Shown here one piece after another: positions 1-64,000 of a stretch of DNA of 64,000 bases. The position numbers were made by a program, and so were the translations under genes. The DNA is from Sheuella sp. GTDB lineage: Bacteria > Pseudomonadota > Gammaproteobacteria > Burkholderiales > Burkholderiaceae_B. Under the pieces are notes generated by a model, which saw nothing but the letters and a program-made list of their open reading frames with translations, was not told where the DNA came from and did no database searches. How positions within the stretch are numbered: the stretch's first letter is position 1; the number at the start of each line of letters is the position of its first letter. The stretch is taken from the NCBI GenBank assembly GCA_030650995.1, contig JAUSCY010000040.1, positions 1 through 64,000 on the forward strand. Reading direction: 5' to 3'.

Positions 1-638
1 AGATTAAGCGTGATTTCTATGTAGGGCTTGGAAATCAGTTCGCCGATTACCGTAATCGTCAAAGAGCGTCCGCTCCTGGCCACTACGAGCGGTGCAGCCA
101 TCAGGACTGCAGTCAGAAACTGACTGGACACCGAGCCTTGCACACGCACACGGTCACTCAGCGCATGCGCAGGATGAATCTCAAGCGGCGGATAACCCGG
201 TGTACCAAGATAGCGCACCTGCGCCCCCATCTCTACCAATCCCTCAACCAGATCACCAATCGGACGTTCATGCATACGCGGCACACCAGACAGGGTGTAG
301 TGCCCGCCCATCATCGCCAGCGCGGCAGTCAAGGGACGAATTGCCGTACCCGCATTACCCATAAATAGCGCAGCTTCCTTGACAGGAAACTCGGCCAAAC
401 CATCTACCGTGACTGAGTCTGCGGACTCATGCGATGTGATGTTCACACCGAGTTGCTTCAGTGCAGCCAGCATCACCCGTGTGTCGTCTGACTGTAATAA
501 GCCGTCGATACGCGTACTTCCAACCGCGAGGGCTGAAAGCAGCAACACGCGATTGGATATACTTTTCGAGCCAGGCAGCTTTACCGTGCCTTTTGCGTAG
601 TGCGCAGCAGGCAGATCAAGAAAATCTGTATGAGTCAT
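1..638 (-). CDS. aroA: 3-phosphoshikimate 1-carboxyvinyltransferase (EPSP synthase), 3' end outside window
   Basis: Manual minus-strand reading from ATG at 638 gives [38 protein letters not shown]...[14 protein letters not shown], matching AroA motifs. Not in the ORF track because the stop lies outside the window. Overlaps the tyrA end (ATGA). Confidence 0.95.
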
Positions 639-1543
639 TTCTGGTTTCCCGGCCATTCGGCACGCGACTTTGCTGCGGCCTCGAGCATTTCACGCAACCA
701 CGCTTGGTCAGCATGCTGCAATGCATCTTCGGCGCGGTCCATGACAGCGCGGAGATCTTTGAGCTCACGCAGCATCGCATCGCGATTAGCCATAAAAATA
801 TCAGACCACATTTCAGCGGAGCCTTGGGCTACACGCGTGAAATCCCTGAACCCTGTTCCCGCAGTCTGCAGTTTCAGTGCCGAATCCTGACTGGCAACAA
901 TATGCTGCATGAACAACGCAGCGATCCAGTGAGGCAGATGACTGACCGCAGCAACCATACCGTCATGCTGCGCAGGCGTAGTCGTGCTGACAATTGCGCC
1001 ACAGGCTTGCCAGACAGCCTGAATGCGCGCCACGTCATCCGCTTTATTTTCAGGCAGTGGCGTGAGAATCACTCGCTTACCCGCATAAAGCGTTGCATCA
1101 GCGGCCTGGGGGCCCTTCTCGTGCGAGCCAGCCATCGGATGCGCCGGCACGAACTGACCAATACGGCTCTTGAGGCCCGCGTGAGCGGCGGCAACGACAT
1201 TCTGTTTCGTGCTCCCACCATCCGTAATTAACGCATCAGGATTGAGCTTGCTGGCCAGCGCGGTAAAAATCGATTCAAACGCCCCGACGGGCGCTGCGAT
1301 AAAAATCAGATCTGCACGCACTGCGGCTTCTTCAAGCGTTGTTGCTTCATCAATCAATCCTAGCGCCTGGGCCTGCGCAAGCGTCTCGGGTCGACGCCCT
1401 GCACCAATCACATGAGAGACGATACCTGCCTTGCGGCAGGCAGCTGCGAACGAGCCACCGATCAGGCCCACACCAATCACTGCAAGCGTCTTGATTCTCA
1501 ATCCAGAGTGATTCGCGATTTCCTCAGTGGCCTGTGCACTCAT
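635..1543 (-). CDS. tyrA: prephenate dehydrogenase family protein
   Basis: ORF 302 aa with Rossmann motif [14 protein letters not shown]; sits between aroA and hisC. Confidence 0.92.
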
Positions 1544-2676
1544 GCGCGCATCGCAGCCAGGATATCTGTCAGCGCATCAATAAATTTCTGATTTTCCTCA
1601 CGCAGTCCGACCGAGACACGTAACCACTCCGGCAGACCATCACCGGCCACGGGGCGTACGATCACTCCGCGCTTGAGTAACTCAAGATTGATGCGTGCAG
1701 CATCACCCATGTGAACCAGAACAAAATTGGCGTAGCTCGGAACATATTTCAAACCAAGCTTTTCAAATGCCTGCTGCAACTGTGCCTTTCCGTCGCGGTT
1801 GACTGCAAAACTTTTTACCTGAAACTCTTTATCACTCAGGGCAGCAATCGCAGCGGCCTGTGCAAGCGAATTCACATTGAAAGGCTGTCGCACGCGATTG
1901 AGCAAATCAGTCAGTCCTGGCTGTGCGACCGCAAAGCCGACCCGCAAACCAGCCAGGCCATATGCCTTGGAAAAACTGCGTGACACAATTAGATTGGGGA
2001 ATTGCTTAACCAGTCCGACACTGTCGACACGAAGTTCTGGCTCAAGAAACTCGTTATAGGCCTCATCAAGCACAACTGTCACACGCGCACCGTGGCGAGC
2101 CTGGACATGCGCCAGAAAAGACTCAATCTCAGCGTTAGCCAGGTAAGTACCAGTAGGATTATTTGGATTAGCAATAAACACCAATCGCGTACTGTCATCA
2201 ATCGCCTCGAGCATAGCTGGCAAATCGTGACCAAAGTCGCGGGCAGGAACAACGATATGTCGGGCACCGCGCGCCTGCGTAGCCAGTTTGTAGACAACGA
2301 AAGCGTGCTGGGAATAAACAACCGAGTTTGAAGGCTCAAGCAAAGCCATCGCCACTAACTCTAGGATATCGTTCGAGCCATTGCCGAGCGTCAGCCAGTT
2401 TTGTGGCACGTCATAGCGTTTGGACAAAGCCTGTTTAAGATCAAAACCTGCGGGATCGGGATAGCGGCCCAGGCCGTCGATCGCATCGAGAATCGCTTGC
2501 CGCGCAGAGGCAGGCATGCCAAGTGGATTTTCATTTGAAGCAAGTTTAACGATAGATGCCGGATCCAGTCCGAACTCGCGTGCGAGTTCTTCAATCGGTT
2601 TACCTGCCTGATAAGGAGCAATCGCAGCGACATGCTTGGGGGGGGCGTGCACAGAATCTGTATGTTTTGATGTCAT
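1540..2676 (-). CDS. hisC: histidinol-phosphate aminotransferase
   Basis: PLP aminotransferase motifs (SRSFSKAYGLAGLRVGF, NPNNPTGT). Start moved to MTSKHTDSVHAPP at 2676 from the track start at 2781. Confidence 0.9.
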   Translation of the reverse strand: MTSKHTDSVHAPPKHVAAIAPYQAGKPIEELAREFGLDPASIVKLASNENPLGMPASARQAILDAIDGLGRYPDPAGFDLKQALSKRYDVPQNWLTLGNGSNDILELVAMALLEPSNSVVYSQHAFVVYKLATQARGARHIVVPARDFGHDLPAMLEAIDDSTRLVFIANPNNPTGTYLANAEIESFLAHVQARHGARVTVVLDEAYNEFLEPELRVDSVGLVKQFPNLIVSRSFSKAYGLAGLRVGFAVAQPGLTDLLNRVRQPFNVNSLAQAAAIAALSDKEFQVKSFAVNRDGKAQLQQAFEKLGLKYVPSYANFVLVHMGDAARINLELLKRGVIVRPVAGDGLPEWLRVSVGLREENQKFIDALTDILAAMRA

Positions 2677-2738
2677 GATCACAATACCGTCGATAGTTGA
2701 CTTGGGGATCCGCATTGAAGCGTTACTGCGCGCAGGCA

Positions 2739-3824
2739 TTACTGCGCGGGGTATGAGCCAAGCACTTTGAAAAATGCACACTGATTTTCAAGGGTGGCAA
2801 GAGCTTTTTTGACCGCAGCATCCTGACGATGGCCCTCGATATCCACATAAAAATAATATTCCCACTGCCCGGTTCGAGCGGGGCGTGATTCGAAACGCGT
2901 CATCGATACGCCATTTTCATTGAGCGGCGAGAGCATCTGATACATCGCACCGGCACGATTGGGAACAGCGAGAATCAGACTGGTTTTATCCCGTCCACTC
3001 GGTATGGTTTCAATTTGTCCGATTGCAAGAAAGCGCGTGCGATTTTGCGCATCATCCTGAATACCTTGCGCAATAACGTTCAATCCCCAGACGTGAGCAG
3101 CCGCATCACTGGCAATGGCCGCCACAGTCGGGTCAGTCGAGGCGATACGCGCCGCCTCGGAATTACTCGACACAGGTTCGCGAGGCAACCCAGGATAATG
3201 ATGATTGAGCCAGCTCTGACATTGAGCAAGCGCCTGTGGATGGGCCATGATCCGCGTCACACCAGCCAGATTTGCGTCTTTAGCCAGCAAACAATGTCTG
3301 ATCAGCAACGAACGTTCACCCAGGATACGTACTGGGGAACCCAGCAACAAATCCAGCGTACGATTTACCGCACCCTCGGTTGAGTTTTCAACTGGCACCA
3401 TCCCGACACTGGCCGCACCTGCCTCAACAGCACGGAAGACCTCGTCAAAAGAAGCACAGGGAACACCGGTAACCGAGTGACCGAAATGCTCAAACGCAGC
3501 CTGCTCAGAAAAGGATCCTGCAGGGCCCAGATAGGCAACAGCTAACGCCTGCTCAAGCCCCCTGCACGCGGACATAATTTCAGTCCAGACAAAAGCTATA
3601 GCGTCCGCAGGTAAAGGACCGCGGTTTTTACTTTGCAACTGACGAATAACCTGAGCCTCTCGTTCGGGACGCAGGACCGGACCTTGGGCATGATGGGCAT
3701 GCTTGATATCACCCACTTGCTGTGCGGTGCGCGCACGCTGATTGATCAGATCAAGAATCTCCGCATCGATCTGATCGATGCGTTCGCGCAATGGCAACAA
3801 CTGGGCTTGCAATGACTCATCCAT
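2739..3824 (-). CDS. pheA: bifunctional chorismate mutase/prephenate dehydratase
   Basis: N-terminal chorismate mutase ([20 protein letters not shown]), prephenate dehydratase ([14 protein letters not shown]) and ACT-like C-terminus ([12 protein letters not shown]). Confidence 0.95.
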
Positions 3825-4950
3825 GAGAGCGTTCGAAATCCTTGAGAAAATCGATCAATGCCATCACACCTTCGATTGGCATTGCGTTGTAAATAGAAGC
3901 GCGCATGCCGCCCACGCTTTTGTGACCTTTAAGCTGCATTAATCCGTGCGCTGCCGCACCCTGCAAAAAAGCGGCATCCAGACTTGGGTCAGTCAAAAAG
4001 AAAGGTACGTTCATGCGCGAGCGTGCTGAACGCTCAACAGGCAACTTATAAAATGCACTCTGATCAAAAAAACCGTACAAAGCCTGCGCCTTAGCGATAT
4101 TAAGTTTTTCCATCGCAGCGAGTCCACCCTGCTGCCTGAGCCATTTGAATACGAGACCGGCGATGTAAATAGCATAGGTCGGTGGCGTATTGAACATGGA
4201 TTTCTCAGCAGCAACGTGTGCATAATCAAAAGCTGAGGGGCATATAGGCAAGGCATGGCCAATCAGATCACGCCGGACAATCACAATCGTGACGCCAGCA
4301 GGACCTGCATTTTTTTGTGCACCAGCAAAAATCATTCCCGTCTGATCGACAGGCATCGGACGCGAAAGGAAATGTGACGAGGCATCTACCACTAGCGGCA
4401 CACCAGGTGCCCCAAGGGTTGCCGTATCAGGCCAGTCCATTGTTTCCACACCACCAATCGTCTCATTGCTACACAGGTGCAAATAAGAAGCATCCTTGCG
4501 GACTTTCCAGGTGTGCGATGGAGGTACCCATGTATATGGCGCCTGGTACTGCCCATCAATAACGCTCGCCAGACCACTGCTGGCAGCGATATGCGAATCG
4601 CCGTAACGTTCGCATTCTTTTTGTGATTTGACCGACCAGATGCCTGTCAGGACAAAATCCGCTTTGTGACTGGGACTACGCCCCAGCAGGTTCAGCGGAA
4701 CAATTGCATTCTCTGCGCTTGCTCCACCCTGCATGAACATCACTGCATAGTCCTCAGACACGCCGAGCAATTCACGCAGGTCAGCTTCAGCTTCGCTGCA
4801 GATCTGCGTGAATTCGCGACCGCGATGACTCATTTCCATCACGGACATACCGCAACCATGCCAGTCCAGCATTTCTGCTGCAGCCTGTTGCAAGACCGAC
4901 TCGGGTATGGCCGATGGTCCAGGGGAAAAATTCCAGGGACGCACAGCCAT
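3817..4950 (-). CDS. serC: phosphoserine aminotransferase
   Basis: [17 protein letters not shown] start and [17 protein letters not shown]-lysine motif; start trimmed from the track ORF. Confidence 0.95.
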
Positions 4951-4951
4951 A

Positions 4952-7648
4952 TTAAGACTCCGAACCCGCCTCATCCGTTGAATCAGGGGCGGCATCTGGC
5001 GCAGAATCCGAGGAGGCGTCAGGTGCGGCATCTGATTTTGCAACAACATCTGTCACATCATCTGCAGCCTCATCGTCCACATCACTTTCTACAACGCGAC
5101 GCACGCCTGAAAGCATGCTGCCATCATCAACGTTAATCAGTGTGACGCCCTGTGTTGCACGACCCATCTCACGGATCTCTGACACACGTGTACGAACCAG
5201 CACGCCACCCGTTGTAATCAGCATGATTTCATCTGTCGCATTTGCCAGCACTGCGCCAACGACTTTGCCGTTACGCGCAGAAGTCTGGATCGCGATCATG
5301 CCTTTGGTTCCACGACCATGACGGGTGTATTCACCGATCGGGGTGCGCTTGCCAAAACCATTTTGTGTGGCAGTCAAGACGGTCTGTGTTTCATCACCAG
5401 ACACCAGCATGGCGATCACAGACTGCCCTTCCTCGAGCATCATGCCGCGCACGCCACGGGCATTCCTGCCCATCGGACGCACGTCATTTTCATCAAAGCG
5501 TACCGCTTTGCCTGAGTCGGAGAACAACATGACATCGTGCTTGCCATCGGTCAGTTCAGCACCAATCAGGAAGTCACCCTCGTCCAGATCAACAGCAATA
5601 ATGCCGGCTTTGCGTGGATTGGAAAAATCAGACAACAGTGTCTTTTTGACCGTACCGCGCGAGGTTGCCATGAATACAGTCTGTGAATCACTGAATTCTT
5701 TAATAGGCAATACGACCGTAATTTTTTCGCCATCAATCAGCGGGAACATATTGACGATAGGTTTACCGCGCGAAGTACGCGTTCCTTGTGGAACTTCCCA
5801 TACTTTGAGCCAATACACGCGACCACGGTCAGAGAAACACAACAGATAGTTGTGCGTATTGGCGGTGAACAACTGATCAATCCAGTCATCTTCCTTGGTT
5901 GCTGCAGCCTGCTTGCCACGACCGCCACGACGCTGCGCACGGTACTCAGACAAGGGCTGGCTCTTGATATAGCCGCCAGCTGACAATGTCACAACCATAT
6001 CAGCCGGTGTGATCAAGTCTTCTGTGTCAAGTTCGGTAGCGTTGAGTTCAATATCCGAACGACGGAAATCTTTTGCGTTGGTACCAAACTCTGTCTTGAT
6101 CGCTTGCAACTCATCGCTGATGATGACGGTGATACGTTCAGGACGCGCAAGGATATCAAGCAGGTCCGAAATGGTATCCATCACGGATTTGTATTCACTA
6201 ACAATCTTGTCTTGCTCAAGACCAGTCAGGCGTTGCAGACGCATGTTCAGAATTTCTTGCGCCTGTGTTTCGCTCAGACGATATAAACCATCGTCTTGCA
6301 AACCATAGCTGTCTGGCAGATTGTCAGGACGATAGGCTGCACGACCACCTACTGCCTCAGTATCTGCCCGCGAGAGCATCTCACGCACCAGGGATGAATC
6401 CCAGGTTTTATCCATCAAATCCTGACGTGCCACAGGAGGTGTGGGCGCGGCTTTGATGATACGGATGAACTCATCAATATTCGCTAACGCAACAGCGAGG
6501 CCTTCGAGCACATGGCCACGCTCACGCGCTTTGCGCAGCTGGAATACAGTACGGCGCGTCACAACTTCGCGACGATGCGACAGGAAATACTCAACCATCT
6601 GCTTGAGGTTGAGCAGGCGTGGCTGACCATCGACCAGCGCCACCAGGTTCATCCCGAAGGTGTCCTGCAACTGCGTGTACTTATAGAGATTGTTCAACAC
6701 AACCTCAGGCACTTCTCCGCGTTTGAGCTCGATCACCAGACGCATACCGTCCTTGTCCGACTCATCGCGAATATCAGAAATGCCTTCGACTTTCTTTTCG
6801 TTTACAAGCTCTGCGATACGCTCTTGCAAGGTCTTTTTATTGACCTGATAAGGCAATGCATCGACCACAATCGCCTGGCGATTGGCGCTTCCCTTGATGT
6901 CTTCGAAATGCGTCTTGGCGCGCATGATCACGCGACCGCGACCTGTGCGATAGCCCTCGCGCACTCCAACGATGCCGTAAATAATGCCGCCTGTCGGAAA
7001 ATCGGGCGCAGGAATGATTTCAATCAGATCATCAATCGTGCATTCCGGATTACGCAGACAATACAGACAACCATCCACTACCTCTGACAGGTTATGCGGA
7101 GGAATGTTGGTGGCCATACCCACAGCAATACCCGAGCTGCCGTTCACCAGCAAGTTGGGCAAGCGCGCAGGCAACAGTAACGGTTCGTTTTCGCTGCCGT
7201 CATAGTTAGGGCCAAAATCGACCGTTTCCTGATCAATATCAGCAAGCAACTCATGCGCAATTTTAGACAAGCGAATTTCGGTGTATCGCATTGCTGCAGC
7301 ACTATCGCCGTCGATGGAGCCAAAGTTACCCTGCCCATCAACCAACATATAGCGCAGCGAGAAATCCTGCGCCATACGCACAATCGTGTCGTAAACAGCC
7401 TGGTCGCCGTGTGGGTGATATTTACCAATCACGTCACCGACAATACGCGCTGACTTCTTATAAGCACGGTTCCAGTCATTATTGAGCTCGTGCATCGCAA
7501 ACAACACGCGACGGTGCACAGGCTTGAGACCATCCCGGACATCCGGGAGGGCGCGCCCGACGATTACGCTCATTGCGTAATCGAGATAACTACGGCGCAT
7601 TTCTTCTTCCAGCGAGATTGGAAGCGTTTCCTTGGCGAAGGAATCCAT
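4952..7648 (-). CDS. gyrA: DNA gyrase subunit A
   Basis: [30 protein letters not shown]; GyrA box-like QRRGGRGK; acidic C-terminal tail. Confidence 0.98.
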
Positions 7649-8199
7649 ATTTTCTAGACTAATGACAGCGGTTGAAAGCCCAAGATTGGGGCATAAAGAT
7701 TAACCTTGGATTCTACACCGCCACCACCCCAACATTTCAACCCTTCCCTGCCCCCATATATAGACACCAATATAAAAACGATCTCGGGTCATTGCTGGCA
7801 GCTCTTAAAAGCACTGAAACGGTGAACTATTTTGTTTTTCAGCACAGCAATCAATTGTTTTTATAGAAATTCGGAGGGTATTTTTAAAATTCGAGCTCGG
7901 AAGGTGCGACATAAAAACGACACTCTTCTCCTTAAACCGGCTTCTTTGTTGCCAAAAACCAACAACAAATGGCTTCTAAACGTAGAAATGCGGGTATCAA
8001 AGCCCTCGTACTCACAGAACAGTCAACAAAGCTCATCAAATGCCTTAAGATTCGAATCAGCACGCAGGAAACCCAGTGTGTAATTTCTTTGAAACTGCTC
8101 TTAGCGTTGCTATACTGGCCCCGTTTCCTGATTTATTTATTTGCGGCGGGGGTTCGCTGCGAGTCACTTATCCAGCTTCAAGCTCAAACGAGGAGAAAC

Positions 8200-8775
8200 A
8201 TGAACAAACCCTCCAAATTCGCTCTGGCACTCGCCTTTGCTGCATTCACAGCAACTGGCGTCGCTTCCGCGCAAACGGTAGACAATTGGAAGAACGGCTC
8301 AAATGAGCTTGTTTGGAAGAACGGCACCAACGAATTATGCTGGCGCGACAACTTCTGGACACCTGCAACCGGCGTAGTCGGTTGTGATGGCGTTGCTAAA
8401 CCAGCTTCTGCTAACCCTATGGCAGACAAGATTTCGATTAAAGCCGAAGCCTTGTTTGACTTTGACAAAGCAATCGTTAAGCCCGAAGGCAAAAAGCTGC
8501 TTGACCAGGTTGTGACCCAGTCACAAGCTATCAAGCTCGAGACCATCATTGCTGTCGGTTATACCGACGCAATCGGTACTGTTGATTACAACATCAAGCT
8601 TTCACAGCGTCGTGCTGCTGCCGTTAAGGCATACTTGGTTTCGAAAGGCATGGATCCTAACCGTATCACTACGGAAGGTAAAGGCAAATCGAACCCAGTT
8701 GCTGACAACAAAACAGCTGCTGGTCGCGCCAAGAACCGTCGCGTAGAAGTCGAAATCATCGGTAGCAAGAAGTAA
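8200..8775 (+). CDS. ompA: OmpA family outer membrane protein
   Basis: Signal peptide MNKPSKFALALAFAAFTATGVASAQ; OmpA C-terminal domain (GYTDAIGTVDYNIKLSQRRA...GRAKNRRVEVEI); start at 8200 after AGGAG. Confidence 0.9.
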   Translation: MNKPSKFALALAFAAFTATGVASAQTVDNWKNGSNELVWKNGTNELCWRDNFWTPATGVVGCDGVAKPASANPMADKISIKAEALFDFDKAIVKPEGKKLLDQVVTQSQAIKLETIIAVGYTDAIGTVDYNIKLSQRRAAAVKAYLVSKGMDPNRITTEGKGKSNPVADNKTAAGRAKNRRVEVEIIGSKK

Positions 8776-8825
8776 TTCTTCGCTTATCGACTGTGAGAAC
8801 CGCTTCGGCGGTTTTCACTTCGACT

Positions 8826-8855
8826 AAAAAGGCCTCGCTTGCGGGGCCTTTTTTT
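8826..8855 (+). terminator. Rho-independent terminator after ompA
   Basis: AAAAAGGCCTCGCTTGCGGGGCCTTTTTTT hairpin plus T-run. Confidence 0.85.
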
Positions 8856-8888
8856 ATACTCTGAACTTTTGATTCGAGGTCTCATATC

Positions 8889-9611
8889 ATGACGATAAAC
8901 GCCAAGCCTCCTCTTTCAGGCAATGTCGATCAGGCTGAGCTTGATAAATTCAGTGCGCTCGCCGCGCGCTGGTGGGATCCGAAAAGTGAATTCAAACCCC
9001 TGCACGCGATCAACCCTTTGAGACTGACCTGGATCAAAGACATGATTGGCGGGCTTGAGGGTAAAACGATTATTGATGTCGGCTGCGGTGGTGGCATTCT
9101 GGCCGAGGCCATGGCTGCGGGCGGTGCGACCGTCACAGGTATTGATCTGGCAGAGAAGTCATTGAAAGTTGCCAAACTTCACGGTCTTGAGTCAGGTGTA
9201 CCTGTTACTTATCGCAATATCTGTGCTGAAGACATGGCACTTGAGCAACCAGGTCAGTTTGATGTGGTCACCTGCATGGAAATGCTAGAACATGTACCTG
9301 ACCCGGGCTCTATCATTCAAGCCTGCGCCACCATGGTCAAACCGGGTGGCTGGGTATTTTTCTCAACACTGAATCGCAATCCAAAATCTTTCCTGTTCGC
9401 GATTGTCGGTGCGGAATATATTTTGCGGCTACTGCCACGCGGCACACACAGCTGGAAAAGCTTTATTCGACCCAGCGAGCTCGCAACCTCTGCGCGTGCA
9501 GCAGGTCTTGAACCAAACCAGATGCTTGGCATGAGCTACAACCCTTTGACAGAACACTACTCGCTGGGACAAGACACGAGTGTGAATTATCTGATGGCGA
9601 CACGTAAATGA
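8889..9611 (+). CDS. ubiG: ubiquinone biosynthesis 3-O-methyltransferase
   Basis: ARWWDP and [18 protein letters not shown] motif; followed by gph with ATGA overlap. Confidence 0.95.
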
Positions 9612-10270
9612 CCGCACTTATTTTGTTTGATTTCGATGGCACACTGGCCGATACGGCAACAGATCTGGCTGCAGCAGCCAACAGACAACGTACGCGACGC
9701 GGTTTAGATCCAATGCCAATTGAAATACTGAGACCATTTTCTTCAGCCGGTGCGCGAGGTTTATTGCGCTGCGCACTGGATATGGGTACGGATCATCCAG
9801 ATTACGAAGAAAGTCGTCTTCAGTTTTTAAAAGATTACGAAGCCGCGATGATCGTCGACACCCGGCTATTTGACGGTGTGCCTGAACTGCTTACGCAGAT
9901 CAAAGACGCAGGTATGAAGTGGGGTATTGTGACCAATAAGGCCACCTATCTTGCGACGCCAATTGTTGAGGCGCTGGGATTAGCCGATGACTGCGCAGCA
10001 CTCGTCTGCGGTGACACGACTGAACATGCGAAACCCCATCCCCTGCCCTTGCTGCATGCTGCGCAAGTCGCTGGTTTTGGGGTAGATCGCTGCTTGTATG
10101 TTGGCGATGATATTCGCGATATACAAGCAGCGCGCGCAGCAGGTATGCCATCGATCGCTGCGGCCTATGGTTATTGTGGTCCAGATCATCCTGTTGAAAC
10201 CTGGCAGGCTGATCGTTGTGCCTATTCAGCTCAGGAAATTTGGCCTGCTATCGAACAATTAACACGCTGA
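9608..10270 (+). CDS. gph: phosphoglycolate phosphatase (HAD family)
   Basis: [33 protein letters not shown]. Confidence 0.9.
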
Positions 10271-10341
10271 AATACTTTATTGAACTTATTTACATCATTA
10301 TGGTCTGACTAAACAGATTGTTCGTCTACAATCTAACAACT

Positions 10342-10704
10342 GGGGCCGATCCGGATTCGACGGGGGTCGCGAAACAGTGCAGGGCATGTCGAGCACCAGT
10401 TCGCTCGTAAATCCACTGGAAACACTATAAACGCCAACGACGAGCGTTTCGCTCTGGCCGCTTAAGCGGTGAGCCGCTGCACTGATTTGTCTTTGGGTCA
10501 GGTGGAGAAATCCACAGCAGCGTCATTTACAAAGAATCGGCGTTTGCTGGGTCACACAGTAAATTCTTAAAACTACGTGAATCGCTAAGGTCCGGCCTGT
10601 CGGTTGGCTAAGTCCGAGGTTAAACAAAAAATAAATCGACTACACATGTAGAACTGCCTGCAGAGGGCTCGCGGACGGGGGTTCAATTCCCCCCGGCTCC
10701 ACCA
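10342..10704 (+). ncRNA. ssrA: transfer-messenger RNA; tag peptide ANDERFALAA
   Basis: 5' GGGGCCGATCCGGATTCGACGGGGGT; tag frame GCC AAC GAC GAG CGT TTC GCT CTG GCC GCT TAA (10433-10465); 3' GGGGGTTCAATTCCCCCCGGCTCCACCA. Confidence 0.98.
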
Positions 10705-10740
10705 TATTTAGGTTCAATATGTTCCGTGATAGTACTCAAG

Positions 10741-10773
10741 ACCCGCTAATCCACTAGGTTAGCGGGTTTTTTC
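10741..10773 (+). terminator. terminator after ssrA
   Basis: ACCCGCTAA-TCCACTAGG-TTAGCGGGT followed by TTTTTCTT. Confidence 0.85.
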
Positions 10774-10821
10774 TTGCCAAAGCAGACCATTCAGGCACAT
10801 TAAAAAACAGTAGATTATTGA

Positions 10822-10876
10822 GTAACTTCTGGGGTAACTTGATTCAAGCCTTCAAAATATTTTAAAAAGTTACCCC
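10822..10876 (+). promoter_or_regulatory. repeat-rich region before the integrase remnant (GTAACTT x2 direct plus inverted AAGTTACCCC)
   Basis: GTAACTT at 10822 and 10834; GGGGTAACTT (10831-10840) is the perfect inverse of AAGTTACCCC (10867-10876). Confidence 0.6.
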
Positions 10877-11050
10877 ATGAATCTGACTGACCTGGACTGC
10901 AAAAATGCAAAGCCTCGAGACAAGAGCTACAAATTGTTCGACGGCAAGGGTCGTGGTATTGAACTGTTGAGTGACAGAGACAAAGGACACGCACTTTTCG
11001 CGACGTGCTCAAACCGCAGGACGCTACGCGAGACTGCGCTTAGGGGCTAG
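10877..11050 (+). pseudogene. N-terminal remnant of a tyrosine-recombinase integrase (P4-like, DUF4102-type N-terminus)
   Basis: MNLTDLDCKNAKPRDKSYKLFDGKGRGIELLSDRDKG... resembles the M-LTD--C--AKPR-K-YKL-DG-G start of P4-type integrases; homology stops after ~35 aa; 173 bp downstream of ssrA. Below the ORF-track length cutoff. Confidence 0.75.
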
Positions 11051-11342
11051 TGGCTGGATGCGCATGAAGATGAATGCCCAGCGCTGCAGTGACTTTGAGG
11101 ATCGTCGCAAAGCTTGGATTGCCTTCGCCAGACAAGGCTTTATAGAGACTCTCACGGCCTAAACCGGTATCGCGAGATAGTTGAGACATTCCTTTGGCGC
11201 GAGCAATATTGCCGAGAGCTTTAGCAAGAAATGCGGCATCATCTCCAGCCTCTTGCAGACAGGCTTCAAAATACAGCGCCATGTCCTGTTCTGTTTTGAG
11301 GTGCTCAGCGCTATCCCATTTGCGAAGTTTGAGGGTGTTCAT
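11040..11342 (-). CDS. HTH antitoxin of an addiction module (HigA-like)
   Basis: 100 aa: EDMALYFEACLQEAGDDAAFLAKALGNIARAKGMSQLSRDTGLGRESLYKALSGEGNPSFATILKVTAALG (Xre-type HTH); directly follows the toxin gene. Confidence 0.85.
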   Translation of the reverse strand: MNTLKLRKWDSAEHLKTEQDMALYFEACLQEAGDDAAFLAKALGNIARAKGMSQLSRDTGLGRESLYKALSGEGNPSFATILKVTAALGIHLHAHPATSP

Positions 11343-11345
11343 ACG

Positions 11346-11642
11346 TCACTCCTTAATTTGTTGTGCAAGCCCAAGGGCTATCTTGATGTCTTTAGCTTGT
11401 GTGCCTTTGTCGCCGCCGGCGAGCAAGATCACAATCTCCAAGCCGCGCTGTGCGAAATACACGCGATACCCTGGCCCGTAGTGAATCCGCATTTCTGAAA
11501 CTCCTTCACCAACAGGCTTACAGTCGCCAAAGTTGCCTTCCCCGGCGCGGTCAATGCGGACCTGAATCCTGCGCGCAGCTTGCTTGTCACGCAAGGATTC
11601 AAACCATGCATCAAACACCTCGGTGGTGTAAATAGATTTCAT
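11346..11642 (-). CDS. RelE/HigB-type toxin
   Basis: MKSIYTTEVFDAWFESLRDKQAARRIQVRIDRAGEGNFGDCKPVGEGVSEMRIHYGPGYRVYFAQRG; start at internal Met (11642). Confidence 0.87.
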   Translation of the reverse strand: MKSIYTTEVFDAWFESLRDKQAARRIQVRIDRAGEGNFGDCKPVGEGVSEMRIHYGPGYRVYFAQRGLEIVILLAGGDKGTQAKDIKIALGLAQQIKE

Positions 11643-11910
11643 AGGCAAAGCTGTATTAAATAGGATACACAACTGTATCAAATGGGATACTCGATGTCAA
11701 TTCCCCAGATGGGAATTAAATTGACGTGCTTACAGGGTAAAACTGGATGAAAATTCAATCATTGACTAGGCCAAACTCCATGCTTAGGAAAACGAATACA
11801 GCCTGATTTTCAGCTGTAATCCCCATCATTCCGCAGGCGTGATGAGTCGCCCTCACCTCTTGAACTACCAAACTTTTTACTCGATACCCGCCCCACCACC
11901 ACTACCGCAC

Positions 11911-11941
11911 ATACCAACCCTTCGGGGTTGGTATTTTTTTT
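11911..11941 (+). terminator. UUCG-loop Rho-independent terminator
   Basis: ATACCAACCC-TTCG-GGGTTGGTAT followed by T-run. Confidence 0.85.
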
Positions 11942-11958
11942 GCTACCACTGATGTCTT

Positions 11959-12037
11959 ATTAAAGGGCTCTTTAATTGTTTATTTTCATATTAAAGAGTG
12001 CTTTAATATGATTTAATTAATTAAAGCGAGCTTTCAT
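11959..12037 (+). promoter_or_regulatory. three palindromic putative operators upstream of fic
   Basis: ATTAAAG-GGCT-CTTTAAT (11959-11976), ATTAAAG-AGTG-CTTTAAT (11990-12007), ATTAAAG-CGAG-CTTTCAT (12020-12037); spacing 31 and 30 bp. Confidence 0.8.
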
Positions 12038-13184
12038 GAGTCGAGCCACTGGTACTTACAGCATCTCCACAACGTTGGGAGAGTCAATTCGCGCATTCGT
12101 TCCCAACCCATTACCGCCGAAAGAGCCTGCTTTAGCAAACACTGCTTTTCTTGATTTAAACAGACAGGCCGAACTGGCACTCGCTCGCCTGGCGGGTGTA
12201 TCTGGCCTAGTACCATCAGTAGATTGGTTACTTTACAGCGCTATTCGCAAAGAAGCATTGCTCACCTCGCAAATTGAAGGTACACAAGCCACGCTGACCG
12301 ACCTCTTTGATGAAGAGGCAGGTTTCGAGGTTAGCAATACAGACGATGTAGAGGAAGTCACAAATTATCTCAGTGCATTCAGGTTAGTCGAAGATCAACT
12401 ACGCGATCCCAAAGGACTCCCGATCAGTGTGCGACTACTGTGTGATGCGCATCGCGTTCTACTCAATGGCGTGCGGGGAACAGGCAAACAGCCAGGAGAA
12501 TTACGTCGCTCTCAAAATTGGATCGGAGGTACGAGACCGGGTAATGCAGTGTTCGTCCCTCCCCCTCCTGAGCACGTTGCAGAACTGCTTGCAGATATGG
12601 AACAGTTCATCCATGAAAACTCTACAGATTTACCACCACTGGTCAAAGTAGCGCTGGTCCATGCTCAATTCGAAACCATACACCCCTTCCTGGATGGAAA
12701 CGGGCGCATTGGCAGATTGCTCATCGCGGCACTGTTTGAATATTGGGGTTTGTTATCCGAACCGCTGCTGTACTTAAGCGGTTACCTGAAAAAACATCAG
12801 GCGGAATACTACCGCAGACTATCAAGCATCCGCACTGAAGGAGATTGGGAGTCTTGGATTTCATTTTTTCTGGAAGGCGTCAGCACTGCAGCGAATGAGG
12901 CAGAAAAAAACATCATTGAAGTTGCAAGCTTAGTTGCGGGTGACCGTAAACGCCTGCTCCAATCACCCAAAGCAGGTCCCTCAAGTTATCGACTCTTTGA
13001 AATGCTACCAATGATGCCTAGATTCACAATCGAGCGAGTTGGACAAAAACTTGGAACAACATTCCCTACCGCGAACGCAGCCGTAAAATCTCTTGAGGAG
13101 CTAGGCATTGTGGTGGAAATGACGGGCCAGAAAAAGTACCGTACTTATAGCTATCAAGCATATATTGAACTGTTGTCCCGCTGA
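12036..13184 (+). CDS. Fic/DOC family protein with N-terminal inhibitory motif and C-terminal wHTH-like region
   Basis: Catalytic HPFLDGNGRIGR; N-terminal SQIEGT matches the (S/T)xxxE(G/N) inhibitory pattern; C-terminal ERVGQKLGTTFPTANAAVKSLEELGIVVEMTGQKKYRTYSYQAY reads as winged HTH. Confidence 0.93.
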   Translation: MSRATGTYSISTTLGESIRAFVPNPLPPKEPALANTAFLDLNRQAELALARLAGVSGLVPSVDWLLYSAIRKEALLTSQIEGTQATLTDLFDEEAGFEVSNTDDVEEVTNYLSAFRLVEDQLRDPKGLPISVRLLCDAHRVLLNGVRGTGKQPGELRRSQNWIGGTRPGNAVFVPPPPEHVAELLADMEQFIHENSTDLPPLVKVALVHAQFETIHPFLDGNGRIGRLLIAALFEYWGLLSEPLLYLSGYLKKHQAEYYRRLSSIRTEGDWESWISFFLEGVSTAANEAEKNIIEVASLVAGDRKRLLQSPKAGPSSYRLFEMLPMMPRFTIERVGQKLGTTFPTANAAVKSLEELGIVVEMTGQKKYRTYSYQAYIELLSR

Positions 13185-13277
13185 GAAACGGGAATAAGCT
13201 TTATCTGGAACCTCGAAAAACGATGGTGATCGTCTCTTTTTAACGGGAGTTAGAAGTAGAGCCAGAAAGTCATTTAA

Positions 13278-14234
13278 CTACTTTGACGGTCCCGGTGATA
13301 TGCCTTGCACGATTGTTGTCACATTGCGTTCGAACATCTTTAGATAGGTATCTGCGTCCGTTCCGGGTGCGGTGAGTGCATCGGCATACAACACCCCACC
13401 GACTTTTGCTCCGCTGTCTTTAGCAATGCGTTCAAGCACACGGGGGTCTGAAATACTTTCTGTGAAAATTGCTGATACCTTGTTCTTCTTGATCAGGTCA
13501 ATGATACGCACTATATCGGAGGCAGAGGGCTCACTGCCAGTCGATAACCCTTGCAGTGGAAAGAACGTTACACCGTAAGCGGAGGCAAAATAGCCAAAGG
13601 CATCGTGCGAAGTGATGACTCGTCGGCGCTCAACTGCAACCTCTGCGATCCGCGCTTTGGTTGCCCCATCAAGTGTTTTAATTCTTTTTATGTAATCAGC
13701 AGCACGCTGCTCAAAAGTAGCAGCGTGAGCGGGCAACGCCGCAGCCAAAGCGATTCGAATGGTCTCTACGTAACTTTCGGCATTGGCCAGATTTTGCCAA
13801 GCGTGTGGATCTGGAACAATTAGCGAATGCTTATGACTATGCGCTTTATTTGCACCCGAGTGCTCGTGATCATCTTTCAATTGAAGGGGTGTCTTAACGC
13901 CCTTACTTGCGATCACGATTGGGCCTTTGTAACCAGAGGATTTAATCAAACGATCGAGCCAGCCTTCAAATCCTAAACCATTAACCACCACCAGACGAGC
14001 CGAGGCAATGCGTTTAGCGTCTGCGGGAGTCGGATCAAACACGTGGACATCTGCATTGGCGCCAACTAACGAAGTCACCTCAACGTGCGGTCCACCAACT
14101 TCGCGCACCATATCGGCCAAAATAGAAAAACTAACGACGACGGGTATCTGTTGTGCTGAGACTGTTGGTGCTAGCAACCCTAGCAAAGATATGATCAAAA
14201 GCATCTTCACCCGAAAAAAAATTGTCATATACAT
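13278..14234 (-). CDS. znuA: zinc ABC transporter substrate-binding protein
   Basis: Signal peptide; cluster A-1 SBP motifs (VEVTSLVGANADVHVFDPTPADAKRI); His-rich loop DDHEHSGANKAHSHKHS. Confidence 0.85.
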   Translation of the reverse strand: MYMTIFFRVKMLLIISLLGLLAPTVSAQQIPVVVSFSILADMVREVGGPHVEVTSLVGANADVHVFDPTPADAKRIASARLVVVNGLGFEGWLDRLIKSSGYKGPIVIASKGVKTPLQLKDDHEHSGANKAHSHKHSLIVPDPHAWQNLANAESYVETIRIALAAALPAHAATFEQRAADYIKRIKTLDGATKARIAEVAVERRRVITSHDAFGYFASAYGVTFFPLQGLSTGSEPSASDIVRIIDLIKKNKVSAIFTESISDPRVLERIAKDSGAKVGGVLYADALTAPGTDADTYLKMFERNVTTIVQGISPGPSK

Positions 14235-14236
14235 TC

Positions 14237-15130
14237 TTAAGCCTCTTTATGTTGATGCGCTGGAAACCATATAAGCCTGAGGCTATCGCGTGCGCCTAAG
14301 CAAAGAGAAAGCAAATACAAAAAACCTGCGAACAAAACGATTGCCGGTCCCGATGGGACATTGACGTGATACGAAATCAACAAGCCACAAGCGCCACTGA
14401 ATGCGCCAATCGCAGACGCCAGCAAGGCTCTGACTACGACACCCGCACACCAAAAGCGTGCTGCTGTAGCAGGCAGCATCAGCAAGCCAACCGCCATGAG
14501 TGTGCCAAGTGCCTGAAAGGCTGAGACTAAAGTCAACACCACCAACAACATAAAAAATTGGTGAATTAAACCACCTCGCCCACCTACAGATCGCAAAAAA
14601 ATCGGATCAAAACATTCAATAATTAGGGGCCGCCAAATGATTGCAAGCCCAAGTAGCGTCAAGCTTGATGCACCACTAATCAGCAACAGGGACTCGTCGT
14701 CAATGGCGAGTACGCTGCCAAACAAAAAGTTAAGCAAATCAACTTTGCTGCCAGCAGTCGCGATCAACATAACGCCGAGTGCCAGCGTAATGAGATAAAA
14801 CGAGGCGAAACTTGCGTCCTCTTTTTGTGCCGTCCATTGCGTGACAGCAGCTGCGATCAAGGCCATCAGGGCCGCCGCTGCAAAACTTCCGATCGTCATG
14901 GCTGGTAACGATAGACCAAAAAATATAAAACCAACCGCAGCGCCCGGTAATACTGCATGTGCGATGGCATCGCCCGCTAAACTCATCCGTCGTAAAACAA
15001 GAATTGTGCCGATCGGCCCACATGCCAAAGCAATTGCAAGACACGCCACTAACGCGCGGCGCATAAAGCCATAGTCAACAAACGGTTGAAACAACCATCC
15101 ATAAAGTTGAACAAACCAATCAGATACCAT
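14237..15130 (-). CDS. znuB: zinc ABC transporter permease
   Basis: ABC-3 family membrane protein (FMRRALVACLAIALACGPIGTILVLRRMSLAGDAIAHAVLPGAAVGF). Confidence 0.87.
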   Translation of the reverse strand: MVSDWFVQLYGWLFQPFVDYGFMRRALVACLAIALACGPIGTILVLRRMSLAGDAIAHAVLPGAAVGFIFFGLSLPAMTIGSFAAAALMALIAAAVTQWTAQKEDASFASFYLITLALGVMLIATAGSKVDLLNFLFGSVLAIDDESLLLISGASSLTLLGLAIIWRPLIIECFDPIFLRSVGGRGGLIHQFFMLLVVLTLVSAFQALGTLMAVGLLMLPATAARFWCAGVVVRALLASAIGAFSGACGLLISYHVNVPSGPAIVLFAGFLYLLSLCLGARDSLRLIWFPAHQHKEA

Positions 15131-15915
15131 TAACGCGTCACTCCAGTATCACTCGCTCTGACGCACCAAGGAGCATGCTCATCCCAATACTCTGACGTCT
15201 GTCGTACCCGTGCGAGATTTTCGGGTGCAAGTGCTTCGGCGCTATTTCCCCAGGCAATCACCTCGCGCGCCAACAAAAGTGTCTGAGGAAAATACGCACG
15301 CACCATATTCATATCGTGCAATACGGCGACAACAGTTCGGGCCTGTCTATGCCAATTCAAGACAACCTGCAATAAATCATCGACCGTTCGTGTATCTAGT
15401 GCGTTGAAAGGCTCGTCAAGCAAAATGATCGGAGCATTTTGCATTAATAAGCGCGCAAACAATACGCGCTGCATTTGCCCGGCTGAAAGCTCACTGATAA
15501 ACCGGCGTTCAAATCCGACTAAGCCAACAGCGCTCATGGCTTCGGTCGCGCGTAGACGCATATCTGCGGTGACTCGGCTAAAGCTTCTAAGCTCGCGCCA
15601 CGCCCCGAGTAAAACCACGTCTAAAACGCGAACAGGGAACTCCCGATCAATGGAGGATTGCTGAGGAAGGTAGGCCAAAAAACCTTTTTTTTCTTGTCCA
15701 AAGTGAATTGAGCCCTGGACCACCTGCAGTTGACCCGCGATCGCACCAAGCAGGCTACTTTTGCCTGCGCCATTTGGACCAACTATTGCAGTAAGGGATC
15801 CTGGTAGAAAACAGCCACTCACGTGGTGTATCGCTGGATGTCCTTGATAGGCCAGCGTTAGATTACTGATCTCGATCGCTTCGGGAGCGATGCGTGTTGA
15901 GATGTCGTCAGACAT
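15130..15915 (-). CDS. znuC: zinc ABC transporter ATP-binding protein
   Basis: Walker A GPNGAGKSSLL, signature ELSAGQMQRVLFARLL, Walker B IILLDEPF. Confidence 0.9.
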   Translation of the reverse strand: MSDDISTRIAPEAIEISNLTLAYQGHPAIHHVSGCFLPGSLTAIVGPNGAGKSSLLGAIAGQLQVVQGSIHFGQEKKGFLAYLPQQSSIDREFPVRVLDVVLLGAWRELRSFSRVTADMRLRATEAMSAVGLVGFERRFISELSAGQMQRVLFARLLMQNAPIILLDEPFNALDTRTVDDLLQVVLNWHRQARTVVAVLHDMNMVRAYFPQTLLLAREVIAWGNSAEALAPENLARVRQTSEYWDEHAPWCVRASDTGVTR

Positions 15916-16111
15916 TGCCGCTTAACGCCCAATAAACAGCTAACCACAATGCGCCAATCACAAGCAATACTGTAAAGACTCTCGCCCAAAGGCTGGCGAG
16001 AACGGGGCCAACATCAGCAAGGTGGCTGCCTGGGCGAAAGTTACGAATTAAGTCGTGATTGTGCATATGATGGCGATTATTTTGAGACTGTTGTGTTGAA
16101 GTAGTTTGCAT
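15908..16111 (-). CDS. small His-containing single-TM protein, first ORF of the znu operon
   Basis: 67 aa MQTTSTQQSQNNRHHMHNHDLIRNF...LWARVFTVLLVIGALWLAVYWALSGNV; overlaps the znuC start by 8 bp. Confidence 0.6.
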   Translation of the reverse strand: MQTTSTQQSQNNRHHMHNHDLIRNFRPGSHLADVGPVLASLWARVFTVLLVIGALWLAVYWALSGNV

Positions 16112-16173
16112 GGACCGAAATGGACTGAATCAGGAGTAAGAATGAGGATTTTCTAAATCAACATTCAACATCG

Positions 16174-16212
16174 TTAATGATAATGATAATACAATATCAT
16201 TATTATGATTAA
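16174..16212. promoter_or_regulatory. Fur/Zur-type operator in the divergent promoter region
   Basis: TTAATGATAATGATAATACAATATCATTATTATGATTAA, AT-rich imperfect palindrome built of GATAAT-like units. Confidence 0.75.
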
Positions 16213-16274
16213 TGCTCGCTTTTGTTCTGACCTAAACTATCTGACTTCAACAGCACAACTTGCAAACGTCATCC

Positions 16275-16640
16275 ATGGAAAGATCCACCGTTCAACGCTC
16301 AGCAATACGCGACGCTCTGCAGCGTGCTGGCCGCCCATTGCTGGCGCAAGAGGTTTTGGAACTAGCTGCTGAAATAGTGCCGCGCATCGGTATTGCCACT
16401 ATTTACCGAAACTTAAAATCCATGGTTGACGAAGGTCAGCTCAAACAAGTTGTTTTGCCTGGAGAAAATCCACGTTTTGAACTATCAGGCCATGGTCATC
16501 ATCACCATTTTCAATGCAACCGATGTCAAAAAGTCTTTGATATTCACTCTTGCCCGACAGATCTGGCCGCACTTGCACCCAAGGGCTTTACGATCGAAGA
16601 TCATGATCTGACTCTTTACGGTCGTTGCAAAAATTGCTAG
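16275..16640 (+). CDS. zur: Fur family regulator, probably Zur
   Basis: MERSTVQRSAIRDALQRAGRPLLAQEVL...GIATIYRNLKSMVDEGQL; HGHHHHFQCNRCQKVFD; divergent from znu genes. Confidence 0.82.
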   Translation: MERSTVQRSAIRDALQRAGRPLLAQEVLELAAEIVPRIGIATIYRNLKSMVDEGQLKQVVLPGENPRFELSGHGHHHHFQCNRCQKVFDIHSCPTDLAALAPKGFTIEDHDLTLYGRCKNC

Positions 16641-16766
16641 CACGTTAATGAATCATTGAGTGAGCATCCCTGACAAGTAACATCTGCAAATGATCGTGTA
16701 TCCAAGAAATTAAGTGAATGTAAACAAGCTCAACCACAAAAAATTGAATAGTCATATACTGTTTCC

Positions 16767-17159
16767 ATGAAAAGTCTTTTACGGCGCCGCTCGCTCGTGA
16801 ATCTCATTACCCTGCTGGTGATGTGGTTCAATGTGCTCGCCCCGACGTTAAGCCACGCAATCGTGAACAATACAGTTCACGACAACGCCTACATTGTCAT
16901 ATGTACGTCGACTGGAACAAAACTAGTCAAGTTAGACAGCACAACCAGCCAAACAAATCCAGGGCAGCAACTCCATAACGACAGCAACTGTTTGTTGTGC
17001 GCTATGCACGCATCTTTAGCGCCCCCCCCTACTCCTGATTTCTCCCCAGAATTTACACAAAACGTTTCTGAGATCCATCTGCAATGGATGGATACAAGCA
17101 TCTCAACAGGCCTTAAATGGTCTCCTGGTGCAGCGCGCGCACCACCAAATTTGCTCTGA
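16767..17159 (+). CDS. DUF2946-like secreted Cys protein
   Basis: N-terminal TM/signal; ICTSTGTKLVKLD...NDSNCLLCAMHASLAPPP (C..CxxC) pattern. Confidence 0.7.
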   Translation: MKSLLRRRSLVNLITLLVMWFNVLAPTLSHAIVNNTVHDNAYIVICTSTGTKLVKLDSTTSQTNPGQQLHNDSNCLLCAMHASLAPPPTPDFSPEFTQNVSEIHLQWMDTSISTGLKWSPGAARAPPNLL

Positions 17160-17248
17160 GTTTTTACTACTGAACCGCTCAATGCGGTTGCCTGTTGTGG
17201 GCAAAGCAGAATGCTGCGATTTGCACACACTCACTCTCAGAGCACGTC

Positions 17249-17740
17249 ATGTTACGAAAACAATGGTTTTATTGGGTTCTTGCAACCCTATGCTTGGCAT
17301 ACCAATCGTCAGCCTGGGCACATGGCTTTAAAGCTGAAAAAATTCAGCTTGACCATCCTTATGCGGTCGAACTTGCGTCACAGCCAGGGCAATTTGCTAT
17401 TTACTTTCGCACATTCAAAAACACAGGGACTACACCTGAAGTGTTGCGCAGCGCTCAAACAAGCGTAGCAAAAACGGTTGTTTTTAAAACGGAGACTCAC
17501 TCCATTAATCACGAAATCACCTGGGTTGAAATCAAATCCATTTCGATAGGCGCCGGTAAATCGATTGTATTCAGACATGACGATGAGCAAGGCTATCAAT
17601 TATTGCTTCAAGACCTAACAAAACCTATGAAAAACGGCGACCGGTTTACGTTGACCCTTCACTTTGAGCATGCAGGCAAAGCCGAGGTAACCGTCTGGGT
17701 CCAGCAGCCACGCAACGCAATGAAATCTCACCAACACTAG
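17249..17740 (+). CDS. PCuAC-like copper chaperone
   Basis: Signal peptide; AHGFKAEKIQLDHPYA...AIYFRTFKNTG...WVEIKSISIGAGKSIVFRHDDEQGYQLLLQDLTKPMKNGDRFTLTLHFEHAG; start at internal Met. Confidence 0.8.
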   Translation: MLRKQWFYWVLATLCLAYQSSAWAHGFKAEKIQLDHPYAVELASQPGQFAIYFRTFKNTGTTPEVLRSAQTSVAKTVVFKTETHSINHEITWVEIKSISIGAGKSIVFRHDDEQGYQLLLQDLTKPMKNGDRFTLTLHFEHAGKAEVTVWVQQPRNAMKSHQH

Positions 17741-17749
17741 GAATTCATC

Positions 17750-18649
17750 ATGCAAACAAATAACAGCATATTTTTTAAATTATTTTATTCAATTGCAGGC
17801 CTGACGCTAGCTTCAGCCATGAACACCGCAACAGCTGCAGACGTAGCCGTTGAGGTGAAATTTGCTGCAGTCGTTAACGGCGAGGCCTTTGAATGCGGCA
17901 AAAGCTATCCAAATATTGGAACAACCACATCCACGATCACACCGAGCGATTTCAGATTTTTTGTCAGCGAAATTCACCTAATCGATGCAAAAGGTCATGC
18001 GACCCCAGTAAAACTGACTCAAGATAAAGTCTGGCAATTGGAAAACCTCGCCTTGCTTGATTTTGAAAATGGTTCGGGCCCGTGCAAAAACGGGACAAAA
18101 CCTACGAACACAAGTGTGAAGGGTAGTATTGCTGCAGGCGACTATAAAGGTTTACGTTTTACGCTCGGTGTCCCATTTAGCATGAACCATCAAGATCCCA
18201 CACTCGCAGCCTCGCCCTTGAGCAGCACAGCATTATTCTGGACCTGGCAAGGAGGATACAAGTTCCTTAAGTTTGATACGGCGACTTCTGTACAGACAGC
18301 GACCACTAGCGCACCAGCAGCAGACGGGGGAGGAAATTCTTCTGGGTTTTCAGTGCATCTTGGTAGCACCATGTGTGCGGCGACTTCAAAAACGTCACCA
18401 CCAACCGACTGTAAAAACCCTAACCGTCTAACGGTCACTTTTGATAAGTTTGATATCAACAAACAAATCGTGACCGCAGATATTGGTGCAGTGCTGGCTA
18501 AATCAAACGTGGATATCAACGCGCCAGGCACCTCACCAGGCTGCATGAGTTTTTTGAAAGATGCTGACTGCCCTCCTGTGATGTCAGCCCTAGGCTTGCC
18601 CTATGAGGGACAGGCAGCGGGTACACAACAATTTTTTACAGTTAAGTAA
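17750..18649 (+). CDS. mbnP: MbnP-like protein (metallo-mystery pair, four-Cys)
   Basis: DFRFFVSEIHLIDAKG, LFWTWQGGYKFLKFD, C-x-C pattern (CGKSYPN, CKNG, CAATS..CKNP, CMSF..CPP); followed by its diheme partner. Confidence 0.88.
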   Translation: MQTNNSIFFKLFYSIAGLTLASAMNTATAADVAVEVKFAAVVNGEAFECGKSYPNIGTTTSTITPSDFRFFVSEIHLIDAKGHATPVKLTQDKVWQLENLALLDFENGSGPCKNGTKPTNTSVKGSIAAGDYKGLRFTLGVPFSMNHQDPTLAASPLSSTALFWTWQGGYKFLKFDTATSVQTATTSAPAADGGGNSSGFSVHLGSTMCAATSKTSPPTDCKNPNRLTVTFDKFDINKQIVTADIGAVLAKSNVDINAPGTSPGCMSFLKDADCPPVMSALGLPYEGQAAGTQQFFTVK

Positions 18650-18669
18650 ACAGCAAACGATAAATACCT

Positions 18670-19809
18670 ATGCAAACCTGGCTCAAACTCTTGACTAGCT
18701 TTCTGCTTGTTATCAGTCACGCCTATGCGGCACCCACCGTATCGGAGGGATATCACTGGGATCTGCCTGCCTGGGTGCCGCAACCCCTTACGCCCGCAGA
18801 CAATCCAATGTCAGCAGCAAAAGTAGAACTCGGTCGTCATTTGTTTTATGACAAAAGACTTTCTGCCGATCACACCATGGCATGTGCAACCTGTCACCTG
18901 CAAGAAAAAGCATTCACAGATGGACGTGCTGTATCAAAGGGTATCGATGGACGTCCTGGTGGCAGGAGTGCAATGTCCTTAGTTAACGTCGCCTACCTCC
19001 CTGTACTGACCTGGATGAATCCGAACTTAAACAGTCTTGAAATCCAGGCTCTCATTCCGATTTTTGGTGAGCATCCGATTGAGATGGGAATGGCAGGTCA
19101 AGAAAAAAAACTATTCCAAGAATTAAAATCAGATGCTACGTATACAAAATTATTTACAAAAGCATTTCCCGCGGAGGCAGAAAAAGGAAACGAAATATTG
19201 TTTTCACTTTCCACGTTAACAAAAGCAATCGCGAGTTTTGAACGCAGCCTGTTATCTTTTAATAGCCCATACGACCAATACAAATACGGCAAAAAAAATA
19301 CCGCGATCAGCGATGCGGCAAAACGTGGGGAATCGTTATTTTTTGGTGAAAAGATGGAGTGTTATCACTGCCATGGCGGACTGAATTTTAATGACAATGT
19401 GCAACATATCCGCATGCCATTTCCAGAGTTTGGCTTTCACAATACAGGCCTCTACAACACAGATGGTAAAGGCGCTTATCAAACAGGCAATCCAGGAATT
19501 ATAGATATCACGGGCGAAGAGCGGGATACCGGAAAATTCAGAACACCCAGCCTGCGCAATATTGCTTTGACTGCGCCTTATATGCACGATGGCTCAATTA
19601 AAAATTTACGCGATGTTTTAGTTAAGCATTACGCCCAAGCTGGACGCTCAACAAATGAACGCGGCTATCCGAATCCTCAGCGTAGTGAATTACTACAAGG
19701 TTTTGATATTGACGAAGAGGAAGTCTCAGATTTGATCGAGTTTCTAAAAAGCTTGACCGATCAGATATTCACGACGAATCCTAGACATTCCAATCCTTGG
19801 GCACCTTGA
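18670..19809 (+). CDS. mbnH: MbnH-like diheme cytochrome c peroxidase family enzyme
   Basis: Heme motifs CATCH and CYHCH; LGRHLFYDKRLSADHTMACATCHLQEKAFTDGRAVSKGIDGRPGGRSAMSLVNVAYLPVLTWMNP. Confidence 0.9.
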   Translation: MQTWLKLLTSFLLVISHAYAAPTVSEGYHWDLPAWVPQPLTPADNPMSAAKVELGRHLFYDKRLSADHTMACATCHLQEKAFTDGRAVSKGIDGRPGGRSAMSLVNVAYLPVLTWMNPNLNSLEIQALIPIFGEHPIEMGMAGQEKKLFQELKSDATYTKLFTKAFPAEAEKGNEILFSLSTLTKAIASFERSLLSFNSPYDQYKYGKKNTAISDAAKRGESLFFGEKMECYHCHGGLNFNDNVQHIRMPFPEFGFHNTGLYNTDGKGAYQTGNPGIIDITGEERDTGKFRTPSLRNIALTAPYMHDGSIKNLRDVLVKHYAQAGRSTNERGYPNPQRSELLQGFDIDEEEVSDLIEFLKSLTDQIFTTNPRHSNPWAP

Positions 19810-19822
19810 CAAACATTAGCCC

Positions 19823-20101
19823 ATGCTTAAACCCATAAACTCGCAACGCAACACAATTTGGATCGCAATCATTGCGGTTCTTTTTGCTGCGCTTTTGCCG
19901 GGTTTGAGTCAGGCTCTTGACAGAGGCACAAAACACTCTCAAATCATAGCCATTTGCACCAGCACTGGCATGAAATATGTTCAAGTTTCAAAAAATATTC
20001 AGCCTAATGAAACAACAGAAACATCGCAAAACAGTACTGACTGTTCATTCTGTCAGATTACGCAACATCTGGTGGGATTGATTGTCCGCCCAAACAATTA
20101 A
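19823..20101 (+). CDS. second DUF2946-like protein
   Basis: 92 aa; AICTSTGMKYVQVSK...STDCSFCQITQHL, same C..CxxC layout as 16767-17159. Confidence 0.65.
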   Translation: MLKPINSQRNTIWIAIIAVLFAALLPGLSQALDRGTKHSQIIAICTSTGMKYVQVSKNIQPNETTETSQNSTDCSFCQITQHLVGLIVRPNN

Positions 20102-20362
20102 ATACATCGATCGCAACCTTCGCACTACCCACAGCGTCGCATCACGTCGCCTTCAAGACTCTGCTCATCTTGTGGTTTCTTGATCGTGCTAGCTCTTTTT
20201 GAATATCTTTTTCAAAAAGCATCCCAAAGTTGCAGCGCCGACCGGCTATAAGTGAAATGGAATCCACCGCTTAAACTCTGGCAAAAAACTGTCTTGAGTT
20301 TGCGTTCCACCTCACAGATCGGCGTAATATGATCACAAATCATAAAAATAAGTGGAGATCTG

Positions 20363-21349
20363 ATGAAAACTTTACGCTACCTCATGCTAACGGCAGCAAC
20401 CTGCATGACCATGATGCATGCGCACGCGCTTTCGCAGAATACAGAGGACTATCCAAACCATCCCATCACGATCGTAGTGCCCTTCACCCCCGGTGGCGTC
20501 ACGGATATTACGACGCGGCTGATTGGTCAGAAACTTGGCGAAAAACTGAACCAGACAGTCATTATTGAAAACAAACCAGGTGCAGGGGGGAATATTGCGG
20601 CCGCTTTTGTGGCACGTGCTCCTGCCAATGGATACACCCTTTTTCTTGCCACAATTGGCACACACGCGATCAACCAGAACCTTTATAAATCCATGCCCTA
20701 CGATAGTGAGAAGGATTTCGCGCCCTTGTCACGGCTGGCTGTCTTTCCAAATCTATTGGTTGTCCCAGCGAACTCACCCTATACAACCGTCAACGATCTG
20801 ATTGCCTATGGCAAAGCGAATCCGGGCAAGTTGACCTTCGGTTCACCAGGAAATGGCACCTCCTCACATTTGTCCGGTGAACTTTTCAAGTTGATGACTG
20901 GAGTGAATATGGTGCATGTCCCTTACAAGGGTAGTAGCCCAGCCACTGCAGACCTGATCAGCGGTCAGACCAGCCTGATGTTCGATGCCATTCCCTCTGC
21001 CACACCCAATATCAAAGCGAATCGCTTGCGCGCCTTGGCAATCACCTCAAAAACCCGCAATAGTTCAGCACCAGATGTTCCAACGCTTGATGAGGCTGGA
21101 GTGAAAGGTTATGAGGTCATGGCGTGGGTAGGACTCGTCGCACCAGCGGGTACTCCTCAAGCTATCGTCGACAAGCTTTACAAAGCGATAGCCGATATCC
21201 TGACAAGTAAAGAAGTGCAAGAAAAACTCCTTTCACTTGGTGCCGATGCAGCCCCACAGACACCCACTGAATTTGCCACATACATGAAAGATGAAGTAAA
21301 GCGTTGGCAGAAGGTCATCATGGAAGCAAAAATTTCTATCAATAACTGA
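20363..21349 (+). CDS. Bug/TctC family tripartite tricarboxylate transporter receptor
   Basis: YPNHPITIVVPFTPGGVTDITTRLIGQKLGEKLNQTVIIENKPGAGGNIAA. Confidence 0.93.
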   Translation: MKTLRYLMLTAATCMTMMHAHALSQNTEDYPNHPITIVVPFTPGGVTDITTRLIGQKLGEKLNQTVIIENKPGAGGNIAAAFVARAPANGYTLFLATIGTHAINQNLYKSMPYDSEKDFAPLSRLAVFPNLLVVPANSPYTTVNDLIAYGKANPGKLTFGSPGNGTSSHLSGELFKLMTGVNMVHVPYKGSSPATADLISGQTSLMFDAIPSATPNIKANRLRALAITSKTRNSSAPDVPTLDEAGVKGYEVMAWVGLVAPAGTPQAIVDKLYKAIADILTSKEVQEKLLSLGADAAPQTPTEFATYMKDEVKRWQKVIMEAKISINN

Positions 21350-21553
21350 GTGGTGACGGCTCGACTTATCGGCATTGAGCCGGATTTCCAGGTTCATATT
21401 TCGGAAAGCACTGACCAATATTGAACTCCTATCCCGCTGAGGATTTAAGTAAAACGCGTAAGTCACCCCAAGCACTTATGTTGCCAGTGAAGTGGAACTC
21501 GTCGAAAGACAAATAAGCAGTTTACATTTCAACTGTCGTTGTAGAATCAACAT

Positions 21554-21895
21554 ATGGAAAAAAACACAGCCATCATTATTTTTGAATCCCTCTCCTCAAG
21601 CGTGCGCCTTGATGTGTTCAGACTACTCGTCAAATTGGGTACAGAGGGCATGGTTGCAGGCGAAATTGCAATAAAGCTTGATTTGCCGCCTACAAATTTA
21701 TCGTTCCACCTCAAAGCACTTGCGCATGCTGGGCTGGTCACCGCCGAGCAAGAGGGCCGCTACCAGCGCTACCGGGCAAATATTCCCATGATGGCTGAAC
21801 TCATTGGCTATATGACCGATGAATGCTGTTTCGGAAATCTTGACCAGTGCGCAGGCTTAGCCCCCTCGTCAACGAAAGCTTGTGTAGATTGCTAA
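21554..21895 (+). CDS. arsR: ArsR-family repressor
   Basis: HTH LSSSVRLDVFRLLVKLGTEGMVAGEIAIKLDLPPTNLSFHLKALAHAGLV; first gene before gapdh-arsJ; C-terminal Cys residues. Confidence 0.88.
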   Translation: MEKNTAIIIFESLSSSVRLDVFRLLVKLGTEGMVAGEIAIKLDLPPTNLSFHLKALAHAGLVTAEQEGRYQRYRANIPMMAELIGYMTDECCFGNLDQCAGLAPSSTKACVDC

Positions 21896-22042
21896 CTACA
21901 GTTTCCACGACTGTAGACAACCAGTCGCGTAACAAAATCGTAATAAACATTCAGTACGATTCAACATTAATTGAATTCAATCAGTCTTGTATTAATTTTA
22001 AAAATAGCACCAGTCAAACAAACAAAGTGGAATGAGCAACTA

Positions 22043-23086
22043 ATGAAAGTTGGCATAAATGGAATGGGTCGTATCGGCCGTCTGGCACTTCGTGCGGCCT
22101 TTGGTGCTGCTGAGCGACAATCAGATGATCCCAGAGCGGGCAATCGTTTAGACATCGTACACGTCAACGAAATCAAGGGTGGTGCCGCCGCGACTGCGCA
22201 TTTGCTGGCGTTTGACTCAGTTCAGGGACGCTGGCGCGAAGACATCGAAGCCGAGGGCGATTCATCTATACGCATCGGAAACAAAAATCTGCATTTTTCT
22301 TCTCACGCTACTCCTGCAGAGATTCCATGGGGTGATCTGGGTGTTGATCTTGTGCTCGAGTGCACGGGTAAATTTCTGACACCCGAAACGATTCAAGGGC
22401 ATCTGGATCGTGGAGCAAAGCGCGTGATTGTCGCGGCTCCGGTCAAGGTCGGTCATGTGCTCAACATCGTTGTCGGTGTGAATGAGCATCTATACGATCC
22501 ATCCATACATAAAATTGTCACCGCGGCGTCTTGCACAACAAACTGTTTGGCACCTGTCGTGAAAGTCGTTCACGAAGCGATTGGTATTCGCCACGGTCAG
22601 ATCACGACTATCCATAACCCTACGAACACAAACCTCATTGTGGATGCACCGCATAAAGATTTACGGCGGGCACGCAGTGCCATGCAAAGCTTGTCACCTA
22701 CAACGACAGGCAGCGCCACAGCCATTGCACTGATCTATCCAGAACTCAAAGGCAAACTGAATGGCCACGCTGTACGTGCCCCGGTCTTAAATGCCTCACT
22801 GACTGACTGTGTGTTTGAGATGAAACGTGAGACAAGCGTTGAAGAAGTCAATGCGTTGTTTGAAGCCGCAGCCAAAGGTCCGCTCGCAGGTATTCTGGGG
22901 TATGAAAAACGCCCCCTGGTGAGCGCAGATTATGCGAGAGACACACGCAGTTCTATTGTGGATGCGCTTTCAACCATGGTGACGGATGGCACCTTGCTGA
23001 AAATCTACTCCTGGTATGACAATGAGATGGGCTATTCCTGCCGTATGGTGGATCTGGCCTGCCATATGCAACAGCAAGGCATCTGA
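22043..23086 (+). CDS. ArsJ-associated glyceraldehyde-3-phosphate dehydrogenase
   Basis: [21 protein letters not shown]; catalytic [14 protein letters not shown]; immediately upstream of arsJ. Confidence 0.92.
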
Positions 23087-23090
23087 GCGC

Positions 23091-24344
23091 ATGGCCCACG
23101 CCAGACCTCACTCTCAGGCAAACCCGCCCTCTCCTCATGGCGCGCGTAATTACGCCATCGTGACATCGGCCTATTGGGGTTTTACGCTGACCGACGGTGC
23201 TTTGCGCATGTTGGTTCTTTTGCATTTCTATCGCCTGGGTTATTCACCTTTTACCCTAGCTTTTCTATTTCTGCTGTACGAGGCTGCAGGCATTCTGGCC
23301 AATCTAATCGGAGGATGGCTTGCCGCGCGCTTTGGCATTGCGCGCATGCTGATGGTCGGACTCACCACACAGATCATCGGATTTGGCTTGCTGTCTGCGC
23401 TGTCACCTGACTGGACCGCCTCGATGTCTGTCGCGTGGGTCGTGTTATCTCAAGGAGTCTGTGGTGTTGCAAAGGACCTGACCAAAACCGCAAGTAAATC
23501 AGCGATCAAGGTGACTGCGGGCGAAGCTTCAGGTCAGTTATTCAAATGGGTCGCCTGGTTTACCGGCAGTAAAAATGCCATGAAAGGCGTTGGATTTTTC
23601 CTGGGCGGTTTGCTGCTTGATCAGCTAGGCTTTCGTGGCTCTCTTTGGGCCATGGCTGGCCTGCTTGCATTGATTTTGGTCGGTGTCGTGTTATCGCTGC
23701 CACCGATGATGGGTAAAAGTAAAGCATCCAAATCCGCCAAAGAGTTATTTGCTAAAAACAAAGCAATCAATCTGCTTGCCGCAGCTAGAGTCTTCTTGTT
23801 CGGTGCGCGTGATGTCTGGTTTGTTGTGGGCGTCCCCGTTTTTCTTTATGCCTCCGGCTGGACATTCACAATGGTCGGTGGGTTTCTTGCGACCTGGACA
23901 ATTGGTTATGGGCTGGTTCAAGCCATTGCACCGATGCTAGTCAAACGTAGCAATGACGGCCTAAGCACCGAGGTCCCTGCAGCACGTATGTGGTCGGCCA
24001 TACTTGCCGCGATCCCTACTGTATTAGCGATACTTGTTCTGATGAAGGTCAGTCATCTCGAGTGGGTCGTTGTGGGAGGCCTCGGTCTCTTTGGTTTTGC
24101 GTTTGCTGTGAATTCGTCCGTGCACTCATATCTGATACTTGCCTATGCAGGGTCGGAAAAAGCCGCGGAAGATGTCGGCTTTTATTACGCAGCGAATGCC
24201 GCAGGTCGCTTCATGGGGACACTGCTGTCCGGTCTGCTGTATCAGTGGGGCGGTCTTGAATACGCCTTGGGTGGCTCAGCGATCATGCTGATTATTTGCT
24301 GGTTATTCACTCTTGCATTACCTACTTCGCGCCTAAACGCCTGA
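23091..24344 (+). CDS. arsJ: ArsJ organoarsenical (1-arseno-3-phosphoglycerate) efflux MFS permease
   Basis: ARNYAIVTSAYWGFTLTDGALRMLVLLHFYRLGYSPFTLAFLFLLYE; start ATG at 23091. Confidence 0.9.
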   Translation: MAHARPHSQANPPSPHGARNYAIVTSAYWGFTLTDGALRMLVLLHFYRLGYSPFTLAFLFLLYEAAGILANLIGGWLAARFGIARMLMVGLTTQIIGFGLLSALSPDWTASMSVAWVVLSQGVCGVAKDLTKTASKSAIKVTAGEASGQLFKWVAWFTGSKNAMKGVGFFLGGLLLDQLGFRGSLWAMAGLLALILVGVVLSLPPMMGKSKASKSAKELFAKNKAINLLAAARVFLFGARDVWFVVGVPVFLYASGWTFTMVGGFLATWTIGYGLVQAIAPMLVKRSNDGLSTEVPAARMWSAILAAIPTVLAILVLMKVSHLEWVVVGGLGLFGFAFAVNSSVHSYLILAYAGSEKAAEDVGFYYAANAAGRFMGTLLSGLLYQWGGLEYALGGSAIMLIICWLFTLALPTSRLNA

Positions 24345-24363
24345 AAATCAAACGGAGCTTTGA

Positions 24364-24873
24364 ATGTCATCAAAAATATATAACGTTTTGTTTATCTGTA
24401 CAGGAAACTCCGCTCGTAGCATCATGGCCGAATCTTTGCTCAACGGCATCGGACACGGAAGATTCATTGCATACAGTGCTGGAAGCCATGCCTCTGGTCA
24501 AATCAATCCATACGCTTTGGAAATTATCAAAAACAATAATCTTCCAACTGATAATTTACGTAGCAAAAATTGGGATGAATTTTCTCAGCCAGGAGCACCT
24601 GAACTTGATTTTGTTTTTACGGTCTGCGACAAGGCTGCCGGTGAAGTTTGTCCGATCTGGCCTGGACAACCAATGACCGCACATTGGGGTGTAGAAGAGC
24701 CTTCAGTAGTAATCGGGAATGAAATGGAAAAGAAGAAAGCATTTTCTGAAGTATTTCGAGTGTTGCATCGTCGAATTTCTTTTTTGACCTGCTTACCAAT
24801 TGACAAACTAGATGCGCTGACACTTAAGCGTGAACTTGATACGATAGGTCGCGATAAGGGCACAGGAACTTAA
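24364..24873 (+). CDS. arsC: arsenate reductase (LMW phosphatase type)
   Basis: VLFICTGNSARSIMAESLLN; FVFTVCDKAAGEVCPIWPGQPMTAHWGVEEPS. Confidence 0.92.
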   Translation: MSSKIYNVLFICTGNSARSIMAESLLNGIGHGRFIAYSAGSHASGQINPYALEIIKNNNLPTDNLRSKNWDEFSQPGAPELDFVFTVCDKAAGEVCPIWPGQPMTAHWGVEEPSVVIGNEMEKKKAFSEVFRVLHRRISFLTCLPIDKLDALTLKRELDTIGRDKGTGT

Positions 24874-24877
24874 AGCC

Positions 24878-25945
24878 ATGAGCGTACAGTGTGAAGTCAC
24901 CGCAAAGAAAGTTTCAGGCGCCTCAATGAGCGTCTTTGAGAGATACCTGACTGTCTGGGTATTTCTCTGCATCATTGCTGGCATTACGTTCGGACACTTT
25001 TTACCTGACCTATTTCAATCGATTGGCCGCATGGAACTTGCCAAGGTAAACCTACCTGTGGGAATTTTGATTTGGGTAATGATCATTCCCATGCTCGTTA
25101 AAGTAGATTTTTCTGCTTTGAATGAAGTGCGCCGACATGTTCGCGGCATTGGTGTCACGCTTTTTGTGAACTGGTTAGTCAAACCATTTTCAATGGCGTT
25201 TCTTGGCTGGTTGTTCATTCGGCATTTGTTTGCAGACATGTTGCCAGCAGATCAGCTCGACAGTTACATCGCCGGCCTGATACTTTTAGCTGCGGCACCC
25301 TGCACTGCAATGGTGTTTGTCTGGAGCAGGCTCACTGGTGGTGATCCGCTCTTTACGCTCTCACAAGTTGCGCTGAACGATTCCATTATGGTGGTGGCAT
25401 TCGCACCGCTTGTTGCCTTTTTGCTGGGCATTTCAGCCATTACAGTTCCCTGGGACACCCTTCTCACTTCCGTTGTCCTGTATATAGTTGTACCCGTCAT
25501 TCTGGCTCAGTTATGGCGAAAAATGTTGCTTAATAAAGGACATCGCGCTTTTGATGCTGCAATGGAAAAAATAGGCCCCTGGTCGATCGCTGCCTTGCTT
25601 GCAACACTCGTTCTTCTTTTTGCATTTCAAGGTGAAGCAATTCTCAAACAGCCATTAGTCATCGCGTTGCTTGCCGTACCGATTCTTATTCAAGTATTTT
25701 TTAATTCAGCACTGGCTTACTGGCTGAATCGGGCACTGGGTGAAAAACACAATATCGCATGTCCCTCTGCACTCATCGGCGCATCAAACTTCTTTGAATT
25801 AGCCGTTGCGGCAGCAATCAGTCTGTTTGGTTTTCAATCCGGAGCAGCGCTTGCCACCGTGGTGGGAGTGCTAATAGAGGTGCCCGTGATGCTTTTGGTT
25901 GTTTATATCGTGAACAATTCCAAACAATGGTATGCAAGAGGCTAG
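24878..25945 (+). CDS. acr3: ACR3 family arsenite efflux transporter
   Basis: SVFERYLTVWVFLCIIAGITFGHFLPD...APCTAMVFVWSRLTGGDPLFTLSQVALND. Confidence 0.93.
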   Translation: MSVQCEVTAKKVSGASMSVFERYLTVWVFLCIIAGITFGHFLPDLFQSIGRMELAKVNLPVGILIWVMIIPMLVKVDFSALNEVRRHVRGIGVTLFVNWLVKPFSMAFLGWLFIRHLFADMLPADQLDSYIAGLILLAAAPCTAMVFVWSRLTGGDPLFTLSQVALNDSIMVVAFAPLVAFLLGISAITVPWDTLLTSVVLYIVVPVILAQLWRKMLLNKGHRAFDAAMEKIGPWSIAALLATLVLLFAFQGEAILKQPLVIALLAVPILIQVFFNSALAYWLNRALGEKHNIACPSALIGASNFFELAVAAAISLFGFQSGAALATVVGVLIEVPVMLLVVYIVNNSKQWYARG

Positions 25946-25982
25946 GAAAGATAAAAACTGAAATATCTCAAAAATAATACAA

Positions 25983-26014
25983 AGGGTTAACCCTAGTAAA
26001 CAAAAAGGTGCAAC
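25983..26014. promoter_or_regulatory. palindrome AGGGTTAACCCT plus GTTGCA (minus strand) in the promoter region of the ABC/putA block
   Basis: 12 bp perfect palindrome 25983-25994; TGCAAC at 26009-26014 equals GTTGCA on the minus strand, the core reported for E. coli PutA operators. Confidence 0.4.
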
Positions 26015-26054
26015 CCGTATACATTGAATGTAACTTTACTTACAGAATATTGTC

Positions 26055-26885
26055 GTGATTGCTAATCGATCCGCTCTCCAACGATTACGTTTAGATAAAT
26101 GGCCGCTGCGCATATTTGTCGTGCTGATTTACGCAATCATGCTTTGCCCGCTAGTCTTTGTCATTGCGCTGAGTTTTTTCAAAGATTCGATCCTGTATTT
26201 CCCCCCCTCTGGCTTCACCCTTTCCTGGTATCTCAATGCCTGGGAAAACCAGTCTTTCATCAATGGTTTCATCTTTAGCCTTCAGATTGCGCTGATATCA
26301 GCACTTATCGGTGTAACCCTAGGGGTCATGGCGGCACTTGGCATCATTCGCTTCAAATTCAGAGCGGGTAAATATGTCAACACACTGCTGCTCTCCCCCA
26401 TGCTGATGCCGGGGATCGTGACAGGTATCGCCATATATCTTTTTTACCTCCGTGCAGAAAACTTTCTGGACTTCGATATTGTCGGCACGATCGGCAGTCT
26501 GGTACTTGCGCATATCTGCCTGACCATTCCGTGGACCGTCCGACTGGTTTCAGCCAGTATGCAGGGACTCGATGGATCCATCGAAGAAGCTGCAAGAAAC
26601 CTGGGGGCCAACAGCAGAGTGGCATTTTTCAGAGTGACACTGCCCATGCTGCGCCCTGCCATCGTTGCAGCCGCACTGTTCAGTTTTATCGTTTCTTTTG
26701 AAAACTTGGAAGTATCCTTGTCGCTCGTGGGCCCAGGCAACACAACATTACCCATCGCGATCATGCAATACCTTGAATTCAACCTTGATCCAACGATTGC
26801 AGCGGTATCGACAGTCCAGATTATCTTGCTCGGCATCATCATGTTGGTGACAGACCGATTTGTAAAACTCAGTCAGGTGGTTTGA
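26055..26885 (+). CDS. ABC transporter permease (PotC-like)
   Basis: Polytopic; EEAARNLGANSRVAFFRVTLPMLRPAIVAA EAA loop; GTG start. Confidence 0.85.
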   Translation: MIANRSALQRLRLDKWPLRIFVVLIYAIMLCPLVFVIALSFFKDSILYFPPSGFTLSWYLNAWENQSFINGFIFSLQIALISALIGVTLGVMAALGIIRFKFRAGKYVNTLLLSPMLMPGIVTGIAIYLFYLRAENFLDFDIVGTIGSLVLAHICLTIPWTVRLVSASMQGLDGSIEEAARNLGANSRVAFFRVTLPMLRPAIVAAALFSFIVSFENLEVSLSLVGPGNTTLPIAIMQYLEFNLDPTIAAVSTVQIILLGIIMLVTDRFVKLSQVV

Positions 26886-26891
26886 AAAATT

Positions 26892-27956
26892 ATGGCGAAC
26901 GTTTCATTAATCAACCTGAAAAAACAGTTCGGTGCTTCGATAGCGGTATCGGACTTTTCGCTTGAAATAACAGATGGTGAACTGGTCGCCTTTCTCGGAC
27001 CAAGCGGCTGCGGCAAGACTACAACATTGAGAATGATTGCCGGTTTCATCGAGCCTACAGCCGGGCGGATCGTGATTGGCGATAACGATGTGACAAACAC
27101 TCCGGTTCATAGACGCAACACTGGGATGGTCTTTCAGCGATACGCTTTATTTCCACACATGACGGTTGCGCACAACGTGTCGTTTGGGCTTGAAATGCAT
27201 AAAATCGCCCCCGTCGAAAGAGATAAACGCATTCGTGAAGCGTTGGATATGGTTCGAATGACCGAGCTCAAAGATCGCTACCCGAGGCAGTTATCGGGAG
27301 GTCAGCAGCAACGTGTGGCGATCGCCCGCGCGCTCGCGATCGAGCCGAAAGTGTTCTTACTTGATGAACCACTATCCAATCTTGATGCAAAGCTCAGACT
27401 AGAAGTGCGCGAAGAAATTCGAACATTACAGCAACGTTTAGGCTTGACGACCATATTCGTGACGCATGATCAGGAAGAGGCACTGGCCATTTCTGACCGT
27501 ATGGCAATCATGCATGACGGTATAGTCCAGCAAGTTGGCTCTCCACAAACCGTCTACGAGCACCCTGCCAACCTGTTCGTAGCCGATTTTTTAGGCAAGA
27601 TGAACTTTTTTTCGGGATCTCCTTGCGCTGACAGCCAATTTCTCACGCAAGAAGAACTCACACTCAACGTGACGAAGCTCAAACCGGATACGACCATGGT
27701 CGGCGTGAGACCAGAGCGCACAGTACTCTCCTCCTTGCCTGAGGCTGATAACAATATTGCTGTCACCGTTCAAAACGTTTCCTATCTGGGCGCGCATATT
27801 CACGTTACCCTCAAAGGTCCTGGTGTACAGCGTCTGACCTGCCAGATCCCGAACACTCAAGCCGGTCGCAATGACGCAGTTTTGCACGTCGGCGCAAGCT
27901 TGTACCTCGGATTCAGCGCTGAGGACTGCGCGATTTTCAATGAACGGAGCCATTGA
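26892..27956 (+). CDS. ABC transporter ATP-binding protein (PotA-like)
   Basis: GPSGCGKTTTLRMIAGF, LSGGQQQRVAIARALA, C-terminal TOBE-like region. Confidence 0.93.
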   Translation: MANVSLINLKKQFGASIAVSDFSLEITDGELVAFLGPSGCGKTTTLRMIAGFIEPTAGRIVIGDNDVTNTPVHRRNTGMVFQRYALFPHMTVAHNVSFGLEMHKIAPVERDKRIREALDMVRMTELKDRYPRQLSGGQQQRVAIARALAIEPKVFLLDEPLSNLDAKLRLEVREEIRTLQQRLGLTTIFVTHDQEEALAISDRMAIMHDGIVQQVGSPQTVYEHPANLFVADFLGKMNFFSGSPCADSQFLTQEELTLNVTKLKPDTTMVGVRPERTVLSSLPEADNNIAVTVQNVSYLGAHIHVTLKGPGVQRLTCQIPNTQAGRNDAVLHVGASLYLGFSAEDCAIFNERSH

Positions 27957-28843
27957 TGAGCGGGCCCAAGGATCCAGCGGCAGCGCAGACAAACAGTAAG
28001 TTGGGAATATTGCTTGCATTCCCTTCTTCGCTCGTTGTGCTTGTCATCATCATGATTCCAGTCCTGCTGATGTTTCGCTACAGTTTTAACCACCACGATG
28101 CAATCAACATCATGCGCGAGGGATTCACCCTCGATAATTACGTTCAATTCTTTAGCGACTCGTATTACAGGGGTGTATTTTTCGACACGGTAAAGATTGC
28201 AGCGATTTGCACGATACTGGCATTAGTCTTGGGATTTCCTGTCGCGTACTTTCTGGCGAAAACTCAGACCAGACACAAAAGTCTGTTAATTATTCTGCTG
28301 GTGTTTCCCCTGATGGTCGGAAACGTTGTGCGCGCGGCAGGCTGGATGGTTGTACTTGGAAATGCTGGTGTAGCCAACGCACTATTTATATGGATGGGGC
28401 TCATCGATCAGCCGATCAAACTGCTGTATACCCCGCTTGCAGTGGTGATCGGGACGACTGCAGTCGTGCTGCCCTACATGATTCTGACCTTACAAAGCGT
28501 GCTTGAGGGGATCGACTTCACGGTTGAAGAAGCCGCTCAAAACCTGGGCGCTAATTTTTTCACCACCTTCTTTCGCATCGTGCTGCCAATAGCCGCCCCA
28601 GGCGTTGCAGCCGGAACGATGCTGGTATTCATTTTATGTATGAACGCCTATGCAACGCCAGTGCTCCTGGGAGGCAGCGGAATCACCATGATGGCGCCTT
28701 CTCTGTACGGACAAATCGCCAAAGCGTCGAACTGGGCGTTTGGCTCCAGTCTGGCCTTGATACTCGTCGTGGCGACCATGTTGATGGCGCTTCTTTCCAA
28801 CTGGTTGATCCACAGGCGTTACGTCAGGACGATGGCGTCCTGA
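27953..28843 (+). CDS. ABC transporter permease (PotB-like)
   Basis: Polytopic; EEAAQNLGANFFTTFFRIVLPIAAPGVAAG. Confidence 0.87.
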   Translation: MMSGPKDPAAAQTNSKLGILLAFPSSLVVLVIIMIPVLLMFRYSFNHHDAINIMREGFTLDNYVQFFSDSYYRGVFFDTVKIAAICTILALVLGFPVAYFLAKTQTRHKSLLIILLVFPLMVGNVVRAAGWMVVLGNAGVANALFIWMGLIDQPIKLLYTPLAVVIGTTAVVLPYMILTLQSVLEGIDFTVEEAAQNLGANFFTTFFRIVLPIAAPGVAAGTMLVFILCMNAYATPVLLGGSGITMMAPSLYGQIAKASNWAFGSSLALILVVATMLMALLSNWLIHRRYVRTMAS

Positions 28844-28897
28844 GTTGTCTTGCTGCAAGTCTTTTTCGTATTCATTCTTTAAGAAGAGCAATCACAC

Positions 28898-31800
28898 ATG
28901 GCTACAACAACGATTGGTGTAAAAGTCGATGAGTCACTGCGTGAAAGACTTCGCCTGGCAGCCGCACGCACAGGGAGAACGCCTCACTGGCTACATAAAC
29001 AGGCATTGCACGCATACATAGAAAAAATCGAGCGAGGCGAAATCCCTCCCGAACTGCAACACGCGATGGAGGATCAGTTTTTATACGCACCTGACAACGC
29101 TCATGCAGAGACACCTCGAACGATTCCTTTCGTCGAATTTGCACAGGATATTCAACCACAATCAGTCATGCGCGCGGCAATCACTTCGGCCTATCGACGC
29201 CCCGAACAAGAGTCTTTGCCACTGTTGCTTGAAGCAGCCCGTTGCACAGACCAGACACGCGTCTCGGAGCTGGCTTCCAAACTGGTAACAAGCCTGCGCA
29301 ACAAACGGAGCAAAGGTGGTGTTGAAGTGCTCTTACAGGAATTTTCGCTTTCATCGCAAGAAGGTATTGCGCTGATGTGCCTAGCAGAAGCATTGCTTCG
29401 TATTCCTGACAGAGCGACACGTGATGCCTTGATCCGAGACAAAATTTCCCGTGGCGACTGGAAGTCCCACATGGGTGGCTCTCCTTCTTTATTTGTGAAT
29501 GCTGCCACCTGGGGACTGATGCTGACAGGCAAACTTGTCTCCGTGAGCAGTGAAAAATCTTTGTCCAATGCGATGACTCGCCTGATTTCAAAAGGTGGAG
29601 AACCCCTCGTGCGTAAGGGTGTCAATATGGCGATGCGCTTGATGGGAGAGCAATTTGTCTCGGGCCAAACGATCGCCGAGGCGTTGGCCAACAGCACTAA
29701 AAGCGAATCTAAAGGATTTGGGCATTCATACGACATGCTTGGTGAAGCAGCCATGGATGCAAAAAGCGCGAAGTTCTATTACATGCTGTATGAGCAGGCG
29801 ATCCACGCGATCGGCAAGCACGCCGCAAAACGCGGCATTTACGAAGGCCCAGGAATATCCATCAAGCTTTCTGCACTGCATCCTCGCTATAGCCGCGCGC
29901 AACGCGAGCGCGTGATGGATGAATTGCTTCCTGACCTGCTGTCACTCGCACGGCTGGCAAGAAGCTATGACATCGGCTTGAATATCGATGCGGAAGAAGC
30001 CGACAGGCTTGAACTGTCACTCGATTTACTTGAGGCGCTCTGCTTTGATGCCTCACTTGCATCATGGAACGGTATCGGCTTTGTCGTACAGGCCTATCAA
30101 AAACGCGCTCCGTTCGTGATTGATTACCTGATTGATCTGGGAAAGCGTAGCCATCACCGGCTGATGGTTCGTCTCGTAAAAGGCGCCTACTGGGACTCAG
30201 AAATCAAACGCGCCCAGATTGACGGTCTCGAAGGCTACCCTGTCTTCACCAGAAAGGTATATACGGACGTTTCTTATCTGGCTTGTGCGCGTAAATTACT
30301 GGCCTCGCCTGAGGCGATCTTTCCTCAGTTTGCCACACACAATGCGCATACCGTCGCATCGATTTACTACATGGCAGGCGAAAATTTTTATCAGGGCCAG
30401 TATGAGTTCCAATGCCTGCACGGAATGGGCGAACCGCTCTATGAAGAGGTCACGGGTTCACTCTCGGATGGAAAGCTAAATCGCCCGTGCAGGATCTATG
30501 CTCCGGTAGGAACCCACCAGACGCTGCTGGCCTATCTTGTCAGGCGCCTGCTTGAAAACGGTGCGAATACGTCTTTCGTCAACCGGATCAACGATGAGTC
30601 CGTATCGATCGCCTCGCTTGTCCAAGACCCTGTCGAATTGGCCAGCAGAATCTCTCCGCCCGGATTGCCACATGAGCAGATTCCTCTTCCGCAAGAATTA
30701 TTTGGCCCACTGTCAACCGGTGCGCGGGTAAATTCCTCGGGTATTGATCTGAGTAACGAGCACCGCCTGGGTTCGCTTGCAGCCGCATTGCTGCATGGAA
30801 CTGAAAAAAAGTGGACAGCAGGACCCATCCTCGCAGAACTGGATATTGAAATTGCTGCGGATCGCATCTTTGCCGTGCTCAACCCAGCCGACATACATGA
30901 TGAAGTCGGACAAGTCGCCTACGCAAACCATGACGAACTGGACAGTGCAATCCGAGCAGCAAAACTTGCTGCTCCGATCTGGCAATCGACTCCAGCTCGC
31001 GAACGATCCGCACATTTGATCAATTGCGCTCAGCTCCTTGAGTCTGAAATGCAAACACTAATCGGACTGATCGTACGAGAGGCAGGCAAGAGCATCCCCA
31101 ATGCAATATCCGAAGTCAGGGAAGCAACAGACTTTCTGCGTTACTACGCCCAGCAAGCAGCCAGCAATATCACCAACGCGACGCACCGGGCTTTGGGACC
31201 CGTATTGTGTATTAGTCCCTGGAACTTTCCTCTCGCGATCTTTATGGGACAAGTTGCGGCCGCACTTGCCGCAGGCAACGTTGTTATCGCGAAACCTGCC
31301 GAGCAAACATCCCTCATCGCTGCGCAAGCTGTAAAACTATTACATCAGGCGGGTGTCCCACGTGGTGCCTTGCAACTGTTAACCGGAACTGGCGAAGCGG
31401 TCGGCGCCAAACTCGTAGCCTGCGAAGATATTCGTGGTGTGATTTTTACGGGCTCAACAGAAGTGGCACGCATCATCGCCTCCAAGCTTTCAGAACGTCT
31501 GAACGAAAATGGGCAACCGATCCCATTTATTGCTGAAACAGGTGGCATCAATGCCATGATCGTCGACTCTTCGGCACTCCCCGAACAAGTTGTCGCCGAC
31601 ACATTGAGCTCCGCCTTCGACTCTGCGGGGCAAAGGTGCTCGGCATTGCGACTTTTGTGTCTGCAAGAAGATGGCGCCGATCAGATACTGGAGATGCTGC
31701 ATGGCGCTATGCGTGAACTCAAGATAGGCAACAGCGATCGGCTATCCATAGACGTCGGACCGATCATCGATGCACAAGCAAAGCACTCCATTACGCAGTA

Positions 31801-32719
31801 CATCGAACAGATGCGCCAGGCGGGGCATTCTGTGACACAGCTAGAACTAAGTGAGAAATGCAGTAATGGTCATTTCATCTCTCCGACCATTATTGAACTC
31901 AATGCGATCAACGAATTGAAAAAAGAAGTATTTGGTCCTGTCTTGCACGTTGTGCGCTATAAAAGGCAGAATCTTGATCAGATAATCGAATCAATTAATC
32001 AACTTGGATATGGTCTGACATTCGGTATCCATTCGCGAATCGATGAGACTGTCCAGCATGTCCTATCCGGTATCCAGGCTGGCAATATCTACGTCAACCG
32101 TAACGTTGTTGGCGCCGTTGTAGGCGTTCAGCCTTTCGGAGGATCCCGTCTCTCGGGAACAGGACCCAAGGCCGGTGGACCGCTTTATCTGCACCGATTG
32201 CTGACCACGCAGGCTGAGACGCTACCCTTCAGGCTCGCCAGCAAACAGTCCTGGCCTACAGAGACGCTGCTTGAAGGTCCTACAGGCGAACGCAACCTAT
32301 ACAAACTACTCCCGCGAGGGCAGGTATTGTGCATCGCATCAACCGAGTCAGGTTTAAATGCGCAGTACAAAGCGATAAGTGAAACGGGTAATTGTGGACT
32401 ATTGATTGAAAGTGCAAAGGTGACGAGCTGGATTCAAAAGCATCTCCCTGCTCCAGAGACTTACAGACTCATTAAAGATCACGAGATTGAAACCGAGCAA
32501 TTTCAATGCGTGCTGTTTGAAGGCGATACCGACGAGTTGAAAAAAATGAATATGCGCATCGCAGCCAGATCCGGGCCTATCGCGATCGTCCAAAGCAGAT
32601 CTTGCGAGAGCCTCGCAGCGGGGGATCACTATAGGATCGATCTGCTGCTGCAAGAGCAGTCCATCAGCACGAACACTGCGGCGGCAGGTGGGAATGCAAC
32701 ACTGATGACAATCGGTTAA
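28898..32719 (+). CDS. putA: trifunctional proline utilization protein (RHH regulator, PRODH, P5C dehydrogenase)
   Basis: 1273 aa; N-terminal RHH TTIGVKVDESLRERLRLAAARTGRTPHWLHKQALHAYIEKIE; PRODH GPGISIKLSALHPRYSRAQ; ALDH FIAETGGINAMIVDSSALPEQVV, SAGQRCSALRLL. Confidence 0.96.
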   Translation: MATTTIGVKVDESLRERLRLAAARTGRTPHWLHKQALHAYIEKIERGEIPPELQHAMEDQFLYAPDNAHAETPRTIPFVEFAQDIQPQSVMRAAITSAYRRPEQESLPLLLEAARCTDQTRVSELASKLVTSLRNKRSKGGVEVLLQEFSLSSQEGIALMCLAEALLRIPDRATRDALIRDKISRGDWKSHMGGSPSLFVNAATWGLMLTGKLVSVSSEKSLSNAMTRLISKGGEPLVRKGVNMAMRLMGEQFVSGQTIAEALANSTKSESKGFGHSYDMLGEAAMDAKSAKFYYMLYEQAIHAIGKHAAKRGIYEGPGISIKLSALHPRYSRAQRERVMDELLPDLLSLARLARSYDIGLNIDAEEADRLELSLDLLEALCFDASLASWNGIGFVVQAYQKRAPFVIDYLIDLGKRSHHRLMVRLVKGAYWDSEIKRAQIDGLEGYPVFTRKVYTDVSYLACARKLLASPEAIFPQFATHNAHTVASIYYMAGENFYQGQYEFQCLHGMGEPLYEEVTGSLSDGKLNRPCRIYAPVGTHQTLLAYLVRRLLENGANTSFVNRINDESVSIASLVQDPVELASRISPPGLPHEQIPLPQELFGPLSTGARVNSSGIDLSNEHRLGSLAAALLHGTEKKWTAGPILAELDIEIAADRIFAVLNPADIHDEVGQVAYANHDELDSAIRAAKLAAPIWQSTPARERSAHLINCAQLLESEMQTLIGLIVREAGKSIPNAISEVREATDFLRYYAQQAASNITNATHRALGPVLCISPWNFPLAIFMGQVAAALAAGNVVIAKPAEQTSLIAAQAVKLLHQAGVPRGALQLLTGTGEAVGAKLVACEDIRGVIFTGSTEVARIIASKLSERLNENGQPIPFIAETGGINAMIVDSSALPEQVVADTLSSAFDSAGQRCSALRLLCLQEDGADQILEMLHGAMRELKIGNSDRLSIDVGPIIDAQAKHSITQYIEQMRQAGHSVTQLELSEKCSNGHFISPTIIELNAINELKKEVFGPVLHVVRYKRQNLDQIIESINQLGYGLTFGIHSRIDETVQHVLSGIQAGNIYVNRNVVGAVVGVQPFGGSRLSGTGPKAGGPLYLHRLLTTQAETLPFRLASKQSWPTETLLEGPTGERNLYKLLPRGQVLCIASTESGLNAQYKAISETGNCGLLIESAKVTSWIQKHLPAPETYRLIKDHEIETEQFQCVLFEGDTDELKKMNMRIAARSGPIAIVQSRSCESLAAGDHYRIDLLLQEQSISTNTAAAGGNATLMTIG

Positions 32720-32806
32720 CTTTTGACTGCGTCAGCCGCTATTACGTTTACTTAGAATGATTGTGCTTTCTTGGACGTCTTGAATCAAATACTAACAGGA
32801 TCATAT

Positions 32807-34420
32807 ATGACCGATACGAACATAATGGGGAACGCTGAGGTCGGCGAAGAAATCAGACAGGTGTTTGAACCCAAAGGGATGCGCCCTGCGACCCCCGCAA
32901 CGAGCCGCGACAGAGGTGCGGGTCCGTTTAAGCGATTGGTCTTACGCGGTGCGACGGTCATTGACGGTACGGGTGCCCCGCCTTCCGGTCCTGTCGATAT
33001 TGTTGTCGAAGGTGGCCGGATCACTGAACTGAAAGTCGTCGGATCACCACACAAAGAAATCAATCCTGCGAACCGCCCCGCGCCTGGCGACCATGAAATC
33101 GACTGCCACGGTAAGTTTGTGACACCTGGCCTGATTGATTGCCATGCCCACGTTGGAACGCCCTGGCACGGTATGAGTGGCGTAGTGCCCTCTGCAGATT
33201 ATGTTTACAAGCTCTGGCTGGCACACGGAGTCACAACTGTCCGGGAAATGGGCTCCATGAACGGCCTGAGCTATATGCTTGCTCAACGTGATGCCGCTGA
33301 AAAGAACGAGATCGCAGCACCCAGACTGATACTGCATGCATATTTCCCAGCTGTAAACGAACGGATCAAGACGATCTTTACACCTGAACAGGCTAGAGAC
33401 TGGGTGCGTCGTCTTAAAGAGCGTGGCGCAGACGGGATCAAGTTTTTTGGCGCGCCCCCTACGATTATGCAGGCAGCACTTGAAGAGGCCGCCAATCAAG
33501 GTCTGCGCACAGGTTGCCACCATGCGCAAATGGCAGTGACACGGGTCAACGCCTTGAAGTCAGCCAAGTGGGGACTGAACAGCACTGAACACTATTACGG
33601 AATTCCAGAAGCCTTATTTGAAAACCGTATTGTTCAGAATTTCCCGGCAGACTACAACTACGGCGACGAATATTTCCGTTTTTCTGTTTCCGGTCAGATG
33701 TTTATGCAGGCTGCTCAACCGGGCAGCAAAAAATGGAATGAAGTACTGGAACAGTTTCTTGAAACAGGTCATACATTTGTGCCGACCTTTGGCATCTACG
33801 ATGCGAATCGGGACCTGATGCGGGCCAGAAGAGCAGATTGGCATGGCGACTACACAGTCAAAACAATCTGGAAGTATTTCCAGCCTCAGCGCGGCGGGCA
33901 CGGCGCGTATTGGTACCGCTGGAGTACGAAAAACGAGGTGGAATGGAAAGAGAATTATCGTCTCTGGATGCACTTCGTGAATGATTACAAGAATCTGGGC
34001 GGTAGAGTTTGTGCCGGTAGTGACTCGGGATTCATTTACCAGATCTTTGGATTTGGCTTGATTCGCGAGCTTGAACTATTACAAGAAGCCGGATTCCATC
34101 CGCTTGAAGTCATGCGATCAGCGACATCACTGGGAGCGGAGCTGCTTGGTATCGAAGACGATACCGGCTCAATCGATCTGGGCAAACGTGCTGACCTGTT
34201 GGTGCATGACCTGAATCCTCTTGAGGATTTCAAGCTCATGTACGGAACAGGTGCGATCCGCCTGAACGATGAAACCGGCAAAGCAGAATGGAAACGTTCT
34301 CTGCGTTACACCATTAAAGCCGGACTCATCTTCGACACGGAAGAACTGCTTGCTGATGTACGCGAGATTGTGAATCAGAGCTGGAAAGATGACGATCATG
34401 ACCGCCCACCCAAACGTTGA
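32807..34420 (+). CDS. amidohydrolase-superfamily metal-dependent hydrolase
   Basis: FVTPGLIDCHAHVGTPWHGMSG; GIKFFGAP; CHHAQ; GSDSGFIYQ metal-site pattern; start chosen at MTDTNIMG. Confidence 0.88.
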   Translation: MTDTNIMGNAEVGEEIRQVFEPKGMRPATPATSRDRGAGPFKRLVLRGATVIDGTGAPPSGPVDIVVEGGRITELKVVGSPHKEINPANRPAPGDHEIDCHGKFVTPGLIDCHAHVGTPWHGMSGVVPSADYVYKLWLAHGVTTVREMGSMNGLSYMLAQRDAAEKNEIAAPRLILHAYFPAVNERIKTIFTPEQARDWVRRLKERGADGIKFFGAPPTIMQAALEEAANQGLRTGCHHAQMAVTRVNALKSAKWGLNSTEHYYGIPEALFENRIVQNFPADYNYGDEYFRFSVSGQMFMQAAQPGSKKWNEVLEQFLETGHTFVPTFGIYDANRDLMRARRADWHGDYTVKTIWKYFQPQRGGHGAYWYRWSTKNEVEWKENYRLWMHFVNDYKNLGGRVCAGSDSGFIYQIFGFGLIRELELLQEAGFHPLEVMRSATSLGAELLGIEDDTGSIDLGKRADLLVHDLNPLEDFKLMYGTGAIRLNDETGKAEWKRSLRYTIKAGLIFDTEELLADVREIVNQSWKDDDHDRPPKR

Positions 34421-35465
34421 CCTGATCGTCCTATGCGGATTTCTCGGCAGCGGAAAAACAACGCTGCTGGTAGATTTTCTGCAACAGGACCTGCTGCGTG
34501 ATACTGCCGTCATCGTCAACGAAGCCGGTGAAATCGGTATTGATGGCGCACTCGTCAATGAAGGGGCTAACGATCTGGGCATGACGCTTCTTGAGAATGG
34601 CTGTGTGTGTTGCTCATTGCGCAGCAGTCTGGTTGATACCGTAGCCGGACTTCTGCATGCACCGCGACCAGAGGGCGCTCCTCCCCTTGCCCGTATCGTG
34701 CTTGAAACAAGCGGAATTTCACGACCTGGCCCAATCCTGGCCTCGCTCACGGATGAGTATCTCGCACAATGCGGACTGCGTGTCAGCGTCATCACGACCT
34801 TTGACGCAGAGTTGGGAGGATTGCGACATGAACAATTTGATGAAGCGGCCTCGCAACTGGCTGCAGCACAAAAGATCGTATTCACCAAGCTAGACATTGT
34901 TGACGATCAAACGCTCTCCAGACAAATTTCTCAGGCGAGCTTAATCAACCCGCTGGCAGAATTAATACATGACAGAAACCGCCAATCACTTGTTCGTGAC
35001 GCATTTCTCATTACGCCCGAGACGCAGCGAAATCTGACGGACATGGCCATCAATGCGATGACGACTCCCTCACAGACTCAGGCACATACGCGTCTTCACG
35101 TTATGAAAGGCGTTGCCGTCGATCCGGTCAGCTGGGATGACCTAGCGTGCTGGCTAGATGATCTGGCAGGGATATGCGGAGAAAAGCTTTTGCGTGTCAA
35201 GGCACTCGTGCATATTTCAGATTGTCCGGAACCCATCCTGATTCAGGGAGTCGGTACGACATACAGCATGCCAAGACGCATGACACAAAAAGTCTCCAGC
35301 CCCGATGTGATTGTTGTCATCACCCGGGATATTTCTGCAGAAGAAATCATGATGCATTTAACGGGTACAGCGGTTAATCTGTATCCAATCAATACTCCAT
35401 CCCGTAGTCAAGCCAAGGACAAACGTCCATTATTTCCTCACGAGGTCACTCATGCAACCAACTAA
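34389..35465 (+). CDS. CobW/G3E-family GTPase (metallochaperone-like)
   Basis: LCGFLGSGKTTLL Walker A; NGCVCCSLRSSL CxCC; ETSGIS. Confidence 0.9.
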   Translation: MTIMTAHPNVDLIVLCGFLGSGKTTLLVDFLQQDLLRDTAVIVNEAGEIGIDGALVNEGANDLGMTLLENGCVCCSLRSSLVDTVAGLLHAPRPEGAPPLARIVLETSGISRPGPILASLTDEYLAQCGLRVSVITTFDAELGGLRHEQFDEAASQLAAAQKIVFTKLDIVDDQTLSRQISQASLINPLAELIHDRNRQSLVRDAFLITPETQRNLTDMAINAMTTPSQTQAHTRLHVMKGVAVDPVSWDDLACWLDDLAGICGEKLLRVKALVHISDCPEPILIQGVGTTYSMPRRMTQKVSSPDVIVVITRDISAEEIMMHLTGTAVNLYPINTPSRSQAKDKRPLFPHEVTHATN

Positions 35466-36498
35466 TTTCAAGCGCCGTTCATTTCTTCAGTCGTCGTCAA
35501 CATTACTGGCAGCTTCAGCATTACCCCTTTTTTCACGTGACCTCTCGGCACAGGAAAGCAATGTAATTGTCGGCACGTGGGGAGGCGACTACCAGAATCT
35601 GCTTCAGAAAATAGTCAATCCTTTGTCGGGCTCAAGCGTTGTGTTCGATACGGGCAACGCAGTGGCACGTGCAACCAAAATCCGCGCAGAAAAAAACTCC
35701 AGACGCGGGTCCATGGATGTCTGCCTGCTTCAAGATATCGACATGTACGACCTCTCACTCGGTGACCTTTTGGAGCCGGTCAACGACAAGAACACACCCA
35801 ATCTCTCGAATGCGTATGAGCAGTTTCGTAATGGCTATTCGATTCCGCATATCTTCAGCGCGATGGTTTTGGTCTACAACAAAGAAAAGATTCCAACACC
35901 ACCAGACTCTTTTTCAGCCGCACTTGATCCGAAATACAAAGGACGCGTCGGATTTTCAGACATTCTTCATATTGCCAACACCTTGTTTGTTGGTTTGGCC
36001 AATGGTGGAAACACCTCAAGTTTCAACGCTGGGATGAAATTTCTCGCTGAAATCAAGAAAAATGATCCTAAGGTATTTCCTTCAAACGAAGCTGTAGCTG
36101 CTGCGCTCAAGTCAGGTGAAATCTGGATGACCTGCATGTGGAAGGCACGCGCACTGCAATGGCAGGACGCTGGTCTGCCGCTTGGATTTGTGCTTCCAAA
36201 GGAAGGCGCCGTGGCTGTGACCTTCGAGGGTGGTGTGCCGAAAAACTCACGCAATAAGCCTGGTGCATGGAAGTTTCTGAATGCCATGATGGATCCAAAA
36301 GGACAGGTCGAGTTTGCCAAGGCAATGGGTTATGCACCCACAGTACGCAACGCCGACTTGCCTGCTGAGCTCAGAGAGCGCGTAAGCTTTAGTGATAGTG
36401 AGCTCAAGCGTGTATTTGCATACGATTCCAAGAGCCTGATTACCCAGAAAACAGAGGTACTTGACTACTGGAACAAATCCTTCAAAGCTGATGCCTGA
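35452..36498 (+). CDS. ABC transporter substrate-binding protein (PotD-like), Tat-like signal
   Basis: FKRRSFLQSSSTLLAASALPLFSRDLSA then VIVGTWGGDYQNLLQKIVNPL. Confidence 0.85.
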   Translation: MQPTNFKRRSFLQSSSTLLAASALPLFSRDLSAQESNVIVGTWGGDYQNLLQKIVNPLSGSSVVFDTGNAVARATKIRAEKNSRRGSMDVCLLQDIDMYDLSLGDLLEPVNDKNTPNLSNAYEQFRNGYSIPHIFSAMVLVYNKEKIPTPPDSFSAALDPKYKGRVGFSDILHIANTLFVGLANGGNTSSFNAGMKFLAEIKKNDPKVFPSNEAVAAALKSGEIWMTCMWKARALQWQDAGLPLGFVLPKEGAVAVTFEGGVPKNSRNKPGAWKFLNAMMDPKGQVEFAKAMGYAPTVRNADLPAELRERVSFSDSELKRVFAYDSKSLITQKTEVLDYWNKSFKADA

Positions 36499-36513
36499 TC
36501 AAACGGATCCAAA

Positions 36514-38337
36514 ATGTCTGACCACGATCTAGCCGGCTCTGCCTGGCATGTAAGTCCAAGTGAATATTTAGCCAGACGTGCTCCCCAGTACAGTCTGCCC
36601 GAACAGCCTGAGTCGCGCTATCTCACCATGCGTGACGGCTGTCGGATCGCTATTGATGTTTACATCCCGCAGGGTCAGGACAACAGCCGGCTATTTCCCG
36701 CCATCACCATCTTTACACCCTACTACAGGCGGTTCAAAGTCATCGCAGACGGTGCGGAACCCAGTCCGAATGCAGCCAAATATCGTGATTTTTTTGTTCC
36801 TCGCGGTTATGCGCTGATTGTCATTGATGTCAGAGGGACTGGGGCGAGTTTTGGAGTTCGCGAATCGTTGCGTTCCCCAAAGGAGCGTGAAGACTCACGA
36901 GAAATTGCGGACTGGATTGTTAATCAGCCATGGTCGAATGGTGCAATCGGATCCACGGGCATTTCATATCTCGGAGCGGCAGCCTGTTTTCTGGCAAGTA
37001 CGGGTCACCCTGCCGTCAAAGCCATTGCCCCGCTTTTTTCAGTTTCAGACATTTATAACGAACAATTATTTCCGGGCGGAATGCTTTCGCGCGTATGGAG
37101 CAAAAATTACGACGAATTAATGGTGGCACTTGATCATAATGATCCAGAAAAAATTGCACGCTTTCCATACTTTAACGACCCCAGACTCAGTGGGCCTCAG
37201 CCTGTTGACGATGATATGGATGGATTACAGGTAGAAGCGGCAATACTTGAGCATCATGATAATTTTCGACTCCACGACATGATGCCAGAGCTAGCCTTTC
37301 GTGATGAAGGCCCCCTGCATGCGCCCGAACTCAATACAGACGCCTGTAGCCCTTTTCACTACCTCAAGAAAGGCTCAATCCCAGGCATTCCGATTTACTC
37401 AATTTCCGGCTGGTTTGATGGCGGCGGTTACGCGAATGGTTCGATTACTCGCTTTCTGACGATGGCGGGTCCCCACGACCGATTGCTGTTAGGCCCCTGG
37501 GATCATGGCGCGCGCACCAATGTTTCACCCTTCAGAAAACAGATCGCACCGCAATTCTCCATACTCGCTGAGGTACTGCGCTTTTTTGACCAGCATTTAC
37601 TAGGAATGGATACCGGGATCGAAAAAGAGGATAAGGTCCATTATTTCAGCATGCACGAAGAATCATGGCATGCAACCAACAGCTGGCCACCCCGCTCAAG
37701 TAAACGGTTTTTCCTCTCCCAGGAGGCCTCACTGTCCGAAACGCCAGCCACCCACGAAAGTCAGGTATCACATCAAGTCCGTTTCGAGACAACGACAGGC
37801 GATCAAACGCGCTGGGAAAGACTGGGTGCAGCAAATGTGACAGATTATTTTTTCGACTGGCATGGTCGGGATCAAACGCATTTAACGTTCACCTCGGAAC
37901 CTCTGGCGCAGGATACGGAATTAAGTGGTCATATCGTTGCGAATATCAACATGTCCAGTTCGCAAAACGATGCGGCCTTGTTTGTCTATGCAACAGAAAT
38001 CGAGGCAGATGGTATTGCGCGATATATTACCGAAGGGATGTTGCGTGCACTGCATCGCGCGACTGCGAATTGCCCGGATGATTATCTGACAACTTGGCCC
38101 TATCGACAATTCATGCGTCGCGATGCAAAACGATTAACTCCTGGGGTTGCGCAACGACTTGAGTTCGCCTTGTTACCCGTTTCGTGGACCTTAAAAAAAG
38201 GAAGTCGCCTGAGGATTTCCATTACCGGAGCCGATGCTGATCATTTTCCGCCGATTCCAAATGGTATGCCTCCTGTGTTGAATATCCTGCTTGGCGGTCA
38301 GAATGGCTCTTATGTTGAGGTGCCACTTAACAAATAA
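36514..38337 (+). CDS. CocE/NonD family hydrolase (X-Pro dipeptidyl-peptidase S15-like)
   Basis: RDGCRIAIDVYIPQG; DVRGTGASFG; nucleophile elbow IGSTGISYLGAAAC; LGPWDHG; C-terminal jelly-roll-like domain. Confidence 0.9.
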   Translation: MSDHDLAGSAWHVSPSEYLARRAPQYSLPEQPESRYLTMRDGCRIAIDVYIPQGQDNSRLFPAITIFTPYYRRFKVIADGAEPSPNAAKYRDFFVPRGYALIVIDVRGTGASFGVRESLRSPKEREDSREIADWIVNQPWSNGAIGSTGISYLGAAACFLASTGHPAVKAIAPLFSVSDIYNEQLFPGGMLSRVWSKNYDELMVALDHNDPEKIARFPYFNDPRLSGPQPVDDDMDGLQVEAAILEHHDNFRLHDMMPELAFRDEGPLHAPELNTDACSPFHYLKKGSIPGIPIYSISGWFDGGGYANGSITRFLTMAGPHDRLLLGPWDHGARTNVSPFRKQIAPQFSILAEVLRFFDQHLLGMDTGIEKEDKVHYFSMHEESWHATNSWPPRSSKRFFLSQEASLSETPATHESQVSHQVRFETTTGDQTRWERLGAANVTDYFFDWHGRDQTHLTFTSEPLAQDTELSGHIVANINMSSSQNDAALFVYATEIEADGIARYITEGMLRALHRATANCPDDYLTTWPYRQFMRRDAKRLTPGVAQRLEFALLPVSWTLKKGSRLRISITGADADHFPPIPNGMPPVLNILLGGQNGSYVEVPLNK

Positions 38338-38429
38338 CTTACCTGGAGACTCAGATAAAATCCGATCACCTGCCCCTCAGCACGAAAGACTCAGCCCAGA
38401 CGCTTAATCAACATTGCTACTGTAGAACC

Positions 38430-39650
38430 TTGAACAAAGAGGAGCTGCAGAAACAACTAGAAGGCGATCCGAGTCTGAAAGGGATCACGCATACTATCTG
38501 GGAAACTCGCCCTCACCTGTTCTCCTCGACTATCGTGTTCATTTCACACGAGATGAGGCAGCAGATCGCCGAGGCCATCGCAGCAATAGAACGTGTGATT
38601 GCTCTGAAACCCTATCAAACGCAAGCGTTAATGAGAGCACCCGCCATTGCGCAACGTGCTTTCGGCCCGACCGGTGCATGCATGGGCTACGATTTTCATT
38701 TGAGTGAGGACGGCCCAAAGCTTATTGAAATCAATACGAATGCAGGCGGCTTACTTCTGAATGCAGCCTTAGCCCGCGCGCAAGTCGCCTGCTGTCAGGA
38801 AATGGAGTGGGCGCTCCACCCCAATGAAAACCTGGCTCGCATTGATGACAGCATTTTTGATATGTTTAGGATCGAATGGAAAAGTCAGCGAAGCGATCAG
38901 CCTTTGCAATCGATTGTGATCCTTGATGACAACCCCACTGAACAGTATCTAGCCCCGGAGTTTGAGCTGTTCAGGGATCTATTTCAAAAACATGGCGTGA
39001 TTGCCAGTATTGTCGATCCCTCCGAGCTTGTCTGGCAGAACAACCAACTCCTTCATGCGCATCAACCTGTGGATATGATTTATAACCGTCTGACAGACTT
39101 CTATCTGGAGGATCCGCAGCATCTCTCAATCAAAAATGCCTATGAAAGTGGCGCCGTTGTCATCACACCGGGACCACATGCCCACGCGCTCTGGGCGGAC
39201 AAACGCAATCTCATCACGCTCAGTCAGGAGGACTTGCTTGTAGACTGGGGGGTCTCTGAATCAGATAGAAAAATACTGCGTCAGGTGGTGCCTCATACCG
39301 AACTAGTCAAGATCGATCACGCAGAGGAACTTTGGGCGAATCGACGACATCTATTTTTTAAACCCGTCGCAGGATATGGATCGAAAGCGACTTATCGCGG
39401 CGACAAGCTTACAAAAAAAGTCTGGGCCGAAATACTGGAGGGTGATTTCGTTGCTCAGGATTTAGTCGTACCTAGCTATCGACTTATTTCAATAGATCAT
39501 GTTTTGACAGAGCTCAAGTTTGATGTCCGGGCCTATGCATACGCAGGAAAAATTCAGCTGATGGCTGCACGCATGTATTCAGGCCAAACAACAAATTTTC
39601 GAACGCCTGGAGGCGGATTTGCACCATTGGCAGTTACTCCATTGTCATAG
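38430..39650 (+). CDS. ATP-grasp-like protein of unknown function
   Basis: 406 aa; FHLSEDGPKLIEINTNAGGLLLNAA, MIYNRLTDFYLEDP, LFFKPVAGYGSKATYRGDKLTKKVW, FDVRAYAYAGKIQLMAARMYSGQTTNFRTPGGGFAP; TTG start. Confidence 0.65.
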   Translation: MNKEELQKQLEGDPSLKGITHTIWETRPHLFSSTIVFISHEMRQQIAEAIAAIERVIALKPYQTQALMRAPAIAQRAFGPTGACMGYDFHLSEDGPKLIEINTNAGGLLLNAALARAQVACCQEMEWALHPNENLARIDDSIFDMFRIEWKSQRSDQPLQSIVILDDNPTEQYLAPEFELFRDLFQKHGVIASIVDPSELVWQNNQLLHAHQPVDMIYNRLTDFYLEDPQHLSIKNAYESGAVVITPGPHAHALWADKRNLITLSQEDLLVDWGVSESDRKILRQVVPHTELVKIDHAEELWANRRHLFFKPVAGYGSKATYRGDKLTKKVWAEILEGDFVAQDLVVPSYRLISIDHVLTELKFDVRAYAYAGKIQLMAARMYSGQTTNFRTPGGGFAPLAVTPLS

Positions 39651-39679
39651 GAATAGTGATAACAATATTCAGGCTTGCA

Positions 39680-39985
39680 CTAGGGTGCTCCCTGAATATC
39701 GATCACAACAAGTTTTCCGCCATCTTGAACAACAGTGAATTTCACAGTTTGGCCAACTTGGACTTTGTCTAAGAGTGCAGCATTCCTGACGTGAAAAACC
39801 ATTGTCATGGGCGGCATATCAAGACTCTTGATTTCTTCATGTCTGATCGTAATTTTTGAGTTTTCCTTATCGATCTTTCTGACTGCGCCCTGAGTCATTT
39901 CATTCACCTGAGACATTGCAGGTAATGAACTCATAGCTAGCGCACTAACAATCACTGGCATATATAAATATTTACGTATTTTCAT
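39680..39985 (-). CDS. CusF-like periplasmic copper-binding protein
   Basis: Signal peptide; QGAVRKIDKENSKITIRHEEIKSLDMPPMTMVFHVRNAALLDKVQVGQTVKF. Confidence 0.9.
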   Translation of the reverse strand: MKIRKYLYMPVIVSALAMSSLPAMSQVNEMTQGAVRKIDKENSKITIRHEEIKSLDMPPMTMVFHVRNAALLDKVQVGQTVKFTVVQDGGKLVVIDIQGAP

Positions 39986-40032
39986 TTATCACTCACGTAT
40001 TAAATGTGTAAAGAATTAGAGCTCATCACTAT

Positions 40033-40530
40033 TCACTTATTTGATCCCACACGAATGAGTCCTCTCATTCCCGCGTCATAATGTCCCGGCAATAAACATG
40101 CGAAATCGACCGTTCCGGAGGTTGTGAATTTCCAGATCACTACGCCCGATTTTCCTGGTTCAACAGTCACCATATTGGGATCATCATGTTCCATCTCGGG
40201 GAATTTCATCATTTGCTGATAGTGATCCTTGAGGTCCTTATCCGTACCAAGTACAAACTCATGCTTCACTTTGCCGCTGTTATTGAGTACGAATTTAATT
40301 GTTTCACCCGCTTTGACAGAAATCCCGGAAGGACTGAATCTCATCGTGTCAGACATATCGACTTGTATGGCCCTTGTCACTTGTGCAGCCTGTCCGGGCT
40401 GACCGATTGCACTGGTATCTGATCCATGTGAATGACCTCCGGCATGGTTACCCGCGGACCATGCCGATCCCGCACAAGCAATCAAACCTACGAAAATCAT
40501 TAATCTGAGATACATATTGGAAGTATTCAT
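40033..40530 (-). CDS. cupredoxin-domain copper-binding protein (CopI-like)
   Basis: MRFSPSGISVKAGETIKFVLNNSGKVKHEFVLGTDKDL...FACLLPGHYDAGMRGLIRV. Confidence 0.88.
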   Translation of the reverse strand: MNTSNMYLRLMIFVGLIACAGSAWSAGNHAGGHSHGSDTSAIGQPGQAAQVTRAIQVDMSDTMRFSPSGISVKAGETIKFVLNNSGKVKHEFVLGTDKDLKDHYQQMMKFPEMEHDDPNMVTVEPGKSGVVIWKFTTSGTVDFACLLPGHYDAGMRGLIRVGSNK

Positions 40531-40557
40531 TTTTTATCCTGAATAAACATAATGAAA

Positions 40558-41991
40558 TTAGTGATTCGAGTGACCGGAAGGATTCACAGGCTTGCGTATC
40601 TGCACCTCCGTGTCCTTGATGCCAGCTTTGACCCCAGCGTTGACACGAGGCATTGACTGTCCGCCAGAGGTGCGTGTTCTTACTGGTTCCCTGACGGCTC
40701 CGACATATTGCGTGGCAACGGTCCCTGGTGGATGCTTAAACCAGCCGGGATCTTTATAGTCACCCGCAGGCTGATCAGCCCGAACCTTCAAGACACTGAA
40801 CATCCCTCCCATTTCAACACTACCAAAAGGCCCCTGACCGGTCATCATCGGTATCGTATTGTCAGGCAAAGGCATTTCCATCTCTGCCATATCAGCCATT
40901 CCCCGCTCGCCCATGACCATGTAATCCGGAATCAATTTCGTAATTTTTTTCGCAAGATCACGATGATCAACACCAATCATGGTTGGTGGAGTGTGGCCCA
41001 TCGCATTCATCGTGTGATGACTCTTATGGCAGTGAAAAGCCCAGTCTCCAGGCTCGTCTGCGATAAACTCGACCTGCCGCATCTGTCCGACTGCCACATC
41101 TGTTGTGACCTCCGGCCAACGCGCTGTTTTTGGAACTGGACCACCATCCGTACCGGTGACTTCAAATTCATGTCCGTGAATATGGATAGGATGGTTGGTC
41201 ATCGTCAGGTTACCAACGCGGATACGTACTTTATCGTTCAGTCGCACGTTTAAAGACTCAATGCCAGGAAAGACGCGGCTATTCCAGCTCCAGATATTGA
41301 AATCCAGCATGGTCATGATTTTGGGTGTGTAGCTACCTGGATCAATGTCATATGCATTGAGCAAAAATATAAAATCCCGATCGACCTTCTCGATGTGAGG
41401 ATGATCAGTTTTGGGATGGGTGATCCAGCTACCCATCATTCCCATCGCCATCTGCGTCATTTCATCCGCATGCGGATGGTACATAAAAGTACCCGGACGC
41501 CTCGCCTCAAACTCGTAGACAAAAGTTTTACCAGAGGGGATTGCCTTCTGGGTCAGTCCCGCTACACCATCCATACCATTAGGCAGTCTCTGACCATGCC
41601 AATGGATGCTCGTGTGTTCCGGTAATTTATTGGTGACAAATATTCGAACACGATCACCTTCAACCACTTCGATAGTTGGTCCAGGGGACTGCCCGTTATA
41701 CCCCCACAAATGCGCTTTGAAACCTGGTGCCATCTCACGCACAACGGGTTCGGCAACAAGGTGAAACTCTTTGACACCATTATTCATTCGCCAGGGGAGT
41801 GTCCACCCGTTCAAGGTCACTACCGGGTTGTAATTTCTCCCCGTGTCTGGAATGAGTGGTGGCATCGTTTGTGGATTATTTTGAATGACCGGCTCAGGGA
41901 TAGCGGCCATCGCGACGCGGCTCACGGCTGCCGCCACCACGGCCCCACCCGCGAGTCCGGCTGTCTGCATAAAATGCCTGCGTGAATTCAT
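40558..41991 (-). CDS. multicopper oxidase (CopA-like)
   Basis: Tat-type SRRHFMQTAGLAGG; SIHWHGQRLPNGMDGV; MYHPHADEMTQM; NHPIHIHGHEF; WAFHCHKSHHTMNAM. Confidence 0.92.
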   Translation of the reverse strand: MNSRRHFMQTAGLAGGAVVAAAVSRVAMAAIPEPVIQNNPQTMPPLIPDTGRNYNPVVTLNGWTLPWRMNNGVKEFHLVAEPVVREMAPGFKAHLWGYNGQSPGPTIEVVEGDRVRIFVTNKLPEHTSIHWHGQRLPNGMDGVAGLTQKAIPSGKTFVYEFEARRPGTFMYHPHADEMTQMAMGMMGSWITHPKTDHPHIEKVDRDFIFLLNAYDIDPGSYTPKIMTMLDFNIWSWNSRVFPGIESLNVRLNDKVRIRVGNLTMTNHPIHIHGHEFEVTGTDGGPVPKTARWPEVTTDVAVGQMRQVEFIADEPGDWAFHCHKSHHTMNAMGHTPPTMIGVDHRDLAKKITKLIPDYMVMGERGMADMAEMEMPLPDNTIPMMTGQGPFGSVEMGGMFSVLKVRADQPAGDYKDPGWFKHPPGTVATQYVGAVREPVRTRTSGGQSMPRVNAGVKAGIKDTEVQIRKPVNPSGHSNH

Positions 41992-42031
41992 CTTCAAATC
42001 CTTCTGTACTTCTGTTGTCTCAGACACAGTT

Positions 42032-43471
42032 TTAATGGGCTGCCTCATTTGCGCCTCCTCCGGCTGATGTCTTGACGCTGTCTCTGAGCGTTACAATAGG
42101 ACGCCCAAGTAGCGTAGCTTGCAAAGCTGCATCAGCTAACCAAAACTGCTGATCCGCATTGATGGACAACATCACACTATTGACCATATCCTTCGCATCG
42201 GCCAGTAGCTCAAATACGCCGATAATCATGCCGTTATAACGAAGCATGTTTTCTTCTGAGATCACCCGTCGAAGCGGAACCACTTCCTGTCGATAATGTT
42301 TTGCGATGTCGTAATTCGTGCGGTACGCAGAATAGCTTTCTCGCAAACTCGACTCAGTCACTCTATAGGCAGACTCCAGTCGATTCAGCGCAGCCAGTGT
42401 TTGCGCACTCATTGCATCGCGCTGCATATCACCCCAGTCAAAAACGGGAAGTCTGATACTGATCTCGTAGCCACGTCCCGGTATGTTGGATCCTGTATCG
42501 TTGTCATAGATATTTTTATTTCTCAGACCTAATTCAATATCGGTAAAACTCGTGACATTGTTGAGACCTTGCTTTTTCATTGCAACGTCAAGGGCTACTT
42601 GAGCGAGCCTGATATCAATCCGGTTTGCACTGACAGATTGACCCACCTCCTCAGGACTGAGTGGTGACTTGGGCAATTCGGGAAGCCGATCCGGAAGTTT
42701 GAGGCTCTGGACTTGATCATTACTCAATCCGAGCATGCGCACTAACGCCTCTTTTGTTGCATTGACTTCGTGCATTGCTATGGCGAGTTGCGTTGCAGAA
42801 TCGGCATAAAAAGCCTGCTGTCTGGCCCGTTGAAGTTTTGTAAAATTTCCTACAGACTGCATGCGACGAGCCAGTTCAGCGCTCACTTTTGCAACCTCAT
42901 TGACATGCTGGGCGTAGAGCAGATTTTGCTGTGCACTGACCGCCCTGACCCAAGCCTGTCGGATGCGGGTAATCTCATCTACAACATCAGCGACTAGTTT
43001 TGTCTGAGCCTGTTCAAGCTGTTTTTCTGCAATGCCATAACGCTGCGGGAGCGTCAGGACATCCAACAGTCCAAAACTGAGCATTCGGACCAGTTCAAGT
43101 TCATTGGGATAAGTCATGCGCTCAAACATGAATACCGGATTGGATATACGCCCATTCTGGGCTGCATTCGCTGCGATACTCCAGTTTTCCGCGAGAAAAG
43201 TCTGCATGGCGGGACTATTGAGTAACGCTAACTGTACGGCCTCCCCCTGACCGAGGGGGTGCGCAAGTAATTCCTGCGCACTTTGTTTTCGCGCGATACG
43301 CTGCTCCTGCGTTTGGGCGAGCTCAAGCTTTCCTTGTGTAAAACCAGGAATACTTTCATTGACCTGAGCGATAGAACGATCAAAATTGACACTTGCACAA
43401 CCGGACAACACGACAATCAGTGCAAGGGCATTGATTAAGCGTATTCTTTCACGCAACTTCACTCTGTTCAT
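42032..43471 (-). CDS. outer membrane efflux (TolC/CzcC family) lipoprotein
   Basis: Lipobox LSGCAS; TolC-like helical repeats (IRQAWVRAVSAQQNLLYAQ; RLPVFDWGDMQRDAM). Confidence 0.85.
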   Translation of the reverse strand: MNRVKLRERIRLINALALIVVLSGCASVNFDRSIAQVNESIPGFTQGKLELAQTQEQRIARKQSAQELLAHPLGQGEAVQLALLNSPAMQTFLAENWSIAANAAQNGRISNPVFMFERMTYPNELELVRMLSFGLLDVLTLPQRYGIAEKQLEQAQTKLVADVVDEITRIRQAWVRAVSAQQNLLYAQHVNEVAKVSAELARRMQSVGNFTKLQRARQQAFYADSATQLAIAMHEVNATKEALVRMLGLSNDQVQSLKLPDRLPELPKSPLSPEEVGQSVSANRIDIRLAQVALDVAMKKQGLNNVTSFTDIELGLRNKNIYDNDTGSNIPGRGYEISIRLPVFDWGDMQRDAMSAQTLAALNRLESAYRVTESSLRESYSAYRTNYDIAKHYRQEVVPLRRVISEENMLRYNGMIIGVFELLADAKDMVNSVMLSINADQQFWLADAALQATLLGRPIVTLRDSVKTSAGGGANEAAH

Positions 43472-43797
43472 TAGTTCACCCCTTTTGATTCGGGATGCAC
43501 AGATTTGTGGTCATTTATGCTGGGCGTAGCTGTTGAGCTGTCTGGCTGACTTGCCTCTTTAGCATAAGTTTTCCAGCCACCGATTTCACCGACTGTGTCG
43601 TTGGCCTGACGCCATGACTGGAGTGCCTGCTCTGAATATGAAACATAATCAGAAAATGCGGACTTGAATTGCAAGTCAGGAATACTTTGTTCAACTCCTA
43701 TTATCGCAATATTGTTATCCACGGCTTGCTGAGCCGTCGCTGTGGCGACGACCAATACGAATAAAGAGGAATACTTCAAAATATAGTGCAGGAACAT
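43471..43797 (-). CDS. small secreted protein of the copper cluster, unknown function
   Basis: Signal peptide from MFLHYILKYSS; FKSAFSDYVSYSEQALQSWRQANDTVGEIGGWKTYAKEA; abuts the efflux gene. Confidence 0.6.
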   Translation of the reverse strand: MFLHYILKYSSLFVLVVATATAQQAVDNNIAIIGVEQSIPDLQFKSAFSDYVSYSEQALQSWRQANDTVGEIGGWKTYAKEASQPDSSTATPSINDHKSVHPESKGVN

Positions 43798-43922
43798 GTA
43801 ACCCTCACGCGAATGCAATCAGGAGTCCGTGAATCAATCAACGGATATGCAGAATGAACGCAACGAACTCGTGAGTTGTTTCAGGTACGCGAAAACGCAC
43901 TTAACCGCTTAACGAGACGTCG

Positions 43923-44270
43923 CTAAACGAGAGGACGTTGAGGTGGACGATCTAAACCAGCCAGAAAAGGCGGAAGATACAGGATTGAAATATAAGTCGA
44001 CTCAACCCTGCTGCCTCGCGCAGAGGCTAAAAATAAAATGTCAGAAGTAACCGCCCCGGAAGCACTACTCGAACAACAAGATGCGTGCTTGAGATGGTTA
44101 TTATGAGAATCCGAACCAGAGGCATGGTGATCGTCCGTATGCGCAGACACAACCAGGTTCAATCCGTGAGTCAGCTCGCAGCCAGACAGCACTGAAGAAG
44201 CTACTGCCTGAAAAGGAATAGCGATCAGCAATGCACAAATCAACAACCAGCGACGCAACGAGTTACCCAT
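43923..44270 (-). CDS. CzcI/CopL-like small His/Cys-rich secreted protein
   Basis: MGNSLRRWLLICALLIAIPFQAVASS; SAHTDDHHASGSDSHNNHLKHASCCSSSASG; terminal LPPFLAGLDRPPQRPLV. Confidence 0.65.
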   Translation of the reverse strand: MGNSLRRWLLICALLIAIPFQAVASSVLSGCELTHGLNLVVSAHTDDHHASGSDSHNNHLKHASCCSSSASGAVTSDILFLASARGSRVESTYISILYLPPFLAGLDRPPQRPLV

Positions 44271-44319
44271 GTTTTTAATTATACATATGACCTTTAAGCT
44301 CAAGTTCCTTTGTATACGG

Positions 44320-45468
44320 TCAAGTTTCTTTGTTGTTAGTTAACTTATTCTTAGCTCCCTTGGCGCCTTTATTAATCGCTCCGCCAGCAGCAGTAGCAGT
44401 GCGTGCAATAGCACCCCCAGTGGCCACCACGCCACCCGTAATGGCACCCCCAGCAGCAGTCGCGCCACGGGCAATGACGTTACCTGTTGCGACAACGCCT
44501 CCTGAAATAGCGCCTCCGACCGCGGCAGCGCCGCCCGCAATCGAGTCGCCAGCAGCAGCGGCGCCCCGCATCACCGAACCAAACTTGCGGGAAACGATCC
44601 CCATCGCGCCTTTCACTATCAAGTTGCCTTGCTCTTTAGTAATGCTGCCCAGCATCTCGAGTGCTTTACGTGTCGCGCCAGATCGAATGGTTTCACTTTG
44701 AGGACTGGATAAAGCCTCGCAATACATACGCGTCATTACACCCACCCTGAGGGTTAAAAAGGCATTGGCACTCCCGTTGGCCAGACTATTCAAAATGAGA
44801 TTTGATATGCCCTGCATGCCTGGAATTGCGCCATTCAAAGAAGGCACAATCGATACAACTATCGGGGCGGCGAGCTCTGTTAGATCAATATCCTGGATGT
44901 TTTGCGCCAGCACGACGTTCGTGCCGACATTGCCATAAAGATAGAGCATTTGCCTGGGTGATGGGCGCTGAAAAAATATCCTGGCAACCAACCAGATCAT
45001 TCTGAGTTGTGTCACCAGAACAATCAGACCGTCTAATCGGCCATTCTGCATGAGCGCAGTACTGACAAAAACACTGTTCGCATGTTGTTTAACAATCTCG
45101 TCAGCTTTAATACTTAATTTGGCAATGGCATGTTTAATTTGTTCATCTGTTTCTAATTCATCGGAAATCAGATGCGGATTCCTTTTCAATCTGTGCCGTA
45201 ACTTGCGAATATATTCGTCATACTCCGGCCCAGAGTCACTTGATGGTGGAATCAATGGCTTAGGAAGCCTGTAATAAAACACGATTGGCGTCACGCCCAG
45301 CAACAACAAGATTGAGCTCAACACTATTAAAGCAGGGCGACCAGAGCCAGGTAAAAACTGTTCGAGAACATTAGCGAGTTGGGCAGCACTCGAAAAAAAA
45401 CCAAGCCATACATAAAACAAAATACAAACAGCACTGAGTCCGATGACTCGCAATAATATTTTATGCAT
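44320..45468 (-). CDS. DUF697-like membrane protein with C-terminal 11-residue Ala/Gly repeats
   Basis: GNVGTNVVLAQNIQDIDLTELAAPIVVSIVPSLNGAIPGMQGISNLILNSLANGSANAFLTLRVGVMTRMYCEAL; repeats from residue ~302. Confidence 0.75.
   Translation of the reverse strand: MHKILLRVIGLSAVCILFYVWLGFFSSAAQLANVLEQFLPGSGRPALIVLSSILLLLGVTPIVFYYRLPKPLIPPSSDSGPEYDEYIRKLRHRLKRNPHLISDELETDEQIKHAIAKLSIKADEIVKQHANSVFVSTALMQNGRLDGLIVLVTQLRMIWLVARIFFQRPSPRQMLYLYGNVGTNVVLAQNIQDIDLTELAAPIVVSIVPSLNGAIPGMQGISNLILNSLANGSANAFLTLRVGVMTRMYCEALSSPQSETIRSGATRKALEMLGSITKEQGNLIVKGAMGIVSRKFGSVMRGAAAAGDSIAGGAAAVGGAISGGVVATGNVIARGATAAGGAITGGVVATGGAIARTATAAGGAINKGAKGAKNKLTNNKET
44335..44565 (-). repeat. about seven degenerate 33 bp repeats encoding 11-residue units
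   Basis: GAAAAGDSIAG/GAAAVGGAISG/GVVATGNVIAR/GATAAGGAITG/GVVATGGAIAR/TATAAGGAINK/GAKGAKNKLTN. Confidence 0.85.
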
Positions 45469-45603
45469 TGGCGCAATCCTTTTTTATTACTTTATTACAT
45501 ATTAACCACTCATTTTATTTGAGTAGTACGATGACATGAATACGAAGCACCAAATCCGGTAATTGCTTCCACTTTATTTAACCTCTCCAGAAGATACAAA
45601 AAA

Positions 45604-45834
45604 ATGGCTCAACGCGACGATCGTTCAGGCGAGTGGGAAACTCTCGAAAACTATAGAAAAGAATTATTAATTGAACGAGAAAAATGCAAGAAACTCATCA
45701 CCAGCTTTCAACAGCAATTCGGATACCCACCGGAAGAAAAACTGCAAGAACTTGAAAAAATCGATCTGGAACTTAAAAGAACTAAACAGCAAGAACGGCC
45801 AATTCTCAGGCAATTGAAAAGGTCATCGCCGTAA
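45604..45834 (+). CDS. small coiled-coil-like hypothetical protein
   Basis: 76 aa, charged heptad-like sequence; no confident family. Confidence 0.45.
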   Translation: MAQRDDRSGEWETLENYRKELLIEREKCKKLITSFQQQFGYPPEEKLQELEKIDLELKRTKQQERPILRQLKRSSP

Positions 45835-45866
45835 AATAGGCAAGGCACCATACCAAGGAGAGCCAA

Positions 45867-46346
45867 ATGAAACACATTACTAGATTGATGGCCGTCGCCC
45901 TCTGTACTGGATTACTGATTATGCATCCGGTAATGGCCGACCCGCCACCAGGCAAAGGTAATCCAAACAACGCAGGTCAAGGTAAAAATGGTCAAGGGCA
46001 AGGGCAAGGGCAAGGACAAGGCAAAGGAAACGACAATCAGCAAGGTTCGGCAACAGATCTGAGTGTCAATCTTATCGCAGCAGGCATTACAGCTATCGCA
46101 GCCAGAAATTTAGCCTTAAATGTTGGATCCGTTGGGTATGCTCCACTGCCTCCGGGAATTGCTAAAAATCTTGCGCGTGGAAAACCCCTGCCACCAGGCA
46201 TTGTAAAAAAACTAGTACCTGGCTCACTCTTAGGCCAACTTCCTCAACATCCTGGCTACGAATGGCATGTCGCCGGAACAGATCTCATCCTTGTTGCTAT
46301 CGGAACCGCCATTGTTGCGGATATTTTGAGAAATGTATTCCAATAA
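45867..46346 (+). CDS. RcnB/CigR-like protein with GQ repeat
   Basis: Signal peptide; PPPGKGNPNNAGQGKNGQGQGQGQGQGKGN; PPGIAKNLARGKPLPPGIVKKLVP...YEWHVAGTDLILV. Confidence 0.75.
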   Translation: MKHITRLMAVALCTGLLIMHPVMADPPPGKGNPNNAGQGKNGQGQGQGQGQGKGNDNQQGSATDLSVNLIAAGITAIAARNLALNVGSVGYAPLPPGIAKNLARGKPLPPGIVKKLVPGSLLGQLPQHPGYEWHVAGTDLILVAIGTAIVADILRNVFQ

Positions 46347-46389
46347 CGTGTATTTTTTCCCATCCTGAAACTCTGACCCTATACTTTTT

Positions 46390-46824
46390 TCATAGCTTAA
46401 ACCTGTCTATACCCACAATATTTAGTCTGCTAATTCCCTGACGCTGAGCACTGGCAAGTACGAATGCGAGCGATTCATAATTTGATTTTGCTGCAACATT
46501 GATGTGCAGCGCAAGATTAGGATAATCCTCAGGAGAGGAGAATTTTTTTAGACTATTTTCAAACGCGCCCCTGTCATCGATGACAGTATCGTCCAGACTC
46601 AGCACGTTACCTGCATCTATATCAATTCGTACAATATTCTGCGGAGTTGAAACTGCTGCGGATTCCACAGGTAGTTCCAGTTTCACAGCATGCAATTGAA
46701 GTGGGATGGTAATGATCAACATGATCAGTAAAACCAGCATGACGTCAATGAGTGGAGTTGTATTAATTTCAAGCATGAACTCTGGCTCTGATGCATGCTC
46801 TACAAATAACAGATTAGCATTCAT
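46390..46824 (-). CDS. exbD: ExbD-family protein 2
   Basis: EINTTPLIDVMLVLLIMLIITIPL. Confidence 0.9.
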   Translation of the reverse strand: MNANLLFVEHASEPEFMLEINTTPLIDVMLVLLIMLIITIPLQLHAVKLELPVESAAVSTPQNIVRIDIDAGNVLSLDDTVIDDRGAFENSLKKFSSPEDYPNLALHINVAAKSNYESLAFVLASAQRQGISRLNIVGIDRFKL

Positions 46825-47249
46825 CTTAAAGTGGTTCCTTGAGGTTCAGTCAGGAAATTTATTTTATTTAGGCCAACACTTTTAGCAATACTCAGTACGC
46901 GTCCTATTGACTCAAACTCAGTCATTGCATCGCCAATTATTTGTACTTCACGTTGTGGCTGCTCAAGCGCTATCCATTTCATTTTTTGATTAAGTTCCTG
47001 AATATCAATCATCTCTCCATCCATGTAAACCCTGGCTTGCGAATCAATAGTCAATACGAGACTCCCTGTTTTGATTTCATGTGGATGCTGACTTTCACGC
47101 GGTAGCTGAACATTGATGGAGGATGTCACAGCAGGAATTGTGATGAGAAAAATAATAAGTAAAACAAGCATCACATCAACGAGTGGCGTAGTATTTATCG
47201 TAGTCAATAACCCGTCATCGTCTTGACCGGAATCTATAAGCATTGCCAT
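46821..47249 (-). CDS. exbD: ExbD-family protein 1
   Basis: TINTTPLVDVMLVLLIIFLITIP; ATGA overlap with the next exbD. Confidence 0.9.
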   Translation of the reverse strand: MAMLIDSGQDDDGLLTTINTTPLVDVMLVLLIIFLITIPAVTSSINVQLPRESQHPHEIKTGSLVLTIDSQARVYMDGEMIDIQELNQKMKWIALEQPQREVQIIGDAMTEFESIGRVLSIAKSVGLNKINFLTEPQGTTLR

Positions 47250-47264
47250 AATGATTCCTATAGG

Positions 47265-48011
47265 TTAGCGGTTAGATTTTGCGGAGCCTAGCAGTACCGC
47301 ATGGAGATCAGAGCCAAAAGACTGAACGCTCTCCATGATTGCCTTGTTGCGACGTACTAGCCAGTTGTAGCCAAGTACCGCAGGGACAGCAACCGCAAGT
47401 CCAATAGCAGTCATGATCAACGACTCTCCAACCGGGCCTGCAACCTTATCGATACTAGCCTGTCCAGACATGCCAATTTTTACCAAGGCGTGATATATCC
47501 CCCAAACTGTTCCAAACAAACCTACAAACGGGGCTGTTGAACCTACTGTGGCAAGGATCGCCAAGCCGTCTTGCATACGATTTTGAATACTTCCTATTGC
47601 GCGCTGGATGCCCATCGTGACCCACGTATTAAAGTCAATCACACCGAGCAACCCATCATGCTTTCCAGCACCCTGTAATCCCTTTTCTGCGATAAAGCGA
47701 AAAGGACTCAATACATGCAGAGTATTTACACCCTGCTCAACGCTTTGCGCTTTCCAGAACCCGTTTTGTACCTGGCGCCCATACCGCATTGTGCGCTGCT
47801 GTTCAACCAGTTTTCTGAGGATGACATACCAGCTGGCCAGACTCATCAACACCAATATCATCAAAGTCGCCCTGGCTACGATATCGCCCTGAGCCCACAG
47901 CAATTTCAACCCATAGGGATTTTCATTTAAAGTTTCAGCACTACAACCCGCCTGAATGAAAAAAAAAGTCGAAAATATCATGACTTGTTTGAGTAATGAG
48001 TGTTTGATCAT
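47265..48011 (-). CDS. exbB: ExbB/MotA-TolQ family proton channel
   Basis: LATVGSTAPFVGLFGTVWGIYHALVKIGMSGQASIDKVAGPVGESLIMTAIGLAVAVPAVLGYNW. Confidence 0.93.
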   Translation of the reverse strand: MIKHSLLKQVMIFSTFFFIQAGCSAETLNENPYGLKLLWAQGDIVARATLMILVLMSLASWYVILRKLVEQQRTMRYGRQVQNGFWKAQSVEQGVNTLHVLSPFRFIAEKGLQGAGKHDGLLGVIDFNTWVTMGIQRAIGSIQNRMQDGLAILATVGSTAPFVGLFGTVWGIYHALVKIGMSGQASIDKVAGPVGESLIMTAIGLAVAVPAVLGYNWLVRRNKAIMESVQSFGSDLHAVLLGSAKSNR

Positions 48012-48040
48012 GTTGAAAACCTTTTAAATATGTATATGAA

Positions 48041-48781
48041 TCACTTCAATCGCCATGCATACCGGATGCTTGACCAGCTTTGAACAGGATGTCCATTACT
48101 CGAACCAGGACGAAACTGACACTTCGATAATGCAGTGCGCGCGGCATCATCTAGTCGCTCGAATCCTGATGATTTCGCTATTTCAGCCTTTAAAACATGT
48201 CCATCTGTATCGACTAAAAAGTTAAGCGTGACAATCCCTTCTTCCAATAATCGACGAGAGGCTTTTGGATAATCAGGTTTTGGGCAATGCATACCTGGCT
48301 CTAAAACTGCTTGCGTACCGATGACTGGATTACCAGCCTGGGATGGGGGTGAACTTGCAACCGGTTGTGCTGATTCGAGTTCTGTCGATTTATTAGCTGA
48401 TGACGGGCGTTGCACTTGATCTGTTTGATGGATTTTTTTCTGCTTCATCTTCTCCTGAGGCGCAACTGGCTTAGTCAGAATGGGAGTGCTTTGTGAAGGT
48501 TTAGATTGTTGCGGTATTTCAGGTATTACTTCAGGTACAGAAGATTTCTCCAAACTATCCGATAGCAATATTGCAGAAACAAACTGATTCGCAGGCATAG
48601 CTGGTTTAGCAACAGTTCGCTGGCTTGGGGAGTACATGGCTGCGTAAAAGAGCAATACGTGCAATGCAATCGCGATTGCAATAAAAATCAGCTTGAGTAT
48701 GAGACTTGCATCCACGAACTCATAATGAGCATCCACTCCTGCGTTCTCATTTTTATTCCATCTACTTAGATGCGCATTCAT
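48041..48781 (-). CDS. tonB: TonB family energy transducer
   Basis: N-terminal TM, Pro-rich middle, C-terminal CPKPDYPKASRRLLEEGIVTLNFLVDTDGHVLKAEIAKSSGFERLDDAARTALSKCQFRPG. Confidence 0.92.
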   Translation of the reverse strand: MNAHLSRWNKNENAGVDAHYEFVDASLILKLIFIAIAIALHVLLFYAAMYSPSQRTVAKPAMPANQFVSAILLSDSLEKSSVPEVIPEIPQQSKPSQSTPILTKPVAPQEKMKQKKIHQTDQVQRPSSANKSTELESAQPVASSPPSQAGNPVIGTQAVLEPGMHCPKPDYPKASRRLLEEGIVTLNFLVDTDGHVLKAEIAKSSGFERLDDAARTALSKCQFRPGSSNGHPVQSWSSIRYAWRLK

Positions 48782-49488
48782 ATCCGCAAGCCAATGATGA
48801 CGAGCGTTATCAGCGTTGATACAGAAAATATACTGACACCTATCGCGCGTCGCCGATTCATTTGTACCCAGAGGATCACGCCGGATACAGAGAGGAAAAT
48901 CATGCTCCCCGCGATTGAGTCAATGAACAAAATCCAGGGTGCAGACATTCCTGTACCTTTGTGCAGATTCGTTAAGGTCGCGAGTATTCCGTTAGAGGTG
49001 TTCTGAACACTTACTGAGTTATTGCCAACCCAGTACTCAACCTGCGTGAGTTGATGTGGGCCTCCGAAGTTGAATTGCCAACGCTCAGGTTGTCGATATG
49101 GTGCGGAGTCCGTTTGTACTCCTGAACCTCCCACATCTCTGGAGGATGATTCACCGACTTGATTCCAGGAAAATATTCTCGAGGGTTCAATACGAACATT
49201 ATTCGCAGGTTTGGGGAGATGCAATCCCGCCTGTAACCAACTTTCCATTTTCTCTGGAGAGATTGCAGCAAACGCTGGCACCTGAAGTTGAACCTTTGTC
49301 CGCACTTGAGACATTGGCGGTAATTTTAAAATTGCTCTGTGGTTTAACCAGATTCCACTCAGACCAAATACAAGTCCAAGTAACGCTCCCCAAAGTCCAA
49401 TCCAGCCATGCGTTTTCCTCACCCAGTTCACAAATTTTGCATAACGTTGCTTTTTTTTCAACTGGTTACTTTTAGATTGAATCATCAC
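48778..49488 (-). CDS. PepSY-associated TM protein
   Basis: FVNWVRKTHGWIGLWGALLGLVFGLSGIWLNHR; PWILFIDSIAGSMIFLSVSGVILW. Confidence 0.85.
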   Translation of the reverse strand: MMIQSKSNQLKKKQRYAKFVNWVRKTHGWIGLWGALLGLVFGLSGIWLNHRAILKLPPMSQVRTKVQLQVPAFAAISPEKMESWLQAGLHLPKPANNVRIEPSRIFSWNQVGESSSRDVGGSGVQTDSAPYRQPERWQFNFGGPHQLTQVEYWVGNNSVSVQNTSNGILATLTNLHKGTGMSAPWILFIDSIAGSMIFLSVSGVILWVQMNRRRAIGVSIFSVSTLITLVIIGLRI

Positions 49489-49523
49489 AATAGAATTCTG
49501 TGTTTAAAAATAATTAATTATTC

Positions 49524-49580
49524 AAACGTACGTCATACATGTGCTTAAAAATTTAAACGTAGGTCATGCAGGTGCTTAAA
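49524..49580. repeat. imperfect tandem duplication, 31 bp period
   Basis: AAACGTACGTCATACATGTGCTTAAA (49524-49549) and AAACGTAGGTCATGCAGGTGCTTAAA (49555-49580), 3 mismatches in 26 bp. Confidence 0.85.
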
Positions 49581-50262
49581 CGTCTGACCATTTACGCAAT
49601 AAATTATGATAAGTACCCACGAGTGCACTGCGTGCCTGAGAGTCTGCATTGGTTATGTTTAATTGCTGAATAGCGTTATCGAGTTCAAACAACAGCGTTC
49701 GATCCCCATCGTCCCTGACCAGACTTTGCACCCAGGTAAAGCAGGCCAGTCGAACGCCTTGAGTAACAGGGGTTACTTTGTGCAAGCTTGTTGAAGGATA
49801 TAAAACCATGTCTCCAGCCGGCAACTTTGCGCTATGCGTGCCGTACGTGTCCTGTATATGCAACTCACCTCCTGCATAGGACTCTGGATCAGATAAAAAT
49901 AAAGTTGCAGACAAATCTGTCCGGAATTTTCTGCCATCGTGTGGATGCAGACGAATACCTCCGTCCACGTGCAATCCAAATCCCATTCCCTCGCCATAGC
50001 GATTAAACATAGGTGGGTACAAAGCATTAGGCAAGGCCGCACTGATGAATAATGGATTGCTTTCCAGTGCTGCAGCAATAATGGACTGGCACTCATGTGC
50101 GACAGATGATTGCTCATCAATCTGTTCATTTGATTTGACCGGTGCGCCTTGATAGCCAGCCGACACACGACCATCTACCCAGGCCTGACCGGCATTTTCC
50201 AAAACAGTACGTAAATTTTTCACTACCTGCTGGCTAAGTACTTGCGGGATATGAATCAACAT
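49576..50262 (-). CDS. piuC: PKHD-type Fe(II)/2OG hydroxylase (PiuC-like)
   Basis: MLIHIPQVLSQQVVKNLRTVLENAGQAWVDGRVSAGYQGAPVKSNEQI; FGLHVDGGIR; DLSATLFLSDPESYAGGEL. Confidence 0.92.
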   Translation of the reverse strand: MLIHIPQVLSQQVVKNLRTVLENAGQAWVDGRVSAGYQGAPVKSNEQIDEQSSVAHECQSIIAAALESNPLFISAALPNALYPPMFNRYGEGMGFGLHVDGGIRLHPHDGRKFRTDLSATLFLSDPESYAGGELHIQDTYGTHSAKLPAGDMVLYPSTSLHKVTPVTQGVRLACFTWVQSLVRDDGDRTLLFELDNAIQQLNITNADSQARSALVGTYHNLLRKWSDV

Positions 50263-50289
50263 GACCGGAATATTCCTCTAATCACTTTT

Positions 50290-52581
50290 TTAAAACCTGA
50301 CCGCAAGCGTCAGCATTGCCGAACGACCCGCGCCCGGGATGGCACGTCCACCATCAGAGGGGATCAGTCCATCGTAGTAATTGGCATTTGTGAGGTTAAA
50401 TACATTGAGTCTGATGTCGTACTTGGGCTGACGATAAGCAAGTGTTGCGTCCCACCGGGCATAGGCGTCAGCTGATGTCAGATTGGTATTGTTTGCATAT
50501 CGCTGACCGACATAGGTTGCGCCACCGCCGACTTCCCACTCTGGCGTCAGTGAATAAACCCCCCACAGACTTGCTGAGTTTTTAGGTGTATTGGCAGGAG
50601 TCTTTCCCTCTGTTCCTGGTGCGATTCCATCGACAATCGATGCATCGAGGTAGGTGTAGCCTCCGAATATTTGGAACTGATTGCTTACCCGTCCAACAAC
50701 GCCAAGTCTCGCTCCTCTGACCTGAACCGTACCTGAGGCTGTGTACATGCCCAACGCATCCTGGGATCGTGCGTTGTACTGAGTAATTTGAAATAACGCA
50801 CTAGTCAGTGAGAGCTTTCCTTCGTTCAGATCCCATTTTCCACCCACCTCATACGCTCGGTTTTCCTGCGGTGCCAGCGGTGCTGTTCCGCCCGTAGTAT
50901 TCGTCAGCTGTTCCAGTGACGGATTAAAGGAAGTGCTATAGGACAGGTAATAAGACTGTGACACAGTAGGCTGCCAGATCGCACCGCCTCTGACACTTAA
51001 ATAGTTCACAACCTGATCTGCATTTTCTGGTGTGGTGGCACTCGTTATGGAATTACCTATTGTTGCGCTATAGCGATCACCCCTGAGTCCTGCCACCAAT
51101 TTAAATTGCGGATCGAGCTCGATCGTATCGTTAACATACAACCCAATGTCAGTGGCTGAGCCTGTGGCAAAATTACCGGCCTGACTCAATACATTACCGG
51201 GAGAGGATCCACCGGCCGGATTGAGTAATGGCGTGCAGCCCACAAAACCATTCGTTGCTCCAGCCGCATTCATCGCAACGTTGTCGCACGTACCGTTTCT
51301 GTAATATCCTTGATTACTATAAGTGTCGTGACTCAGCTCAAGCCCGACTAAAACATTGTGCTTGGTACTTCCCAGCCTGTACTCTCCACTGAATTCGCTC
51401 AGGTTAAATATCGAATTATCCTGTATCTGTCGATCACGACTTTGCTGTCTCACCCATATCTGACTTAGCGGCAATCTGCTCGTCAGCGCAGCAGGAAAAG
51501 CAGTTGTACTCTGGGTCGGAAGTGCAACAAATCCCCTGCCTTTAACAACAATACCCAAACCCTGCGGTGAGGTTTCCTGCGCATCAGTTATTACTCGACT
51601 AAATACAGTCTGGTTTCGAATTCGATTGGTAGATGACAACTTATGCTCGACCACCGCGCTGAGCGACATGATGTCCGAAACCGTACTGTCATTGGAATAT
51701 CCATAGGCACTATTTGAACTGACAGGTACGAACCCTCCATTCAGATTAGGGATCCCATAATCGACCTGATCATTATTGTGTTGCAGTAGTGCAGACAACG
51801 TAATAGTTGTCGGCTCACCTATGCCAAACTTCAGCGATGGTGCGACGCCAATATCCTGGACCCGGTTCTGATCACGATTATTTGCGTTGCCCTCTTGCCC
51901 CATCGCAGCGATTCTGAAGGCGGAGGTGTCTGACAACGGGATGTTGCTATCTATAACGGTGCGCACTAGTCCTGTAGTCATTGCAGAAACCTGCACTTCG
52001 TTCGCAGCCTTGAGGCTTGGCTGTTTGCTCACCTGATTAATGACCCCGCCTGTCGATCCTCGGCCAAAAAGCATGGATGATGGCCCCATTAATACCTCAA
52101 TGGAATCCAGCGAAAATGTATCGCGATAATACTGGCCACGATCCCGCACACCATCCAGAAACATATCTGTTCGCGCTGAAAAACCATTTAAATTGATATT
52201 TGTTCCTATCTGCCCTCCTTCCGCTCCGCCAATGGTCAGTCCTGGAACATTTCGTAATGCCGAGGCAAGTGATGTCGCTCCTTGCGACTCCATCACAGCT
52301 TTATCAATCACAATCACAGATTGCGGTATGTCTTTAAGCTCCGCAGGCAAGCGACTCAGTGACATGGAGGTATCTCCAAATGCCCTCGCATCTCTTGTGC
52401 CCTCGACTACGACTGTTTCCGGCGTGATGGGCGTTGCGGATGCAATACTTTGCTGAGTTTCAAGGCTCTCATTGCCCGTAACTGTCTGTGCGTAGGATGC
52501 TGGGATACTGAATGCGCCCAAAACAGCTAACACTATTGGCCTGGTCTTTTTAATCTTACTGAGACGCATTCCTATTTTCAT
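50290..52581 (-). CDS. TonB-dependent siderophore receptor
   Basis: Plug LKDIPQSVIVIDKAVMESQGATSLASALRNVPGLTIGGAEGG; terminal LTLAVRF. Confidence 0.94.
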   Translation of the reverse strand: MKIGMRLSKIKKTRPIVLAVLGAFSIPASYAQTVTGNESLETQQSIASATPITPETVVVEGTRDARAFGDTSMSLSRLPAELKDIPQSVIVIDKAVMESQGATSLASALRNVPGLTIGGAEGGQIGTNINLNGFSARTDMFLDGVRDRGQYYRDTFSLDSIEVLMGPSSMLFGRGSTGGVINQVSKQPSLKAANEVQVSAMTTGLVRTVIDSNIPLSDTSAFRIAAMGQEGNANNRDQNRVQDIGVAPSLKFGIGEPTTITLSALLQHNNDQVDYGIPNLNGGFVPVSSNSAYGYSNDSTVSDIMSLSAVVEHKLSSTNRIRNQTVFSRVITDAQETSPQGLGIVVKGRGFVALPTQSTTAFPAALTSRLPLSQIWVRQQSRDRQIQDNSIFNLSEFSGEYRLGSTKHNVLVGLELSHDTYSNQGYYRNGTCDNVAMNAAGATNGFVGCTPLLNPAGGSSPGNVLSQAGNFATGSATDIGLYVNDTIELDPQFKLVAGLRGDRYSATIGNSITSATTPENADQVVNYLSVRGGAIWQPTVSQSYYLSYSTSFNPSLEQLTNTTGGTAPLAPQENRAYEVGGKWDLNEGKLSLTSALFQITQYNARSQDALGMYTASGTVQVRGARLGVVGRVSNQFQIFGGYTYLDASIVDGIAPGTEGKTPANTPKNSASLWGVYSLTPEWEVGGGATYVGQRYANNTNLTSADAYARWDATLAYRQPKYDIRLNVFNLTNANYYDGLIPSDGGRAIPGAGRSAMLTLAVRF

Positions 52582-52632
52582 TTAAAAAAATTCCAATAAT
52601 TTTGTGTTGTGAGGGCAAGCTCTAATTATAAA

Positions 52633-52653
52633 TGCAAATCGTTCTCATTTGCA
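52633..52653. promoter_or_regulatory. Fur-box-like palindrome upstream of the TonB-dependent receptor
   Basis: TGCAAAT-CGTTCTC-ATTTGCA; about 50 bp upstream of the receptor start. Confidence 0.7.
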
Positions 52654-52692
52654 ATAAATAATTACAAATCAATATTTGACTGTTCATAATGC

Positions 52693-54426
52693 TTAATGAA
52701 CGAGAGCTCCAGACAAAACAATCACCACAAGTATCAGCACGAAAGACAAGGTTTTCCAAAACAGCAACGGGTCTCGCTCAATCAGCGGCTGAATGCGAAT
52801 CTGGAGAAATAGTGGATTGGGATTATGCAAGTCATAAACAAACTCCGAAATTTCCCCGTAACGATCCGCAAGATCGGGTTGCAGGGATTTTCTTAACGCC
52901 TCATCAATCCAGAGCGGGATTTTTTTATTCGTATCTGACAGCGGCGTGTAATTCAGTTTTTTTTGTGCCTTTCTGGAACTACTTTTAGGTACCTCAGTTC
53001 CGTAGGGTAATTTGCCCGACAACATCTGATAGGTGATCACGCCTAAAGAAAAAAGATCTGATTGCGTCGTTCCGTTTTCACCCAGAAAATATTCTGGTGC
53101 AGCGTATTGTGCAGCCCCGAGTAAATTGATTTGCTCGATGGGCGTAGCCACCTCCATTATGCCGGCCACACGCGTTGCACCAAAATCAATGATTTTCACA
53201 GTTCCATTTTTATCGATCATGATGTTGTCAGGCTTAAGATCCTGATGCAGCATTTCAAGCCGATGCAATGCACGAAGCCCCTTGGCGATCTGATCAACGA
53301 TGTTGCGGACAGTCTCAACATCAGGCGCTGGATGATCAATCATCCACTGCGCAAGCGTCTGACCCTCGATGTACTCCGTCGCAACATATATGTAATGACG
53401 CTTTCTGTTAATCGAGCAAGGTTTAAGAACATGTGCATTGTTAATACGGCGGGCGATCCACTCCTCCATCAAAAACCGTTCAAGATATGCAGGATCATCC
53501 CGCATACCGATTGAGGGTGTTTTGAGCATCACTTGCTCACCTGTCTCATCATCAACAGCGAGATAAAGATAGCTACGACTGCCTATACGTACCTCACGAA
53601 TAATCGTATAGCCGTCAAACTTCATTCGTGGTTCAAGCTTGGGTGGCAGCGACAGGCTCGAGATCTGGCGATACATCTCGCTGGACTCTGGATCTGGTAG
53701 CTGGTCAACCCGGACAATCTGAACAGTCAGGTTGTCGTGACTGCCACGCGAGTAGGCTTCATCTGCCAACTGCTTTGCTGAATACTCAAGATCAGTTGAT
53801 GAAACCAGCACATTGGTTATGTAGGAAGGATCCAGGTATTCATACACACCATCGGTAGCAAGCAGTAAGTAATCACCTATTTCAAGCGGTACAGAGCGAT
53901 AGTCAATATTGAGCCGACTATCAATACCCAAAGCCCGGGCAAGATAGCTTTTATCAGAAGAAACCCAGACCCGGTGATCTTCAGTGAGTTGCTCTAGCTC
54001 GCCATTGTTTAATCGATAGGCCCGCGTATCACCTACATGAAAAATGTGCGCTGTCGTAGATTTGAGCACCACAGCGGTAAACGTACAGACATAACCGCGA
54101 TCTTTGTCATAGCGGTGATTGCTTTGCTGGGTTTGGGAAAATAACCATGAATTAGTCGCAGCGATTACTTTTTCAGCAGAGGTCTTGACTGACCAAGTCT
54201 CGGAGGTAGAGTAGTAATCTTCAAGAAATCCGGTTACTGCGGACTCACTTGCGACGTGGCTCACCTCGCTCGTGCTGATGCCATCAGCCAGAGCGAGAGC
54301 AATGCCTTTTGTACTGAGCTGCGGCTCATGAGCAATACAAATACCGTGAAAGTCCTGATTCGAGTCTTTACGACCCTTATCAGAAAACTGACCGGTACTG
54401 ACGAGGAGTTGTCTGGTCATATGCAC
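52693..54426 (-). CDS. bifunctional PP2C phosphatase / Ser-Thr kinase with C-terminal TM
   Basis: N-terminal PP2C (DKGRKDSNQDFHG, LADGISTSEVSHVASESAV, HVGDTRAYRL); kinase HQDLKPDNIMIDKNGTVKIIDFGATR; C-terminal TM LSFVLILVVIVLSGALVH. Confidence 0.93.
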   Translation of the reverse strand: MHMTRQLLVSTGQFSDKGRKDSNQDFHGICIAHEPQLSTKGIALALADGISTSEVSHVASESAVTGFLEDYYSTSETWSVKTSAEKVIAATNSWLFSQTQQSNHRYDKDRGYVCTFTAVVLKSTTAHIFHVGDTRAYRLNNGELEQLTEDHRVWVSSDKSYLARALGIDSRLNIDYRSVPLEIGDYLLLATDGVYEYLDPSYITNVLVSSTDLEYSAKQLADEAYSRGSHDNLTVQIVRVDQLPDPESSEMYRQISSLSLPPKLEPRMKFDGYTIIREVRIGSRSYLYLAVDDETGEQVMLKTPSIGMRDDPAYLERFLMEEWIARRINNAHVLKPCSINRKRHYIYVATEYIEGQTLAQWMIDHPAPDVETVRNIVDQIAKGLRALHRLEMLHQDLKPDNIMIDKNGTVKIIDFGATRVAGIMEVATPIEQINLLGAAQYAAPEYFLGENGTTQSDLFSLGVITYQMLSGKLPYGTEVPKSSSRKAQKKLNYTPLSDTNKKIPLWIDEALRKSLQPDLADRYGEISEFVYDLHNPNPLFLQIRIQPLIERDPLLFWKTLSFVLILVVIVLSGALVH

Positions 54427-54481
54427 AATTTTTTGCCCCAGGATATCGAGATACCTAGGGCGATTAGATTTTTCCGACGGA

Positions 54482-55294
54482 TTACTTAAAACTACGTTTA
54501 GGACCGGTTTTGATGTGCGTACTGTAAAGCGTAAGACCGGTAAACGCTAACCCACCCACGAGATTACCGAGCACGACGGGAATCTCGTTCCAGATAAAGT
54601 AATCAAGAATCGAGAAATTTCCACCCATCATCAGACCCGACGGGAACAGAAACATATTCACGACAGAGTGCTCAAAAGTCATGGCAAAGAACAACATGAT
54701 TGGCATCCACATTGCGATGACCTTACCAGAGACAGTTGTTGAAATCATTGCACCCACTACGCCGAGCGAAACCATCCAGTTACACAACATCCCTCGAAAG
54801 AAAATCGTGAACCAACCCATCAGTCCGAACTTAGCGTAACCAAGCGTGCGTGCCTCACCAATCCCGCCTAGCTTCATCCCTACATCACTCGGGGCTGTCG
54901 TAAAACCATAGGTAAAAACGAAAGCCATCATGAAGGCAACAGTCAAGGCTCCCAAAAAATTACCCGTAAAAACAATACCCCAGTTTTTCAGGATAGCCTT
55001 GATCGTGACACCAGGGCGTTTATCAAGCCAGGCCAAAGGTGTTAATACAAAAACCCCGGTCAACAAATCGAAACCCAGAAGATAAAGCATACAGAATCCA
55101 ACTGGAAACAAGATCGCGCCGATCAGTGGTGAGCCTGTTTGAACTGTTGCAGTGACCGCAAACACCGCAGCCAGAGCGAGGATTGCACCCGCCATATAGG
55201 AACGGATTAACGCATCACGGGTTGCCATGTAGATCTTGGACTCACCAGCATCCACCATTTTGGTAACGAATTCGGAAGGCAATAAATAAGACAT
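54482..55294 (-). CDS. nirC: formate/nitrite transporter family (NirC)
   Basis: YMAGAILALAAVFAVTATVQTGSPLIGAILFPVGFCMLYLLGFDLLTGVFVL...FTGNFLGAL. Confidence 0.93.
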   Translation of the reverse strand: MSYLLPSEFVTKMVDAGESKIYMATRDALIRSYMAGAILALAAVFAVTATVQTGSPLIGAILFPVGFCMLYLLGFDLLTGVFVLTPLAWLDKRPGVTIKAILKNWGIVFTGNFLGALTVAFMMAFVFTYGFTTAPSDVGMKLGGIGEARTLGYAKFGLMGWFTIFFRGMLCNWMVSLGVVGAMISTTVSGKVIAMWMPIMLFFAMTFEHSVVNMFLFPSGLMMGGNFSILDYFIWNEIPVVLGNLVGGLAFTGLTLYSTHIKTGPKRSFK

Positions 55295-55364
55295 GAGGAA
55301 CTCCTAAATAAAATAAATATCAGCTTGAATAATTGATTTGGTAGTCATGACAAAAGACAGACGT

Positions 55365-55676
55365 TTAAATCGATAAATACACTTGACCGTTCTCAACCTT
55401 TACTTCGAATTTGTCACAAGAACCAACATCAGGAGAAACAACCTTCCCATCATCGAGCCCGATATTCCAACCATGCAAAGGACATGTCACACGGCGTCCA
55501 TGGACGATCCCTTGTGATAAAGGACCGTTTTTATGCGGGCATTTGTCATGCAATGCAAAGACCTCATCTATCGCATTACGAAAGATGGCGATATCTCCAC
55601 CCGTCCTGCGCTGAACAACTCTTGATCCCAGTGCAGGAATATCTTCTAGAGGGCAAATCAATTTCCAAGTACTCAT
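55365..55676 (-). CDS. nirD: nitrite reductase small subunit (Rieske)
   Basis: DKCPHKNGPLSQGIVHGRRVTCPLHGWNIGLDDG. Confidence 0.95.
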   Translation of the reverse strand: MSTWKLICPLEDIPALGSRVVQRRTGGDIAIFRNAIDEVFALHDKCPHKNGPLSQGIVHGRRVTCPLHGWNIGLDDGKVVSPDVGSCDKFEVKVENGQVYLSI

Positions 55677-55709
55677 TTCGATTTCCTTATTGCTTAATTT
55701 TCAAGAGGC

Positions 55710-58187
55710 TCAGACGTCGACCATGATGGGAATAAATTGCTTGACAGGTTGTTCCTGTCTGGATGTCTCCCATGGATCTCGCGCATCTTTGAGTGAATCG
55801 ATCAAGCGTGCATAAAGCTCTTTTCGACCTGCGTCGTCTTCAAGCACTTTATTCTTGGCATGGTTCAGCCCGACGCGCTCCAGATAGTGAGAGGTTCGCT
55901 CGAGATACCAGCCCTCCTCACGATAGAGCTGCAGAAAAGCGCCTGCATATTCCATCACTTCCTCATCTGTCGTGACCTTGCAGAAAAACTGAGCGACCTC
56001 TGTCTTGATCCCGCCATTACCTCCCACATAAATCTCAAATCCAGAGTCCACACCAATGACACCGACATCCTTAATTCCTGCCTCTGCACAATTTCGTGGA
56101 CAACCAGAAACGGCCAGCTTGACCTTGTGAGGCGCATACATATCGAACAACATTTTTTCCAGTTTGATACCTGTGTCCATCGAATGCTGGGTACCAAAAC
56201 GGCAGTGCTCAGCTCCCACGCAGGTTTTGACGGTGCGGATAGATTTTCCATAAGCATGACCAGAAACCATTCCCACTGCATTCAGGTCGGACCAGATTGC
56301 CGGAAGATCCTGTTTTTTAATTCCAAGCAGATCAATTCGCTGACCACCAGTGACCTTGACCGTTGGCACGTGATACTTTTCAGCCGCATCAGCAATCGCA
56401 CGCAGTTCGGTCGGTGTTGTCAAACCACCCCACATCCTTGGTACAACAGAATAAGTACCATCTTTCTGGATATTGGCATGTGCGCGTTCGTTGATAAATC
56501 GCGACTGCGGATCATCCTTTGTTTCGTGTGGAAATGTCGATAGCAGGTAGTAATTAATTGCTGGACGACATTTGTCGCAACCATTCGGTGTTTTCCATTG
56601 CATGGCCTGAAAAACACTTTCTTTGGTCAGCAGATGTTGCGTGCGAATTGTTGCGCGCACAATCTTGTGTGAATGATCGGTACACGCACAGACTGGCTTG
56701 GTGTCCACAGCGGCGGGGGTATAAGCTCCACCAACAGTAGAGGCCAGAATTTGCTCAACTAGACCCGTACAAGATCCGCATGAAGAGGAGGCCTTTGTGT
56801 GTTTACGTACCTCGTCCAGGGTAAACAAGCCTTTTTCTTTGATAGAGGTGACGATTGTTCCTTTACACACGCCATTGCAGCCACAGACCTCGGCTGAATC
56901 AGGCATGGATGCTGCAACGTTTTGACCCTTATGGCCTGTATCGCCCAGATGTGAGTTATTAAATGATTGGCCGAATAAGAGCTGAGTTCTTATTTCACGA
57001 ATGTCCTGGCCATCCTTCATCAACTGGAAATGCCATCCACCATCACCTGTATCACCATACAAAACAGCACCGATCACTCGATCGTTTTTAATCACAATCC
57101 GCTTATAGATTCCTGACTGTTTGTCATGCAACAGGATATCTTCTGTATCAGGGCCACCACTGAAATCCCCGGCTGAAAATACATCCACACCTGTTACCTT
57201 CAATTTTGTAGAGGTCACAGAACCTTTGTATTGCGCAATACCGAAATGCGCGAGGTGATTGGCGCATACTTTTCCTTGTTCAAATAATGGTGCAACCAGT
57301 CCATAGGCAATACCGCGATGCACAGCACACTCACCCAAGGCATAGATACTTGGATCAGTCACTGTCTGCAGCGTGTCTGAAACCTGAATTCCCCGCACTC
57401 TGCCATTTCCGCAAAAAAGGCCGGCCGCTTCTGCGAGCGCATAATTTGGACGAATGCCCGCTGCAATAACTACGAGATCAGCAGGAATTTGCATACCATC
57501 TTTGAGTCGCACAGCACTTACTCGATCGTCATCCCCCTCGATCAAGGCTTCCGTATGGCGTCCGAGCAGAAATTTCATTCCACGCGATTCAAGCGACGTT
57601 TGCAACATCTCTGCAGCTGCGCGATCGAGCTGACGCTCCATGATCCAGTCAGCCAGATGAACGACTGTGACACGCATGCCACGCAGCATTAACCCATTCG
57701 CCGCCTCCAACCCCAACAGACCGGCGCCTATCACCACCGCATGTTTATATCGCGCTGCTGCATCTATCATGGCCTGGGTATCTGCGATATCACGATATGC
57801 CAGTACGCCGTTCAGATCATTGCCAGGAACAGGAGGAATAAAGGGTGTTGATCCTGTTGCAATCAACAGCCTGTCATATTCTGCAGATGTCCCGTCATCA
57901 GCCACAACTTGCCGGCGTACGCGGTCGATCTGTGTAACTTTTTTTCCTGCATGCAAGGTAATGCCGTGATCCCGATACCACTGCAGATCGTTAAGCATGA
58001 TTTCTGGCAAAGTCATTTCACCAGCCAGGACTGGAGACAGCAGAATACGGTTGTAATTACCGTGCGGCTCAGCACCAAAGACCGTAATGTCGTACAGATC
58101 TGGAGTGAGCTTGAGCAGTTCTTCTATTGTGCGAATCCCTGCCATACCATTACCGATCAACACCAGTTTCTGTTTTTTCATCATCAT
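55710..58187 (-). CDS. nirB: nitrite reductase large subunit
   Basis: KQKLVLIGNGMAGIRTIEELL; BFD-like CGCNGVCKGTI; siroheme CVGAEHCRFGTQ...SGCPRNCAEAGIKD; start placed at MMMKKQK. Confidence 0.96.
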   Translation of the reverse strand: MMMKKQKLVLIGNGMAGIRTIEELLKLTPDLYDITVFGAEPHGNYNRILLSPVLAGEMTLPEIMLNDLQWYRDHGITLHAGKKVTQIDRVRRQVVADDGTSAEYDRLLIATGSTPFIPPVPGNDLNGVLAYRDIADTQAMIDAAARYKHAVVIGAGLLGLEAANGLMLRGMRVTVVHLADWIMERQLDRAAAEMLQTSLESRGMKFLLGRHTEALIEGDDDRVSAVRLKDGMQIPADLVVIAAGIRPNYALAEAAGLFCGNGRVRGIQVSDTLQTVTDPSIYALGECAVHRGIAYGLVAPLFEQGKVCANHLAHFGIAQYKGSVTSTKLKVTGVDVFSAGDFSGGPDTEDILLHDKQSGIYKRIVIKNDRVIGAVLYGDTGDGGWHFQLMKDGQDIREIRTQLLFGQSFNNSHLGDTGHKGQNVAASMPDSAEVCGCNGVCKGTIVTSIKEKGLFTLDEVRKHTKASSSCGSCTGLVEQILASTVGGAYTPAAVDTKPVCACTDHSHKIVRATIRTQHLLTKESVFQAMQWKTPNGCDKCRPAINYYLLSTFPHETKDDPQSRFINERAHANIQKDGTYSVVPRMWGGLTTPTELRAIADAAEKYHVPTVKVTGGQRIDLLGIKKQDLPAIWSDLNAVGMVSGHAYGKSIRTVKTCVGAEHCRFGTQHSMDTGIKLEKMLFDMYAPHKVKLAVSGCPRNCAEAGIKDVGVIGVDSGFEIYVGGNGGIKTEVAQFFCKVTTDEEVMEYAGAFLQLYREEGWYLERTSHYLERVGLNHAKNKVLEDDAGRKELYARLIDSLKDARDPWETSRQEQPVKQFIPIMVDV

Positions 58188-58212
58188 TCCATCCTGCTTG
58201 AGGAAAAAAAAA

Positions 58213-58251
58213 CGTCCGTCATGCAAGGAATCATCCTTTGCATGACGGACG
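58213..58251 (-). terminator. attenuator terminator in the nirB leader
   Basis: Minus strand CGTCCGTCATGCAAAGG-ATGATT-CCTTGCATGACGGACG followed by nine T (58204-58212), ending ~17 nt before the nirB ATG. Confidence 0.9.
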
Positions 58252-58316
58252 CCGTTGTCCGCACTTCGTGATCACTACGATCAGTCAGTTATCTCGCTGA
58301 AGCATCATTGCTTCAG
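58245..58316 (-). promoter_or_regulatory. two-hexaloop ANTAR recognition motif (P1 58297-58316, P2 58245-58262)
   Basis: P1 CTGAAGC-AATGAT-GCTTCAG (7 bp stem); P2 GCGGAC-AACGGC-GTCCGT (5 WC plus G-U). Both loops have A1 and G4. P2 overlaps the terminator 5' arm. Confidence 0.82.
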
Positions 58317-58344
58317 ATTTCAATATTTAGTTAAGCTTATTCAA

Positions 58345-58359
58345 GCAAAATCTATGCCA
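58345..58359 (-). promoter_or_regulatory. sigma54 -24/-12 promoter for nirBDC
   Basis: Minus strand TGGCAT-AGATT-TTGC, one mismatch to TGGCAC-N5-TTGC, GG-N10-GC spacing. Confidence 0.8.
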
Positions 58360-58394
58360 GATATAAATCAACCTAATTTCTAAAAAAACTCGAA

Positions 58395-59222
58395 TCAAGC
58401 AGCAATTGCATGAGCGTGTGTGAGTCCGATCAAATTCAATTGCGAAATTGAAGCAACGCCTGAAGCGACCTTGCCTACGATCATGACACTCGGACTTGCA
58501 AGTTTTTGCTCTTTTATCGTGTTGACAAGTTCACGTAGCACGCATCCTGCATGACGCTGACTTGATAGACTTGCGTTTTGCACGATGGCTACTGGCGTAT
58601 CTCCGGGCAAACCTTTCAATAAGCCCTCCATGATGGAGTCCGCGCTGGTTACGCCCATATAAATCACCATCGTCAGGCTTGCCTGATGTGCACACGCGGC
58701 AAGAGCTGCCCAGTCATTGCCCTGCCCCCCGGGTTTGTTATGACCAGTAATGAAAACAACACCATGTGCCTGGTCTCTGTGCGTGAGGGGGATATCGAGT
58801 GATGTAGCGGCTGCCAGACCCGAAGTTATCCCGTTAATGACATCGACTTTGATGCCAGCCTTACGAAGATGGAGGACTTCTTCACCACCTCTGCCGAAAA
58901 TAAACGGATCCCCTCCCTTCAAGCGCACGACAGTTTCACCGTTGACTGCCTCATGAATCATCAGCTTTTCAATCAGACTCTGCGGGGTGGATTGACACCC
59001 TCCTCGCTTACCTACGTGAATGATCCGTGCCTGGACGTCAGCGTGCGCAAGGATCGCGTCATTGACTAAGTCATCGACTAGCAAAACTGTTGCACGCCCT
59101 ATGGCGTTGACCGCTTTAAGGGTAAGCAATTCCGGATCGCCAGGGCCTGCGCCGACCAGTGTGACACTACCCGAGCGATTACCGGCAATTCCAAGCGTAC
59201 TAACATTAACTGTATGAATCAT
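58395..59222 (-). CDS. cobA: uroporphyrinogen-III C-methyltransferase (siroheme synthesis)
   Basis: VTLVGAGPGDPELLTLKAVNAI; VRLKGGDPFIFGRGGEEV. Confidence 0.93.
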   Translation of the reverse strand: MIHTVNVSTLGIAGNRSGSVTLVGAGPGDPELLTLKAVNAIGRATVLLVDDLVNDAILAHADVQARIIHVGKRGGCQSTPQSLIEKLMIHEAVNGETVVRLKGGDPFIFGRGGEEVLHLRKAGIKVDVINGITSGLAAATSLDIPLTHRDQAHGVVFITGHNKPGGQGNDWAALAACAHQASLTMVIYMGVTSADSIMEGLLKGLPGDTPVAIVQNASLSSQRHAGCVLRELVNTIKEQKLASPSVMIVGKVASGVASISQLNLIGLTHAHAIAA

Positions 59223-59515
59223 GATGGAAGTCCATGTGAAAATAATTCAACGATGGACGCCCTTGTCCTGATTGCGAATAACGCCTGTCTCAGCGTCACT
59301 CATGTGAACCTCCATTGGCTCATAGTGCGATAACAGCAATAAGCGTGCCAACACACGCAGCCACAGACGCAAAGGAGAAATCAGAAGAGAAGTAATTGTG
59401 AAAGTAATGTTGAACGAAGGGTCCCAATGGGTTTGGAACCGGGCTGCGCACTCGAGGGATGCATAGAGGGATGCACCAGCACTATCTTGGTGCAAAATAT
59501 TACTGAATTACAGCC

Positions 59516-60775
59516 TCAACTTTTGGGTAAAAAGTCGGCCATCGAAAGTACAGACTCTGCGACTTCAACTAAACGCCGGTTCTGATTCATTGCTTTGTCG
59601 CGCAATAATCTGTAGGCGGCGTCTTCACTCAGGGCCTGATGCGACATAAGCACGCCTTTTGCGCGCTCAATCAATTTTCTCTCGTCCAGAGCTGCTTTCA
59701 CCGTAGCAAGCTCTTGACTGACGGACTGAAGGTGAAGAGTTTGTTTCTGAAGTAATTCAAAAATATCTCGGGCAAGAGGCGAACCTAACGATTCCAAACC
59801 AAGCGATTCAATATGAGGAATATGATCTAAGCCAGAAACTAATACTGTGCCCGGAATAACTGAGTCTTGCTTCGAAAGAGCTGCCAATAAAGATTGCTGA
59901 TCATTCAACTCTAATTGGGTACGCTTGACACGAATCTGACTGGATTGCTGCAAGCTTTCCGTCAGATGCTGCTCGGCAATGAAGATGTCATCAATTCGTT
60001 TTGAGCAATAATTGAACCAGATTTCGGCTGCGCCTGGATCTGCCTGCAAATGCGGCGCGAACAGTTTTCTGCGCATACGTTCAATATCTGCCAAAGGCAT
60101 AATAGTCTGCAAAGCATGCCATTGCGTCAGAATTGACTCGCCACAAAACGACTCAAATCTATCAAAACACTGCTCTTGAAGCTCAATTAAATCTGAAAGT
60201 ATTTTCAGATCATCTTTACCAAGATGGTTGCTGGCAAAAATCCTTGTACCTAATGCGCGCTCCCGGCCAACGAATTCTTTACCTTGCATCAGGTTAAATA
60301 AAGCCACCAGCAATCGTGAAATCTCAGGATCAACGGATATATCTGCCGCATCGAACACCAAGGCAAGTAAGGAAGAGATCAAATGGCTATAGCGCTCAGT
60401 CAATTGAGCAGGTGATGCATTTCTGCCTTGCACACTGGCGCGCACCAGCGGGAGTTGTTCAAGCCCATGTAAAACCACTGCAATTCGAGTAAATAATCGA
60501 GATCCACCAGTCATACCAGAGATCGGATCTACACTGCTTAACCACGCTTGGACTTTATCTTTCGCGCAATCCGTTAAATCTACACAGTGTTCCCATCGGG
60601 TAGAGAAGTTCAAGTCTTTTGAAGTCAGATAAAGATTAGAGATACCTCGTTCACTCTGCAAGTGCTGTACTAATTCGCTTACAACCCTTACCAATCCACA
60701 GATGCGGTTAAGTTTTTCTAACTCATCAATTTCACATCGCTTTGCTGCGATGAGGTAAGTGATTGCTGTTTGCAT
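59516..60775 (-). CDS. nasR: NIT-domain/ANTAR antitermination regulator (NasR-like)
   Basis: NIT-like LQSERGISNLYLTSK; C-terminal ANTAR LATVKAALDERKLIERAKGVLMSHQALSEDAAYRLLRDKAMNQNRRLVEVAESVL. Confidence 0.92.
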   Translation of the reverse strand: MQTAITYLIAAKRCEIDELEKLNRICGLVRVVSELVQHLQSERGISNLYLTSKDLNFSTRWEHCVDLTDCAKDKVQAWLSSVDPISGMTGGSRLFTRIAVVLHGLEQLPLVRASVQGRNASPAQLTERYSHLISSLLALVFDAADISVDPEISRLLVALFNLMQGKEFVGRERALGTRIFASNHLGKDDLKILSDLIELQEQCFDRFESFCGESILTQWHALQTIMPLADIERMRRKLFAPHLQADPGAAEIWFNYCSKRIDDIFIAEQHLTESLQQSSQIRVKRTQLELNDQQSLLAALSKQDSVIPGTVLVSGLDHIPHIESLGLESLGSPLARDIFELLQKQTLHLQSVSQELATVKAALDERKLIERAKGVLMSHQALSEDAAYRLLRDKAMNQNRRLVEVAESVLSMADFLPKS

Positions 60776-60981
60776 AAGATGCTCTGGTATAAAAATGTAG
60801 CGACAATTTAATTATTGCAGTTTAATTGCCGAAGTTGATTATTTATTCGAAGTGTCCTTTTTTTTAAAAACCTACTAAGGTTAAATCCTAAATAAAAATA
60901 CGGCCCGGAAGGTGCAACTTACTGGGTAGTAAGGAAAAACAATTAATACGTTCCATCTTTGCAATCAATAACGAGGGTTTA

Positions 60982-61458
60982 ATGATTAATCTGCCTGCAC
61001 ATCAACTGACCATGTCAGTATTGATGACACCAGAGACCGCGAATTTTTCAGGTAATGTCCACGGTGGCAATATCCTGAAGTTACTTGATCAGGTTGCATA
61101 TGCCTGCGCTAGCCGTTATGCCAAACGTTATGTTGTAACAATGAGCGTTGAGCAGGTGACCTTCAAGCAGCCCATTCATGTGGGTGAAATGGTTCACTTT
61201 CTCGCTTCTGTGAATCGAACGGGACGCTCCTCCATGGAGATCGGCATCAAAGTGATTGCCGAAAATATTCGTACTCAAGAAGAAAGACACGTAAACAGCT
61301 GTTTTTTCACGATGGTCGCAGTCGATGACGATCACAAACCCGTAGACGTACCCGAGTTCAAACCGGTCTCGCACGTTGAGTGTCGAAGACATGCTGCGGC
61401 AGAAGCCCGTAAAGAAATGCGACTTGCTCTCGCACAAAAGACGGCTTTGATCGCCTGA
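60982..61458 (+). CDS. acyl-CoA thioesterase (hotdog fold)
   Basis: MTPETANFSGNVHGGNILKLLDQVAYACASRYAKRYVVTMSVEQVTFKQPIHVGEMVHF. Confidence 0.92.
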   Translation: MINLPAHQLTMSVLMTPETANFSGNVHGGNILKLLDQVAYACASRYAKRYVVTMSVEQVTFKQPIHVGEMVHFLASVNRTGRSSMEIGIKVIAENIRTQEERHVNSCFFTMVAVDDDHKPVDVPEFKPVSHVECRRHAAAEARKEMRLALAQKTALIA

Positions 61459-61500
61459 GCCAAAGACTATTGGTGCTTTTAATGCATAAAAGTTAAAAGG

Positions 61501-64000
61501 CTAATCTTGTTTGGGTGAGATTAACAGCCACTTTATTAACTGCATCGGTACGATCATCATGACGCCTGCCAGCACAACCATGCTCCAGAAAACTGGTGAA
61601 AGCAATTCGAACCGAAAAGCTTCTGCAACCATGGGGACCGCTGTAATAACAATTAACGCCGCCATGGTTCCTGAAAGTACCCAAATACTGACAGGTGATA
61701 TTCCCTGAAACAATCCACGCCATTGGAAACGCATTGATCTGTTAGAAAATATCATGACAGCATTGGCTGTCACGAGCAACAGAAATGCGGCGCATGCAGC
61801 CATGCCTGAAGAAAAATTCAGGTCTAACATCCATTTAAAGAGACCGATGACTGCGATCGTAACCAATACCCCCTGGGAGATGCTCAACCAGAGCATTTTT
61901 GTTGAAATCAATGGCTCATCTGTTTTTCTCGGAGGCTGTTGCATCAAGCCGGTATCGCGATCTTCTGATTCAAATACGATAGAACACGCCGGGTCAATCA
62001 CGAGCTCGAGAAACGCAATGTGCAACGGTGCCAGCAATATGGGCAAGCCAAACAAAACAGGAATAATTGCCAGACCGACAATCGGGATGTGAACCGCGAG
62101 CGTATAAATCATCGCCTTACGTAAATTAGCAAATGTTTTGCGTCCTCGGTGAATTGCAGCCAAAATTGAGGAAAAATTATCTTCCAGTAACACCAGAGAT
62201 GCGGCTTCACGTGCAACATCTGTTCCGCGCCGACCCATTGCGATGCCGATGTGAGCAGACTTCAACGCTGGGGCATCGTTGACGCCATCTCCAGTCATGG
62301 CAACCACTTCACCTTGAGCTTTCAAGGCATCGACCAGTTGTAGTTTTTGTTGTGGTTTAACCCGGGCAAATATATTTACAGTCTGAAGATATCGCCTAAA
62401 GGTCGAATCATCCATTCCTGCAATTTCATCGCCAGTCAACACTTTCTGAGAGGAGATGCCTGCTTGGCTAGCTATAGCAAGCGCAGTACGGGGATGATCC
62501 CCCGTGATCATGATGACACGGATACCTGCCTGAGCGCATTGGGCAACAGACGAGACCACATCCTTTCGCAATGGATCGGCCAATCCGATCAGACCCACCC
62601 ATTCAAATTGAAAATCGTGTTGCAACGCTGGCCAGGAGCTTTGTTGAACATGTCTGGCTTTTGCTACCCCAAGCACACGCAAGCCTTGATCAGCCATCGC
62701 CGCCGCCTTGGCAGTGATCGATAACATCTGAGACGGACCAAGATGGCAGAGCTCAGCCACAGCCTCTGGAGCTCCTTTGGCTGCGACCATATCAAATGAA
62801 GTGTCCGTACAGCGCCAGAGATGAGTCATGGAAAGCAACTTTGGAGATAATTCATACTCACGCGCCAGGATCCATTCAGGATGCAAGTATTTTGTTTCTA
62901 ATAACTGCGCCCTGCCCAGTTCGTGAAACGCCTTTTCCATAGGATCATGGGGATCAATCTCGCTGGCAAGTACTGCGTATTCGACCAGTTCGTGAAACTC
63001 GTCCGGCAACTGCCGCTCTCCTAGTCCCTGAACGTTGAATTCAGCACTCGGTATGCTCAATGCAGCGACACTCATCTGATTCTCTGTCAGAGTACCTGTC
63101 TTATCCACACACAAAACCGTCGTTTGACCAAGTGTTTCAATCGCCCCCAGACGGCGGGTCAGTACCTTTTGTAAAGCAAGCCTGCGCGCAGCTAGTGCAA
63201 AGAAAACGATCATAATCACAGGCAATTCCTGTGGCAATACGGCCATGGCCAGCGTAATCCCTGCGAGGATAGACTGTATCAAGCCGCCACGTAGCAGAAA
63301 GAACAACACCATCAATACAACACACAAAACAATACCAATCACAGCCAGGCGTTTAGTTAATGCTGCAACGTGTTCACGCAAGGGAGAGGTCTGTATGCCA
63401 ATCACATCTAAAGAACGGCCAATGCGTCCAAATTCAGTTTGGTAACCTGTGACGGACACACGCATCAAGCCCTGACCTCTCACCACAAGCGTGCCCGCAT
63501 AAAGTTGATCGCCCAGCTTTTGTTTTTCAACGACCTCTGATTCTCCGGTCAGCATTGATTCGTCAGTCGCAAGCTCATGCGATTCAAGTAAAACACCATC
63601 CGCAGCGACTCGGTCTCCTTCAGAAACAATCAAAATGTCATCTCTGACGACTTCTCGTCCTGGAATACGTTGTGCCACACCTCCCCGGATCACCAGAGCG
63701 CGGGGACTGGACATCTCTCGTAAAGCTTCCAAAGCATTATCAGTGCGCCTCTCCTGCAAAATCGTAATCGTAATGATGATGCTGACAAACCCCAGCAATA
63801 TCAAGGCCTCATGGGCATCCCCCATCAACAGATAAAGCATTCCCGCACCGATCAGCAACAAAAACATAGGCTCGCGCATGACATCCAGAACGATGTCGCG
63901 CAGCGTCCGACGCTGACTGATTCCCAGTTCGTTGGGACCGTCCTCATGTAATCGTTGCAAGGCGATTTCGGGACTTAGTCCGTTGTTAAGGTCTTTATCC
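61501..64000 (-). CDS. P-type cation-transporting ATPase, 5' end outside window
   Basis: VDKTGTLTENQ; MTGDGVNDAPALKSAHIGIAMGRRGTDVAREAA; the frame stays open to the window end (DKDLNNGLSPEIALQRLHEDGPNELG), so the track start at 63960 (TTG) is not the true start. Confidence 0.93.
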   Translation of the reverse strand, partial: DKDLNNGLSPEIALQRLHEDGPNELGISQRRTLRDIVLDVMREPMFLLLIGAGMLYLLMGDAHEALILLGFVSIIITITILQERRTDNALEALREMSSPRALVIRGGVAQRIPGREVVRDDILIVSEGDRVAADGVLLESHELATDESMLTGESEVVEKQKLGDQLYAGTLVVRGQGLMRVSVTGYQTEFGRIGRSLDVIGIQTSPLREHVAALTKRLAVIGIVLCVVLMVLFFLLRGGLIQSILAGITLAMAVLPQELPVIMIVFFALAARRLALQKVLTRRLGAIETLGQTTVLCVDKTGTLTENQMSVAALSIPSAEFNVQGLGERQLPDEFHELVEYAVLASEIDPHDPMEKAFHELGRAQLLETKYLHPEWILAREYELSPKLLSMTHLWRCTDTSFDMVAAKGAPEAVAELCHLGPSQMLSITAKAAAMADQGLRVLGVAKARHVQQSSWPALQHDFQFEWVGLIGLADPLRKDVVSSVAQCAQAGIRVIMITGDHPRTALAIASQAGISSQKVLTGDEIAGMDDSTFRRYLQTVNIFARVKPQQKLQLVDALKAQGEVVAMTGDGVNDAPALKSAHIGIAMGRRGTDVAREAASLVLLEDNFSSILAAIHRGRKTFANLRKAMIYTLAVHIPIVGLAIIPVLFGLPILLAPLHIAFLELVIDPACSIVFESEDRDTGLMQQPPRKTDEPLISTKMLWLSISQGVLVTIAVIGLFKWMLDLNFSSGMAACAAFLLLVTANAVMIFSNRSMRFQWRGLFQGISPVSIWVLSGTMAALIVITAVPMVAEAFRFELLSPVFWSMVVLAGVMMIVPMQLIKWLLISPKQD

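Follow-up and report, generated by a model that had tools for sequence, protein, structure and literature searches.

Organization of the locus

The window, by which we mean the whole 64 kb stretch of Sheuella sp. DNA that was analysed, carries the following genes:

59516–60775, minus strand: nasR, NIT-ANTAR nitrate/nitrite-responsive RNA-binding regulator, 419 aa
58395–59222, minus strand: cobA, uroporphyrinogen-III C-methyltransferase of siroheme synthesis (Pfam TP_methylase, E 2e-46)
55710–58181, minus strand: nirB, nitrite reductase large subunit (Pfam NIR_SIR and others)
55365–55676, minus strand: nirD, nitrite reductase small subunit (Rieske)
54482–55294, minus strand: nirC, formate/nitrite transporter

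Because of a comparison with two relatives (L024 and L105), the third ATG, at 58181, was taken as the most likely start of nirB. The product of 59516–60775 contains a NIT domain (Pfam, E 2e-44) and an ANTAR domain (E 6e-20), and a family profile comparison with the NasR structure PDB 4AKK matched both domains (E 8e-78). On alignment with Klebsiella pneumoniae NasR, residues E175, R176 and R236 are identical, as is the ANTAR arginine that corresponds to R340; of these, PMC7496416 names the nitrate-pocket residues E175 and R176 and the essential arginine R340. No ANTAR gene other than nasR was found in the genome (assembly about 91% complete), and its product is the presumed cognate ANTAR protein of the nirB leader described below. 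An earlier sequence-only reading of this DNA had placed a NIT-ANTAR gene 1.3 kb upstream of this leader on the same strand; the gene and its strand were confirmed, while the distance has to be corrected, since about 1.15 kb separates the end of nasR from the leader downstream.

A NasR of this type was noticed in only 4 of the 32 genomes of the window's genus, and several of the others have nirB without NasR. This patchy distribution suggests gain or loss of the system.

Structure of the nirB leader

The leader between cobA and nirB consists of the following elements, and the sigma54 site, P1, P2 and the U9 terminator were all read at the minus-strand places that had been given for them:

58344–58359, minus strand: sigma54 −24/−12 site, TGGCATAGATTTTGCT, exact match
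58297–58316, minus strand: P1, CTGAAGC-AATGAT-GCTTCAG
58269–58283, minus strand: small linker hairpin, TGATC-GTAGT-GATCA, inside the 34-nt P1–P2 linker
58245–58262, minus strand: P2 (predicted antiterminator), GCGGAC-AACGGC-GTCCGT
58204–58252, minus strand: intrinsic terminator using the P2 3′ arm, stem 58252–58212 and U9 58212–58204

Both hexaloops, AATGAT and AACGGC, indeed have A at position 1 and G at position 4 (A1/G4) and a closing C-G pair, in line with the rule from NasR mutagenesis and SELEX (PMC3369931, PMC7496416). Adjacent hexaloop hairpins with A1/G4 and C-G closure occur only twice in the 64 kb, both strands included, and of the two only the one at nirB is joined to a terminator arm. 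For the terminator region a folding energy of −35.5 kcal/mol (z −5.8) was computed. The terminator begins with the 3′ arm of P2, so that in the predicted folds P2 overlaps and excludes the terminator, as the sequence-only reading had proposed. Forcing P1 and P2 to form costs the full leader 7.8 kcal/mol relative to the terminator fold, and termination is therefore expected without protein. The run of nine U's was also correctly described, while the gap to the nirB ATG is not about 17 nt but 22 nt when counted from the third ATG. The nirB terminator was missed by our generic terminator scan, whose simple pattern probably does not cover a stem so long and bulged; a stem which the same scan placed over the cobA sigma54 site was rejected as spurious.

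In the genus-mate G026 (L024 9453–9512) the 7-bp stem of nirB P1 is kept, and its loop reads CACCAT, without A1/G4, which counts against reading the leader as a NasR target.

Conservation of the nirB leader in related bacteria

A covariance-model search had been suggested as a check. Rfam gave no match in positions 54000–64000 at E values up to 1. A covariance model, R1, was built from 23 leaders with the window's genus excluded and Klebsiella nasF included; the short-linker Variovorax leaders were left out of it, as their P1 3′ arm was misplaced in the alignment (A2). Built thus from other genera, R1 scored the nirB leader at 38.4 bits, with an E value of 1.4e-8 for the window and of 6.9e-7 for the genome as a whole. 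Among the 23 relatives 6 of the 7 P1 pairs have changed on both sides and 95% of cells are paired, a percentage inflated by the way P1 was picked, namely as the best of the stems with 4 or more pairs; slid registers of the P1 alignment were far worse. P2 hardly varies, which leaves little covariation to be seen. The structure of this leader family is thus kept by compensatory change, which the sequence-only reading had sought in both hairpins and which is seen in P1, P2 being uninformative in this respect.

Similar leaders are widespread. Across 80 NIT-ANTAR loci, mostly of betaproteobacterial genomes, a conserved P2, GGACAA(C/A)GGCGTCC, lies in most cases just downstream of nasR. The nasF leaders of Klebsiella, Pantoea and Erwinia, taken from plasmid-collection records, have the same anatomy as the nirB leader. 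R1 matched in 81 of 399 Burkholderiales genomes, and the genes behind these matches were mostly assigned as ABC nitrate transporter (nrtA/nasF), nirB, nirC or cobA. The order sigma54 site, P1, P2, U-tract recurs in relatives; their U-tracts were checked by eye, the automatic anti-P2 measure being unreliable for some leaders, and a strict motif scan that demanded a near-perfect 8-mer terminator arm missed many relatives. In the window's own genome R1 gave no convincing match apart from the nirB leader and a second one before cobA. The weak matches C147, C131 and C76 (E 0.3–9) were rejected as chance, the best of them, C147, sitting in repetitive GC-rich coding DNA.

In Ideonella and Burkholderia plasmids (L134, L137) a NIT-ANTAR gene precedes an ANTAR-type leader of nirC. 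In the Burkholderia leader the P2 loop is AACAGC, without G4.

One may argue that the nirB leader is a mere terminator after cobA in which the hexaloops arose by chance, as terminators between two genes are common and Rfam is silent here. We find this extremely improbable in view of the E value reached by a model from other genera, the covariation of P1, the conservation of the leader beside nasR and the same order of elements in the relatives. The model match, the P1 covariation and the occurrence in Burkholderiales together led us to regard the nirB leader as an ordinary NasR-type antitermination leader, and our analysis indicates that it very probably works by NasR-type antitermination. The assignment to the NasR type made in the sequence-only reading is upheld by the NIT-ANTAR partner, its key residues, a covarying family that includes Klebsiella nasF and the presence of an RpoN gene.

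A second dual hexaloop before cobA

The other dual hexaloop of the window, at 59253–59323 on the minus strand, lies between nasR and cobA and was absent from the sequence-only reading. R1 scored it at 29.7 bits, E being 2.6e-6 for the window and 1.3e-4 genome-wide. Its elements are:

59335–59350, minus strand: sigma54 −24/−12 site, TGGCACGCTTATTGCT, exact match
59304–59323, minus strand: P1, (A)TGAGCC-AATGGA-GGTTCA(C), hexaloop A1/G4
59276–59301, minus strand: linker hairpin of 10 bp between P1 and P2
59255–59268, minus strand: P2, GGAC-AAGGGC-GTCC, hexaloop A1/G4
59216–59275, minus strand: predicted OFF hairpin in which two bases of the start codon (59222–59220) are paired; no U-tract

No U-tract follows P2 of the cobA leader in the window or in the sister genome G028, and P2 here does not overlap an intrinsic terminator. 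The sequence GTCCAT (59258–59253) of the P2 3′ arm is complementary to ATGGAC (59235–59230), which occupies positions −13 to −8 of the cobA AUG. The hairpin so formed has a z of −3.4, with 1 of 200 shuffles as stable, and the OFF form is favoured by 3.9 kcal/mol over a fold on which P1 and P2 are imposed; folding thus predicts a P2-arm hairpin over the ribosome-binding site or start codon at cobA, the one in G028 being weak (z −1.3 for the hairpin alone, not significant). G028 (CobA identity 69%) shares the cobA layout; A1/G4 P1 and P2, the sigma54 site and GTCCAT/ATGGAC are kept, and the rest of the spacer is unlike that of the window. The occluding hairpin is known from these two genomes only, with no compensatory change between them. 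An 18-codon leader open reading frame (59303–59247, minus strand) with GGAGG before its ATG overlaps the cobA linker and P2; it was set aside, since it is not conserved in G028, whose corresponding frame continues into cobA.

The cobA leaders of Polynucleobacter, Azoarcus indigens and G649 are of the usual kind, with U-tracts. We conclude from these sequences that cobA appears to be a recurrent NasR target across lineages, and the cobA leader of the window is likely to be one as well. In the window's genus, occlusion of the start site has probably taken the place of the cobA terminator, which would make this leader a probable variant of the NasR/ANTAR kind with a translational output. As for the control of cobA being translational rather than transcriptional, with NasR as activator, we rate the chances as about even. 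Translation control was suggested by Ramesh et al. for ANTAR hits without terminator (PMC3369931), and nitrate control of the Paracoccus nas genes has been proposed at the translational level (PMC5424462). The cobA leader also resembles the actinobacterial ANTAR RNAs, whose motif lies at the translation start without a terminator; in those RNAs, however, the ribosome-binding site is inside the motif and binding represses translation (PMC8164766), whereas at cobA P2 and the occluding hairpin compete, and binding is expected to activate, the opposite sign.

There are two other explanations. The cobA leader may be a decayed antitermination leader that has lost its terminator, P1 and P2 being without effect or a weak NasR sink; the U-tracts of cobA leaders elsewhere, the restriction of their loss to two genomes and the weak hairpin of G028 speak for decay. 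But the hexaloop hairpins, the sigma54 site and GTCCAT/ATGGAC have been kept in both genomes, though the two CobA proteins have diverged to the extent given above and the spacers are otherwise different, and we consider decay fairly unlikely. Alternatively, NasR could control transcription of cobA without an intrinsic terminator, by way of Rho or pausing, and translation would change indirectly. The lack of a U-tract agrees with this, and RNA that goes untranslated because its start site is hidden can favour Rho; the predicted hairpin nevertheless sits on the start codon itself, and this possibility seems to us unlikely.

Linker length and third hexaloops

The linkers of eut leaders measure 5–12 nt, and 14 nt or an extension by 20 nt abolished function (PMC3369931, PMC8934654). 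The 34-nt linker of the nirB leader is far outside this range and, being beyond EutV tolerance, is a point against the NasR-type reading; the limit was measured for EutV and is not a defining rule for NasR. Linkers of the known set are described as variable, 2–25 nt having been curated in actinobacteria, and in 90 non-redundant leaders we found 2 to 50 nt. The sequence-only reading had thought a 34-nt linker possibly unusual, which is true against EutV and against Klebsiella nasF, whose linker we read as 9 nt (34–35 nt in the window leaders), but not in Burkholderiales, where long linkers are common.

Linkers of at least 30 nt fold better than their shuffles: over 29 cases the median p is 0.045, and Fisher's method gives a combined 1e-16 with leaders treated as independent, which relatives are not. 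That of cobA is nearly all one 10-bp hairpin (shuffle p 0.007). The small hairpin that had been pointed out in the nirB linker is present, yet it is not more stable than shuffles (p 0.2–0.35) and was rejected as a significant structure. A folded linker may bring P1 and P2 closer. Furthermore, a third A1/G4 hexaloop hairpin was observed in 10 of 60 linkers of at least 16 nt, against 0.7 expected, nearly all ending 0–4 nt before P2. Such triple-hexaloop leaders include L180 1501–1579, L211 151–227, L208 151–226 and L129 41–110, and further L156, L209, L219, L224 and L248; the window leaders have no third A1/G4 hexaloop.

Candidate promoter elements of the two leaders

The window contains no exact sigma54 match other than the two sites listed above, and both stand at dual-hexaloop leaders. 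They have GG at −24 and GC at −12 in the expected spacing, and RpoN is encoded elsewhere in the genome, which makes them candidate sigma54 promoters. A sigma54 site usually precedes P1 in the relatives as well, with 11–28 nt from TTGC to P1 in 67 of the 90 non-redundant leaders and most often 16 nt; because of this closeness, transcripts would begin almost at P1. Two NtrC-like boxes were found upstream of the cobA sigma54 site:

59494–59478, minus strand: NtrC-like box 1, TGCACCAAGATAGTGCT, 1 mismatch
59463–59447, minus strand: NtrC-like box 2, TGCATCCCTCGAGTGCG, 2 mismatches, 31 nt from box 1

As single matches they are not significant on their own, and the search ahead of the nirB promoter gave no perfect NtrC box. 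Among 48 related leaders, 28 have perfect boxes, GCAC-N7-GTGC, in the preceding 260 nt, where 0.85 would be expected. The NtrC-like boxes of Burkholderiales NasR-type leaders often come as pairs about 31 nt apart.

Comparison with known systems and proposed mechanism

The window shares with the Klebsiella NasR/nasF system the NIT-ANTAR protein, A1/G4 hexaloops in P1 and P2, a P2 overlapping an intrinsic terminator (at nirB) and a sigma54-like site upstream. Klebsiella has one leader, at nasF, whereas the window has two, at cobA and nirB, the former without a terminator. Romeo et al. 2012, cited in PMC3795266, reportedly described ANTAR-type antitermination at the nirBD-PA1779-cobA leader of Pseudomonas aeruginosa, which is said to be a single operon with NasST two-protein sensing. 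ANTAR-type antitermination of nirB and cobA genes is thus a likeness to that leader and other NasT leaders, while a NIT-ANTAR NasR and separate cobA and nirB leaders set the window apart from it. With the EutV/eut leaders of Enterococcus faecalis the dual hexaloop antiterminator rule is shared (PMC3369931, PMC8934654), but EutV is a phosphorylated response regulator and its short linkers do not tolerate lengthening.

The nasR-cobA-nirBDC region is best explained as a two-output nitrate-assimilation locus. NtrC and sigma54 would start transcription of cobA and nirBDC from separate promoters. The default RNA fold of both leaders would be an OFF form that uses the P2 3′ arm, namely the U9 terminator at nirB and, at cobA, a hairpin that lacks a U-tract and covers the start codon together with the ribosome-binding region. 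We infer that nitrate- or nitrite-bound NasR would bind the A1/G4 loops of P1 and P2 and hold P2 together, whereupon RNA polymerase would read into nirBDC and ribosomes would reach cobA. That both leaders are NasR targets, the nirB leader acting by antitermination, we hold with good confidence; that one NasR, through the same motif, has two outputs, antitermination at nirB and translation activation at cobA, is put forward tentatively.

If this is true, an ANTAR switch has changed its output by replacing only the pairing partner of the P2 arm, and NasR control has been extended to siroheme synthesis alongside nitrite reduction in one locus. The two neighbouring leaders would then offer a naturally occurring comparison, one protein and one RNA motif possibly controlling transcription in the first case and translation in the second. 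Long, folded linkers across the clade and the triple hexaloops challenge the need for close ANTAR hairpins derived from EutV, a need which becomes testable with NasR.
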